From Apostichopus japonicus (Eukaryota > Echinodermata > Holothuroidea > Aspidochirotida > Stichopodidae), in assembly GCF_037975245.1 (NCBI RefSeq), contig NC_092582.1, positions 8,930,501 through 8,994,500 on the forward strand: a stretch of 64,000 bases of DNA, written 5' to 3'. The position numbers and the translations under genes were made by a program. This document shows positions 1 through 64,000 of the stretch, one piece after another. Position 1 is the stretch's first letter; each line of letters opens with the position of its first letter. The notes beneath the pieces were generated by a model that was given only the letters and a program-made list of their open reading frames with translations, ran no database searches and was not told the origin of the DNA.

Positions 1-1925
1 GCAGCGGACTAAACTTCTTCATTGGACCTACGTATGGAGATCATATGGACTTATTCGTAGGCTCAAAAATGAGTACCAAAGCTTACAAAGAGCATTACTT
101 TGACCAGTTACACATATTATGAAACGGTAACTACTGCTGAAAATTACCGCTTGTATATTAGGTATACTAACGGTTTGACGAGAAACTATCCGTGAAAATG
201 GGTAAAAGGGAAGAAATAATGGTTTCATATTCTCTGTATTTTTCGTCAAAACGTCAACAGTCCCCTTCTTTGTTTCAGAAAGTCCCCTTCCCATGATTAA
301 CTTTATCCGGGGAAAGAGGTAAAATATGTATCGTTCTCCACATTGGCAAAACTCCCAAAATGAAAAAGAAGCGTTATGCACACAGAATACAATCCTTCCA
401 AATTTACGGAATCGAAAAACTTACCATTTTGACAAGATGTATACTAAGCGCAACAAAGGGTGTTGCCATTTTGCAAATATTATTAATATTCAACAGATTT
501 ATGTTTTGTTTTCAAAATATTACAAACTGGCAATTTTCATATTTTTGACGTCTTCAAGGGTTGGAGGCCCGGAGCATGTTTTCTCGGAGCTATAACTAGC
601 ACCTATTAAGTTTATTCACAATGTTTGTGTTTCTCCGGACAGCGATCATTTTCCGATTTGCTAAGGAAGTACCTATGCGCAAACGGTCATTTTACTGAGA
701 TAATTGTCACATTTTATTAGATCTGTCAAATCTAATATGTTAAGATTTTTATCGTCATCAGTGAATCAAGTTTTGGAATCTTCCCATGCTCTCCCTCTTA
801 ATGTAAATGCGTTATTATTCTTTAGAGTTATTGCGATCAGTCAATGTAAACACACCTTTGACCTACCCTAATATGAACGTGTTTATAAGTATAGTGAGTG
901 TGTAGTTAAATGATTAATCACATTAAGTCAAGCTTATACGCCTAAACGCTTAGTTGTCGCTGAAGAATTTAAATAATAAGCTGACTAAAGAACAAATCAG
1001 TAGAGTCACAACAAAACAGATTTTTGAAGTTGGTCAGAACTTGTACCCCCCCCCCCCAAAAAAAAAAAAAAAACAACATTGAGTATTATTAACAATAAAA
1101 ATGAAAAAAAGATTGTAATCGAACAAACTGAGACACCGAAAAAGATATTTGACCAACTGAAAGTTACTCAGAGAGCGATTAATGGATTTGATTCGATCCT
1201 CAACATTTAGTGTACCAGGCACTTTCAATGAACGCCTAAGGACATGTAAAATGCAACTTTTAAAATTCGACTTCAGTTGCTTATAATTATTTTTTTTGGT
1301 TTTGCAAAGCTAATTGAAATCATCATATTGAATGGCACTGAAAACTCGACTTAAAAAAGATAATTTCAGTGGTCTAATTCTCTAAGACGACCGTCGATTG
1401 AAACAGAATATTCAAAATTGTTTAATCAAAATAACCGACGTACCTGTTTCTATCTAATTTAAAAATGATGATTTCTCTCTTCAAAGATATTATAATAAAC
1501 ACTTTTGTGTTCCTAATCTTAATTGCGGCAATCGTTCCCGTTACCATGAGCTCTGTGTTTTATTTTGTAATTAATTGATCAGTGATAAAGTGATCGGTAT
1601 ACTATAGATGACGTCATCATTATTATAAACTGACCATGCAGTAATAGTTTATTTATATGATAACAATTGTACGGATGAAGTATTACTATTGAGGATGAGT
1701 AACTGCATCAACAGGTCATAGCCCGGGATGACCATCATTCGACAAGAATGAACATTTAAATGTAAATCAACGGCAAAGTTCAGTGTTATGGAATGTACTA
1801 GCACATTTACTATTGGTATGTGCTGATGTGAATATGTCTGTGGAAAGCAGCCTAGTTCGTCTAGTATTTGATGTCAGTCCGGATCTGTCAGACTGACAAA
1901 CTCTTGTTTTCATTTCGTTCTTCAG
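1..1925. other. AT-rich non-coding stretch with a poly-C/poly-A tract
   Basis: No convincing exon was found on either strand. The open frames here are short and low in complexity. A run of 12 C followed directly by 16 A lies at 1046-1073. Confidence 0.6.
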
Positions 1926-4361
1926 TGTATCACTATAACAGAGGTAAACGATTGAATTTCCAAACCGGTCGATGGGAGGTAAGATATCATACATGTTTCT
2001 GTTATTTTTCTTCTCCATATACTACAGCTGTCGGCAGATATTTTGTGTTACGTTTTCCTTAAATTTTGGAACTATGATTATTAATGAGTTAATGTGAGTT
2101 GGATTAAATATCTCTTTTAAAGGATATAGTATCGATCTATTTGAAAAGTCAAAATTAATTTAAGAAAAACCCTGTTTGTTCATCTGGCAATACTGTTTGC
2201 ACTGTTAATACATGCTGTCCAATTCAGTTTATGCTGTGGGCTGCTATTATATGATATAAATACTTGACACAAATAAGACTGTGTGCGATCTCTATAGTAA
2301 CTTGATAAACAGGTTTTCATTGCTCTCTGATTGGCTTAAATCATTATCATAGGAAATGTTATAAATGGATAGACACTATCTTAGGGCTGGATGGTTCAGT
2401 TTCTGAAGGTCACTTGTTAGAATCCCATTGGATACTGTATTAAGGTTGCTGTTTCAAACATCTGTTGATTATTTAATTATTTCAGACGCACTTTCCTATT
2501 TATTAATTGCTTATACATATTATTTTGTTAGAGAGAAACTGTACCCGATATTTATTTACTATTGATGTTTCATTAATGACTGATAATTCGTAATTACCAG
2601 AGCAGATTCTTTGAATTAGTATTTTTTTAAATTTCGAGTGACTGTATCCCTTCTCAATAATCGCATTTCAAACCGTTTGTTTTGTTGATTTATCTAAACG
2701 ATCCGTGACATCGTTGACATATATATTTTCAATTTCCGATAATACCAACATCTTAACCAATTCCTCGTGACAAGCTTATTTTGTAAGTTTGAAGTAACTA
2801 CTAATGCAAAGCAATTTTCAAGCCAAACTCTCACTATTTACTGGTATAGTAGATAGTAAACCTCGTAGAGTATTAAAACCGTTAACAATCACTTCAATTT
2901 GTTTAGTTCTTTAGCATTACTTTGTTTTGACATTTTCTGACGTTTCAGTTGTTTTTTTGTATGTTTTATATCCTTTTGTGTAATTTTACTTTTTTTTCAG
3001 GTAATATTGTTTATATATCTATTGCGAGCATGTATTTACCCATTCAGGGATATAATAAGTTGAAATTAATTCAAATCACATCAAATCGAACGTTGGACAC
3101 CGATGAAATCGTGTTTCCCAAACACACCGTATTTTGTTTGAATGACGGCACACTAATTCATTGATCTGTGTATCTTTGTCTTCGATTCACTCATATTACT
3201 CAGATGTTCTGTGGAATAGCGAAACCAAGAAGGCATCGGCGGTTGTTCTTGAAGACATGAAAACTAATTTGACTATATAAATGATTCCCATATGTTTGTG
3301 CAAATTCACCTATTAATTTACTACTTTATTTTTTCTTCTTTTTTCAGAACATGACTAAAAACAAGCCATTCTTGATCATGGATGACATTATAAAATATCA
3401 CTTTTGTAGATGCCAAGGCGATCTTTGTTAAGCTAACTAACAATGTTGTTGCATTTATTATCAATAATGCGATGTTAACATCATATCTCTTATCTTTCAT
3501 CCTATCTTCATCCTCTTACAGGATCTTAACAGTGACTACTTCAAGCAGTTTGATAAAGCAGCAACTAAGACTCAACAAGTAGAAAGAACTTCAATGGTAA
3601 GAAAGTAATGTGCACGATCTTTAATACGTGGTCATTTAGCGTTGAAAATTATCACAAATTAATTATAATGGTGAAGTGAATTTAAACTCTTGTTCGAGTC
3701 AACGTAGCAGTAATATTAGTTTTAATTTAGCAACCCCCAACAACTAACAGAACACCAGTAATTCAATGAGGGCGTGCTGGTATGTGCGCAAGTAATCTAT
3801 TATCCACCACATACTCTTAAATCTTCCTCATCGTGCTTCACGAAATGAGGAACAGACAACAAACTTTTACACGAAAGCTGTGACTGCACACCGTTCTTGT
3901 GATTACTTTATTGTAATGGGCCTATAGACAGGGACTGACTTCTGTTAACGGGGTTACAATGCTTTTCCTGATTATATGCCACTCGTCCTTCCAGTACAGC
4001 TGCCATATATTTGATTTCTAATCGAAATAAAAATAAAAATAAATATAAAAATATTATGTTATGCACTAGTCAGCTAGTCTTGTGAATAATAGCGTGATTA
4101 AAGTAAGCATATATAAAAAAAAATAAAAAAAACATTTAACCCTTTATCCCTTCCACCTCTCCCTTCCCTCTCCCCAAAGACACATTCAACTTGCCTATCA
4201 ATTTCAATAATTAAAGACTCGTTAGAATTTAAAACAATATTTTCCTCCCTCCTCCCCCCCCCCCCCTCTCAAAAAAAGACAAAACTCTTTACGTTACTTT
4301 CACATTGCTTTCCTTGTTTAGGATCGTCAAAGGACCAGACGAAAATGTACCATATCTTGAG
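1926..4361 (+). CDS. possible 3' end of an unrecognised gene; three short exons, CaaX-like C-terminus
   Basis: Three candidate exons sit between AG and GT with matching phases: 1926-1978 (two bases then 17 codons, reading YHYNRGKRLNFQTGRWE), 3522-3596 (25 codons, starting DLNSDYFKQF and ending RTSM), and 4322-4361 (DRQRTRRKCTIS then TGA). Donors are GTAAGA, GTAAGA and GTGAGT, and each acceptor has a pyrimidine tract. The joined end is basic and closes with C-T-I-S, which fits a CaaX prenylation box. The stop lies one base before a perfect donor, so a 3'UTR intron would follow. Alternatively, the last exon read one base later gives IVKGPDENVPYLE and could join 4823-4888 (FFVRDNVRQC... then stop). 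I do not recognise the protein, and upstream exons would lie before the window. Chance exons are possible. Confidence 0.3.
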
Positions 4362-4888
4362 GTGAGTGTAACGGTTAAGATATCAGGATATATGATGGGG
4401 GTCTAATGTGATACATGTACAATAAGATATTATCAGTCCTGTATACAAAAATGCTACCCTGCTGACAAATCATGTGTTCCTGGTAAACAATATAAGAAAT
4501 CAGTTTTTGTCTGGATTGCCTCTGATAATAAAACATCCTAAGAGGAAGGATATTGAAAATTAATCAGGCAGAATATTGATAAGTAAGTAACCAATTATAA
4601 TTCCCCTCATCGCCATAGTCTTACCGGTAAATATGTCATAGTTTTGCTTAACATCATGAGAAAATAGGTATTAAAAAAACATTGAAAGATTTTTGAAAAT
4701 TAATTGACATCATCAACAATAGAAAGATCCCTGAACAAAATTAAGCCTAAAACAGTATATGTTCTATAGCCATCTATCATATAATTATTTTATTGTACTG
4801 AGATTTGTTTCTTCTTTTCCAGTTCTTCGTTAGAGATAACGTAAGGCAATGTAATACAAATGATTCGACCTGCACACCTGCTGAGTGA

Positions 4889-7800
4889 CAGTACGCTTAT
4901 GACGTCAGTGGCTACCAACAATGTGACGAACACTACATTTAAAGGTCTTCCATTCATGTTGGAATTTGCAAAGTCCACATAGTGGTAATGTTTTAGTTAC
5001 GACAGCAAAGAATTATTGCAAATATCTGGATACATTCTTTAATATATTCATTGATCCCTATCATAGTAATGTATTCTTTCTTACTGAGGTTTTGTTTACG
5101 CTTGCGCACTATTCAATCTTTTCTTGCATGTCATGATATGACGGTCTTGAAGTAAACTGATATATCTCTCATTCTGATTTTAGTAGTTGCATATCATCAT
5201 CAGCGGTAAAGCCGATGGCCTAAAGATCAAGCTCGTCAAAGTTTTTATCAGTTCATCCTATTTTTGGTTTCGATGACAAGTATGGGTGAGTGTTTGTATG
5301 TATGTGCGTGTGACGCCCTACTTGTAAACACGACATCTCAAAATAGGAATCATGGATACTTTTCATACTTGGCTTGTAGATTCCCCATATCAAGTGAGAG
5401 AATCCAATTGTTTTGGTGGAGATCAAATTCATCTGAGGTCACCAGAGGTAAAAATTGACAACCTTGTAAATACGATAGCTCGCGTTAGCATGGGTAATTT
5501 TCATACTTGGCATGTAGATGCATTTTATTAAATAAAAGATCCCTATTGTTTTGGTGGAGGTCATAAGTTTATCCGAGTTCACCAGAGGCCAAAAGCTGAA
5601 AACTTTGTAAACACGATATCTCATGATAGGAAGTCTAAATACTTTTATGCTTATCATGTATTTGGGTAATATTGAGTAGAAGAATGCCTGGCCTCATAAA
5701 TTTACTGACTCGTAACTTTAATTGTGAGAAATAATGTCTTAAGAAAAGTATTTCGTCCAAATCAATCAGTCACCTGGTTTATTTTTTTCTCTTTCGTTTC
5801 GTTTTGTTGTGACATTGTTAGTGTGCGTTTTGTCTGTGTTTTGATGAAATCTATAACCACTATGCTAGTATGATTTAATATGTGTATTTGAGAGAAGTTG
5901 TTAGTTCGAAGTGAAATAAAGCACGGTGACTTTCTGGTAGCCTTAGAATGGCATCAAATATTTTCTGTGTAAATATTAAATTTGAGGCAATAGGTTATTC
6001 TGCTTGTTGATTGAGCAATATATTTAACACCATGAAAATACTTCCGAAATCCACAAATTTCTGACAAAAATGTATTTTGATATGTTGCTTTTAAACGAAC
6101 AGTCGCGTATTTCACCAAATATCAGCTCTTTAAAAGAGGGTGTTTTCTTCTACAGAGAAAAGATGAAAAAAAAAGGAATTACGTAAGAATTATTCTCAAA
6201 TTTTAGGTAACTTAGGTTTTTTATTCACTGTACATATTTTCTATTTTTTTCAGACCAAATTTAACCAATAATAAAATCATTAGGGTTATGATAATATCAT
6301 GCATTCTGAATACCTGACTACCCGTTTATGTTACTTTAATATAGCGCTCTAAATTTCAACGTAAATCAAACACCGCATTTAACCTTATGTGAGTAGATAT
6401 AAACGTCAGTTCTAACTTTCGTTATGTTTGACGACGTATATTCAACTTCTTTAAAAAGCTGTTTGAAGTTAGGTCATTTAACATAACTAAAACAAAATGA
6501 ATGGATTTAATGTTACTTTCGTCCCTACCCTCCACCCCCCCCCCCGCCTTCTCTCTCCACTCTCTCCCCACCTCTCTCTCCCTTTGTCTCTCTTACGATA
6601 GTGTAATAGAAACATTTTTTCCATAAACGCCAACTTTTATTCCATGTAAACTAAAAGAAAACGATTCTCTCGAAGTTCTTGATTGCTACTTACGTTGCTA
6701 TAGTCACCGGATATGACATGTACTTAATTTAAAAAGAGAAATATGTTAAATTGGTCTGAATCTGTTGTCATAGAAACTTATTTTTCATCAGCCATACGTT
6801 TATTTTAAACATTTTCCCTTTTTGAGCTTGTATATATGTTTTGCCTCCTACAATTAATATAACGTTATTATATTATTATACATACAAAGCTCCAATTTAA
6901 TAAATAAGCTACAATCATGACCTTGTTTTATAAATCCGTCATACAAAGTGTTTTGATGTACAACATAATTTGTTACTTTGCCAATGGTATATACAAAAAT
7001 TGACGTGAAGATGCTCGAGCAAGGAAAATTGCTCAGCGGGTAATCGGTGCTCAATTACCATCGTTAGAGTACTTGTACCACATTTTCACAATTTTATGCT
7101 GGTATTTATCACTTCTTTCAAATAATGCAACATGATACGTTAAGTATCAATATGTACATCCACTTTAATTTCTATCATTATTGATAATATTAATAAAACT
7201 ATTCTTAAACAGGTCAAAAGTGTATATTATATTATGCAAGTACATTATTTGTTACTATTTCTAGTGATCAATCAGAGAGCATGAAATTATATTAAATAAT
7301 ACGAATTAATTTTACATTAGTTTAACTTGCGTTTGGCATACTGTAAAACAAATCAATTGTGGCAGTTGATAGATATTCCATTACATGGGAGGCACCAAGA
7401 GAGGGGGATGGGGTAATTCCCCAAGTCCAGATGCTTCCTACTACCAGTTTTGTGGTAAAACGAAACCTAAGTAGTTCTGTCCCCTAACTTTGTATTTGAT
7501 GTGCCATTTTATGCAGGTACAGTTTTGAAATTCACCCCAGCCCCCCCCCCCCTCTCTCTCTAGACATTATGGTACCATTACTGTTCAGAAAAACCGATAA
7601 AAAAATTATATTGAACTATTTTGTTGTTACGTCTATCCAAACATCGTACATTACTGTGTTTATTCATTACGTTCTACCTTCTGATCAATTGTTTTAATTT
7701 TTCCAAAGTCTAATAACCCGAAATCTTTCAAATGTTTTTGTATATATGTAATCTTTTGGTTAAATAATCAAGATAAAAGAATAAAAACAACTTAACGATT

Positions 7801-9290
7801 TAAAGGACAACATCGACACAAGTTAGATAGAATCAAACATCAACCAAATTAATGATAAATTGCGGATATGCTATATATGTCGATATATCAATCGAATATT
7901 CCGCAATGATTTCTGTTTTATAATGTTCATAAAAGTATCATAAGACTATAGTGGCTGTGAGCCGTACTATAGTGGCTCTGAGCCCAAAAAAATGATTGTG
8001 AGCTGTTATTGACGATACACTATAACTATTATCAGACTAAGTATATTGTGCATCTGTAATTAAATACTGAATTATATTAACGATTGTAAAATATGCTTAT
8101 TGCAATAAATATGAAATCGCGTTTTTATGAAGTTTTCCCTTTTCTGTTTGATTTGAGCGCATTTTTGTCATATAAAAATTTGAGTTTACCCCTCCCCCTC
8201 CCCCCCCCCCAGAATAAAGGGATGATCCTATAGTCTAAAGTACATTAATATGTATCATGTATGTTACGTACAACCTAAATTCTTCAATATTGTTTCAAAA
8301 GATACAACATATAGTCTACTCCTATTTCGTATATAATCAACCTTCATTTTACCAAAATTTCCCAAAGGGAGGGGCTAACTCTCATCTTAGTCCTCTCCTC
8401 TCCGTGACATAAAGTGTCATCCCACTCTCACCCTTCACCCAAAATGGTGAAATTAAAAGTATAAGATACGTAACCAGAATTCAAAAACTGAATCTAAATT
8501 CGGAAGTCCGAAGAAGGAGAAGGAAGGAGAAACCTACCGTTGACCTATACGTATGTGGTCAGAGCCTTCACAAGGTGTTGAAATGTCAAACATTTTGTCA
8601 ATCAAGTATAGATGAGAAAGTGTAACAGCGAAGTGTAGACATGTAAGAGAAGTGCTCTGTAAAATGCAGCTGGTTAACCAAAGGGGACAGTTCTTCTCTA
8701 CTCCATCATCAAGATATTATCACATTCAGTCATAGTCTCGATTAAGGAGGACTAGGTTGAGAGTAAACTATTTAAGTCGTTTTATTTTCGTGCCCCAAAC
8801 TCTCTTGGGTGACGTTTCTAAACAAACAAGTAACCCATCATCAAAATGTCAATGAAAATAAAGATATTCAAAGTACTTCGGTTCCCTCATTAAAGGTCAT
8901 GTAATTAACAAAGAGGAATAATAATGCTTTCGAAAGGTCGACATCCTGTCGAAGCCACTTATCATATGCATGGGCCCGGCAGAAAAATAAATGTCGTTAT
9001 GTGAACCATTCATGTATAGAATTTCCTTAGCGTTTTTAAAACACTGCATCAATGAGCGAGTCTCCTTCACAAGCCAATTTACAAAGGAGAAATGCCTTTC
9101 GTACCCTTTTGTTACATTCTTTTGTTATTGTTCCACTTAATTGTGAAAAAACGTCCCAACTTTACACGGTGACTCAGGCTATACGAAGTAACTGAACCAT
9201 TACATGTGTCGCCTACAATAAGGAGGCGCGACAAACAAGCTGTTTAGTATTCACGTATAGGATATTACAACTGCAGCAGTACGGGTCAAA
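4889..9290. other. gene-free spacer
   Basis: No coding exon is supported. It holds a tandem repeat near 5.3 kb, an AATAAA at 5915-5920 that could serve the putative gene to the left, and poly-C tracts near 6535, 7540 and 8200. The rest is AT-rich sequence without visible structure. Confidence 0.5.
5321..5690. repeat. tandem repeat, period about 142 bp, about 2.6 copies
   Basis: The phrase TTGTAAACACGATATCTCA recurs with small changes at 5322, 5464 and 5605 (spacing 142 and 141). Between copies, 'tttcatacttgg', 'gttttggtggag' and 'tcaccagagg' recur in the same order. The copies are clearly diverged, so the array is not recent. Confidence 0.8.
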
Positions 9291-9296
9291 TATATA
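9291..9296 (+). promoter_or_regulatory. candidate TATA box of the acidic precursor gene
   Basis: TATATA lies 53 bases upstream of the chosen ATG at 9344, a spacing that would give a very short 5' leader. In an AT-rich genome this may be chance. Confidence 0.3.
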
Positions 9297-9343
9297 CCTG
9301 TTGTTGCTTTATCAATAGTTGAGTTACAGACCGTTTATACAAC

Positions 9344-9445
9344 ATGGCGAAAATTATAATACTCAGCGTGTTGAGTTTTGTCTTATGCAACATGTTCGTT
9401 GTTGAGGGACGTTCACTGGATTTACAGAAAAGAGATCTTTCGAAG
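9344..9445 (+). CDS. exon 1 of acidic precursor: signal peptide
   Basis: ATG plus 33 codons end at AAG before GTTTGT. The hydrophobic core covers about residues 4-20 with likely cleavage near VEG. The following LQKR is a dibasic site, and the exon ends DLSK. The donor is a little weak, so the join to exon 2 over 5.5 kb rests on phase and on the basic, KR-flanked sequence on both sides. Confidence 0.7.
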
Positions 9446-12400
9446 GTTTGTTTATACCATCTATTTGATATCCTGATTCGATTTTTGTCCTCCCACGTTT
9501 GATCAACTCCAAACCAGTTTTAGGTGAAATAGAGAAAAGGTGCACGCAATCTGCCCATGCATTATTATTGTACTTAGTGTAAAGTTTCAAAGCAAGTTGC
9601 CAACCAAGCAAGTTACCAATTTCAAATGTTTATATATTGCGTTACATGTTAACCAGCTCCATTCATATATCCAAACCGTTTTTATAAGTCGCTTTGATAA
9701 ATTTTGCTGTAGCTCGTTAGAACTTTCCAACACATACGACTCATATAATGTTGGTTATTAATTTTACGTAATGACAGCGGTAATGAAGGCGTAAATAATG
9801 CTGATTTTGTCAATCATTTCTCGTCTCCACAGAAGATGAATATAACGCATATGCGTTGAACACATATCATAATACTAGGGGAAGGGGAGGAATTCCCCCC
9901 CCCCATTCGATGCAAATCATGTAAAGTCACATTATATTCAATTTGATGTTAACATGTTCAGAGAGGCTAGACCAAACTCACTTTGATAGTAAACACGTAA
10001 CTTTACCCATTATACTTTTTGGTGGTCTGTTACAAAAAAAAAGTATTTTGTGAGTTTTAAAATCTTCATGTGAAGCTGCTTTTAAGATGCCTTGGTTTGG
10101 CAATTTGTGATAGTCTAACTCGTATAGGGTAATATTATTATTCAATTCAATTCCAACTTATGTATTAACATGTACACAACAGTAAATACAGGTGTATGGT
10201 ATATTCAAAAATAATTTGCCTAAGTAAGTGTTCAATAAAAAAAAAAATCGCGTTTATCAAGTTAGTGAATGAAACCAGAAGAAAAGAAAAAGAAAGAACA
10301 AAAGTTAAGAGTGAAAATCTTAGAAAAACGAAGAAACGTGGAAAAAAACTACTAGTTATAATATCCCAGACCACCCATGTGTAATATAAGCCCTAGAGAC
10401 TAATTTTAGACTTTATATTAATATTCAACATTGCATGAATTTCATTCACACATAATTTTTTTTTTAAAGATTCACCCATTGCATTACCATGTGGCTGAGT
10501 AATTTAGTTAGGCTATAGACCCGTACACACATTCATAACATTTTGCTCATCATAACAAACTTTACGAAAATAAAGACCAAATACTCCTTTTAAGATGATC
10601 ATAAACATGTAAGTAATCATAAGATACTAGTTTTTGATATCAACATGTCATTTTCTGTAGGCCTATTTTTTAGTATTGTTTTTTGACTATACAGTTCTGT
10701 GCAAGTATTGCATTCATATATCAAACAGCTCTTTATTATGATCTGGGTTTAATTCACAATAATTGTGGAGTGGAGTCTGCCTGTAAACTATTATACGATA
10801 TACATATAGCCTAAGTATAATATAAATTGTTTTCATACCGTGGTCGTAAATCTTTGGTGCAATCACAATTAATCGCCCACCTACTGTAACTATAGGTCAA
10901 ATTGTAGAAGTTTTATAAAGCATCGTTTACTTTGTAGATTTGCCAACAAACGCCTAAAAATTACCACAAAAAAAAAAATATTTGCGAATTCTTAGTGTAG
11001 CCATTGTCTCTTCAGTAAAGGTTCATGCGAAGTTTGATATTTCAGTCCTTTTTATTACAGTGTATAAATATGACTGAGTTTGCTTTTACAAGGCATGTAC
11101 AAATCAAGTTTTCAGTTCGTTTTTTGGTAAACCAAACACCACTTTTTCAGTACTAGAATAAGCCAATAATAACAATAGAAACTGACTGCTTTCACTATTG
11201 CTAACACACTGACACTGCACTTCAACGTTAATCAGTGGACATTTTTCAAATCAAAATTGTAAAGACAAGTGTTTACCATTTAATTACTTTGTTATGGTAA
11301 ATATTTGCTTTATAGAAAGCTGGTACGAGATTACGCCAATGTAAAGGTAGTCAGTATAGATCCCAAATTTTAGCACGCTATAATTGCTAGAAGATTTCAA
11401 AAAGTACTTTCCTGGAGGTCTTTACTCTCCAAATTGTTCTCAGACATTTTTAAGGAACACACAAGATGACTGAACGTCCCAGTGAGGAAAATTTCCTCGA
11501 AGGTTGTAATAAAAACTAGACCAAAGGTGACTATATTTGAATATCTAGCATATTTAGGGCCAATACAGAATACCTTTAAACGGTCAATTCGATCTCCCTG
11601 GTTTTTGTTAGATGTGTGGTGTGATTTGAGAAAGAAAACCTGAGGAAATTATTGGCGTACCAGAAAATTGCAAACTAATACTTTCATGTTAAAATTATCT
11701 GCGGTAGCAAACTCACTGCCATTGAGTGTTATTCCTGAATGGTAAATCCCTTAGGATGTTATCTCCGGAATATAGGATTGATATATACTCTGACGAAACA
11801 AAGTCGAACCCATGCTGGCACCCTACTTATGCCCGGTAGACGCTTAACTTCTTAAGTACCGTAAATTAACCTACCAGCAGTGAGGTTCGCATTAATGTAT
11901 TAGTATAGACAACAATACTTCAGAATTTTCAGGGAGTTGTTTCCATAACAACTCCCTGGTATATTGGTAGTACATGTACACAGTGCCCACTATTGTTCTT
12001 ATTAGCATATTTGCCATCAGCAACGATGACCCCCCCCCCCTCCATCCCCTTTGTCCCCCCACCCATCACTCCTCTCCTCATAGCTCTCTTCCACCCTTTT
12101 TTTCTCCACACCTTCCTTTCTTTGTCCTTTTCTAGCTTATTCCCTACCCCCTTCCCTTAATCCTCTCTTTGTCCCTCCACTGTTCATCTCCTACCTCTCC
12201 TCTCTCCCTGTTGGTTTCTTTCTTTCTTCTCTCAATCCCTTGTCTACTAATCCTTTTACATCTATCTCTTTGTGTTCACCATGCTTATTAACCTGTCTGT
12301 ATTCTGTGCGTGTTTTGTCCCTTCTGTTACTGTTACTAATTAGCCTATGAAGAAGATCCTGCTAGGATCGAAACATCGGTCCAACTTACTTATACACATT

Positions 12401-15400
12401 CTCTTACACGGGCTCTCTAGTGGATAAGCAGTTTGCTAACAGTTTTATTTAATTTTGACCTTCAAAGTAGTGTATAGAGTGGATCAAATTGTTTGGTCTC
12501 GAGCCTAAATGCTACCATGGGGTGACTTTCCTTTCAACAAGTATCCTATACGAACATAATATATTGCCTGTAGATAAAGGAGTCTGTATTGAACGGGAGG
12601 ACGGTGATGGAAAAACAATGATTTTAATTGAAATTTTCTTTTCACGTTTATTTTCCCAAATTTCAGATTTAATACAATTGTTTTGCTGCTGCAAACTTTG
12701 CATATAACTTAATTTTTACAATGAAACGGACGATTGTGTTTGTGTGTGCATGTATCTGCGGGCAAGGGGGAGGGGGGGGGGGGGAGTGAGAAGGAGTGTG
12801 AAAATGTACAATAGGTTCCCAATCACCTTACATTAGAATAAACAAAAAACATATAAAAAGGTGGAGAAGCTGAGGAATGCAGATGGGAGTTTCTTTTGAT
12901 TACTGTTATTATTTTATTGTTCGTTCGCCCAATGCACAATCGTCGCCTACAATCTTGGAGTTATAAGCCAAGTGTTAACTGAAGTAAATTTTACACACCT
13001 TGAAGAAAGAGTGACGACCCCTGCAATGACTTTGAACACTCCTTGGTATTTGATATACAAATAAAAGACAAATTAATATATAACCGCAGGATTATTGGTT
13101 AGTGCAAAATAATTGAAACGAATAACTATCGTAAGTTGTAGGGTTATTAGTCTGCTAACAACGAGGATAGATGAAATAATTTAGCTGTACGAATGATGCA
13201 CACAGGCGACTAAAGAGAGTTAAACAATAATAAAACATCGTTTTAACTATGTTAAAAGGCAGTCATATGAATGAAAACTGTTAGCTAGATTTTGAATGTT
13301 TGACACAACATTTTATTGATTTTTACGACAAATTCTTTATCGTTTACGGATATTATCTGGTATCCATTATTAATTATTGAAAGAAAGAGGAAACAGTTGA
13401 AAGAGAACACTGTATCGGAAGTTCTGTTTGGTGAGCATGGTAATTTACTCACTCCTCTCTTACCTGTCTCCGTTTTACTTATGCACTTAATCTACCTAGC
13501 CTACAACAGTTAGTAACATTGTTAGCACTTCGCCCCCACATAACACCAACTACATCTTCCTTCCAATTCTACAATCCCCAAGGCTTACAACTGTTTTTCT
13601 TGTGTGATCTTACATCCATTGGAATCTTGTTGGTTTAAAAGTTTATGGTGAAGATATGACTGGCAGCTAGGACCTGTATTCAAGATAATATCATCTGCAT
13701 CAAGCACTGATAAGTATCATCTTACAGTTTGCAGATTTTTGGACATGAAGTTTTTCATTAGATTTCCTGTCATGCCTGTCTATTTTTTGTGCATGGGTAC
13801 CAGTTGTGCAAAATATTAGTTGATGTTAGTGCTTGCTTTGTATATTATATTTACTTATATATAGCGTGCTGTATGAGTTTTTGCCTTTGCAGGCTCTTTT
13901 CAACACAGCCCTTTTGCTTTATTAACAGTTCTCAGAATCTTTATGGTTGATTTTCCAGAAGTTTTGGTTTTGGATTAATGTTAGTGTATCTGAAGTTCTG
14001 TTTGGTGAACATGGTATTTTTTTGTAATGAAAAACCGTCTCAGGTGTTCTGATTACGTTACTCACTGCGAATGTGGGTATGTACAGTGATTCAACCAAAA
14101 GCACTGCATTATATTTTGTTCATAACATTTTTTCACACAATGATGGTATACCATGGAGATAATTAGTTAAGATCTTATCACTTAAGCATAGGCATATTTA
14201 TAAGTTATTTGTTATAGGAACGTTTCCATCAAACTCATCAATTTTGCGGCACATGCGCAGTTTGACTATGAATCTGCTTCTTCTGAGTTGGTTAATAAAA
14301 TTTGACGTCACATAACCAGATAATATATCATGTTTATTATTTCATGAAGTCATTAGATAGTTTTTGTCTTATTTTTTCCCAAATTTTTCGTCTCTCTTAC
14401 CTGTCTCCAGTCTCATATTGCATTTTCAACATGTACATAACCTACTAAATTGGTAACGTCAGAGCCGTACAGCCCTGGGTAACATTATTGCACTGCGCCC
14501 TTAATACCACATGTGGGACTCCGCCCACTTTCTCCTCCTCCTGAATCTGTCATTCATACGTGTTTCTATTTAAATCCTTTCTTTCTATTTGCTTGTTTTC
14601 TTTTGTTTCCTTCTTTCTTTTTGGCCAATATGAATATTACCTGCATGAACGGTCTCTTTTTATCATAAGTACAAACTTGGCATCCAATTATTGTATTAAG
14701 AATCATCAATATGATACAAATATCATCAATAAGCGGATTTGTTTGGAGGAGCTTTATTGGAGGAGCTATATTTTGCAAACTTGTCAACTCAGTCTCTCCA
14801 GAATAAGCATCAACGTGTGAATTGTTAATTAGGCTGGAAAAGCATTCCTCGTTACTAAGGAGATATACATTTCTCGTTCACTTGCATATAAGGCAATAAA
14901 AATATTTACAGTGTCGAAGCATTTCACTGAAATAATATACAACCAAATTTTCATTAATTTTCATTTTTAATTTCTTCAGGACAAAGCCGTCCGAGAAATG
15001 ATGTCATTATTGAAGGTTCGTAAGCGCCTACACAGCTTGGAAGAATCCACCAGACAACTTGCTCCCGTAACTGACCAACCACTATCGAAAATTGATGAAC
15101 AGGTCGATGTCCAAGATGGAAAAGGTGTCACTCACACTCAATTGTGTTCCGATGCAGTTTCGTTCCTTCAAAGTGGGTCTGAAACGATTGTAAGTGTACA
15201 TAAACCCGATCAAGGGCTCGCCAATCATTTTTGTACAGGGTAGGGTTTGGGGCTGTGATGGTATGTCATTCAGGGGAGGGGTCTAAGGGGTGGGCTGATC
15301 CCTCTGATTTAATTATTGAGTACCTAAAGCTCCCAGAAGAGGTATAGGTAGTTTCTCCCTGGGAAACTAACAATGCAAATCGATGTACCATGTGTGAACC

Positions 15401-17002
15401 AAAGATAGCTGTAATGTTTGAAAGATGGCAGTAATGGATGGAGGTGGTGGGGACATGGTTAGTGGTGAATTGTAAGTTGTAGAAAAGTCCAGAGTGGCTG
15501 CAAATGGTTCAATGGGTACTTATAGTTGCAAATGGCGTTTACGGGTTGTTGATGACGGTATAGTACGTGATGGCGCAATGATTGAATTGGCGCTAATTGC
15601 TAGTCATGGCGTTAATGGTTCGAGACAGTTACAATGGTTGGTGAATCCAGTAATGGTTGGAGATGATGGTGTTATTAAGAACGTATATTAATGTCTATAG
15701 ATGGCGGAAGGTAACGGACATGGTGAGACGTGGTGGTCAGGTATAACAGGATGGGTGTGATAAGGTTGTAGGTGATGGTAGCGTTGGAAATGGCGGTAAT
15801 TATTGCAGCTGGCTCGGATGACGGTAATTGTTGGTAATGTTGGCAATAGTATGGGCACGGGAATGGTTGGAAATAGTGATAGGATGAAAGGTAATCGTAA
15901 GATTGTTTCATGATCCTTTTAGGCATTGGTGTAGGTGGTTCTTTCTTGGTAACATTGTAGCACGGCGCCCCCCCCCCCCTCCGATATCTTCCTTTGTGGG
16001 TATATCCATACCCTGAAGCTAATTTATACGCACTCGGTAACTTTATATGTACAGTATGTGTTATACTAATATACGTAATTGATCGAAAAACCTTTTTTAT
16101 ATTTATCACAGGAAAAACGTGATCTCGTGATCAATTATGTGTTCAATTACTGTATTAAACTGGGTGGTTCCGACGAAGATATCACCGAGATCCTCAACGC
16201 CCTCACTGGACAGTCAAACGAGCTCGATGGCTTAATGAATAACAACGATTGGCCGAATTGGCCCGGATTCGGTTCCAACACGACACCTGTACCAGTACAA
16301 ACAACCATTGATTATTGGCAGCAGCTTTACGACAAACTGTTCGAAAATGACGACAACACTAGTACGGAAATGCCGTCAACCACCACAGACTGGTGGGAGG
16401 CATTCTTCGACGAGCTCTTCAACGAACTAGACGAGTCCGAGACGACTACAGTGACGAGTACGATGACGTCAGCCGCGTCGTCAACTTACTATTTTGACGT
16501 TGAAGCAGCTTTCGGGGAATTTTGGAATATGATTGAACAGGAACAGGAAGATGATGACGTAACGACCCCTAAAGGCTCGTCTACGGTCACGCCAGTCACG
16601 ACCCCGGCAGCTAGTTCTACTGAATCGTCTGAACTTGATGACGTTTTACAAGATTTCCTGGATCTGTTGACAGAGCAGGAACAGGAAGCAGGAGAAGAAG
16701 AAGCAGGAGAAGAAGAAGAAGCAGAGGAGAATGACGTCACTACTCCACGACGAACCACGATGATGCCTAGTAGCAGTACTACCGAATCGTCCGACGTTTG
16801 GAACATGGTCGAGGACGACGATGATGAAACGGATGAGGGCGCCATCATTACGGTAAATGACCAGCAGGGCAATGGTGAGAATGACGTCAACAATGACTTG
16901 CCTCCTATAGATGTAAATAAGAGGAAGGAGATAAAGAAGAGGCTGCTCAATCTCCTAGCTGAATCTCTCTTAGAGAAAAGACGTCAACAGATGCGCAAAT
17001 AG
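9344..17002 (+). CDS. secreted acidic dibasic-rich precursor, 3 exons, about 400 aa
   Basis: Exons are 9344-9445, 14980-15189 and 16112-17002. Both introns are phase 0, with donors GTTTGT and GTAAGT. The 34-codon first exon is a classic signal peptide (MAKIIILSVLSFVLCNMFVV then EG) followed by QKR. Exon 2 is basic (KVRKR) with one Cys; exon 3 opens EKRDL and has a second Cys at NYC, so one disulfide across the junction is possible. From about residue 140 the chain is Ser/Thr/Pro linkers alternating with acidic, aromatic-rich helical stretches. It ends in a strongly basic helix (KRKEIKKRLLNLLAESLLEK). Dibasic sites suggest processing in the secretory pathway. I recognise no family. It could be a peptide-hormone precursor or a matrix or biomineral-type acidic secreted protein. 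The exon chain is well supported by phase and splice sites; the function is open. Confidence 0.75.
11930..11958. repeat. perfect 12-bp hairpin, shared with a site at 42.8 kb
   Basis: CAGGGAGTTGTT, a five-base loop TCCAT, then AACAACTCCCTG. A near copy lies at 42785-42811. This marks a fragment of a dispersed repeat, within intron 1 of the acidic precursor gene. Confidence 0.6.
12341..12398 (+). repeat. dispersed repeat with hammerhead-like core, copy 1
   Basis: The sequence runs CCTATGAAGAAGATCCT, GCT, AGGATCGAAACATCGG, CCAACTTACTTATACACA (with a T before the last block). GATCCT and AGGATC form a six-bp stem with a three-base loop, followed by GAAAC. The inverse complement occurs at 55829-55883. 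A one-base change in the first part would read CTGATGAAG, the start of a hammerhead core as found in Penelope-like retroelements. The assignment is tentative; the repeat itself is clear. Confidence 0.65.
14980..15189 (+). CDS. exon 2 of acidic precursor: basic helical segment
   Basis: Seventy codons lie between TTTCTTCAG and GTAAGT, phase 0 at both ends. The exon begins DKAVREMMSLLKVRKRLHSL, so a peptide of about 17 residues could be released between QKR of exon 1 and RKR here. It has one Cys (QLCSDAV). The A-V-x-E...K-x-L-x-S-L-E spacing faintly recalls the start of parathyroid hormone. Confidence 0.75.
16112..17002 (+). CDS. exon 3 of acidic precursor: acidic repeats and basic C-terminus
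   Basis: 296 codons and TAG, opening EKRDLVINYVFNYC. Five imperfect units follow, each a Thr/Ser/Pro stretch and then an aromatic acidic helix: DYWQQLYDKLFEN, DWWEAFFDELFNEL, AAFGEFWNMIEQEQE, DDVLQDFLDLLTEQEQE and DVWNMVEDDDDE. A Glu-rich run (AGEEEAGEEEEAEE) is encoded by GAA/GAG repeats and may vary in length. Base composition is visibly richer in GC than the flanks, as expected for a long coding exon. Confidence 0.9.
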   Translation, partial: EKRDLVINYVFNYCIKLGGSDEDITEILNALTGQSNELDGLMNNNDWPNWPGFGSNTTPVPVQTTIDYWQQLYDKLFENDDNTSTEMPSTTTDWWEAFFDELFNELDESETTTVTSTMTSAASSTYYFDVEAAFGEFWNMIEQEQEDDDVTTPKGSSTVTPVTTPAASSTESSELDDVLQDFLDLLTEQEQEAGEEEAGEEEEAEENDVTTPRRTTMMPSSSTTESSDVWNMVEDDDDETDEGAIITVNDQQGNGENDVNNDLPPIDVNKRKEIKKRLLNLLAESLLEKRRQQMRK

Positions 17003-17023
17003 ACCGCCACAGTGAAAGTAATT

Positions 17024-17029
17024 AATAAA
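17024..17029 (+). terminator. poly(A) signal of acidic precursor gene
   Basis: AATAAA starts 22 bases after the TAG at 17000-17002, giving a very short 3'UTR of about 40-50 bases. Confidence 0.65.
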
Positions 17030-18897
17030 GATACCGTTGATAAAGCTAATTTAATAATTTTCAATGGTATAGCAAATCATAATAGCTAGTGGTGTTAATT
17101 GGATTAACGAATTACAGTATAGGGGGATTTCAGAAAAAAGGGTGCAACGTTTAAAATATTATATATAACATAATAAGTATATGCCATGATTTAGCATCAT
17201 GTCTGTTAATCACTGCAAAGGGGATACGCTTAAATTTCTGCTATCATATACGGTTAAATAAGCTAAAACAAAACATATACATTTAATATTATTTTCATTC
17301 TTTTGCAAATATGGAAGCGGGAGTCGTGATATAGTGAACTTGATCAAACCAACTCCGGAGAAAATTTAAAGACGTTTGTGAAAGAGGAAGTATTCCGCTT
17401 TAAATCGTTATTATTTTGCATTTATAATAATGCTACATTTTACTTAGAATAAATGGAAAACTGGCTACGAGATTATGTAAACCATTATCGAAACTGTTTA
17501 GTCCTTTTGCCAATCCAAACTCCAGGTCGTTCACCCTCACATTGGTAAGCTGTTATTGAGGAGAACAATGTTTATTTTTCACTCTGAGTAACATATATAC
17601 AAGCCTCTGAAGTCTTACTGCTTCCATAAGTAATTGAAACTAATTGATAAGGATTTAACTGATATATCTGGACTAGAATCACAAGTAAAGGATTAACGAT
17701 TTTTAATCTGAAACTTTTAATACAACCGTAAAGGGAAAAGATCTTGTTCTTTTGTCTTTCTTTCTTCTATCCTTTGTGTTTGTTTGCGCTTATACAATTA
17801 ATAAACGTGTAAATCATATAAATAAATCCAGTTTAGCTTGCAGTTGATACAGTGTCGCACCCTCCCCCCCCCCTACACCCCATCCCACCCGAAAAAACAC
17901 ACCCCACTGTTTTCAACCATGCATGTAACTCACTGGAGTGCAAATTTTAATTTGTAAATTTCTTGTGTTCATTTCCCTCTTCTGTTACATGTCTCCCCTT
18001 AAAGCATGCACTTTCTCATCTACCTAACCGTATATACAGATGTTACAAAACCTAGTATTTTAATTTTTTATAAACTGTAATTTCCGATATTGATATTAAT
18101 TGGAACGAAACGGTATAAGGTGACATTTACTTCACAAAGTAGAGCATTGCACATTCCAATGCGTATAAACAGTTTATAATTAATTTTTGAAGAAAACGGT
18201 CTTTTTTTCTTTCTTTTTTTACGAAACATACGAACTATAGCAAATTTTATGCCAAGATTATGACATCTTTGACTGGGCTCAATCCTTCCATATTTAAATA
18301 TTATAGAAACATAATTAACTAATACCTTGTAATAGGAAAAAATTTTGAAATTCGATGGGGGGGGGATGAGAGGGACCTAGGTTCCATTATTGTTTTTGAC
18401 ATCAGATAATTCCTTTAAGATATAAAGAAAACACAAAAGATATTAATTGATATGTTATTAAATTTACTCGTTTTCTTTATGATAGCTCAATATATATATT
18501 TATGTATATAACAAATTTTACATTTTGGCAAGTTGTCCATATTTACAGGAAATTCAAACAATTTTGTTGGATCTAGTTTTAGTAGAGATCAGAGGAAGCG
18601 TAGATATCATCCGTTGGTAGATGCAATGGAAAAGAGGTCAGCGCCGGAGAGTTTCGATACATTTTAATATTCGTTGCAAATTGTTGTAAGGAAATGCGGA
18701 ATGAAGAATTAAAAGGAGGAAAAATGAAGTAAAATATGCAAAGTATTACATCAGCGCCGGGATTCAAAATTACAATAATTAATATTAGTAATAGTATTTT
18801 CGTGTTATTTTGGGGAAGACTGGGAAGGGAATGTGGTTGGCTTTTCTTCTTTTTTTTTGTCTTTCATTTACGTGGTGTTTTTTTTTTACAATATGTC

Positions 18898-19150
18898 TTC
18901 ATTTTTATTTCATTTTTTACTTTTGTCATAATTTTTGTCTTTTAGTGAATTATGTGTTCATTTTTATTAATTTTTCTTACTTTTATTAGATTTTTTTTCG
19001 TCTTTTTCACGATTTTATGTTCATTTTTATTCATTTTCTACTTTTTATCATAATTTTTATGTCTTTATTTGGATTATGTGTTCATTTTTATTTATTTTTG
19101 TCTTTTATCATATTTTTTATTTTATTTTTAAATTTTATGTTCATTTTTGG
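18898..19150. repeat. T-rich tandem repeat, period about 60 bp, about 4-5 copies
   Basis: TTCATTTTTATT-like phrases preceded by ATTATGTG or ATTTTATG recur at 18898, 18957, 19020, 19081 and 19140 (spacing 59, 63, 61, 59). The unit is almost pure A/T on one strand, with T in large excess. Confidence 0.75.
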
Positions 19151-19462
19151 TGGGGTTTTCAAAGACACGGTATGACAAACGACCGGTTGCAATTTAACTC
19201 CAACAACTTTGCAATGAAATTGTAAGTGATGACGTCACACAGTACATAATTAATCCCACTTGTATATTTGTATGTCTTTTCAAGACCGCGATTGGTGCTT
19301 ACATACAAACACACTGCATAGGAGACCAACTTACACATTCGTAGCTCTGCATGATAGTTTTCTACTGTTTTTCGAAATTTGCAAAGTTATTTGATGATTT
19401 TACTTCTAACAACGGACAGACACACAAACAAGACAAGCGGCCTCAACCCTCTATAGTGATCT

Positions 19463-19790
19463 GTTGTTTATGAATATTTATAAATATTCAAAATCATAAA
19501 CAAAACATGTCTTTTCAAGACTTCAGTAGTCTTACATGTTTGCACTGATATGAATAATACATTTTTGATTGTGTGTATCTGTGTGTTAGTGTGTATGTAT
19601 ATGTCAGAATTATATCAGTCCGTGTGTGTGTGTGGTTTTGGTTGGTACTGTGCAATATTTTGTGTCTGTTGAATATATTTATGAATATTCAAATCATAAA
19701 CAAAACATGTCTTTTCAAGACTTAAGCGGTCTTACATGATTGCACTGATATGAATAATACATTTTTTATTGTATATGTGTATATATTTGC
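19463..19790. repeat. diverged tandem duplication, period about 200 bp
   Basis: A block containing 'aatcataaacaaaacatgtc' followed by 'ttttcaagact' and 'gcactgatatgaataataca' occurs at about 19491-19570 and again at about 19691-19770. Each copy is followed by a TGTG-rich tail. An AATATTTATAAATATT palindrome precedes the first copy. Confidence 0.8.
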
Positions 19791-21637
19791 TTATGTCTGT
19801 GCTTGAATGTTTGCGTGTGTCGGTTTGTGTATTCTTGCTGTATATGACATGAAACCTGTATATGTGTTTTCGATGTTTGTCTTCTTTTTGAGGGTATGTA
19901 TTGCTACTGTTTGGTTATTTATAACGTCCGATAGTGTGTAGGTATTATTATATGCTGTATGTGAGTATCTGTAGTCTTCTGAAAACGTATGTTTATTAAT
20001 GGTCTATATCTGCCACGTGATCTCGGGATTTACCGTGCAATTTCGGTACATGTCATATCTGTATTGATATATTCAAATGTCACATATATGATCAGCTAGA
20101 GTAAGCTAGGGTTGATCAGTTGCCAGGCAATCTGCCAACCGACTGCCTGGTCAGTACTGCATGTGGAAGATTATCGCCGACACGTTATTCATAATGCAGT
20201 CTGCGTCATTCTAATCAACCAATCAAAGCGCTTCACTTTCACAGCAACATGAAAACGAAAATCACTTATAGAATTAAACTCAAGACTCCGGTCAAACTGT
20301 GAGCCTACATAAGTGTTGTATAGGGTCAATAATATCCAGGTACTAAAACTACAGAGTAAATGTAAATGCTTGGTATTCCCACAATAACAAGGAAATTACC
20401 TCTCAATTGAGTCAATGATATATCACTTTCAGACGCAATGTTGTATGCCAGAGTGAGATTGGCGCCATGAGGTAAAATACCCACACATTTAAAAAAATAT
20501 CAAATTTGGATTTTTGGACTAGTTTAAAAAAATGGGGAAATAAAGGGAAGCGAGCGGGCGATAGAGCGGAAAAAGGAGCCCCCAAAAAGGTACGGGGTGT
20601 GGTATAAATGTGCAAAAAGAGCATAATAATAGAAATAAAGGGGGAATGCCTAGCGGGAAATCTGGAGTAAAAAAAATTACCAGGTAAAAAACTGTGGGAT
20701 AAAAAATTACGGTGTTAAAAAGTGTGGGGTTAAAAAAAATCTGTGGTTCAAATGTGGCAAAAAAAGGGGACAAAATGGAAACTGGGAAAATTGGGTATGG
20801 TTAAATGTAACTTGAAATCTATGGAACCATATGACAAGAAAAACAGTTTTAGGTGAATTTGGTATGCTGGGTAAGTTACTCATTTACGTACACAATATAC
20901 GTCATCATAGTGAGAAGCAATCAAAGAGAATTGATAGTAAATCCTGCGCGTGATAAAATACTGTTTATGAGATAAATGACCCCTTTAGCTGATGTCAATG
21001 TTTAAGTGTAATTATTTCGTAATATGACTCAGTTTAAGCAATCAAAGTCATTCATTTCGATGATATTAAATGATTTTTTTCATTCACTACTGTTTGCATT
21101 CATTAATCTACCTTGTCGACATGGATCTTCGTCGACCAATTATCGATCCAATATACACCAATATTTGTTTCTCTATAGTAGGCCTATTTGTGACGTTTGT
21201 GATTGATCGATCATGATACATGTTGTAAAGAACAATATTCATTTTCCTTGCCATCGCTTAGTTCTAAAATCAACCAGTGACTTCCCAAATGATCTAGTTT
21301 TACACATTGATGTCTCAATATGACATATTTCATTGTCAGAATCCACAAAGAATATTAGACAAGATATAAATTGCTGTTTCAGTCCTCAGTGAATATATAC
21401 AGCTCGACCTATTAAACATACCATCAGTCTGTCTACTGTCCCCTCTGTCTGTCTGTCCGACCGTCGGTCTGTCCGTCAGTGTGTGGTGATAAGTTGTATA
21501 TAGTGTGTCCAGTGTGTGTCGCGAATGTTTATTGTATGTGTAAGTTTGTTTCGTGTGTGCTGGTGTATGTGAATTTTTAATGTTTTGTTATGTGAGGGTG
21601 AGGCCGCCAAGACCCGGTCTCCAGGCCCCGGACGAGG

Positions 21638-21659
21638 CCCGGGGCCTTTGGGCCCCGGG
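21638..21659. repeat. GC hairpin in a GC-rich island
   Basis: CCCGGGGCC, loop TTTG, then GGCCCCGGG: nine perfect GC pairs in otherwise AT-rich DNA. The surrounding 21600-21660 is almost all G/C. On the minus strand it lies about 130 bases past the stop of the stathmin-like gene, so it may sit in that 3'UTR. Confidence 0.7.
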
Positions 21660-21789
21660 AATTACCATTTACATTCACACCATTCTCTCAACAAAAGCCA
21701 ACCAACAAAACCACATTTTTATATTAATTTTTTTTTTGTGGGGGAAGGGGAGGGGGTAATTAAGAAAACCCGGGCACTGATATAAAGAA

Positions 21790-22197
21790 CTAAGCATAAA
21801 AACTATCAAGAGATTCCTCGGAGCTTGAGGCGTGGTATGTCTCAATTTCGTCGTCATAGATGCTGTAACGAAACTCATCTTCCGTCGCCTCCTCCTCCTC
21901 CTTCTGCTTATCTGTTGCAGACTTCAATCTCGCTTCCTCCTCTTTCTTCAGGCGAGCCTTCTCCAGACACCTTTGCCAGTCCCTCTCTGTGAACTTGGCC
22001 TTGGCCACTTGTTTGACACGAATAATCTTGTCCTTCTGCAACTTGACGCGCTTCTCATGGCTGTTCTCCAGCTTGGATCGGATGTCGTTGCTCTGTAACT
22101 TGCTCATCCTCTCCTGCTTAGCTGCATTAGCCTCTTGAACTGCACGGACCTTAGCACTCTTCAGCCTCATCAGATTGGTAGTGTTGAGGGTGTGATG
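21790..22197 (-). CDS. exon 5 of stathmin-like gene: third repeat and acidic tail
   Basis: 135 codons and stop. RLKSAKV near its start matches RLKSARV of exon 4 at the same exon position. DIRSKLENSHEKRV is the third helix motif. A KE-rich helix and a Ser/Glu tail ending DSFYA follow. Confidence 0.9.
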   Translation of the reverse strand, partial: HHTLNTTNLMRLKSAKVRAVQEANAAKQERMSKLQSNDIRSKLENSHEKRVKLQKDKIIRVKQVAKAKFTERDWQRCLEKARLKKEEEARLKSATDKQKEEEEATEDEFRYSIYDDEIETYHASSSEESLDSFYA

Positions 22198-25100
22198 CTG
22201 ATAACATAAACAGAAATTATATTAACGAATTCATCATACCAAATATATACGTATTTCTAGTATTTTAATTTCATTAGTTAGTGTGTTCAGAACGTGTTGA
22301 CGACACTTACCTTTATAACTGTTATTAAATATTAATCAAACGTTTAAATAACCACCGAGGCTTTCAAACAGCCAAGTTAACCGAACATATCATACATCAT
22401 AAGCCGGAGTATCATTTCAATTATAGCGATCGGTGAATTTTGCATACTATTATTGATGCGATCCAAATACAATCATCGTCAACGTTCTGCCTAGACTTTA
22501 TTCTTCCTAATAATTTTTCTTAAAACTTACAAAAACACGATTTATAAAGTTAAGTTGGGTATTAGAACTGGGGGAGTTGTTGCCAAAAAACCAAAACAAA
22601 TTCCCCAAATCTTCAAAAATTTTTACTAGGCCGCTATATAACGAATATGAACTTCCGGTAGTGTTTCTATACTCGTTTATGTAGAAAAATGTAGAATTTT
22701 GAATTCTTCAACCGAGTAAACCTATCCAACAGGAATAAAGAAAAATATAAACTGCAACTCTAGTGTGGTAACGACAATCTCACCTGTCGTCTCTCGTCAG
22801 CCTGGCTGATCTTTTGGGAGAGTTCTTTCTTTGCCTCTTCCTGGGTTGCTTTTTCTGCATTTTGCATCGCTCTCCTGACTTTATCAACTCGAGCGCTCTT
22901 CAGACGCAGTCTCTCCTGCTTTTGAGTTGCTTGTTGCTGTCAAGTGCAGAGGAATAAATCTAATTATTATTGATGTAATTATGCTGAAATGGACTTGGAA
23001 AAGACTGCATTTTATCTTTTGTGGTAGATTTAGGTTACAACGTATACTTAACATATAATGATCGGGGCTAAAGGTGCTGTCGACTTTGATGGTAATTTGA
23101 AACTCTCTGCAAATAACAAGATCAAAGACCTATATACACACATCACACCATACACTTGGATTCGATACAACGTAAGCAGAGGTGCACATGAGAAAAAGGA
23201 TTAACCAAGGGCCTCAACTCATGTAATCATCTTGCTGCTTATATTAGCGACTCCCTTCCCCCTTCTGTGACAATCCCCGTCCCGGCCCCTTTCTCTTCTT
23301 TCCCGCGCAGCTTATATTAGCGACTCCCTTCCCCCTTCTGTGACAATCCCCGTCCCGGCCCTTTGTCTTCTTTCCCGCGTAACCCTAAATACAATATGCA
23401 TCTGTTTTTCAGTACGAGAATTACAAAGTAATCACCTCACGCCGCTCCGTGGCCTTCTCCAGCTTCCCTTCGATGTCCTTCTTGGACACGACCTTCTTCC
23501 GCGGCTTCGTGGTAAATTTGAAGTGTGGTGGAGGTGGTAGTGGACGCTTGTCGAGACAAACTTTGAAGGCAACACTGCCCTTAATCCCCTCTATCTCCTG
23601 TTCGGGGGCTTTACAGCTACTGGCGGTGAAGATTCCCTGCTTGGCCAGATGGTCGAGCATGTTGACAGTTCGTTTGCCTGTCTTTTTGTTCATGCCTTGT
23701 TTGGCAGGCAATGGAGGTAGACGGACTCCTGGTTAGAAAATGAGAAGAAAAAATATGGGAGGGGGGGGGTCAATTATGGGGTGAAACTTTTCTGATTAGA
23801 GCATTTATTTATAAATATTCATGACAAGTTTTGTTGATATATTTTCGTTGAAAGTTCTTTCTAAACTGACGTTGTTCCCAATCTGTATATGTTTGTATAT
23901 CTCTCAAATTGAACCACCCTCTACACCCACCCTATCTCCACCCCCCCCCCTATACCCACAACAATACAAAAACGTTTACACCTCTTCTAATAGAATACAA
24001 AACTGCAGTTCGTGTGGTAGATAATACCCATATCCTTAACTTGTAAAATAATAATAATAATAATTATAATAATAATAATGACAATAATATACAAGTGCAT
24101 AAACATACCACTCCGTCGGAGTTTGTTGGGGGAGATTGCTGTTGGGGGTTCATCCTCAGAGCTCCCCAGGTCTGGGACGTAAAGCTCCAAACTGATCTGC
24201 TTTGGAGCTGATTTAGGGCGGGACTTATTGATGAGTCGGAGTTGGAACTCATCCAGGTCTTTGTGCTCGGGGACGGGCCTCACCTGCATTGAAATAACGA
24301 AAATGATAGTTATCCTGTAAGTTACGTTCAAAAGTAACAGTGAGTCACTTTTCTGCCATCAATTTCCGCTTTAATATTTTCTTACCTTTTACTCTCTCCC
24401 ACCCCTCCCAACTGAACAAACACAAACACACACAAATGAAAATGATTTATATGTAAATTCAAAACAAAACAAATAGCTATGGGAAAAATGATCGTATCTG
24501 ACCAGAGAGTGTCGGGGGAGATGGGGTCACGGGTCAATTAGGGGTCTCGTGGAAATGTGGGATGAAAAATAAGCCACAAACAGGGAGTCCGGTGATATAA
24601 TTATCCCAGACGCCCGATCTGGCGCATTCGGATTAATGAATTGATAAGGTTTAGTCTCTGATGTTTGGATAGAGTAAATTTGATTTCATTTCAGATGTGT
24701 TTTTAACGGGTACGATGTCTCTCATGGATATGAGCGTCTCTAGAGTATTTTTTTTTTTTTTGGCCCGGTCTGACTACGGTACTTCATCAACCAGATTTGA
24801 TACGCTGTTCACTTCCTGTACCCTGACATGAAGTTGTTCAATATTACATGTCTATCATGCATGTGATTAAAACTATAGAAACCTACGCTAAAACGAACTT
24901 GAAAAAAAAATCTGCTATAGCGGATGCGTATATATGTTGTTTGTTCGAAAAAAAGTTTACTTCATGCAGGTAGCATGTTTTTTTTTTGCCGAAATATTTA
25001 AAAATAAATTACTGCCCGCACAATATGTTGTGTGTGCTACTTAGTTCATCTATTGTTATTTGTCGAATGTAAAAAGTGAAGAATGTTTTATACAGTGCCC

Positions 25101-28100
25101 CATTTCGAGAACCAGTTTTGCATTTGTGAACGAACTGGAGGTCGTCTTCTAGTAACATTCCACCAATTTAAGTACATTGCGATTGCACATACCGCAGGTT
25201 AGTTCATGCATTGGCGATTATATCATTTCCCATTTATGAGGAAATTGCTGAAAGTTTCATTACAAATATGGTCAAAATGCATTCGATATATGGGTAGATA
25301 TTTTATACTAATATTGCAGGTGTAAGATGTGTAGTAATTACATAAAATTTAATTATGAACTTTTTCAGTTCGCAAGTTTTTAGCGTATACCAAAACTATC
25401 ACACCAGTACAGCGCATATATAACTTGCGATTTCTAGCTATTGTTTTGTGTCAAGCCTATTATTACCTGGTAGCATTTCATACACAATATTGGTCTTTTG
25501 GAATCAGATCAAACTTTAATCTATTTTAAGAGGTCCCTGGGAAACAATGCGCGTTGCAATTATTTTTTTCGCGCGTCCCTAAAGACTATATTGCGTCGAA
25601 GCGCGGTAACAGATGTGTGCACTTCACAACTTGCGCATTTGGACGCGCGCGTCGACACATGTATCCCAGGCCCATGTATAGTTGCGCGCATTTCAGTTTC
25701 TAATTGGATTTCGAATTTAAGATCAATAGAACACACTAATTCAATATTTACGTTGCAGGTGCTTTTTTAGTATTTGTCTTATAGCCATATCTGCCTTGTG
25801 CCGGCACTTAAATCATGTTCCTGCATGCGAGCAGCATCAACTGTAGTCACCTAATGGAATATATTGGATTTAATGGATGTAATAAACACTATAGCATATG
25901 TGCATAGATAACAAATCCAGAGACCACGGCATATCAGAAGGTCATTCCTGAAGTGGAATCAGGTGAGGTTACATCTCGTATTTATCATCTTCACTTGCTA
26001 CATTTTCGAAATGGTTGAAATAAGCCTAATTCACGAAGAAAATCCGAATACAAATGTAATGTTCCTTCTTGCACTGCAGGCTCTATAAATTTTAACTGGT
26101 TTCGACGAGACTGTATCGATTAAATCTGCGTCGAAAAGTGACTAGGCTAGGCCTAGGCCAAAGTTACCATTGGACCTTCAATCAATGAAACTAGATCTAT
26201 AGTCTGGGCATATAGGCTAGTGTATAACAGTGCGTATACATAGCCAATGTGTAACACAGTACGCGAAATAATCGTAGACCACCATACTTAATGATGTTTC
26301 CTGAAACATCGATCAAATTCCTGGACTTAATAAAGGAAACTGTGTCAATCACGACTAGCCTTTGGGCCGTTGAAGCCGATTACATGTAGCCTAGTAGGTT
26401 CTGCACCCCCCCCCCCCCACCCTCCGTCTTCCAAAATTATATAAGGTTAACATGCAAGGTTGTGCAAATAACTTCTTTTAATTTTTGTGCGGGGTTGGAC
26501 AGGAGAATCACTCCAGCCCTCCCCCACCCTTGAACCCGGGCCTGCGTTTGACAATGTCTGGCGATTCACACGTCACTGCTGAACTTTATGTTGGAATGAC
26601 CCCTAAATTAATTTGATATGGAGCTACTTTTAGTTATCCACAAGATTTGGGAAATGTAATGATACTTGTGCAGTAAATAGGTTTCTTGCGTTTTTGTGCT
26701 TTATGTGTTATAAATTCTGGAATAATAAGGTTTGGAATAGGAGGAATATCAAAATTGTTCGTCTGTATAGCGACGATGTATGTGATGCATTTTGAGTGTA
26801 CAAAGGACAATGAGAGTTCCACGCGTGTACCCTGCTGGCTTTACCTAATGAAGCAACTATACCAGTGTTTCATAACACAAAGGTATATGATTTCAAAAGA
26901 TCCAAAAGTACATATGCAAATGCTGTACTTTTGCTGTTTTTGTTCGCACAAGTTGAGTATAGACTATAGGATAAGGTGTGATGCAGTTTAGAAAAAAAAA
27001 AATATGTTGTGACATTTTGAGTGACGGTTCATAAAATTTGAAGATTATGCTTCCAGGTGTCGAACTAATCCTCCCCCCCCCCCTCCTCCACTACCATCAT
27101 CGCCCTCCCTCTCCCCCCTCCCACCCCTAAAAAATCCCCAACTCGATTAGTGTTGGAATTTAGGCCTATATGTGTTGGAGGACGTATATGGTTTACCTAA
27201 GTTACTTTGTTAATCTATTACGATGTATATAGCAATAGTGACAAATCGTATGATATGTGTGGTTGTCACATTGGGCAGTGAGGAGTCGCGAGATACTAAC
27301 GAGAATGTATTGTTTGTCTGTTCAGGATAAGGGACAAAGAATATTGGTAGGTGATGAAGCTGTTTTTCCGATTTTAAATTATGTACGGACTTCGACGTGT
27401 GTGTTTCTGCAGCAAGCTTTAAAGGGGGGGGGGTTCAGAGGGGTGGGGAGGATTCATATAACTTCCCTCTTGCTACTATTTGGAGAGGATTCGAATTCGA
27501 AACTCGCTGGCATATTTCTACTGTTTTGTTTTAACCTCTGCTCTCCAATCCATCCCTTGTTGAGCTTCTGATAAAGTACTTGTTTTCAATTATACGCTTG
27601 CGATTATCCTTTCTGTGAAATAGTTTGATTTAAACCATTCGACAAGTTCATAGTTATACAGTTTGTTTTCATAATCAAATTGGCACGAACGAAATGCTTT
27701 TGAAGTGGTTGTCTTTTATCTGTGACGGAAACGTCTCTGATATTAAATCACATTGCATGATGACACCTGCTGGAATGTGAAACCACATTGTGACGAGCTT
27801 GAAAGTTGTAACATATTTGATTCATTAATTCAAGTAAGACTTGTATGTACATGTTTTATATATGTGTATATACATGGTCACCTATAGGGGTGGAAGTAGT
27901 TGTTGGAAAATAATTTGTCTCAGTTAACCGATTTATTGTTGGTTTATGCTCGTCGGCTTTCGTTGTCTGCAAGTGAAACTTATCGACCGGTCAAACTTAG
28001 GAGGGGGGGGTGGGTAAAAAGAAAAAATATAGATTTTAGGATGTTTTCAATCTAATATGGAACAACTGGAATATAAAGAAAACCTTCTTTTCATTCCATG

Positions 28101-31100
28101 ATGATATGAAAGCCTACATTATCTTGTCGTTAAATGATATTTGCAGCTCACGTCAACAATAAATTAAATGTGACGAAAGTATAAAAGTTAAACCCACGTC
28201 TTTCTTCAGAAGTCACTGAAGTACCACTCGCCAGTACATCTCATCTTTCCTCCAATGCAAAGAAATCGAACACATAACCAGCTTTGGCGGTTTTAATTGT
28301 TTTTTCTAAACTGATGTAAATGCCGAAATGTTAATCCATTATTTTATAAATCCTAAAAATTCAATCGAAACATTTTTACAAGATCTGTTCAGGGGTTAGC
28401 TTCCCCTTCCTCTCCCCTCCTCTCCCCTTCCTCTCCCCTCCTCTCCCCTTCCTCTCCCCTAGCTTCCTCTCCCCTTCCTCTTCTCTTCCTCTCCTCTTCC
28501 TCTCATTTTACTTCATGTAAAGATAAAGAGTACCATTGGATGACATTCAACATCATTTGTCTTTGACAAATGTGTGATCAATTGTAAACATGTTGTATGA
28601 GGGCATAAATGTCACATTCTTTCCAAATTCTCGAATTTTGTATTTCTGATCTAATGGTCTGCAGTATATTGAAAAAAAAAATCATCCACTTTTATAACTG
28701 ATCTTCGACTTTTCAAATAGTCATTTCTCAATGTCCATGTTACCATGTACATTAAAATTTGTATAGGAATGCACCTGGACTGACAGCAATGTTTTAGTTA
28801 CTCTTCAACGTATCAAACTTTAAATTTCTCCCTGAAATCATCCTGATATACCAACTTCAGGGTGGATGCTTATATGCAAATTATTTCATCTGCTATATAA
28901 TGCTTAGTGGGTATGATATACCCTTTTTGGTAAACGTCACAGGTTTCTAAAGAATACATATAGCATGCGTTGTACATACCATTAGCACAACGAATACACA
29001 AGTTTAGTTATTCTATAGGTATAGCAGAGTATAAAATGGTGTAACTTATATATGAAGGAGTAGGGAAATATACCTAGAGAAAGTGTCTTAAGGTTTTGTG
29101 TAGACATCTAAATAGGGTTTAAAATAACCCTTTCATAGCCCACTCATGCATGCACCCACTTAGAATAAGTTTTAATAATACCTACTGTCAATACCACCAT
29201 CAATGTAGTTTTAAATCCCTTTTTCTTCTCATTCCCCACCTTACCCCACCCCACCCCGGCCCTAATACCTCGCTAGTAATGACTGCTAATATTCAATTTA
29301 TGATAACAATAACAATGGACATAAAGTTTCCTATTACTAAATATGAAATCATATAACCCCCCCCCCCCCTTTCCCCTAACATCTCAAACTCTGTAAGTTC
29401 CATGTCATCACTGATTATTCAGCTTTGCCTTTGTGTTTATATAAAGTATTTGCATTTTTATCGTATTAAAAGCTATAGATAATATCAAAGAAAATTAATA
29501 CAATTTACAACAAGCACAGGACAAGAGCAATGAACAATTGAAAAATCAAACAATTAGCATGAACAATAGAAACTCAAATAATGTAGAACACTGTATTCGT
29601 TTTTAATTTATTTATGCCATATAGCAGAAAAAGAAGACAAGACACATTTTCCCCTTTTATTTTATTTTTTTCACTCTCTCTTATCTTTGGGGAGGGGCGG
29701 GGTGGTGTGAGGAGGTGGTGAGTGGTGGGTGCATGGGTGGGATGGGGAGGGGTTTGTATAGTATTTTGATAAACCATTTTTCATGACATTACCAAGGTAA
29801 ATGGAGGGGTTTCTGGCTTGGGGGGGGGGGGGACCTAGTATGCAAGTCTACTATGGTGATGTAGTAGAGGAAGGAATGAAACCAGATAAATGAAAGATCA
29901 AATCATCTATATCCCTCTGTCCCTTCCGTTCAATGTTTAACCAGTCCCCCCCCCCTTCTTCTATAAAAAAGATAAAAGGGGAAAGACATTCGCAGTTGGG
30001 AACTTTAGACTATATCACTAGGGGACAGGGCCATTCCTGTTCCAGAAAGCATTTTTCATCCATGTATAGTTTCCGGGATTTAGAAGAATGACATTTTTTC
30101 TTTTTTTTTAAACAAATTTAATTTTAGATTTATTCTTGAGGATTGGGGGGAGGGTGGTGGGTTCCTAATGAAGTTCACAATTGTCATTAGACAAATTTAA
30201 CCTATATCTTTGATGGGAGCTTAGCTGATATACAAGATTGACAAACTGTAAAAGTGATAGAGGGAATGTGGATGGGAATGGGTTAGCAATATCATCAATA
30301 ACTTTCTACAAATAGAAGGTAAGATCTCCTTAAATCATTTTCACCACTTTTTTGATAATTAAAAATCTCAACACTATACAGTATAAGCTTGCTTATGAAA
30401 TTAAATCACATTAAATGAAAATATACAGGCCAGATAAATACCAACATTTATTTATAGTATACATTTTTTCATGTGGAGCTAACACATCCACAAAGTTATA
30501 CTGTAGTATATTTCACTGTATAAAGACACCATTTACCCTCCTTAATTCCTTCCCCCAATTCCTTTCTCCTCATCCCATTCCCCTTCCATATTATCATTTT
30601 CTGTCCCCATTACTTTTCCTCTTAGTCCCCTTTCCTTCCCCTTACCCTCCCAAATCCCCTCCTCTTCCCTATAGGCCTACCATTCTCTGGCCCATTCTCC
30701 TTCCATCTCACACTTCACCCTTCTCTGTCCCCTTTTTCTTTTTCCTTCTCACATTTGCCCCACTCCCTACCCACTTCGCCTCTCCCCAACCCCTTCTGCA
30801 CTCCCCTCTCCCTATCCCCTCTCCCCATACCCTTCCCCACCCCCTCCCCATACTTCTTCCCAACTCTCCCTTTTCGACTCCACCTCATAGTGTCATTAGC
30901 TTCTCCTATAGTTAGTATCCATTGTCTTTGCCTCCACTCTCCCAACGTTCTATAATTTATGCATACATAACGTAGACCAAGGCTTAATATATCATGTAAT
31001 AATTAGAGCTGTATGACTTTTCACTGGAAACTGCTGGGTGCCTAGTCACAGTCCGTTTGCTTTGTTGTCTTACATTGATATATAACATACTGCGCATACC

Positions 31101-31535
31101 CCCCCCCCCCCCTTCCCACACATATATAAAGCATAGGCATATATGTTATAGAGGTGAATACTAATCTCGAAGGATTTGTTGCCTATCAATACGAGGCTAA
31201 CATGCTTTAACACCATTACTTTGTCAATATGACTATTGAAATACTTACAAGAATGTTAATAAATCTACTACTTATTGTAACAGTTGTGCGTTTCCACAAT
31301 GCAATGTAACGGAGTTGAAATCTTAAAACTATGAGCATTATATATGCTAGTACAATACAGTGACGTAGGGTGTAGCCTTATGAAGACCTATGTTACAAAA
31401 AAGTGTAGTTACCTTGTTGCATCGAGCTATTACTCTCTTCCAAAACTTCCATGATTTCGGACGCCTTTGCTTGTGGGTCTTCTCTTTAATTAGTTCTTCA
31501 GGTACCACCTTGAGTCTTGAGTTAGCGCAGCCCAT
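21790..31535 (-). CDS. stathmin-domain protein (STMND1-like), 5 exons, about 383 aa
   Basis: Exons on the minus strand: 31535-31413, 24283-24109, 23728-23436, 22936-22784 and 22197-21790. Junction phases are 0, 1, 0, 0, all at GT-AG sites. The N-terminus MGCANSRLK carries Gly2 and Cys3, a myristoylation/palmitoylation signature as in human STMND1 (MGCG start). The middle is Pro-rich with PPLPAK and PLPPPP. Residues 184-197 (DIEGKLEKATERRE) match the stathmin tubulin-binding repeat, and similar helices recur at 235-248 and 286-299. The acidic tail ends SSSEESLDSFYA. Stathmins bind tubulin dimers along a long helix; membrane anchoring is inferred. Further exons inside the 7.1-kb first intron cannot be excluded. 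I leave the symbol empty because orthology to STMND1 was not tested. Confidence 0.82.
22784..22936 (-). CDS. exon 4 of stathmin-like gene: one 51-residue repeat
   Basis: Exactly 51 codons, phase 0 at both ends. It reads QQATQKQERLRLKSARV onward and ends ELSQKISQADERRQ before GTGAGA. The exon is itself one repeat unit, which suggests growth by exon duplication. Confidence 0.88.
23237..23382. repeat. 73-bp tandem duplication in intron 3 of the stathmin-like gene
   Basis: Two copies of a pyrimidine-rich block starting GCTTATATTAGCGACTCCC, at 23237 and 23310, differ at only a few positions. The duplication looks recent and may be polymorphic. Confidence 0.9.
23436..23728 (-). CDS. exon 3 of stathmin-like gene: Pro-rich region and first repeat
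   Basis: It begins in a split Gly codon and reads VRLPPLPAKQG, MLDHLAKQGIFTAS, KRPLPPPPHFKF and KKDIEGKLEKATERRE before GTGATT. The last 14 residues are the first stathmin repeat. The stretch before it parallels human STMND1, where an ILEEL...GII region precedes the same helix. Confidence 0.88.
24109..24283 (-). CDS. exon 2 of stathmin-like gene
   Basis: 58 codons plus one base, from VRPVPEHKDLDEF to LRRS(G). The acceptor is AATGCAG and the donor GTATGT. It contains an acidic SSEDEPP stretch; no known domain was recognised. Confidence 0.85.
24284..31412 (-). other. 7.1-kb intron 1 of the stathmin-like gene
   Basis: No further exon could be supported. It holds a C/T minisatellite near 28.4 kb, poly-C or poly-G tracts near 26406, 27071, 27423, 29357, 29820, 29945 and 31098, and a long C/T-rich stretch at 30530-30950. 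Open frames there are low-complexity. Confidence 0.55.
28401..28504. repeat. C/T minisatellite
   Basis: Alternating 'cttcctctcccc' and 'tcctctcccc' units over about 100 bases; the complementary strand is pure purine. Confidence 0.85.
31413..31535 (-). CDS. exon 1 of stathmin-like gene: lipidation signal
   Basis: 41 codons ending CNK before GTAACT. It starts MGCANSRLKVV and continues with a strongly basic stretch (KEKTHKQRRPKSWKFWKR), the usual partner of a myristoyl anchor. The ATG has A at -3. Confidence 0.8.
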
Positions 31536-32910
31536 TTTTGGAAGTTTTTGAGAAACTCTCGAGCAGTCCCTTCACAGCACGTAGTTCAGTTAAGGAAGTG
31601 ATGTACGCGATAAATACACACAGTGCAGTACACAAAATATATATACACAGCAGCCGGAGCATGTACAACGAGGACACCAGGCCAGAGAGTAAGAATTTCA
31701 CTGTGACGTCATGCAGTCGGTAACTTTTACACGCGCTAATTGGACGAGCGTTGGCAAGGCTGTACAGTGTTCTAAAACATAAGTTTCCTTTAACGGCTCC
31801 TTTTCCACTGACAACGTATCAAAGATCATTTTATAAATATTAGATACATAATAGATTATTGATACAATTAATTAAATATTACTTAAGTAAAGCGTACAAC
31901 AAAAAAAGGTCCTTGTCATTTTTCAAGAATGTGAAAGTACTGAATATGTATATGAAAATATCGCAAGTATTGAATATGCACAAGGATATTTGTACATGCT
32001 ATACTTATTTTCTATGCAGTATAAACATAGCGGCATCATATAGAGAATGTGTTAGCTGTGTATAACGGAAGCCGGTAAGTGACATTTGCATATAGAAACT
32101 GAACAAAAAAGTTTGGCGAATCTGTTTTTGATTTTTTTTCTCGAGAAATATACTTTGGTAAAAACTGTATTTTGCCCAAGAGATTTCCTTTGACATTTTT
32201 TTTTTCTTAAAGATATTTTGAAATTTCTTTCTTATCGATATTATATCTGTTTAAGTTGGCAACTCTATTTTCTCGACAAATAAATTTTACATACATATTT
32301 TGTACAAAACAATATAGCTTTGCAAAGAAAAACAACAAACAGAAATGAGAGCTCGCCAACATTTATTTCAAGTTCAAATACAACGTCGATGAGGTGTAGC
32401 CTACATATAGCTTTCATTTTTATTAATAGATACGTTTCTCGTGAACCAAATCGTCAAAAAAAAAATGTATTTTAAATTTGAAACAGAAACCCCAATATAT
32501 TGTTCTCGATGAGTCTTATAGTGTATTTTATCCATAGACGTGGGTATAATGGGGCAGCAGATCTTCGATTTCGAAAGTGCAGGTATTACATATGTTAATC
32601 TGTGAATACTAAAAGCGTTACAAGACTGCTAAGTGCTAAACTTTGCTTGTTTAGATCGCCTGTTTAAATTGCCGTTACATGTAAATTTTGCACCTAAAAT
32701 CTTCAAGAGAATCTGTCTTTACACCACCAGCTGTCTATTTCCCATTCCTCTCACTTCCCTGATCTCCCCTCCCCCTTCAATCCTCCTCTCATCTCCTTCG
32801 CTCTTTCCGTACCTTTGCTTTCCTATACCCACTTTGTAGAAACAATATAAGCAGACGGTTTCTGTTACTTTGTTGTTTCCAGAAGAATCCCTGAATCACA
32901 TCCTCAACAT
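31536..32910. other. divergent intergenic region
   Basis: It separates the minus-strand stathmin-like gene from plus-strand SRPRA. No coding exon is visible. The first 200 bases should carry the promoter and 5'UTR of the stathmin-like gene; no clear TATA box was seen. Confidence 0.45.
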
Positions 32911-33417
32911 AACGTTTATGGCAAGCCATGTGGGACAAACACCGCATAATATATCCGCGTATTAATTCGAATATATACGCGTATTAATTCGAATATACAC
33001 GTGTTGTAGCCTACATGTGTAAAGTTTCGCTTTTTGAAGCGATCTCGCGAGCCCGCCAAAACATTTATCGTTGGTATATGTACACAGCAAGAGCGGAAAT
33101 GTTTTTTCATGTATATTCTAATTAATCCGTGCATATATTGGATTTAATCCCCATATGTATTTTATTTAATACATGTATATATTCGAATTAATACGTGCAT
33201 ATACTCGAATTAATACGTGTAAATATTCGAATAAATACGTGTATATATTCGAATTAATACGTGTATATATATTAGAATTAATACGCGGATATATTTAAGC
33301 CATATGATTGGCTAATAATATATACGCGTATATTTTCCAATTAATACGCGTATAAATTCCAATTAATACGCGGATATATTATGCAGTGTTTGTCCCACAT
33401 GGCTTGCCATAAACGTT
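32911..33417. mobile_element. 507-bp fold-back element built of 22-bp repeats
   Basis: The ends AACGTTTATGGCAAGCCATG and its exact inverse complement are the tips of arms that match with one mismatch over about 56 bases. Inward, both arms become units such as ATTCGAATTAATACGTGTAT repeating every 22 bases (33181, 33203, 33225, 33247, 33271). A short unique core lies near 33010-33120. There is no coding capacity, so it is a non-autonomous element. If the tip is TGGCAAGCC, the target duplication is TA, but the flanks are palindromic and this is ambiguous. It ends 268 bases before the SRPRA start codon. Confidence 0.85.
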
Positions 33418-33684
33418 GCTCGAAGCATGTATGGTATTGTGACTATCTGGCGTGTCAAGAGGTCAGCCTGCTAAGCTGGTATAATTCGCTTCTCGTTATT
33501 ATCCCAATGTCGTTTCTATGAGTACAATTGAGGTTTGCCGTGTAGTACAGTAACAACCGGTTCAGCTAGCAAAACCCGTGACTTGTAAATGGTTACGATA
33601 GTATGATACTCGACATTTTCCTCACGTTTAACATGCATTACAGACAAGAATAATATAACAGAGTATAGACAACAATATTTCATC

Positions 33685-33801
33685 ATGCTAGACCTTTTCA
33701 CAATTTTTAGCAAGGGTGGAATTGTTCTGTGGTATTTCCAGGGAACATATGAAGCCTTCGGACCACCCGTCAACTCACTTATTAAAAGTATTATCTTACA
33801 G
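33685..33801 (+). CDS. SRPRA: SRPRA exon 1: start of SRX domain
   Basis: 39 codons, the same number as precede the ERGG boundary in human. It reads [20 protein letters not shown] and ends LIKSIILQ before GTAACC. Confidence 0.96.
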
Positions 33802-36800
33802 GTAACCAAAAACCAAACAAAAGCCTTCATTTCATTATCATGATCAGTAACACTACGCAAAACTAGACCTAAGGCTAACACATAACACGTTAGGATAACG
33901 TCAGACGTGTACGGTCTTATTTATGCAATCACGTTCGCAATTCCCATATGGTAGTCTAGACCTGTACTTTTTGGGCTGTATACGCTGTACTGAGTGGAGG
34001 AGCTGGCCAAGGCAGATGTAGACGTTCTGTTATTCTTTTTAACCTGCACGTAGGCCTTAGTTTTATTTTAAATGTAAGGTAAAAAGGTTAAATTTGTGTT
34101 CAGGAGGAATTGACACAAAATGACTGGTGGGGCCTGACCCAAAAGTAGGTTAACAAAAAATGTCGGTAGGTTGCATCATTCCTTTCATATATTATACATT
34201 TTCCGCAGTTTTAATATTAGACCATGGTTTACTTTATTAAAGTTATTTCCTTGGTAAAAGCAATCACTAAAAAGAACTAAGTTAGAAGTAGGCCTAGTCT
34301 GTTGTTGACTTTATTTTAGCGCACATTTTAGGACTTTAATGTAACTTGAAGGTTTAGGGTATCATGCTAAGTAGCCAAGCACAGCTGGTTCAATTTCATT
34401 ACGAAAATTACAGAATGATTATGCAATTCCCACTTGATTGTCTTTACTTACTATGTGATATTACTTGCTATGTGCTTGAATTCTATATTATAGGGAAGTT
34501 GCATTTGTTTTTTCTTTATTAGGAGAGAGGTGGAGACAACTCTTTTAACCATGGAGCTCTTACCTTGAAGTATAAATTAGATAATGAATTTGAACTGGTG
34601 TTTGTGGTAAGTGGTTTTTGTGGTAATTGTCTTGAGCAGAACCATCCTTATAACTTCCTTATTTTCAACATGAAACAATTTTTTATTAGCAAGACACTCT
34701 ATTAGCAGTAACCATCTGTGAATGACTTTTTGTACAATTTTAGTTTCTAATAAAACCAGAAAGCACAATTAATATTCCAAGCAAAGCTCATTATTAGGAA
34801 TTAAGACCTTGAATAATTTTACAATGCTCTTTGGAAGATAACTTATTGATATTTTTTAATTATTTTTTTGCTTTGAAAACTTACAGACAATCTATTAAAT
34901 GTCTTCTTCTTTGTTATATCTGTAAACGCAAATTTCGACAAAACTAATGGAAAAGAGAAAAATTCAATTTGTTTCAGAGATGGCACTTAATCAAGTTTAT
35001 CACAAGTTGCTTTACAAGTTGGTGCAATACCAGCACACTATCTGCATTTATTATATGAGCAAACAACTTTTTACACTAACTTACTATGTTCTTGTTTTGT
35101 TCTCATTTTTACATTTTAATTTTAGGTTGCTTACCAAAACATCATACGTTTGTCGTACATTGACAAATTTTTAGATGATATCCAGAGGGCATTCCGAGCT
35201 AAATACGAAGATGCCTTAAGGACCAGGAGTTACGGAGGAAACTTTGAGTTTACGAGTGAATTTCGTACCACTCTAAAAGATGCAGTGGCAAGCAGCGATG
35301 CACAGAAGAAAGTGGAGGTGAGCGTTAAAACAAGCGAACAAATTAAGGGAGAAAAAATGATCAAATGTTACCTCGTACTAGTGTTACAGGCCCCTAAGTA
35401 ATCTCAATAATTTGTATGATTTTTGCAACAATTAGTTGTATTATAAATCAATATTACAGAATATTATAAATTAATCTAAGAATCATAGTATAGAACTGCC
35501 TGGTGTGTGTGCATATCTGGTGTGTGCAGAATATTTGGAAAAGTTGAGAAGCTTCTAGAAGAGTTAGAACATTTGAGAACAATTTAGAACATCTCAACAC
35601 AGTACACATTGGAACATGCTAGAACATTGGAGTGCTGCCAAGGGGACATCCCCTGTGCTATTTTTAGAACACTAGGTGAGGATTTCCTGGAAAGGTGAAG
35701 TGACCTTTTGGATTGGTTGAACTGAGCTGGAGCTACTGTAAGATGCTTCTAGAATGGATGGACATTGCAAGATCTTTCTGGACTTGTGAAAATGCTATAT
35801 AAGCACCTGATAATTTGAGATCAAGAGTTTTTAACCATCTTGGCTCCAGGAGTTTAATAACATCTCGCTCAAGTGAATCCTACAATTCCAGTGTGAGTAA
35901 ATACTCACTTAGTTTGACAGTAGAGTTATAGCTGTCTTTTTATTAGTGGATTTGCTACAAGTTTACCAGCTTCGAAGTCGCCCATCGTTGTGTAGCCGTC
36001 TTCGTTTCTGTGCCAGTCAGCACTACTTATTGTGGCCTCTGAGTTACCCAAGGACAGGAATCCAAGGATAAACAAGCTGCAAGCACAACTTGGACATTCA
36101 ATAGTAGTCGACCTCCGAAGTGGAAGTCATCAAGTTGGGAGCTGGATTTCTTCAATATTGGACATTCGTCCGTCTACAAGTTTCGCCGGAATATTCGCCA
36201 GGACTTTTTGTCACTGGACTTATGCTGCAGCTCGCGTCGCGGCACACACCAGGTCGTGAGTAAATTATAGTATAACTTATTAAATCTGTTTTAGTGTAAA
36301 CTGCTTAGATATTGATAAATGATCTTTGTTTGATTTTAATTAACTTGAACACACAATTAAATAAATACTTATTGTTATATTTAAAGTTAAATTTTACAGT
36401 GTGCTGTTTAGTCATTTGAGTTGTGAACCCAAGGGGAGGTGTATTCTGGCCTTGATCGAGTTGATCGTAACACTAGTTTATTGGATTGGACCAAAAATCG
36501 CAACCTGGTAGCTATATTGATAAATTGTCTGCAAGTGAAGATGGTAAAACCATGACAGTGTGCAGTATTGTACAGTACAGTATTGAGTACATGTTGTCCA
36601 GAAAATCGTGCTGCAAACTTTTATGAACAAGATTTCTTTAAATAAGTATGTACGTGTTGTATACTTGTGGGTATTTAGGTGAGGCTTTATATTTCATGGC
36701 AATTTGACAAGTTTACAAAGATTTTTGTATGCCATTTTAGTCTAGTCATCATCCCAGAGAAGAACCTTGTCAAACAACTAACTGTACTGTAGAAGTGTCA

Positions 36801-39800
36801 AGAAATATTATATGAGGTTTGTAGGTTGTGATGTTACAAGTTTAGTTGCAATTTATGAAATGTAGCATGTGCTTATGCCAGCATATTTTGACCTTCAGTT
36901 GTCACCCCAAACAAAAGTATTATATATCCCAGGCTGTTTTATATTTTCATAATGTTCAAACTGCATGAAGTGTGTGGTCCATTGCTGTTTGGATTCTCAA
37001 ACCTTATAGTTGCTGGTAGTTTGGTCAGGGCTTTGAACTGTGACATTAAGACTGATTATGACATAGTCACGAGAATGAGAGATCATCTACACAATTTGAA
37101 TAAGAAGAATTTGTCGTGTTTGTTCTTTACAACATTTTGATGGATGCTTGATTGTGTTTTTGCGTTTCCTTTTCTTTACTTATTCTGCAGATGAAATCGT
37201 TTGAAGAATCTTCAAAGTCCAAGAAAACTATTAATTCCATGATAATGAATGCGGGTGATGATGAGAAGAAAAAGGGAGCAGGTATTTATCTCTTCTCACT
37301 ACTTGTAATATATAGGGAGATGACATACTGTACTTTACCCCACATCAGAATTGTGAGGAAGTGTGTGAGTGGGCTTGTGGGTGAGTGTGAGTCAGCGAGG
37401 GAAAAAAGGTCCAGAACTTATCCTAGACCCTAGTTCCAATCAAGTTCAAACTTGGAGGGTAGGTACTGTACCTGACCATGTTAACTCATGCTTGCCATCA
37501 ATAACATCATATGTCAAAGGTCAAGAAATCTAAAATTCATGTAGGTAAAGTCAGTAACCACATGATATTTAGAGACTGATTATGCAAATATTAAAATAAG
37601 ACAGATTGAGGTTTTAGGGTCGGGGTCAATTGAGGTCAAAGGTCAAATTCACAACTCCTACCAGACCGTAAGTACGATCAAGTTCAAACTTGGTGGGGGC
37701 TTGTAAGCCAGGAGGTTACTGGTTCGAATTCCATGAAATTAATAGCCTAAAAAAACGTTTGTTTCTTTCAAATTCATGTATCACATTTTACAGTATTGAA
37801 AAGCTGCTTGCTGTGATGCTTCTAGGTGTTATTTCCTTCATGGTGTTACTTTAATCAGGTGCTGATGGGACTCCAAAGAAGAAGAAAAAGAAGAACAAAG
37901 GGGCAAGCAACAAAGGAACTACCAATGGTGTCCCTGCGCACGACACCACTAATGGTGTCAGTAATGGCACCATGGAAGACTACCAACCAAAAGTCACCAA
38001 CGATGACGGAGGTCTGGACGAGGAAACCAGACAACAGAACTTAATGAAATTGATGAAGAAGGGATCAAAACCAAAGGAAAAGAAAGAAGTCAAGTAAATG
38101 AAACAATGCAGACAAATTAATTCATCCCTTATGTATGTAACGAATTGGAAGCCATGTTGACCCTTTTGCAAATCATGCTGGTATTAAACATGATTTGTTT
38201 TTAAATATATAAGCTTTGATGGTTAACCATCAAGGCCTTGTTTTTCCCCTCAGTTTAGTTTTGTTGGGTATCATGAGCTGGAGCTTTGGATAGGTTCTAC
38301 TGTGACTTTTATACGCAGATGTACAGTGGAGAATGAACTTTTTTGACTATTGGAGATACGGAATTGTGAGCATTATCCTATCTTCCTTTTCTTTTCTTTT
38401 TCTTTTTTTGTAAATAATTAGCATGCTGAAAGTGTACATGATTTTATATGTTGGGTTTAATTTCTTTGCACGTTTTCCAACAGAAAGCCACCGACAAAGA
38501 AAGGGAAACAGAACCAAGACTGGGGACTGAATGGGAAACCCAGAGATTTTGCTGATCTGGACTTTTCTAAAAGTAAACAGCCAGTAGAGGCGACTGATCC
38601 AGATCTAGAAAACGAGGTATGAAGGAAAACTTGATATTTTGGAAATGTTAACTTCATGTTCATCTCACACTGATTCTGTGATTTATTGTTAGCTTTTAAT
38701 CTGTGTCTCTTACATGTTCGTTGTATGACAGTTCGACCAAATGTATTATTTTCTTGTTGTTTTGTTTGGCTTTATTTTTATGTTGATTTTTTTACCTGTT
38801 TGAGATAACCTTCAAATCACATGTGTCCAGGAAGAAGGGGTGTACTTGATAAATCTTAAGATGAGAGAGTAGAGAGAATGGAGACTGGAAGTTTCAAAGA
38901 GAATTGATCATCAGTGTTGTAGAGTAAAATTTAACCTTTAAACCAAAGAAATATAACACAGAAAGTTTAGTTATAACGAGACAAAGGTCCTAATTTTGAA
39001 TATATGTATGAAATATGACTGACATGACTTTGTACCTGTTTCACAACAGAGGAAGAATGTCGGCGAGAGTGCTACCATTCAGGATTTAGCAGAAGAGTCC
39101 AGTGATGGAGAAGAGGAAGAAGAAGATATTCGTCAGGATGCAGCTAAGTAAGATCATTTGGTTCTTAGATACAATTCAAGGCAACTGTATGCAGCATGAT
39201 ATCTAAATGAGCACAAAACTATGACGGTTATGTTCGTCCTAAAAGAGTCACGTCGTTGATGGATTTGGGTCGTATCTTCTGCGACCTGACGAAAAAAACC
39301 TTTGGCAAAGTCGACCTGTGATCATCTGTGAAACACAAAAGAAAGAACAAATATATATATATAGACATGTGTGGTAAGCCTGTGTCTTTGGGACAAATTG
39401 CACATATAAAACCACTTGCTTTGCTGTGTTTCATGTATGTCTAAAACATGTGTGAAAATGTGTGGAAACCCTGTGGATTCTGACACATGTTACAAAGTGT
39501 GATATTAATGTGTGTCTCTATTAACCTGTGGCAAACACAAGAACAGAGAAACATATATATATGTCTATGAAACTTCTGTGTCATACAAAATCATGTGTTT
39601 CTTAGGTCTAGTTCACACATTTTCATACATTGGATTTTTTGCCACAAGTTGTCACCGATTCCTGCGTTCTGCGGTTTTTCCACTCAATTTCCCATGAAAA
39701 AGCCTTTGGCAATGTGTGACAAAGGGTGAAAACGTACTAACGTGTGTTACAATCACAAATTTTCAGTGTAAAATCTGTTGGTTTCCAGAGATAAAATCAC

Positions 39801-42800
39801 AAGTTTCCATCTGTGTTACAGATCCTTTTGCAATTGCTACCTAAAGTAACAGTCACTCCTGCTCTTTAAATGCTGTCTGAAATTTAGAGCATTCTGATTC
39901 GAAAGTGTCGATATGTATGCCTTGTCTCAACCTCACTTTTCAGTGATTTCTTTCTTTCTTTGTACTGATTTTTTTGTACCTTCTCTTATTTCAAGGACTA
40001 AGAAATCCAGTTACGGCCTATTTAGCATGTTCAGTGGCCTCGTCGGGTCAAAGAAACTGAGCAAGGAGGACATGGGCCCAGTCATGGCCAAAATGAGAGA
40101 TCATCTCATTGGTGAGCAATTTAGGTTTCAATCATTACTGTGATAAAGATGTCATTCCCATTATGGACACAAATGTGGTTGTGTCTCATGGCCTTCGGGC
40201 AACAGCTCCTTCATTGTGAGACATCTTACAGTGTGCTGTTGGTTCTGCTATATGTCACCATGTATCTGTTAGTTAACATTGTTTCATCAAGCATTACTGT
40301 TACACACATCATGAAGTAATATACATGTAAGCTGTAAGATGCTTCAGTGTATCATAAGTTTTCCTTGCCGAATAGACAATGTTTTTTAACCCTAATCTGT
40401 AAAATGGCACACGATATGAAGAAACGTTTCAACTGAACTTGTGTCAGGATTTCTTATATTTATCAGTATGAGTAGGTATCCTTTGTGAAAATGTAGCTGT
40501 AATTATGTATGTACTCTAATTATCTAAATAATGATGGAAAGAAATTCAAAAACATTACTCTCAGAAGGATTTAGTCAATTACAGTTATTCTTATTGTAAC
40601 AGCATTCGTCTGTTTCTGTCTCGTGTCGGTATAACGGACCGGTCATGATGTGTCTCTCAATGTCTCATTTAAATGGATTGTCCCATCCCCAGACTTTTAA
40701 TTCAACCACTGTAGTTTTTACTCTACAGCCAAGAACGTTGCACAAGAAATTGCTGAAAAAGTCTGCGATTCAGTTGCCAAGAAACTGGAAGGAAAAGTAA
40801 TGGGAACTTTTGACCGTAAGTTTTTCACTTGGAAAGTTTTGTCTACATCACTATTATTACAGACTAAAGAATTTTATTGCAACTGGGGGAAATGTTATAC
40901 ATTAACATCTAGACCATAAATGTTTCAGTTAATACCGACTTGTCAGCTGCAGTTTGCCTTTAATAAAGATGTCTAAGTGCATACATATATCTCCACACTA
41001 AGATAGCTTTCAGCACGTTTCCAAATATAAATCTTTGGCAGGTGTGGCCAATGTGGTACGAGCCGGGATGGAGGAGTCGTTGGTACAGATCCTGACACCT
41101 CAGCGCCGTGTTGACATCCTCCGGGATGCCGTGGAGGCAAGGTCCCAGGGGCGTCCCTATTCCGTCACCTTCTGTGGAGTTAATGGAGTTGGGAAATCAA
41201 CCAACTTGGCCAAGGTAAATGAAGAAAAATCTTTGTCATAGGAAGACCATCCAATTGTGAATTTTGCGAGAACCGCATAATTAACAATAAATTCTCTTGG
41301 CAGTGGATTCAGCAATGCGGTCAGAGCTCCTACTCTATATTAAGAGGGCACTTGATATTCACAGGGTTACTTTGTCTCCCGTATCTTTGGGGTAGAAAAA
41401 ACCCAAGTGTCAGGTTGTAGTTTTATTTGTCAGTGGGCTTGCGGCTGCCAAACTTTATGTTAACTTGTGTTTATTCACCCATTAAGTATTATTGTAGCTA
41501 AACAGAGATTTATTTCTCTTCAGTTGATTGCCAATTTTCCTCTCACTTTCAGATTTGTTTCTGGCTCGTAGAGAACAAGTTTCGCGTCTTGATCGCTGCC
41601 TGCGATACCTTTCGTTCTGGCGCCGTGGAACAGCTGAGGACCCACCATCGAAGGTTGAATGCACTCCACCCAGTCAAAGGGGGTTCTCCTAATGTGTTCT
41701 TGTTTGAAAAGGGGTATGGGAAGGACTCGGCTGGAGTCGCTATGGAAGCCATCAAATACGGTAAAAAAAATGAGATTGTTGTTTGTTGGGCATTGAATAC
41801 ATTTGACATACAGAAAAAGATAGTCCAGATTTTCTTGTTTAGACTCAGGGTTACATGTAAGATACAGAGGTGTCTGAACCTGCTATCATGACTAGTTTAA
41901 CGCAAGGAGTGTAATGCCCACTTAAAAATTGACTTGTGTATCGGCCTGGCCTTTATCAATGTTAAGCCGGCAATTAGTAGTCTTCCAGGGTGACATTTCA
42001 TGAAGGGGATCTTTCAACAGTAATGACTTTACTGAACATGACCATCATTCTTGCTACTGACAGTAATGACATAATACAATTTCAAGATGATGTAAATCTA
42101 CGCCTAATGCCTCCCCCTAAAAATACTTATGGTTCATTTTAAATACACTTGAATGCTTACCATTTCACAACAAAAATGAAATGCTTTGAAAAAGTATCCA
42201 CAAATCACACTCAAGAAATACTTTTGTTTTCACCATTCCATTGCACTGTGATATGGTTAGTCTGCTTTAGATGCCAGTGACAGTCACAAAGAAACAATGT
42301 TGGTTAGATTCTGCTGGCTAAGTTATTATTGTATGTTGTCTCTACATTCTTTTCAATGTAACCATCACATCACTAACATCAGGTCAACTTTATTGCTCCT
42401 TTAGCTAATGACTTTAATTACGACATCGTGCTGATTGACACGGCTGGGAGAATGCAGGATAACGAACCTCTCATGAGAGCCTTGACCAAGGTAAGTATTA
42501 AAGCAGCTTTTTGCGTCTTTTTCTATGATATTTCTCAACCTCACTGACTCCACTATGCCATAACGACATACGTAACTTGCATATCTAATTAAATCTTACT
42601 TCAAATGGTGGCATAAAAGTCTAAAAATTTGCAACTTTCAACTTTGTTTTTCTCCAAGATATTTTCCGTTGGAATCCCAATTAACCTCGCCCATAATATG
42701 AATATTTAAACACTACGAACGTCATTGACCAATGTGTAATCCAACACCAAGCTTGATTTGTGTACAGTCTATTTGGCAGTTGTACCAGGGAGTTCCATAA

Positions 42801-45574
42801 CAACTCTCTGGTTGTGCCAACGCAAAGTCTTGAATCTATTTTTAGCAACGGCTCATAACTAAACCTGCATCTCTGATTGGTTGAATTCAAACTAGTGGGT
42901 TTGGCGTACTGTAAGAAATTAATTTTAAATGTGGAATTTTGTCGTGGATACTTTTCTCATTCTCTGCAAATATCCTTAATTACTCGCCAATTAACGATGT
43001 TGGCAGGGAAAAACTTGGCTGATATCTTAGTTTGCTGTTTTGTGATTGATATATGTAAAAAACTCGATGGACATGTCAAAAAAATAGAAAACGGCGACCA
43101 AACGCAAAATGCTGCTTTAAGAGATATCAAGCATTAAAAAATGGACCATAATAGACTACAGATGTAACCAGTTGGTCAACAGCTTATATTACTTGGTGAA
43201 GCAGTCTTTTCCTCTGGCATGCTTGTATTATTATGACTGCCAATCATCTGTGATAAAAGAGACAATCTTTGAGCAATTTGACAAAGAGGAGGGGAAGAGA
43301 AGGGATGAAGTGTTGTATAATTCAAGTGGTCCAACATATTTCGATATCTGGATTGCCACCTCCTGCAACTAAGGATCTTGTATAAGTGTATGTCCATCTA
43401 CAGACATATATCTACGTTGTTTCATCTCAGTAAGTCTGCAACAATTTTCACGCCATCTTCCTTTCTTCATGAGGGAGGGTTACAGAGGCTTGGAGAGGAA
43501 AGAGAATTTTTGAGGGAGAGGGATAGTAGGTATTAAGATAGAATGTGTTGGTGGATGAGGGTTTTACTGTAGGAGTGGAATGTGGTTGATGGATGAGGGT
43601 TTGGGGTGGATTGTGTTTGGATGAGGGTTTTAGGTGTGGAATGTGTTTGATGGATGAGGGTTTGGGGTGGTTCGTGTTTGGATGAGAGTTTTGGGAGTGG
43701 AGTGTGTTTGATGGATGAGGGTTTGGCGTGGATCATGTTTGGTAGATGAGTGTTTTGGTGGTGGAATGTGTTTGATGGATGAGGGTTTTAGGGGGGTGGG
43801 ACAACTGGGTAGAAAGTGTGTTGCTAGAGCTAGATAAACCATGGTATGGTGTTGTGAAATGAAATCTGGTTGAGGTAATTTGTGATTGTATTGGACTATC
43901 AGTTTGAAATAAATAACAGTCTCACTCAGTGTGCTGATGCCAGATAGTACACTTCTGTCCATTTGTTTGACCAACTTGGCATTCCATAGTGATTTTCTTA
44001 GTCGTTGCTCTCCCTGAAACTGGTATATTACCAGTGCTGTATTGTTGCTCTTTATTCTTTTTAAAGTTGATCAAAGTAAATCAACCGGACCTGGTTCTTT
44101 TCGTGGGGGAGGCTCTTGTGGGTAATGAAGCTGTGGACCAACTGACCAAGTTCAACCGAGCCCTGGCAGACTTCTCAGAATCCCAGCAACCTCGCCTCAT
44201 CGATGGCATTGTGCTCACAAAGTTTGACACCATCGATGATAAGGTAAGTTCTACGAAATGACATGTTTCAGTTCTACGAACTGACATGTTTTTTTTATCT
44301 GAAAGTTAACTGTTGTTGAGAGTTTTAGAAAAAGAGCAAAGAAATTTTTGGCTAGAACGAGATTCAAACCAGTGAGCTTTCAGTCTTACTGGCACCCCTA
44401 GCAAAGAAAAGGCTATATAGGGATCACCACAATCTAAGGCTGGATACTTCATTCGGGAGAGGCTGGAGAGGGCTGTAACCCAGAGGTCACTGATTTTAAA
44501 TCCCCTTCTAGCCATTAAAATTCCATTGTTTAAACATTTCCCAGTCACTTTTTTTTGTTTTTCATAGATTTACTTATATAATGATATTTAATAGAAATCA
44601 CTGGTAGAAATATCCCGGACTCATTTTTTCAAACACTTTCAAAATGATAAAGTTTTATGAAAAATATGCAAGTAGATTGAGTATTGATGATATTTTGCTT
44701 TAGTTTAGAAACCTTTTTTTGTTAACCATTATTGTTATTGCTCTATTGGTCTAACTTTTTGAACCTCTGGACAGGGTTTTATTTCAATTAAAAATTGTGT
44801 AAACAGACAGTAGTTGATTGTCACTTTATACTTGTGGCCACATCCATGCCTGAAATGTACATCTTGTTGTAAGTTTAGCTTTGTAAGCAATAAAGAAATT
44901 CCTAGTTTTCCTGAAAATAGCCTGTAGAGGATATGACATACAGTGTACTCCTCTTGCTGTTTTTCATTCTGGGTATTCCTCGTCCTACCCACCCATCACT
45001 AAAGGCATTGAAGACTCGCCCCAAACCGCGTGCCGCGCTCTGAAAATGTTAACTTTCCGTTGCTTGCAAGTGAAGTTTCTGCTTGTCGCTACAAAATGCA
45101 GACAGTAATGAAACGTGATACCTTGTTATCTTTAGCTGGACCTGAGATGTCCATCGCTGTATCATTTGTACAGTGCTGTGGGTATTGACCGCAGCTGTAT
45201 GTACTGACTGTACGCATAGTGTCTAATTACCAAAGGTAGCAAGCTGCATGCGTATTTTCTGGGATCGATGGTGGTGTGTAACACTTTCGTTACACCACAT
45301 TCGAAACTAGGTCAGATAACCGGCATTAGACGTTTCCTTTTGCGCGAGTCTTCACACCCTTTAAGTCGGTGTTTAATGCTGACAGACAGTTCAATTCCTA
45401 CCTGCTCCTTTCTTTATCCATGCACTCTCTCCCATCTCTTCATAGGTCGGAGCAGCCATTTCCATGACGTACACTACTGGTCAGCCAATTGTCTTTGTGG
45501 GAACCGGACAGACCTACAGCGATCTCCGAAACCTGAACGCCAAGGCTGTCATAAATACTCTCCTCAAAGCCTAA
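33685..45574 (+). CDS. SRPRA: signal recognition particle receptor subunit alpha (docking protein)
   Basis: Fourteen coding exons, 641 aa (human about 638): 33685-33801, 34523-34606, 35126-35317, 37191-37281, 37859-38093, 38484-38616, 39050-39147, 39996-40111, 40729-40815, 41042-41214, 41553-41760, 42405-42490, 44067-44243, 45446-45574. All junctions are in phase at GT-AG sites. Residues 1-131 form the SRX (longin-like) domain that binds SRP receptor beta. A Lys/Glu-rich charged linker follows, then the NG domain. GTPase motifs are GVNGVGKST (430-438), DTFRSGA (460-466), DTAGR (523-527), TKFD (591-594) and GTGQ (618-621). The protein docks ribosome-SRP complexes at the ER membrane, and GTP hydrolysis releases SRP. 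No frame break is seen. Confidence 0.97.
34523..35317 (+). CDS. SRPRA: SRPRA exons 2-3: rest of SRX domain
   Basis: Exons 34523-34606 ([20 protein letters not shown] onward) and 35126-35317 ([20 protein letters not shown] onward, ending KKVE). Both are phase 0. Confidence 0.96.
35382..36472 (+). mobile_element. 1.09-kb solo LTR in SRPRA intron 3
   Basis: It starts TGTTACAGGCC and ends GATCGTAACA, giving the TG...CA and TGTTAC/GTAACA inverted ends of an LTR, and is flanked by CTAG at 35378-35381 and 36473-36476. Internal marks of an LTR promoter and terminator in the plus sense are TATATAA at 35796-35802 and AATAAA at 36360-36365. No second LTR and no gag or pol is present, so it is a solo LTR left by recombination. 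A 4-bp duplication fits BEL/Pao or Ty3-type elements; the family is unresolved. It sits 64 bases past a SRPRA donor, in the same orientation as the gene. Confidence 0.85.
37191..39147 (+). CDS. SRPRA: SRPRA exons 4-7: charged linker
   Basis: Exons 37191-37281, 37859-38093, 38484-38616 and 39050-39147. The linker is basic ([14 protein letters not shown]), contains [17 protein letters not shown] (the conserved W patch before the NG domain), and ends in an acidic run ([12 protein letters not shown]). The exon 5 donor is read as AA then GTAAAT so that the next exon completes a Lys codon. Confidence 0.88.
37420..37705. repeat. diverged direct repeat, spacing about 238 bp, in SRPRA intron 4
   Basis: 'atcaagttcaaacttgg' occurs at about 37439 and 37677, preceded in each case by 'agaccctag' or 'agaccgtaag'. 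Between them are repeated 'ggtcaaaggtcaa' phrases. Confidence 0.6.
39996..40815 (+). CDS. SRPRA: SRPRA exons 8-9: N domain helices
   Basis: Exons 39996-40111 ([20 protein letters not shown] onward) and 40729-40815 ([20 protein letters not shown] onward). These are the helical bundle preceding the GTPase core. Confidence 0.95.
41042..45574 (+). CDS. SRPRA: SRPRA exons 10-14: GTPase (G) domain
   Basis: Exons 41042-41214 (P-loop), 41553-41760 ([11 protein letters not shown] insertion-box region), 42405-42490 (DTAGR), 44067-44243 (TKFD) and 45446-45574 (closing GTGQTYSDL, ending LLKA). All catalytic motifs are intact. Confidence 0.97.
42785..42811. repeat. imperfect hairpin, near copy of the 11.93-kb hairpin
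   Basis: CCAGGGAGTTCCATAACAAC then TCTCTGG: the same sequence as at 11930-11958 with a short deletion in one arm and one change in the other. It lies in SRPRA intron 12. Confidence 0.55.
43541..43800. repeat. 61-bp minisatellite in SRPRA intron 12
   Basis: GATGGATGAGGGTTT recurs at 43588, 43649, 43710 and 43774. Each full unit also holds a second, shorter half (TTTGGATGAGGGTTTT), so the array is a two-part higher-order repeat. It is G/T-rich on the plus strand. Confidence 0.88.
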
Positions 45575-45575
45575 G

Positions 45576-46541
45576 GTGAGATAGTGTGATTAATGTTGAG
45601 GGTTGTGTAATTTGTTGGTGATGTGTTGTGTTAAGCATTTGCTGTGTTGCTATTCGTTGCCATGGTGTGGTAGATGTACTGTACTCAAGCATAAAGGGAG
45701 AGAAATTATTTGACAACTAGCCAAACATGTTGCCTGCAAGAAGGTTCTCAATATTCTATTAATGGGAGCCGGAACCTTACAGCAAAGAAAAAACATTGAA
45801 ATAAGTATAGAATGGGGGAAGTTTGTGACCTAGTTGTGATAGGTTATTTCAACTTAACAGATGGACAATGGACATGATCACATATTTCAACAGAATTGTA
45901 ATATTCTCACTTTTACCCGGGAGTAGGTACACCCTTTAATGATGCAAATTGGGTTCAGAAGTTCACTGTGGGACATAAGATTAGTTTCCTACCCTCTCCC
46001 ACCTGTGTTACATGGACATGTGATGTGGAAATGTAGGTGTGAAGTAAGTGTGATATTAGTAGGAGTAAAATGGTCATATCCACATAGATCTCATAGTATA
46101 TCTAATGGGTATCCAACAAATGTGGGAACAGAGTGGGGGGGGGGGGGGGGATCAAGTCTCTGATTGGTACCTTGAACAAAAAAAATTGTTTATTATTCAG
46201 CCATATTTTTTTCGTGGATCTTGGAAGTTCAAAACTCAAAACGCGTATCGCAGTACTTCTCCAGAGATCTGAATTGTATCTGGGACTCCCGATGGTATTT
46301 GATAGTTGTTCTGTGAAAAGCATATTGCTCACAGAGTAAAAACGTACAGCAAAATTGCACTTTGATGCCTAAAGAGCTGAACGTCTGTGACAACAAGACT
46401 GCCTGGAGATAAGTCCTGTGTCTTAAGCCAGTAAAAATGCTAGAAATAAAAGTCAAGCGAGTGAGGTTTTTGAAGTGTGAATACCGCCTGAACCATCAAG
46501 CTCAACTATCATTATCATGTTTTTTTGTTTTTATTCCCCAG
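45576..46541 (+). other. SRPRA: 3'UTR intron of SRPRA
   Basis: The stop TAA (45572-45574) is followed by G and then GTGAGA. A matching acceptor, TTATTCCCCAG, ends at 46541. The stop is one base from the exon end, so the intron should not trigger nonsense-mediated decay. A pure G tract lies within it near 46136. Confidence 0.6.
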
Positions 46542-46767
46542 GGTCAGATTGAAGATGTGTAAATGGCGGTTTATCCTGTTACCTATCATCAACTTTAAAT
46601 CAGACACAAGTATAATGTTACAGCAGTTTCACTTGACCAACGGGGAGTGACCCTAGATTATTCAACAAAGATAACAAACAAAAGCATCATCAATGGAATG
46701 GGATCGTTGAGAGCGTTCCTGAGCGGTTACTTTTAATAATGCCAATATCTTAAGCCATTACATGTTT

Positions 46768-46773
46768 ATTAAA
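46768..46773 (+). terminator. SRPRA: candidate poly(A) signal of SRPRA
   Basis: ATTAAA about 230 bases into the final non-coding exon. Other A-rich candidates follow downstream, so the actual site is uncertain. Confidence 0.4.
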
Positions 46774-49700
46774 TTGAGTTCTTTCATATAGCTTATTGTG
46801 TGTGGAAGCTAACTTTTAAGGGGTGATAGAGAGGGGAAGGATGGTTTAACTTTGGAATAGCCTAGTTCTGTATTATGCACAGCATGAGAGGAAGGTTGCA
46901 TATTATTTTTCCTCATGGACTGTTCATCTACTGGTAAAATTCATCCTCTAGTATTCTGTGAATTTGTAAGAATACCAACCATTTTTAGAGCTATTTTCCA
47001 ACTCTCCTTTTATTGCTAGGTAAGAAGAAGAGTTGAAACCCTTTGTCCTTAACCAGCAGTGTGTACAGTGCAAATTATTTAAACCTTGAATTTTGAAATT
47101 TGAATACAAAATAGGGGGGAAAAAAGCACCAAAAGCATAAATGTATTGTTTCCACGATCCTCATGTATGATGTTACAGCAAATTAAAGTTGAATGTATTC
47201 AGGGAGTTTTGTCTTAATGGACAGGACAAGTTGGAGAGAGGTTACATAGTACTATTAAGACGTCTGCCATCTAAAGATAATTGTTTGAATTAATACATTT
47301 TCAAAGACCTCTCATAGAGATTGTCTTAACGTTCGGGGCAAATTTTTTTAATGGTCGTCCAGTCATCTGAGACGTCCAAATATCTGTTCAGGCAACCAAA
47401 ACCAGCTTTGGAGGTCGTCCAGTGGACGCCTAGTTGTCTGCATCAAATTGCATTGTAACTATAAACCACCAAATAGTTAAAATGATACATTTGGTATCAC
47501 CCTCCATCACTTGGAAATACTTAAATAAAATATAAATGGTGGGCCTATGATCCACCTAATGGGAAGTTATACTGGCTCAAAACTGCTGTTCTATTCACTA
47601 AACCTACACATTTCTCTTACAGTGTGGTATAATGGTCATTCTGTTAATTTACATTTTTTCAGACAACCAAACTTGCTGTCAGGACAAACAAAACCGACCT
47701 TGTTATCCGAGGGAAACCCAGAAAAGGTCCTTAAAAATCTGATTGCCTATTGGGGAGGGGAAGGGGGGTTCGGTGGGGTGAGAGTAATGGGAACATAGGG
47801 CTTAGATGTGATCTTGTTATATGAGTTTATAATTCTTTACAGTTGAAATCAGGAATTTTTGTCATTTTACATTCATCCATCGGATAAAGATGTGAGTGGT
47901 TCTCGATGTTTTATTATACATCGGTCACATTTATTCTTTTTCAGAGTTTTTCTTTTTTGTCTGGTATTAAGCTTAAGAAGTAATTGATGGTTCTAGTTTT
48001 TCTCATGTTTAGGACCAAGCACAACATGAACTTAAACATATATATATAACAGTGATAGGGCTTACATTCCTAAATAGTCATCAAACCATGTGCAATATTA
48101 TGAATTAGCGAGATGGGGTAACTACCATAACAGAAAGGAGGATGTTTTGAAACTATCTGTTTGAAGCAGTAATTTTGTGGTGGCAGATTGCATTATAAAA
48201 TACTTACATTCTTACTGTATGAATTTATTTGTGGGAGTAAGGAAGAAGCAGTGAAAAGAAACCTTACTGGTTCATCAAATAAAAACAAAATTGTTACCTT
48301 AATGCATGTGTTTTTGGATTGTGGCATTCGTGTAAGAAATGAAACTTTTCATAAGATTTCATAAGAGCTTTTGTAGCTCCTGAAATCTATAAAGGCCAAA
48401 TATTCCACTTATTTAATAAATGTGGGAACTACAAGTTGTAGCACTTTGTCAGATTGCATTATAATTATACAGTATATTATATGAGAGAAATTAACAGTGT
48501 AGAGGAAAGTTGTTTCGAGGGTGTCAGTCTGATCCTGTGCGAGTGTACGCGCGTGTTTTTCTCTCCAATACATCTGGGGACAACATTGACAAAGTTTAAA
48601 GGAAGGCTATGGAGTTTGGGTATATCGTATTGCACTTATGACAAACAATTTATAATAATTAGTAACATACTTTTGTAGACGATTGACTAGAGTGTTCATT
48701 ATCTTCATATACCTTGTGTGTTTACAGTTGTTTCAAAGTTCAAAAGTCACAGCGATTCATGTAGTCAGTTGTAATCTCTCATGACATGTCACTGGTTTAC
48801 CAGAGCTCCTGTGATTGAAGTTTTAACTTGAGATCCCTAGTCGAAGTGGTGCTAGCAATAATAAAAAATAATAAAAAAAAGTTGTGGACAGTGAGATTAA
48901 TATGCAAATTGTAAGGACAGTCTTTGTTTATTAACTGTCATTTTGTTGTGTAAAGAGTGGGAAATTGCACCCCAAAACCAATGTCCTCTTTATAAAATGT
49001 CCTATTAAGGACACGCTGAAATGAAGCCCATTAAGAAATATCACTCCACCAGGAGTTAGCAATCATACAACTCCAGTGTGATAAGGTTACCATTGTTCTT
49101 TGCGCAACTAGTTTAAGACAAAATTTGTAAAAGTCACTTATAAGGTCACTAGAATACTGACCATTTATAATATTAAAAGTCTTTTCAAATTCCCCCCATA
49201 TTATCCCTCCTTCCCTTCTACAGACATGTATCTGCACATATGCTTTCTGTGGTACTAATTGTTACAGGTATATTATAGGTCATGAAAGCTATGTTTGCAT
49301 TCTAATTGGAAAAGATTTAAAGTTGACTCTAGGTTTAATTAATCACTGTACCAATAACAGGAACCTTTTTTTTTTTGGTTATCAATACTAGATTCGTATC
49401 AATTGATAGCATGCCATGATTTTTAAAGCATTAACATTTATGAGAATTATCCTAAGTCATTATAAAAATAATTTAAAAAAAAAAAGTGTATGTATGGTTA
49501 ATACTAGGTCAAGTGGAAAACAGGAGAGAAGAAATAAAAGATACATTTGTAAAACAAAAAATGGAATGGCTGTCTTTTCTCATAGTTTTGTTGTAATGAA
49601 AGCACTGACGAGTCTGCATGGCGAGCTAAATACTAATATGTTCAATAACTGGCAGTTCATCGGATTGCTCTAGTCTTAGTAGAAGTTATTAAAGATGGCA

Positions 49701-52595
49701 TTCTTGAGCGGGGGCAGGGGGGGGGGGATTTTTTGTCTGTTTACTTGACTTTCAGCTCCTCTCACATGCATTTTCTTTCTGTGCTGTATCAGAGTGTATC
49801 ACTTATGAGGAAACCTAAAAGACCTTTCTCCATATTTTCTGTTATGAATATCTCTTTCACATAGCCTGCTGACGATGGTTGGGCTTTCTTCCTCTTTCAC
49901 TGGCCACAGGAAACATTCAAAGGCAATGTGCTGAGTAAATTTGTTCGTCAGCAGTTTAACGTACCAGTGTGGTATGAGGACCTCAGTTGACATGTTCCAT
50001 TCACAGAACATGAGACAAATGCTAAGAGATGTGAAAGTGGAATCCACATTTTCCTATTAAAGACAATGAACAGTCTTAACTTCTTAGGTACAGTGGCGTG
50101 TACAAAAGTAGGGTAAGAGGGGAACCATGGCCACCATCTCCAGTTGGGGGAAAGCTGTTCAGTCAAGAAAAATTTCTTGACTATCAAATGTATTTATTAG
50201 CACAACCTTGCATTTAGACCCTAATTTTATGGTCTTAATATACCTCAGAAAAGATGTCTAAACATCCACTTGTTTTATGAGGAAGGTACAAGGGAGCCGA
50301 ACACAAGAGTGACAAGACAAGTATTTCATCCACCTACAGCTCGTCCAAGGAAGGTTCAGTCTGGGAAATTGAAATCCTGTGCATGGCACTGATAGGGTAC
50401 ATATCTTGGTTACCGGAAAGGGGTCACGTCAGTATTGAGAAAGTTGTTAATTAATTTAAACACCAGAACACACAACACAAAGAGTTACTACCAAATGAGT
50501 TGATGTTATCTTGACTTTCCTTAAAATCTAAATACATAATAATACGTACAACAGTAAAAGGTGAACTTCTGAAACTGCAAATAAGTAAATAATTTAACCA
50601 AACATTCTCAGATGCACAAAAATACAGCAAATTGCCAATTATCATTACGACAAGCCTTCTTCCCCAAACTCATTCCTGTACAAGGAAACCGCTTAAATTT
50701 TCTGGATTTTGTTTTAACAATTGGCCAAAAAAGGTGAGAGGAGTCAGGAAGGGGGAAGGCCTGGGCAACTTAAAAACAGCACAACCCCTGCCAGTGAATA
50801 CTGTAGTCCATATCATGGAATTATTAATGTCTGATTATGATATCTCCTAATATGAAATCAATCTTCAAGGTATAATTGTTGGGTCCTAGTCAGACACTTT
50901 GCAGTGTGTGTGTGATTATGAATGTCAACTGCTCTTCTCTGATAGGATGCCATGCAAATTTCCAAATAATCACTACAGTATATCAGTTTAAGACTTGTCA
51001 GGAAATAACACTGACAGTAGGATTTTCTAATCATTACAGAAAAATAATTTTAATCTTCACTGGTTATTTGGAGGAAACTTCTTTCCAGATTATAAACACA
51101 AAAAATTCAGATCAGAATGCAGCTGATTCATTTCCAGTGTTTTCATTCTTTGTCCGTATTAACCTTTATCAGTTCTTGTATCCAGCAAACAATACTAAAG
51201 CACAAAAACAAATATGTATTTATAAACGTCCCCAAAAGATGTGACGCAGCCCTCCCTCTCCCGACTAAATTTCAAACTTTTTAAATATTCGTTCATTCAC
51301 AATATACATATGACATACACATGGTTTAAGGGACATTAAAGGTCCATCATCAAAGTTTACTTCTGGATCTTTCAATGGTAGTCAGAAATATGCACTAATA
51401 ACATGATAGCACACGATACCAAACTTTGTAATCAGTCATCAATAATTATTTAATCAACAAAGCACAAAAACTTCAGTCTGCAAACCTCCTGAGAGTGATC
51501 AACCCCTCCCCCCCCCCCCCAAACAAAATAACTTTTGCCCATAACTTTGTCAAACTTGGAGAGTTATAACATTCCTCTTCCAAGTCACCACAGCTGGATG
51601 TTCACTGGATTTGCAGAAATCAAATCCAATCACCTTAGGCTGTGGTGTCCAGTTTCTACGTAAATATATATTAACTTTTTTGCTCTTTGCATAATAATGT
51701 TATTCCATAAAGTGGCTTACATGCATACATACTTATGAAAAGATTACTGAGTTGTAAGTTTGGGTTGTTGAGAGAAGAAGTTTAGGAGGTGAATTCTATT
51801 TAATGCTGCACTGCATATCAAGGTTTGAAGGAGACAAATCTGTTGAATCCAGTATGTTAAAGCGATTTATTCTCGCTGCAGATGTTGATAGTAGTGCAAT
51901 GTAAACATTTTATCCTGGTATGAATTTTTAATATGTGTGATAGTGTATGATGACACCTGGCAACAGGGAATTGAGTGACAACACCCTTTGCAATGGAGAT
52001 GAAATGTCTATTGGAAAATCCATTGACACATCGCTGGAATCACAGGGTCTACTTGTGAATGTCCCATTTAAAACATATTAGTACAGTAATCTAACACCAA
52101 CCTGTGGAGATGCTACATAACAGTCACAATCATTAGGTCTCTAGCTGAGTTGGTTAAGTTGACTTTGTGAAAATGAGAGGGACAAGTATTGAGATCCAGT
52201 GACTAGCTATAGTTTCATTGTTTGATTGCACATTATCTCTTAACCACGACCGATGACCATCCAGCCTGTAAAACAGCACTACTAAGTCACTAATTGCAGG
52301 TTTTGCCAAACTTTGAACTATAAACAGAATGAGCAAGTTTTCTAAGACCAATTCTCCTTCATGGTTATTATTAGTCTTAGTTGTACAACAGGGTGCCATT
52401 TTGCCATCTGTTATCTGCCCCAAGTTGAATTTGCAAAAAGTACTGTAAAGTACTGTAAAATTTAGTTGCCTCAACTTGACGAGTAAATTTACCAATAAAG
52501 TGGGTAGACGAGCATAGTTTCCATACAAGGAGATATATGAAAAGACTATTGTACATGTACTATGCGAGCCAATTATTCTCACTTTATTTAGTTAT
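46774..52595. other. gene-free spacer
   Basis: No coding exon is supported on either strand. It holds poly-G near 49720, poly-C near 51510, A/T homopolymers, and at 52141-52160 a tRNA A-box-like phrase (TAGCTGAGTTGGTTAAG) that may be a worn SINE. SRPRA and PPP1R11 converge on this region. Confidence 0.5.
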
Positions 52596-52601
52596 TTTAT
52601 T
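52596..52601 (-). terminator. PPP1R11: candidate poly(A) signal of PPP1R11
   Basis: AATAAA on the minus strand about 350 bases past the stop codon; another lies at 52583-52588. Confidence 0.55.
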
Positions 52602-52952
52602 GAATAAAAGTACACAACAGTACAAAGTTGTCCATATAACAGAGATCACACACCATGATTTAATAACTGTTCCTCTCTCTTGAGATAAACAACTCTGTTT
52701 CTCATACTAATGACGATACTTGACATGTTCTTGCCAGGTACAGTATTTACACAGTACTAAGATTTTTTCGACAGTGGCAAAGCACACAATGAAGTCTTTG
52801 AAAGCTCAGACTTAAAAGCCGTCATTCTGTCTGTCGGTTTCCAATATTACTTTTTAGGTTTTTACGGGAAACAACACGCTCCATACTGGTCACGAGGGGT
52901 CTTGTCCTTGAAGATCTGTCCCTCATGTTAAAGCAGCCTGCGTGCCTAAGCG

Positions 52953-53131
52953 TTAATCTCCCGAGGTGTTACCGTGGTGATCATGTGAACAACCATCAGT
53001 GCCGTCTGGTTTTTTTTTCTGGTATCCCTTTCTCTGTTGCTTTCGACACATCTTGCAGTCATCGTCAGAATCTGACTCACTCGAGGACGAACTCTCCCCA
53101 AAGATCTTGGGTTTCTCGTAAATACAACAGC
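52953..53131 (-). CDS. PPP1R11: PPP1R11 exon 3: Cys-rich and acidic C-terminal part
   Basis: Completes CCCIYEKPKIFGESS, then a Ser/Asp run, CKMC and a His-rich tail, with the stop at the 52953 end. Confidence 0.95.
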
Positions 53132-55500
53132 CTGAATGAGTGAGAAAGACCAAATAAATTTAAAACCTTAAACAAATCATCTTGTAAATAAAGGAAGTGT
53201 ATCACAAAATCATACAGAATCTACATTAGGTTACGTTTGAGTCCAATACCCCATCCAGATTCTGGCCCAGTGTGGGTGGGTTTGTCTTTCCACAAGTAAT
53301 GTGTCCACCTTGTTTGTCCTTGTTACACACAGTATCTATAGTACTGTACAATCTTTGTCTTTCATAAAAAGTAATTGAGATATTCAGCAGGGAGTTGATA
53401 CTGTACTCTAAAATGATGTCAGTACTTGAAGTCTGTTGTGATGAAGTATTTACTGTGCCCTTAGATCTAAAATTTACTGCCGGTCTTACTGTCAGAAAAC
53501 ATCTTAAAACTAACAATTAAACAAAAAAATACTCAATATTGTGTGTCGGCAGCTTCTTACATTACGCAGATTCCCATTCATGTAATACATGCTGACACAG
53601 AGGTGATGGGGTCCTCTGAAAAGTCTCATTATATTAAAAAGAAACAAAATGGGGTTTGGAAATACCAGGAAGTTGCTCAATGGAAATTGATCTCATTTTA
53701 ATTAATTCAGATTACTTGCCATCAGCAAATTGTGTTTCTCATATAATTCCCCAAGGTATGCTCAGGCGTAGAAGTTCAAAATTTTAAGCCCCTTAGTTTA
53801 AAAATTCATTGCTTAACAAAATCTACCATAGGTGAAAATATTGTTCTAGGTGTCATTTTCCTGAACTGAAGCACATTGAGCCCAATGATATTTGTAGGAT
53901 GTTAATAAGCCTATCAAAGTGCACAGCAAACCATATCGCAAAAGAATCACTGCTCCACAGGAATGCTCTGCAAATTACCATACCACTCAGATTTGATTAA
54001 ATACCATCAACTAACTATATGGAGGATTCAATTTGTTGAGCCCTCAATGTTTTCACTTTCCTTTCACTCTTAAAGTATAATTTGTACTTTTTATACTCTT
54101 AAAATCTTCAAACTCTACAAGGGATGAAACAAACAAATGAACAAACCAACCAACCAACCAACTACTTACATTTAGATTTCTTTTTATTCATGTGTTCATT
54201 ATCTACAACTCCCTGCTTCCAGTTGACTTTTTTCTTCGGTTTTGGTTTCTTCAGTTTTAATTTCAATGATGGCTGCAAAAGAGTAAAAGAGAAAGGAAAA
54301 ATAATTTCAGATGTGAACTTATATAGCTCTGTTGGTTCTCTATGGTTCACATTTTTTTTGTCAGAACTACAGTACAGGACATTACTCAATGAATGCAGCT
54401 TAAAGGGATAATGAAGTCTAAGATTAACAACAAAAATTTAACAAAAAAGTTTTTTCCACACGTTGCAAACTTGAAAGTTATTTTATTTTTATTTATTTTA
54501 TGTGGAGAAAACTACAGTTGCAATTTGTGAAGTCACAACATTTAATTCTCAAAAAAGGCAGAAAGCTGGACAAATTTATGTTTCATAAGCACTGTAGTAT
54601 ATACTGTTTAAAATCTCAGACTTTGTTATTATTTATTTTGCAAGTATGTAATAAATTGGATTCCGAATTTGATTACATCCTTCACATTATGTGGCAAAGA
54701 TACTATTCTATTAAATTTATAAGTGGAAACAAAATTTCAACATTTACTTCATGCTGTTTGAGAATACACTTAACTGGTCAACGGAACGACCTAAATTTCT
54801 ATGGTATTTAGGGCCTAACAGCATCAGACCTATTACTAAAATTGACTTAAAATGCATTTAAAATGTTTATTGTCAGTGTCATGTTGCCCAAGTACATAGG
54901 CAATGAGACACAAAGAGTCTATTGTGTTAAGAAGTTATGCAGGCATATTGTTAAGCTTGAGGTCGATTTAAGATCGTGGCAGGTAGTTTACATAATCAAA
55001 AAACTTTTCTTGCTCTAGCATGCTATAATTGGAGCCAATAAAGCAGATCTTTAAGTGAAATTCCTATAGCCATTACCAATACCAGTGGAGCATATTTGTA
55101 ACGATCAGCTACAATTTAACTTAAGGTTTAGTCAATTCGTTACCAGTGATTTTACTGACTTGACTTCAGTGTTGGAGTCATATCACTTTGAAATTTATTG
55201 AGTCATGTGTTATAATAACATTGCAGTTTAGAGTAACTAGGCCTAGCGTAACGCTAAAGTAAAGGTTATAGTATTGCCTATTGGCTCAATTCGAGTCACT
55301 CAGACAACTATTAAAAGTAGAATGCTACCTACACAACATTCTGCAACTTAGGGCCTGGCGTAGCCTACTAACAATAACACTAACAGAAAAATATATAAAC
55401 TTAGGCTAGGTCTTAGTAACAGACGCCTAACGTTAACGTTGCATACCGATGTATTTTGTTCCGTAACTGTGGTAGTGGATATTGCGTAAGCTGTTGCCAT
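52953..55500 (-). CDS. PPP1R11: protein phosphatase 1 regulatory subunit 11 (inhibitor-3)
   Basis: Three minus-strand exons, 55500-55447, 54272-54170 and 53131-52953, with phases 0 and 1, encode 111 aa (human 126). The N-terminus MATAYAISTTTVTEQNTS parallels the Thr/Val-rich human start. KKKVNW is the RVxF-type PP1-docking motif. DNEHM, then KKKSKCCCIYEKP and FGESS, are nearly identical to human. The triple Cys arises across the exon 2/3 junction. A Ser/Asp-rich run, a C-x2-C pair (CKMC), a basic patch and a final GCSHDHHG follow. The family inhibits PP1 and its Cys-rich part has been linked to ubiquitin ligase activity. The C-terminal Cys/His cluster looks split by a short insertion compared with human. 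Confidence 0.95.
54170..54272 (-). CDS. PPP1R11: PPP1R11 exon 2: PP1-docking segment
   Basis: 34 codons plus one base. Starts PSLKLKLKKPKPKKKVNW and ends KKKSK(C) at the donor GTAAGT. Confidence 0.95.
55447..55500 (-). CDS. PPP1R11: PPP1R11 exon 1
   Basis: 18 codons, ATG to TCG, before GTATGC. Chosen because it gives the expected Thr-rich start, a phase-0 donor, and nothing better lies upstream. Confidence 0.85.
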
Positions 55501-55828
55501 TTAGACTTTAACTTGGATCACTAATGGACGGTACTGAAACTGTTACAATTTGCTAGACCTAGTTCCAGATTGCTATAGAATAAGCCCTTTCCTTTCATTG
55601 AGTTCCGTGTTAAGTAGTGGTCAGAGTTCGTGAAGTTTCAGAAATTAACGTTGAAAACTCCGCTGTTAACCAATATCGTAAGGGTAGCCTAAGTTACTGT
55701 GTAGTTGGTAATGCATGCTAGTGTCACAAGTACAACATTGCACTAGACCGTCGCACAGAAATTGTGGAGTATCTGTCAACAAGCCACAGCGACTGGAAGC
55801 TAGCAGTGATTACAACATAAACATTGTG

Positions 55829-55883
55829 TAAAAGTAAGTTGGCCTGACGATTCGATCCTAGCAGGATCTTCTTCAAAGGCTAA
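55829..55883 (-). repeat. dispersed repeat with hammerhead-like core, copy 2
   Basis: The minus strand reads GCCTTTGAAGAAGATCCTGC then TAGGATCGAATCGTCAGG and CCAACTTACTTTTACACA. It matches the 12341 copy across the stem, the GAA box and the downstream CCAACTTACTT phrase. It is more worn at the GAAAC box. It lies about 330 bases upstream of the PPP1R11 start. Confidence 0.65.
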
Positions 55884-56756
55884 ATCAAATGACATAAATA
55901 CTGATTAGATGTCTTCACGTGTACAACTTCAAGACACGAATTTTGAACATGGCTGGCTTAATACGCCATTAAGGCCTTATGAAATCATTTTTACGATGAT
56001 ATAATTAATAAGATTCAATTTTCCGTTTCGAGAAATATTCCTGAAAATGGCCGGATTTGCTGAAAACATTTCCAAAGTGGCCAGGTACAAACGGAAAGAA
56101 ACTTAGAGGATAGGCGAAACGGAAAGGGATTGCCGCAGCGGGTGTAGTTGGGGGGGGGGGGGGGGGGGGTATGAAATAAAGTGCACGGGCAAGGTATTGG
56201 AAGGGCGATAGAGCACGATAAATGGATTGAAGTGGAATAGAATATTGTAACTGATCTGTCCATCTATAAAATACTACGAAACGCTGCATTTGTTTATCGA
56301 ATATAGATACCACGAACGTAAGTTAAAAGATAGCCTACGTTTTGTAATGACTCGGGAGATATAGACTGTTGTACCACTATACGTCAGAGCAGTGATTTAA
56401 CAACTCCCTTGTCTACTGCGTTGTACTTCTTGTCTTTGCCTAGACGAAATAAATCTGTGATTTCATGTTAATATTGTGAACACACATGAACATAACCAGC
56501 TGCCGCAATCTAAGGCCACTACTGAGCATAAAGTTAGGTCGAACGTACGAATAGTAGGCAAATTGATTCACCGATAGCCTAGACTATAGCATTGTTAATT
56601 ACTAAATTAAGCCAACATTTAGTTTATATACGGGCCGCGGTCTTGAACTAGCAACACTGAGGCCTAGGCAATGTAACATATTTCTGGTTTTGCCATCCTT
56701 ATTTGTCTCCATGTGTATAGTCACTGCCGCCTACAGTGCGGTGCAGGAAATAGGAG

Positions 56757-56765
56757 GTTTGTAAC
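56757..56765. repeat. target-site duplication, left
   Basis: GTTTGTAAC, identical to 57377-57385, directly abutting the GGG end of the TIR element. Confidence 0.85.
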
Positions 56766-57376
56766 GGGACAAACTAAAACGAATGACAGCGAATGACCGA
56801 TTGACAATTGACTTTGTACAGGGTTAATTATCATTTGCGAATGACAGCGAATGAAGGCGAAGGACAGTATTGAGAAGAGATAGAATGATTAACGGAGTGG
56901 AGTAAATGCGGTTATTGGTTTTCTGCGCAAAAATGATTTGCGGAAAATCGCATATAACGTGGTTGCAGGGTTTTGGTGTAATTTACGGATAGAAACCACA
57001 GGGAAAGTTTTTGTGTGAGGATGCGCTTGAGTGCTGTGCTTTTTACCTCTGTAGATTTATATAGAAAGATAACTGCAGCCGTTTCAAGATTATAGTATTG
57101 TTAGTTTCTAACAATTAATATCGGAAAAATGACGTTAAAGTTACTTTTCAAAATCAGACTTACAATTTCGCGTACTATAAGGTGCGTTTTTATCTTGTCC
57201 GTACTTTTCTAGATCTAGATACCCACGAAGTCTGAACTGTGATATCCGGTTGAAGCAACTTGTCTAGCTGTGCTGTCATTACTGTCATTCGTTTTAGTCA
57301 ACACATTTTTTTAGTGTGTACAACATATTGTCATTCGTTATGTGTAACGCAATTGTCATTCGTTTTAGTAACACCC
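56766..57376. mobile_element. 611-bp non-autonomous TIR transposon with 9-bp target duplication
   Basis: The left end GGGACAAACTAAAACGAATG (then ACA) and the inverse complement of the right end GGGTGTTACTAAAACGAATG (then ACA) agree at 19 of 23 positions. Both flanks are GTTTGTAAC, nine of nine. GAATGAC units recur several times just inside the left end and, inverted (GTCATTC), just inside the right end, a typical transposase-binding arrangement. No open frame of note. A 9-bp duplication with GGG ends suggests Merlin- or Mutator-like mobilisation; this is inference. A second copy starts at 63819. Confidence 0.9.
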
Positions 57377-57385
57377 GTTTGTAAC
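57377..57385. repeat. target-site duplication, right
   Basis: GTTTGTAAC, identical to the left flank at 56757-56765. Confidence 0.85.
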
Positions 57386-57751
57386 TACTGTACGTTGTAA
57401 ATAATTGATCGGACCTTTTCGAAATAGCGCCATTATTTTGCTCAGCGCGTAATTACGTCAACATAAGTTGGTTGAGAAGCGGGAGCTGCAGTATAAGTGA
57501 AAGATTAGAGGAACCGGAAGAAGAGGTGGAGAAGGGGGGAGGGGTTCAAGGTATATTTTTTGTGAGTTCATTAGGAGAGGTTCATGGTATATATCTCTAA
57601 CTGTCTCCCCTTCTGGTGATTGTGGTAATTCTATCAGTATCTCATTTCCACAAGGTTTGACATGAGGATATATTTATATCGCTATTGAAATGAGAATTAA
57701 GATGAGTCGAGGGCGGGTGGGGGAGGGGGTGAGGGAGGTTGTTTCAAAAAG

Positions 57752-58207
57752 GTGTCCAAATGTCTTTGTGAATCGGGAGCCGTCTGGTTAAGTTGTATTA
57801 ATACGGTACGTGTGGTATACTCATTAGACTTAAAGTACTTAAGAACACGTTTGTTGAGAACTATTATTCATGCATATTTTCTGGTCCCAAAAATTCTCTT
57901 CTGGTTTCTTCATCAGGCACAAAAGCAATACAAACTAAACTCGTTATCAGTTTTCTTAGAACTATGGGCAGCTCTAAAATTACAACTAAAGAGAAAATGT
58001 TACCAACGTTTCTTTAAAAAAAAAATTCCCTCTATATCCACAAATCGCAGAGTCAGAGTACCGTTTGTTCCATGCGAGAAAAGGCCTATATTATATATTT
58101 TTTTAAAGCTTAAAATAGTTATCATTTTTGAAACCACCTTCCTCAAACGATTTCATCAGTACTTTACGCTTTACGTCGTCGTTTACCCCAATCCCATTGA
58201 AAGTTAA
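57752..58207 (+). other. 151-codon open frame, unassigned
   Basis: This is the longest open frame in the window outside the acidic precursor exon and one low-complexity frame. The product would be Lys/Arg- and aromatic-rich with no motif I recognise. There is no signal peptide and no clear splice partners. It lies just before a hAT-like element, so it may be chance or decayed transposon sequence. Confidence 0.2.
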
Positions 58208-58220
58208 ATACCATATATCT

Positions 58221-58635
58221 CAGTGGTTCCCAAACTTTTCAAGGCGGGGACCCCATTTCATGTAGCGCCATCCGAGCGCGACCCCAAGTTTGTGTCTCCG
58301 GAATAATGAAGTTGTGCAGGCCCACATGTACCTGTAGTACAGTACTGTAGTTGTATGTGAAAACAATATAGTGAATATACAGAAGCAGGGTGGCCAGCGA
58401 CAATTGAGCAAAAAACGCCAGATTCACTCAGGAAAACGCTAGAACGGCAGCTAATAAAACCCTAAATATGAGTTTTCAGGGTGAATTTTGTAGGATTTTG
58501 ACTGCGAACGTTCAAATTCGGGTAAATTTTGGGTACCCTCAGATTTTTTTATATATTCTGAAACAAGCCTGCGACCCCACAAGAATTGCTTCGCGACCCC
58601 AGTTGGGGTCGCGACTCCAGGTTTGGGAAACCATG
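58221..58635. mobile_element. hAT-like non-autonomous element, about 415 bp
   Basis: The left end CAGTGGTTCCCAAACTTTTC and the right end, inverse complement CATGGTTTCCCAAACCTGG, are the familiar CAGTGGTTC-type hAT termini, followed in both arms by GCGACCCC or GGACCCC. Flanks ATATATCT and ATATATAC agree at six of eight positions, close to the 8-bp hAT duplication. No transposase is present. Confidence 0.75.
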
Positions 58636-61390
58636 ATATATACTGTTACGCTCTTTAAATGCATATACACCAGGAGGGTTAGGGAGAACCGAAAATCCGC
58701 GAAAAAAGAGTTAAACTTTCTCAATGGTAACTCAGCCATAAAGCATCGGGTAAGGGAAAAGACTATACACGAAGAACACGCTTCAAATTTCCATATGTTT
58801 TTCTCATCGTTTTTATTCAATTAATTATATGCAAATGGTAAGTAGTTCAATCCATAAACATCAATTAATAACGTGCATGAAATGTAAAAAAAACAGCAAC
58901 AAAAAAAAACAATCGAAAAAAATATACGTATGCTTTTTTTTCATATCTAATGCAAAAGGAATCAATTATTTGTAAAGAAATATGACTTTTACTTATATAT
59001 TGTTTCGCACGCAAGATTTTCGACTTTTGATAGAAATTACTACACGAACTCATCGATCGCTTAAAACTTTTTTTTGCTTCGAATTGAACTTGAAGTAATA
59101 ATTGCATAACGGCCGTCCTTGTGACATTTTACTTCAACAATGTCATTAGAGAGAGGGTTTCATAAAATAAATACACATTTACTATACACCATTCATAACA
59201 CCAAAACGTTTCGTCACCTGGGGTACTATGGCTTTCTTCTCCAAAAGTTGGTTATAAAAAGTAGGCCTAAGTGCATGTAAACACCTGTCTAGGTTTTGAA
59301 GCCCAACCCCTATAGCAATCTTTAGTTGATCTGAAGATGAAAATTGTTGGAAGCCATGAATAGCTTCACATGAAAGATCTAGACGGGCCGTAATGGACTA
59401 GCTATGGGATAGAAGTAACCAGCAGATTCACTATGCGAATGTGAAAATTATTTATCAGACTTGGAAATAATAGATCAAAAGCATATTCAAATTAAACTTG
59501 CATATATGCGGTACGTCTTAGTTGTATACTACATGTATGGTAATAGTCATAGTATTGTTACAATTACGAATAATTAGATAAGAAATATAATTAAATCAAT
59601 TAACCAATCAACAAATATAAATGAATGAATAAATAAACAAGAATATAAGAATGTACACTGGCATGACTTACTCAATTGCCTCACCGCTATAAAAGAGTGG
59701 CATTAATGACAGCGAACATAATGAGCACTTAAAACGATGAGATTAATTAAGTGAAATCAGAGTGTGCACGTTATCACGAAAAACAATGCATGGATGGCAT
59801 CTTTCACATTTGAATGTACGTGTTTGTGTATGAAGAAAATTATATGCGTATATATGTATATGTGTGTAAGAAAACGTGCACAAAAAGTCTGAAAAAGTTA
59901 TCATTACAGTTAGAGTCAAGGTTTGAGAAGTGAAATAATTATTTGTATTGTAGTTTTACCATCCCCTCCCCCCCCCCCCCTCTTTGTTTTGTGTGTTTAT
60001 GGTTTTGTTTTGTATTAAGTGACCAATGAGACTTCTCCAGCGTGGAAGCTATAGGAAATTGTAAAATTAATGGCATCAGTGAACTGCTTCATTAGTGCTA
60101 TACTAATTTGTTAGACTGATGGGAGATCAGACCATAAATGTCACAAAGAAGTCTTAAATTTGCTTGCAAAGCCATAGGCATCTCATTATTTGTGAATTAA
60201 TCATACATGAATGCAAATTTGAGCATTCAAAACAGATAAAGGTTATAATGAAATTCTCAATCATACGGCCTGAGCGGCCAAACAAGAAAAAAAAAACATA
60301 ATAATAATTAGGTCTACAGATATTAGCCTATACGAAACAGATGGTTAATTAACGAAACAAGATGTCGTTCAAGAAAAAAATGTACAATTAAGGAAAGTTT
60401 GTGGCGGGCGATAATCTACACTGCATGCTTAAAACATAAATTCATGAGAAATTAATTATAAACACATTGACAATGAAAACTCACCAATTCCGTTCACGAC
60501 ACACAGCGAAAAATATTGATTTGACAGTTCCCTGAGAACTATATTGAAACAATCACAAACACGTGATTAAGTTAATTAAACATTAAACAATTTAATCACA
60601 AGACCAATTTATATAACCTCCACTTGGCGAGTATATATGGGTTATCTACACAGTATGAATTTGAACACGGGTAGAGAGAGAAAACACTTCGGTTGCCGTA
60701 GTGATATCCTTTGCACTATACATGCTTTCGGCATCCCATATTAGAGTGCAGGTTTCAACAGCATCGTTCCTCTCCTTTAGTATATAGAGACTATCGATTT
60801 TCTTGAAACAGATTTGGAGAGATTGAAAAGTCATCTTTCAGAAAACATTACAATGCTTTTAATTGGTTGAGATTGCCACCGGACAAGAAATTGGTAAATC
60901 AGGATTTCTTTTAGGTTTGCTTGAAGACAATCACTCCAATTCACATCAATGTAGCGGATTTATAACGATGCAGTATGTTATTCCACGGGTTTTACATGAT
61001 GGACAGCAGCGAGTCATAGATCAACCACCGATAACTGTAACAAAGTTGTATTATTTAACTCTGCGAATCTGTGCCACAAGGAATAATTGGTGGGTAGGGC
61101 GGTACCAGTAGTTTCAAGGCCCTGGACTCGATGTGCCGCCGGTTGAATTACTCAGCCGGTATAGAAATTCACGCCCCAGTCCGCTCCTGATTCAGCAGCA
61201 CCGGTCCATCCAAGGTATTACTGTATACCTGCTATTATTTCACGTGCGTAAAAAAAAACACAGAATAGAATGATTCAGCGATATAGCTAATTTCGAGATT
61301 TTGAACGCAACTGCATGCCATCTTGCCCTCACCACAAGTTGATATTAAACACCGTCACTTCTCTCCACTTCTTAATTCAGTTCACTTCAA

Positions 61391-61396
61391 TTTAAT
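61391..61396 (-). terminator. candidate poly(A) signal of insulin-like gene
   Basis: ATTAAA on the minus strand about 51 bases past the stop. A short 3'UTR is possible but longer ones cannot be excluded. Confidence 0.3.
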
Positions 61397-61446
61397 TCAC
61401 CGGGAACTGTGTAGTCTGATTCCTGTGCATCATGAACTTGATGGTG

Positions 61447-61661
61447 TTAGATCATGTTATCAGCTTTTTTATAAGCAGTGGTCTTAGAGCAATAGCTTTC
61501 AAGGTTTTCCCATGTGCATCTTCGAAAACAACATTCTTCGACTATCCCACGAGTTCTCCTGCGAGGAAAGGGACTCCATGCTTTCAAACATTCGAGAATC
61601 GATGTTCTTTCTGCACCCACCACCAAGGCGGTCATTTCTTCGTCGAGGCTTTCATCTTGAA
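61447..61661 (-). CDS. insulin/IGF-like precursor, last coding exon (part of C-peptide, A chain, extension)
   Basis: The acceptor CCTAAAACAG is followed by two bases and 70 codons, then TAA. The A chain GIVEECCFRRCTWENLESYC has the exact insulin-family Cys pattern (CC-x3-C-x8-C) and begins like IGF (GIVEECCFR). It is preceded by a basic processing site FPRRRTR and followed by a 13-residue extension (SKTTAYKKADNMI) resembling a short IGF D domain. The exon starts in phase 1 inside the C-peptide, the same place and phase as the classic intron of vertebrate insulin genes. An extra Cys lies in the C-peptide (ILECLKAW). The product would be a secreted ligand for an insulin/IGF-type receptor. The signal peptide and B chain should be encoded upstream on the minus strand; I searched to 64000 for the C-G...C spacing without success. 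Confidence 0.9.
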
Positions 61662-63818
61662 CTGTTTTAGGAAGAAGATCAAATAAGCACGATAGAAAAG
61701 TTCGATATATAGACTAAATAAATAAATATGTAAATAAAAAACACCAAATAAATTTAAACCGCAGAAGAGAGACAATTAATTAATGGATGCAAGTTTCAGT
61801 TGTGACTCGATGGATTTAGTCAGGTGTAATGTTATTAATTATTATTTCCTGGTCAGATACGCTATCCAATCGCGTCACCTCCGCAGTAAACCAGTTACCG
61901 ACGCCACCTTACCCTTTTTAGTCAGCAATTATAAGTTAAAACCGAACACCACTAATATGACGAGCACGTCAGAGTAAGGCTTTTCGTTCACCGTGTATAA
62001 GTTTGCCATTTTGTAAAAGTTAGGTTTTGAAACCAGGCTCTCTAATTCTATACCCAGCCATTTGATTCCGACTCTCACAAAACGTTTCTTTTATCTCAGA
62101 GTGAGTCTGGTGATGAACATAATAATTTGACTTAAATCTATCGGTCACAATTGCCACATTGCACACATAAGTAAAGCTTAAAATATTGAACGACAGAAAA
62201 TGCATCGCACTGTTTGGCAGCATGATGCATTCTGTGCAAATTGTTCGAATTTGTTCTCTATTTATGCAATCAATATTATGATGTAAATAACATACCAAAG
62301 AAGCCAAATACCCCAAATAATATTATGATGGAAGGGTTACGGTTCAAGAATAAAATACATGGAATAGAAACTTTGTCTGGGATTGTAATGAAAACAAAAC
62401 ATCTAAATGATAAATATTATTCATAGTTCAATTAAATCAAAACAAACTCCTTCAGTGTTTTTGTTGCCACTTTCAACCCGCCACGTAGACTGCTGTAACA
62501 ACACAGCGTGTTTGAACTATATCAATCCGCCCAAGTATTTTTCAGGAAAAAGTACCGAAAACATCAAGATATAACCTTTCCCGATATGTTTTAAACAGGA
62601 TCTTGAGCGTGTTTGTGTATTGTTTGGATGTTAAAGAGTGTAAATGAGAGTACATGTGGTGTAAATATTCGGGAAATGGAGACAATTTTCGATCACTTAT
62701 GGCCTTCAGCAGCTTACGAAAATTGTTTCAAGATGAGTCAAGAGGCTTTTTTAGAAGTGACGTAAAAGCTTTGAGCTCTCATAGCTAAAAGTTTACATGG
62801 TCGTGATACGATATTAAACTGCCATAAGTGCCAACTTGACAGCTATCCAGGGGGGGGTGTATGGCTTAGCTAATGAGAACTAAGTACTATACAGACTTAG
62901 ATACCAACCTACTTTGAGGGTATAGTGCGTAAGTCAATGGGGTACTTTATTAATCAATTATGCTACCTGACGGCAAAGGCATTACAATCCCTTTTGGCGT
63001 TCCAAAAACCGTCCGCAAACCCCGGCATTTTGCCACAGTAAATGACGTCACTAAATATTGCAGCCAATCAGAAACAACCTTTGGTCTGTCATTACGTATC
63101 TACCTGTCACCGTAGTTGCCACGGCACTCAGCGACGCTTTTGTACGTGACCTCCGCATACCTCAAACTGAGGTAGTATACATGATGTGCATGTACATATA
63201 ATTAGTGTTACACACATTCAATATCCGATATGTATACTACTCTACGCATGTAATGATGTATGGTGCGTTCAGGTACGGTATCATTGCAATGAGTGACAAA
63301 GGTCTCAACTCCGTATAGTATACCAGATAGATATTACATTTATACCTGACTTAGTTTGAACTGTTGCTTGAGAGTTTCATTTTTAACAAGTTAAATTAGA
63401 GTCGATAATCTTCGCCTTACAAGTCGGTCGTTTTGGTTTCACAAACGTATGTGAGCATCGTGACTACTTGATATCTATTTTCATTTGTTGAGACCATGAA
63501 ATAAGCCACTGTTATAGACAAGGGTAAGCAAATTGATTGAATTGTGTAACATAAATAGCCTTTTAGTATTACTGTTAGGCTAGTTAACAATTGTACGTTA
63601 GCCTAACCCAGCTGTTGTAGGCCTATGTCTAATCCATAGAGCAGAATATAAGTTCATATATCCTGCTCTGTGGTCAAATCTAACGCTGTATTTGTGTCTA
63701 GCTAGTTACAGTAACCTAGGCTAAGAGAAGGCCTATGCACGAGTCTTAGTCACAAGAGTATGATAAGTAGAGTAAGAATAAGAGGATGGATAGCCTGTGG
63801 GTTTTGTGGAGGCCGACC
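61662..63818. other. non-coding; presumed intron of the insulin-like gene
   Basis: If the B-chain exon lies beyond the window this is intron sequence. One Cys-Gly...Cys spacing on the minus strand at 63017-62979 is interrupted by a stop and was discarded. No other coding exon is visible. Confidence 0.4.
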
Positions 63819-64000
63819 GGGACAAACTAAAACGAATGACAGCGAATGACAATTGACTTAGTACAGGGTTAATTATCATTCCCGAAGGACAACGAATGAC
63901 AACGAAGGACAGTGTTGAGTGGAGATAGAATGATTAACGGAGTGGAGTAAATGCGGTTATTGGTTTTGTGGAAAATCGCATGTTACGTGGTTGCAGGGTT
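63819..64000. mobile_element. second copy of the 611-bp TIR transposon family, truncated by the window end
   Basis: It starts GGGACAAACTAAAACGAATG and follows the 56766 copy to the window end with small deletions, for example loss of CGATTGAC and of a stretch before GGAAAATCGCAT. Shared internal phrases include TACAGGGTTAATTATCATT and AGAATGATTAACGGAGTGGA. The base-exact common start with unrelated left flanks confirms the element boundary. Confidence 0.9.

What the first reader, a model, noticed from the sequence alone, without database searches (positions are those of the whole stretch)
9344..17002. Unassigned secreted, dibasic, highly acidic precursor
A clean three-exon gene with a signal peptide, several KR/RKR sites, two Cys, an acidic repeat region and a basic C-terminal helix. 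The mix of peptide-hormone processing sites with a long acidic Ser/Thr/Pro body fits no family I know.
Basis: partly seen in the sequence, partly recalled or inferred. Interest (0 to 1): 0.75.

Follow-up and report, generated by a model that had tools for sequence, protein, structure and literature searches.

The report
Possible echinoderm parathyroid-type hormone gene
An echinoderm gene encodes a secreted, very acidic hormone-like precursor whose first peptide resembles TIP39, a member of the vertebrate parathyroid hormone family, and could be the unidentified partner of the parathyroid-type receptor found in the same genome.

Summary
The gene is as described: three phase-0 exons (9344-9445, 14980-15189, 16112-17002) give a 400-residue secreted precursor, pI 4.1, charge -51, two cysteines after the leader, a strongly acidic body and a basic C-terminal helix. 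It matches only itself in the genome, which is an echinoderm's. Pfam, NCBIfam and PDB sequence searches give no family. One lead goes further: the peptide after the first KR (DLSKDKAVREMMSLLKVRKRLHSLEESTRQLAP) aligns with human TIP39, 11 of 33 identical without gap, its first residue at PTH position 1. Shuffles of the whole precursor reach the score in 7 and 5 of 20,000; thirteen peptides were compared. phmmer scores this peptide with TIP39 above human PTH and PTHrP, the whole precursor between them. The genome has a gene whose best PDB match is PTH1R; a published ophiuroid search found no PTH ligand (PMC5627052, passage). Against: Pfam models and BLASTP do not report the match, the family Trp is absent, and no transcript or orthologue was available. 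I favour a PTH/TIP39-type hormone on an unusually long acidic precursor (0.42) over a lineage-specific prohormone (0.33).

The parts
9291..9296 (+). TATA-like box 53 bases before the start codon
   Evidence: pattern; not tested as a promoter
9344..9409 (+). start codon and hydrophobic leader (residues 1-22, signal peptide by inspection)
   Evidence: 11-residue hydrophobicity 3.14, better of 2 candidates in 3001-14979; cleavage after residue 22 is my reading
9410..9433 (+). short propeptide RSLDLQ ending in KR (residues 23-30)
   Evidence: translation
9434..9445 (+). first four residues (DLSK) of the TIP39/PTH-like peptide, end of exon 1
9446..14979 (+). intron 1, phase 0
   Evidence: GT-AG
14980..15066 (+). 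rest of the TIP39/PTH-like peptide (residues 35-63), predicted helix
   Evidence: TIP39 alignment; helix over exon-2 residues 2-31, pLDDT means 96, 96 and 74 in the first three blocks of ten
15019..15027 (+). RKR inside the helix (peptide positions 18-20); basic cluster near those of PTHrP and TIP39, alternatively a cleavage site
   Evidence: PMC12823539 passage
15067..15189 (+). linker with Cys 90, end of exon 2
15190..16111 (+). intron 2, phase 0
   Evidence: GT-AG
16115..16120 (+). KR 106-107, possible prohormone convertase site between Cys 90 and Cys 118
   Evidence: use of the site not shown
16235..16918 (+). acidic Ser/Thr/Pro body (residues 146-373, charge -54) with short acidic amphipathic segments near residues 170, 195, 234, 279 and 331
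   Evidence: low-confidence model of exon 3
16919..16999 (+). KRK plus basic C-terminal helix (residues 374-400, charge +8)
   Evidence: (low-confidence model)
17000..17002 (+). stop codon
17024..17029 (+). AATAAA poly(A) signal
   Evidence: pattern

Best explanation
This is a single-copy echinoderm preprohormone. The leader sends it to the secretory pathway (inferred). A convertase cuts after KR 29-30 and frees a helical peptide beginning DLSKDKAVREMMSLL (inferred), ending somewhere between about residue 62 and KR 106. That peptide is a PTH/TIP39-type ligand: its N-terminus would enter the transmembrane pocket of the class B1 PTH-type receptor found on contig C18, and the helix from about position 15 to 31 would bind the receptor's extracellular domain (two-site mode described for PTH and TIP39, inferred here). 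The long acidic, Thr/Ser/Pro-rich region would act as granule-packing or charge-balancing spacer, and the basic C-terminal helix is either a second peptide or the counter-ion of that spacer (speculative). Shown: reading frame and splice sites, sequence similarity, presence of the receptor gene. Not shown: expression, cleavage, binding.
For: Gene model. Ungapped TIP39 match with 11 of 33 identities in the register set by the KR cut. Local score 39 reached by 49 of 100,000 plain and 39 of 50,000 hydrophobic-pattern-keeping shuffles; score of the whole 400-aa precursor reached by 7 of 20,000 full and 5 of 20,000 block shuffles; none of 481 dibasic-preceded 33-mers, mostly non-coding, reaches it. 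phmmer with TIP39 scores the 33-residue peptide (E 1.5e-4, single comparison, window chosen after the alignment was seen) above human PTH (2.2e-3) and PTHrP (5.1e-3); the whole precursor scores 4.4e-3. TIP39's distinctive Asp7, which PMC12823539 puts where PTH has Ile5 and PTHrP His5 (passage), is Asp here; Arg20 and Leu24, common to the human PTH, PTHrP and TIP39 sequences compared, are present. Continuous helix predicted. PTH-type receptor in the same genome: joined exon pieces match PTH1R at 9e-71 against 1e-64 for PTH2R and 1e-61 for secretin receptor. PMC5627052 (passage): PTH receptors present in ambulacraria, no ligand found in ophiuroids.
Against: Pfam Parathyroid and TIP39 models report nothing, though the two genome searches had no positive control; BLASTP finds no alignment at E up to 100; PDB phmmer with a 40-residue query does not list TIP39 at E up to 10; TIP39 against the genome gives nothing. 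Thirteen peptides were compared, so p values need about a 13-fold correction. Human, bovine and chicken PTH in the same register are no better than their hydrophobic pattern explains (pattern p 0.56, 0.52, 0.60) and PTHrP hardly (0.10). Conserved Trp23 is Ser, position 28 is Thr, position 4 is Lys not acidic, and Lys19 replaces TIP39 Glu21. The receptor candidate reads WIIKAP in TM5, Ile as in PTH1R where PTH2R has the Tyr that contacts TIP39 Asp7 (PTH2R letters recalled). Intron 1 lies inside the peptide, unlike TIP39. No orthologue, transcript or peptide was available.
Confidence: 0.42

Rival explanations
1. A lineage-specific echinoderm neuropeptide/prohormone precursor with no PTH ancestry: one or more KR-bounded peptides (for example the Cys90-Cys118 two-chain product after the KR 106-107 cut) are the active ones and the TIP39 likeness is convergence of basic amphipathic helices.
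For: No family model matches; two cysteines flank a KR, which could give a disulfide-joined pair; the A. japonicus survey PMC6586643 (abstract, outline and passages) describes echinoderm-only precursors, some with paired cysteines or acidic spacers; PTH itself matches only by pattern.
Against: Would not predict a match beyond hydrophobic pattern, in the register of the KR cut.
Confidence: 0.33
2. A granin-like or biomineral-associated acidic secreted protein: the acidic body binds calcium or helps sort granules, and the basic sites are incidental or only modulate it.
For: Charge -54 over residues 146-373, 25% Asp/Glu and 28% Ser/Thr/Pro, several short acidic amphipathic segments; pI 4.1.
Against: No Pfam family; acidic residues mixed with aromatic amphipathic segments rather than long Asp/Ser runs; eight basic clusters, one just after the leader.
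Confidence: 0.13
3. An antimicrobial-peptide type precursor: an acidic prosequence neutralising a cationic C-terminal helix (residues 377-400) released at KRK.
For: Charge +5 for residues 377-400 beside a strongly acidic prosequence.
Against: Best hydrophobic moment in the C-terminal helix (0.35) is below the 95th percentile of shuffled 18-mers (0.38) and lower than that of the N-terminal peptide (0.44); the prosequence is much longer than in antimicrobial precursors I can recall; no Pfam hit.
Confidence: 0.08
4. A wrong gene model: exon 1 belongs to another transcript, so leader and first peptide are not joined to the acidic protein.
For: Intron 1 is 5.5 kb, exon 1 only 34 codons with a moderate donor (AAG|GTTTGT); exon 2 frame alone is weak.
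Against: Better of two candidate leaders upstream, phase 0 agrees, TATA-like and poly(A) patterns frame the gene; the TIP39 match runs across the exon 1-2 junction.
Confidence: 0.04

Closest known systems
TIP39 (PTH2), tuberoinfundibular peptide of 39 residues
   Same: 11 of 33 identical without gap: TIP39 Leu4, Asp7, Ala9, Arg11, Glu12, Leu16, Leu17, Arg22, His24, Leu26, Leu33; dibasic site just before the peptide and another inside it; helix predicted
   Different: starts two residues later; Trp25, Phe10 and Glu21 not kept; precursor 400 instead of 100 residues, and intron four residues into the peptide instead of in the leader part
PTH / PTHrP
   Same: short propeptide ending in KR after the leader (PTH, recalled); Ser3, Arg20, Leu24, and Leu15 of PTH; basic cluster at 18-20 near PTHrP 19-21
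   Different: 4 and 3 identities in register, not beyond hydrophobic pattern for PTH; no acidic residue at 4; no Trp/Phe at 23
insect iPTH / PXXXamide (protostome PTH-receptor ligands, PMC7224569, passages)
   Same: peptide after a KR, ligand of a PTH-type receptor (proposed here)
   Different: iPTH is amidated (GXX strictly conserved); this precursor has no Gly before a dibasic site
Echinoderm-only precursors (AN peptides, Ajnp9-25 of PMC6586643)
   Same: leader, dibasic sites, acidic spacers in some
   Different: in the part of the table that I saw the precursors other than that of AN peptides (555 aa) have 39-290 aa; sequences are in figures not held, so no alignment was possible
Granins
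   Same: acidic, secreted, multiple dibasic sites, a cysteine pair (recalled features)
   Different: no family hit; a KR lies between the cysteines; Thr/Pro/Trp-rich body

Membership tests
PTH/TIP39 family | secreted precursor with peptide directly after a dibasic site close to the leader | tested here: met
   residues 23-30 RSLDLQKR, then DLSK; cleavage itself not shown
PTH/TIP39 family | sequence similarity to a member beyond chance | tested here: met
   TIP39: 7 and 5 of 20,000 shuffles of the whole precursor reach the score, about 0.003-0.005 after correction for 13 peptides; not met for PTH, doubtful for PTHrP; BLASTP reports nothing
PTH/TIP39 family | residues common to human PTH, PTHrP and TIP39 in this register (Arg20, Leu24) and the aromatic at 23 | tested here: inconclusive
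   Arg20 and Leu24 present, aromatic at 23 absent (Ser)
PTH/TIP39 family | match to Pfam PF01279 or PF14980 | tested here: not met
   nothing reported for the protein or the genome; human TIP39 itself hits PF14980 at 1.8e-24
PTH/TIP39 family | cognate PTH-type receptor present in the organism | tested here: met
   C18:579118-587184, best PDB match PTH1R 9e-71
PTH/TIP39 family | activation of a PTH-type receptor | not testable with these tools
   needs a cell assay
PTH/TIP39 family | intron in the leader or propeptide, not inside the peptide | tested here: not met
   intron 1 after the fourth residue of the peptide; first coding exon of TIP39 carries 43 of the 61 residues before the peptide (PMC12823539 passage)
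iPTH / PXXXamide | C-terminal amidation signal GXX | tested here: not met
   no Gly before a dibasic site in the translation
CRH, calcitonin, secretin/glucagon, PDF ligands | sequence similarity beyond chance | tested here: not met
   8 recalled peptides, region p 0.09 to 0.70, full-precursor p 0.14 to 0.92
Granins | family profile match | tested here: not met
   no Pfam hit to a granin model

The most novel reading that the evidence does not exclude
This is the first ambulacrarian ligand of the PTH/TIP39 family, missed so far because it sits at the head of an unusually large acidic precursor and has diverged; a TIP39-like peptide in an echinoderm would suggest that TIP39 keeps the oldest form of the family, and the precursor may yield further peptides (Cys-linked middle piece, basic C-terminal helix).
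Probability: 0.38. Interest if true: 0.8.

Novelty: new variant of a known kind. Interest (0 to 1): 0.62.

Why it matters
PTH-type receptors are reported in sea cucumbers and other ambulacrarians (passages), but I saw no report of their ligand in the listings and passages of the searches made here; most subscription papers are not held. A named candidate peptide and a named receptor gene from one genome make the pairing directly testable, and would bear on how the PTH/TIP39 system arose before vertebrates.

Tried and rejected
CRH, calcitonin, glucagon, secretin, VIP, PACAP, GHRH and PDF peptides: no alignment beyond chance. An initial alignment of human and bovine PTH starting at AVRE (p 0.05 and 0.03 on the region, 0.25 and 0.14 on the full precursor; chicken PTH 0.09 and 0.52) was dropped because it does not agree with the KR cut or with the stronger TIP39 register. 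Weak Pfam, NCBIfam and PDB hits (among them Elongin_A, EAD7, Mn_catalase, an rRNA maturation protein, CdvA, LR_gamma8; E 0.017-1.3) were taken as chance. AlphaFold of exon 3: mean pLDDT 41, not interpretable as a fold; no fold search was run because a lone helix or a disordered model would give meaningless matches. Six peptide strings in full-text papers: 0 papers. Genome searches with PF01279 and PF14980 lacked a positive control, so they do not show absence.
Full report
Observation. The window lies at G000:C22:8930501-8994500 of a 671.6-Mb assembly. The spliced reading of 9344-9445, 14980-15189 and 16112-17002 gives 400 residues with both introns in phase 0. The leader MAKIIILSVLSFVLCNMFVVEG is followed by RSLDLQKR. 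Exon 3 is open over 296 codons, which 0 of 3000 shuffles achieve; exon 2 is open in 46 of 3000 shuffles, so it rests more on splice sites and frame. A scan of 3001-14979 for hydrophobic leaders with a phase-0 donor left two candidates, of which exon 1 is the better. A TATA-like box and an AATAAA frame the gene. pI is 4.1 and charge -51; residues 146-373 hold -54 and residues 374-400 hold +8.

Organism. A contig (C35) carries COI followed by what I recognise as ND4L. At conserved COI positions AAA stands for Asn (for example in RMNNMSFW) and AGA for Ser, as in the echinoderm mitochondrial code (flatworms share this, recalled). On C29 cytochrome b, ND1, ND2 and COI (identified by recall) lie on one strand.

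Copies and known families. The protein matches only its own three exons in the genome at E up to 1, and a second search with residues 108-212 finds only itself at E up to 10. Pfam, NCBIfam and PDB sequence searches give only chance-level hits.

The TIP39 lead. Thirteen recalled class B1 ligand peptides were compared with the region after the first KR and with the whole precursor. Only TIP39 stood out (region score 39, 0 of 1000 shuffles; full score 42, 1 of 300 shuffles). With more shuffles: 49 of 100,000 plain, 39 of 50,000 keeping hydrophobic positions, and 51 and 105 of 50,000 when TIP39 itself is shuffled plainly or by pattern. For the complete precursor, 7 of 20,000 full and 5 of 20,000 block shuffles reach 42. 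Correcting for thirteen peptides leaves about 0.003-0.005. The alignment needs no gap over 33 residues and its register puts Asp31 of the precursor at PTH position 1 (TIP39 residue 3), so the KR cut falls where the family needs it; of the twenty registers tried it scores 34 and the next best 5. Fixed in that register, 4 of 200,000 plain and 237 of 200,000 pattern-keeping shuffles reach the score. None of 481 dibasic-preceded 33-mers from six-frame translations of the window and the loci then held (six loci left out) reaches it; that set is mostly non-coding and is a soft control. TIP39 used as phmmer query scores the 33-residue peptide at E 1.5e-4, human PTH at 2.2e-3 and PTHrP at 5.1e-3; the peptide window was chosen after the alignment was seen, and the complete precursor scores 4.4e-3, between PTH and PTHrP. 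In the same register the identities are 11 of 33 here against 5 of 33 for TIP39-PTH and TIP39-PTHrP; PMC12823539 counts nine and seven for those pairs (passage). TIP39 letters were checked against PDB entry 7f16 and that review.

Fit to what is known of TIP39. The review passages name Asp7, Phe10 and Glu21 of TIP39 as receptor contacts, Asp7 as the residue that replaces PTH Ile5 and PTHrP His5, and an internal Arg-Arg at 22/23. Here Asp7 is kept, Phe10 is Val, Glu21 is Lys, and the RKR overlaps the internal basic site. AlphaFold on exon 2 alone gives one helix over its residues 2-31, as any amphipathic peptide of this kind might.

A receptor. Human PTH1R's transmembrane part (recalled) finds its best genome match on C18 (TM3 exon, E 4.9e-9, 50% identical), near hormone-receptor domain exons. 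Nine pieces lie in order on the minus strand from 587184 to 579118. Joined, they match PTH1R best (9e-71), then PTH2R (1e-64), then secretin receptor (1e-61) (60 of 109 matches shown). TM5 reads WIIKAP, with Ile as in PTH1R; PTH2R has Tyr there by recall, so the Asp7 contact of TIP39 is not explained. PMC7042368 (passages) counts 1 and 2 PTH-type receptors in two sea cucumbers. PMC5627052 (passage) says PTH receptors are present in ambulacraria and that its search found no ligand in ophiuroids. PMC6586643 (abstract, outline, passages) reports 44 A. japonicus precursor transcripts; its outline names no PTH type. [quoted passage not shown] PMC7224569 (passages) describes insect iPTH, amidated and under 12% identical to vertebrate members.

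Against. BLASTP reports no alignment, PDB phmmer does not list TIP39, the Pfam models report nothing, and TIP39 finds nothing in the genome. PTH in this register is explained by its hydrophobic pattern alone (p 0.52-0.60 for three species), PTHrP nearly so (0.10). Trp23 is missing and intron 1 lies within the peptide. So membership is proposed, not established.

Mechanism and rest of the precursor. Most likely the first peptide is the hormone and the remainder a spacer with possible further products. The KR between the two cysteines could yield a disulfide-joined pair. The body alternates Thr/Ser/Pro linkers with acidic amphipathic segments near residues 170, 195, 234, 279 and 331. The basic C-terminal helix has a lower hydrophobic moment (0.35) than the N-terminal peptide (0.44), which argues mildly against an antimicrobial role.

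Verdict. A well-supported single-copy secreted precursor gene model; a TIP39/PTH-type hormone at 0.42, a lineage-specific prohormone at 0.33. The proposal is cheap to test because ligand and receptor come from one genome.

Noticed in passing
G000:C18:579118-587184 (L015), minus strand: A class B1 receptor gene whose best PDB match is PTH1R; other class B1-like exons lie on the same contig near 2.76, 2.86, 3.32, 17.68, 18.29 and 18.48 Mb.
   Followed up: partly
window 41580-41783, + strand: Frame matching the SRP54-type GTPase domain (Pfam 2.3e-7; position), probably the SRP receptor alpha subunit by recall.
   Followed up: partly
window 21790-24358, - strand: Two frames resembling CCDC181 by recall; no Pfam match at E up to 0.01.
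   Followed up: no
window 12343-12382, intron 1: A short motif GAAGAAGATCCTGCTAGGATCGAAACATCGG after a pyrimidine-rich stretch, once in the window; Rfam gives only a chance-level CRISPR repeat match (19.9 bits against a cut-off of 37). By recall it looks like a piece of a mobile element.
   Followed up: partly
G000:C29 and C35: C29 (31.2 kb) holds COI once in full (in pieces) and again in part about 16 kb away at its end, and C35 holds a further copy, as if a mitochondrial genome had been assembled as a dimer plus a fragment.
   Followed up: partly
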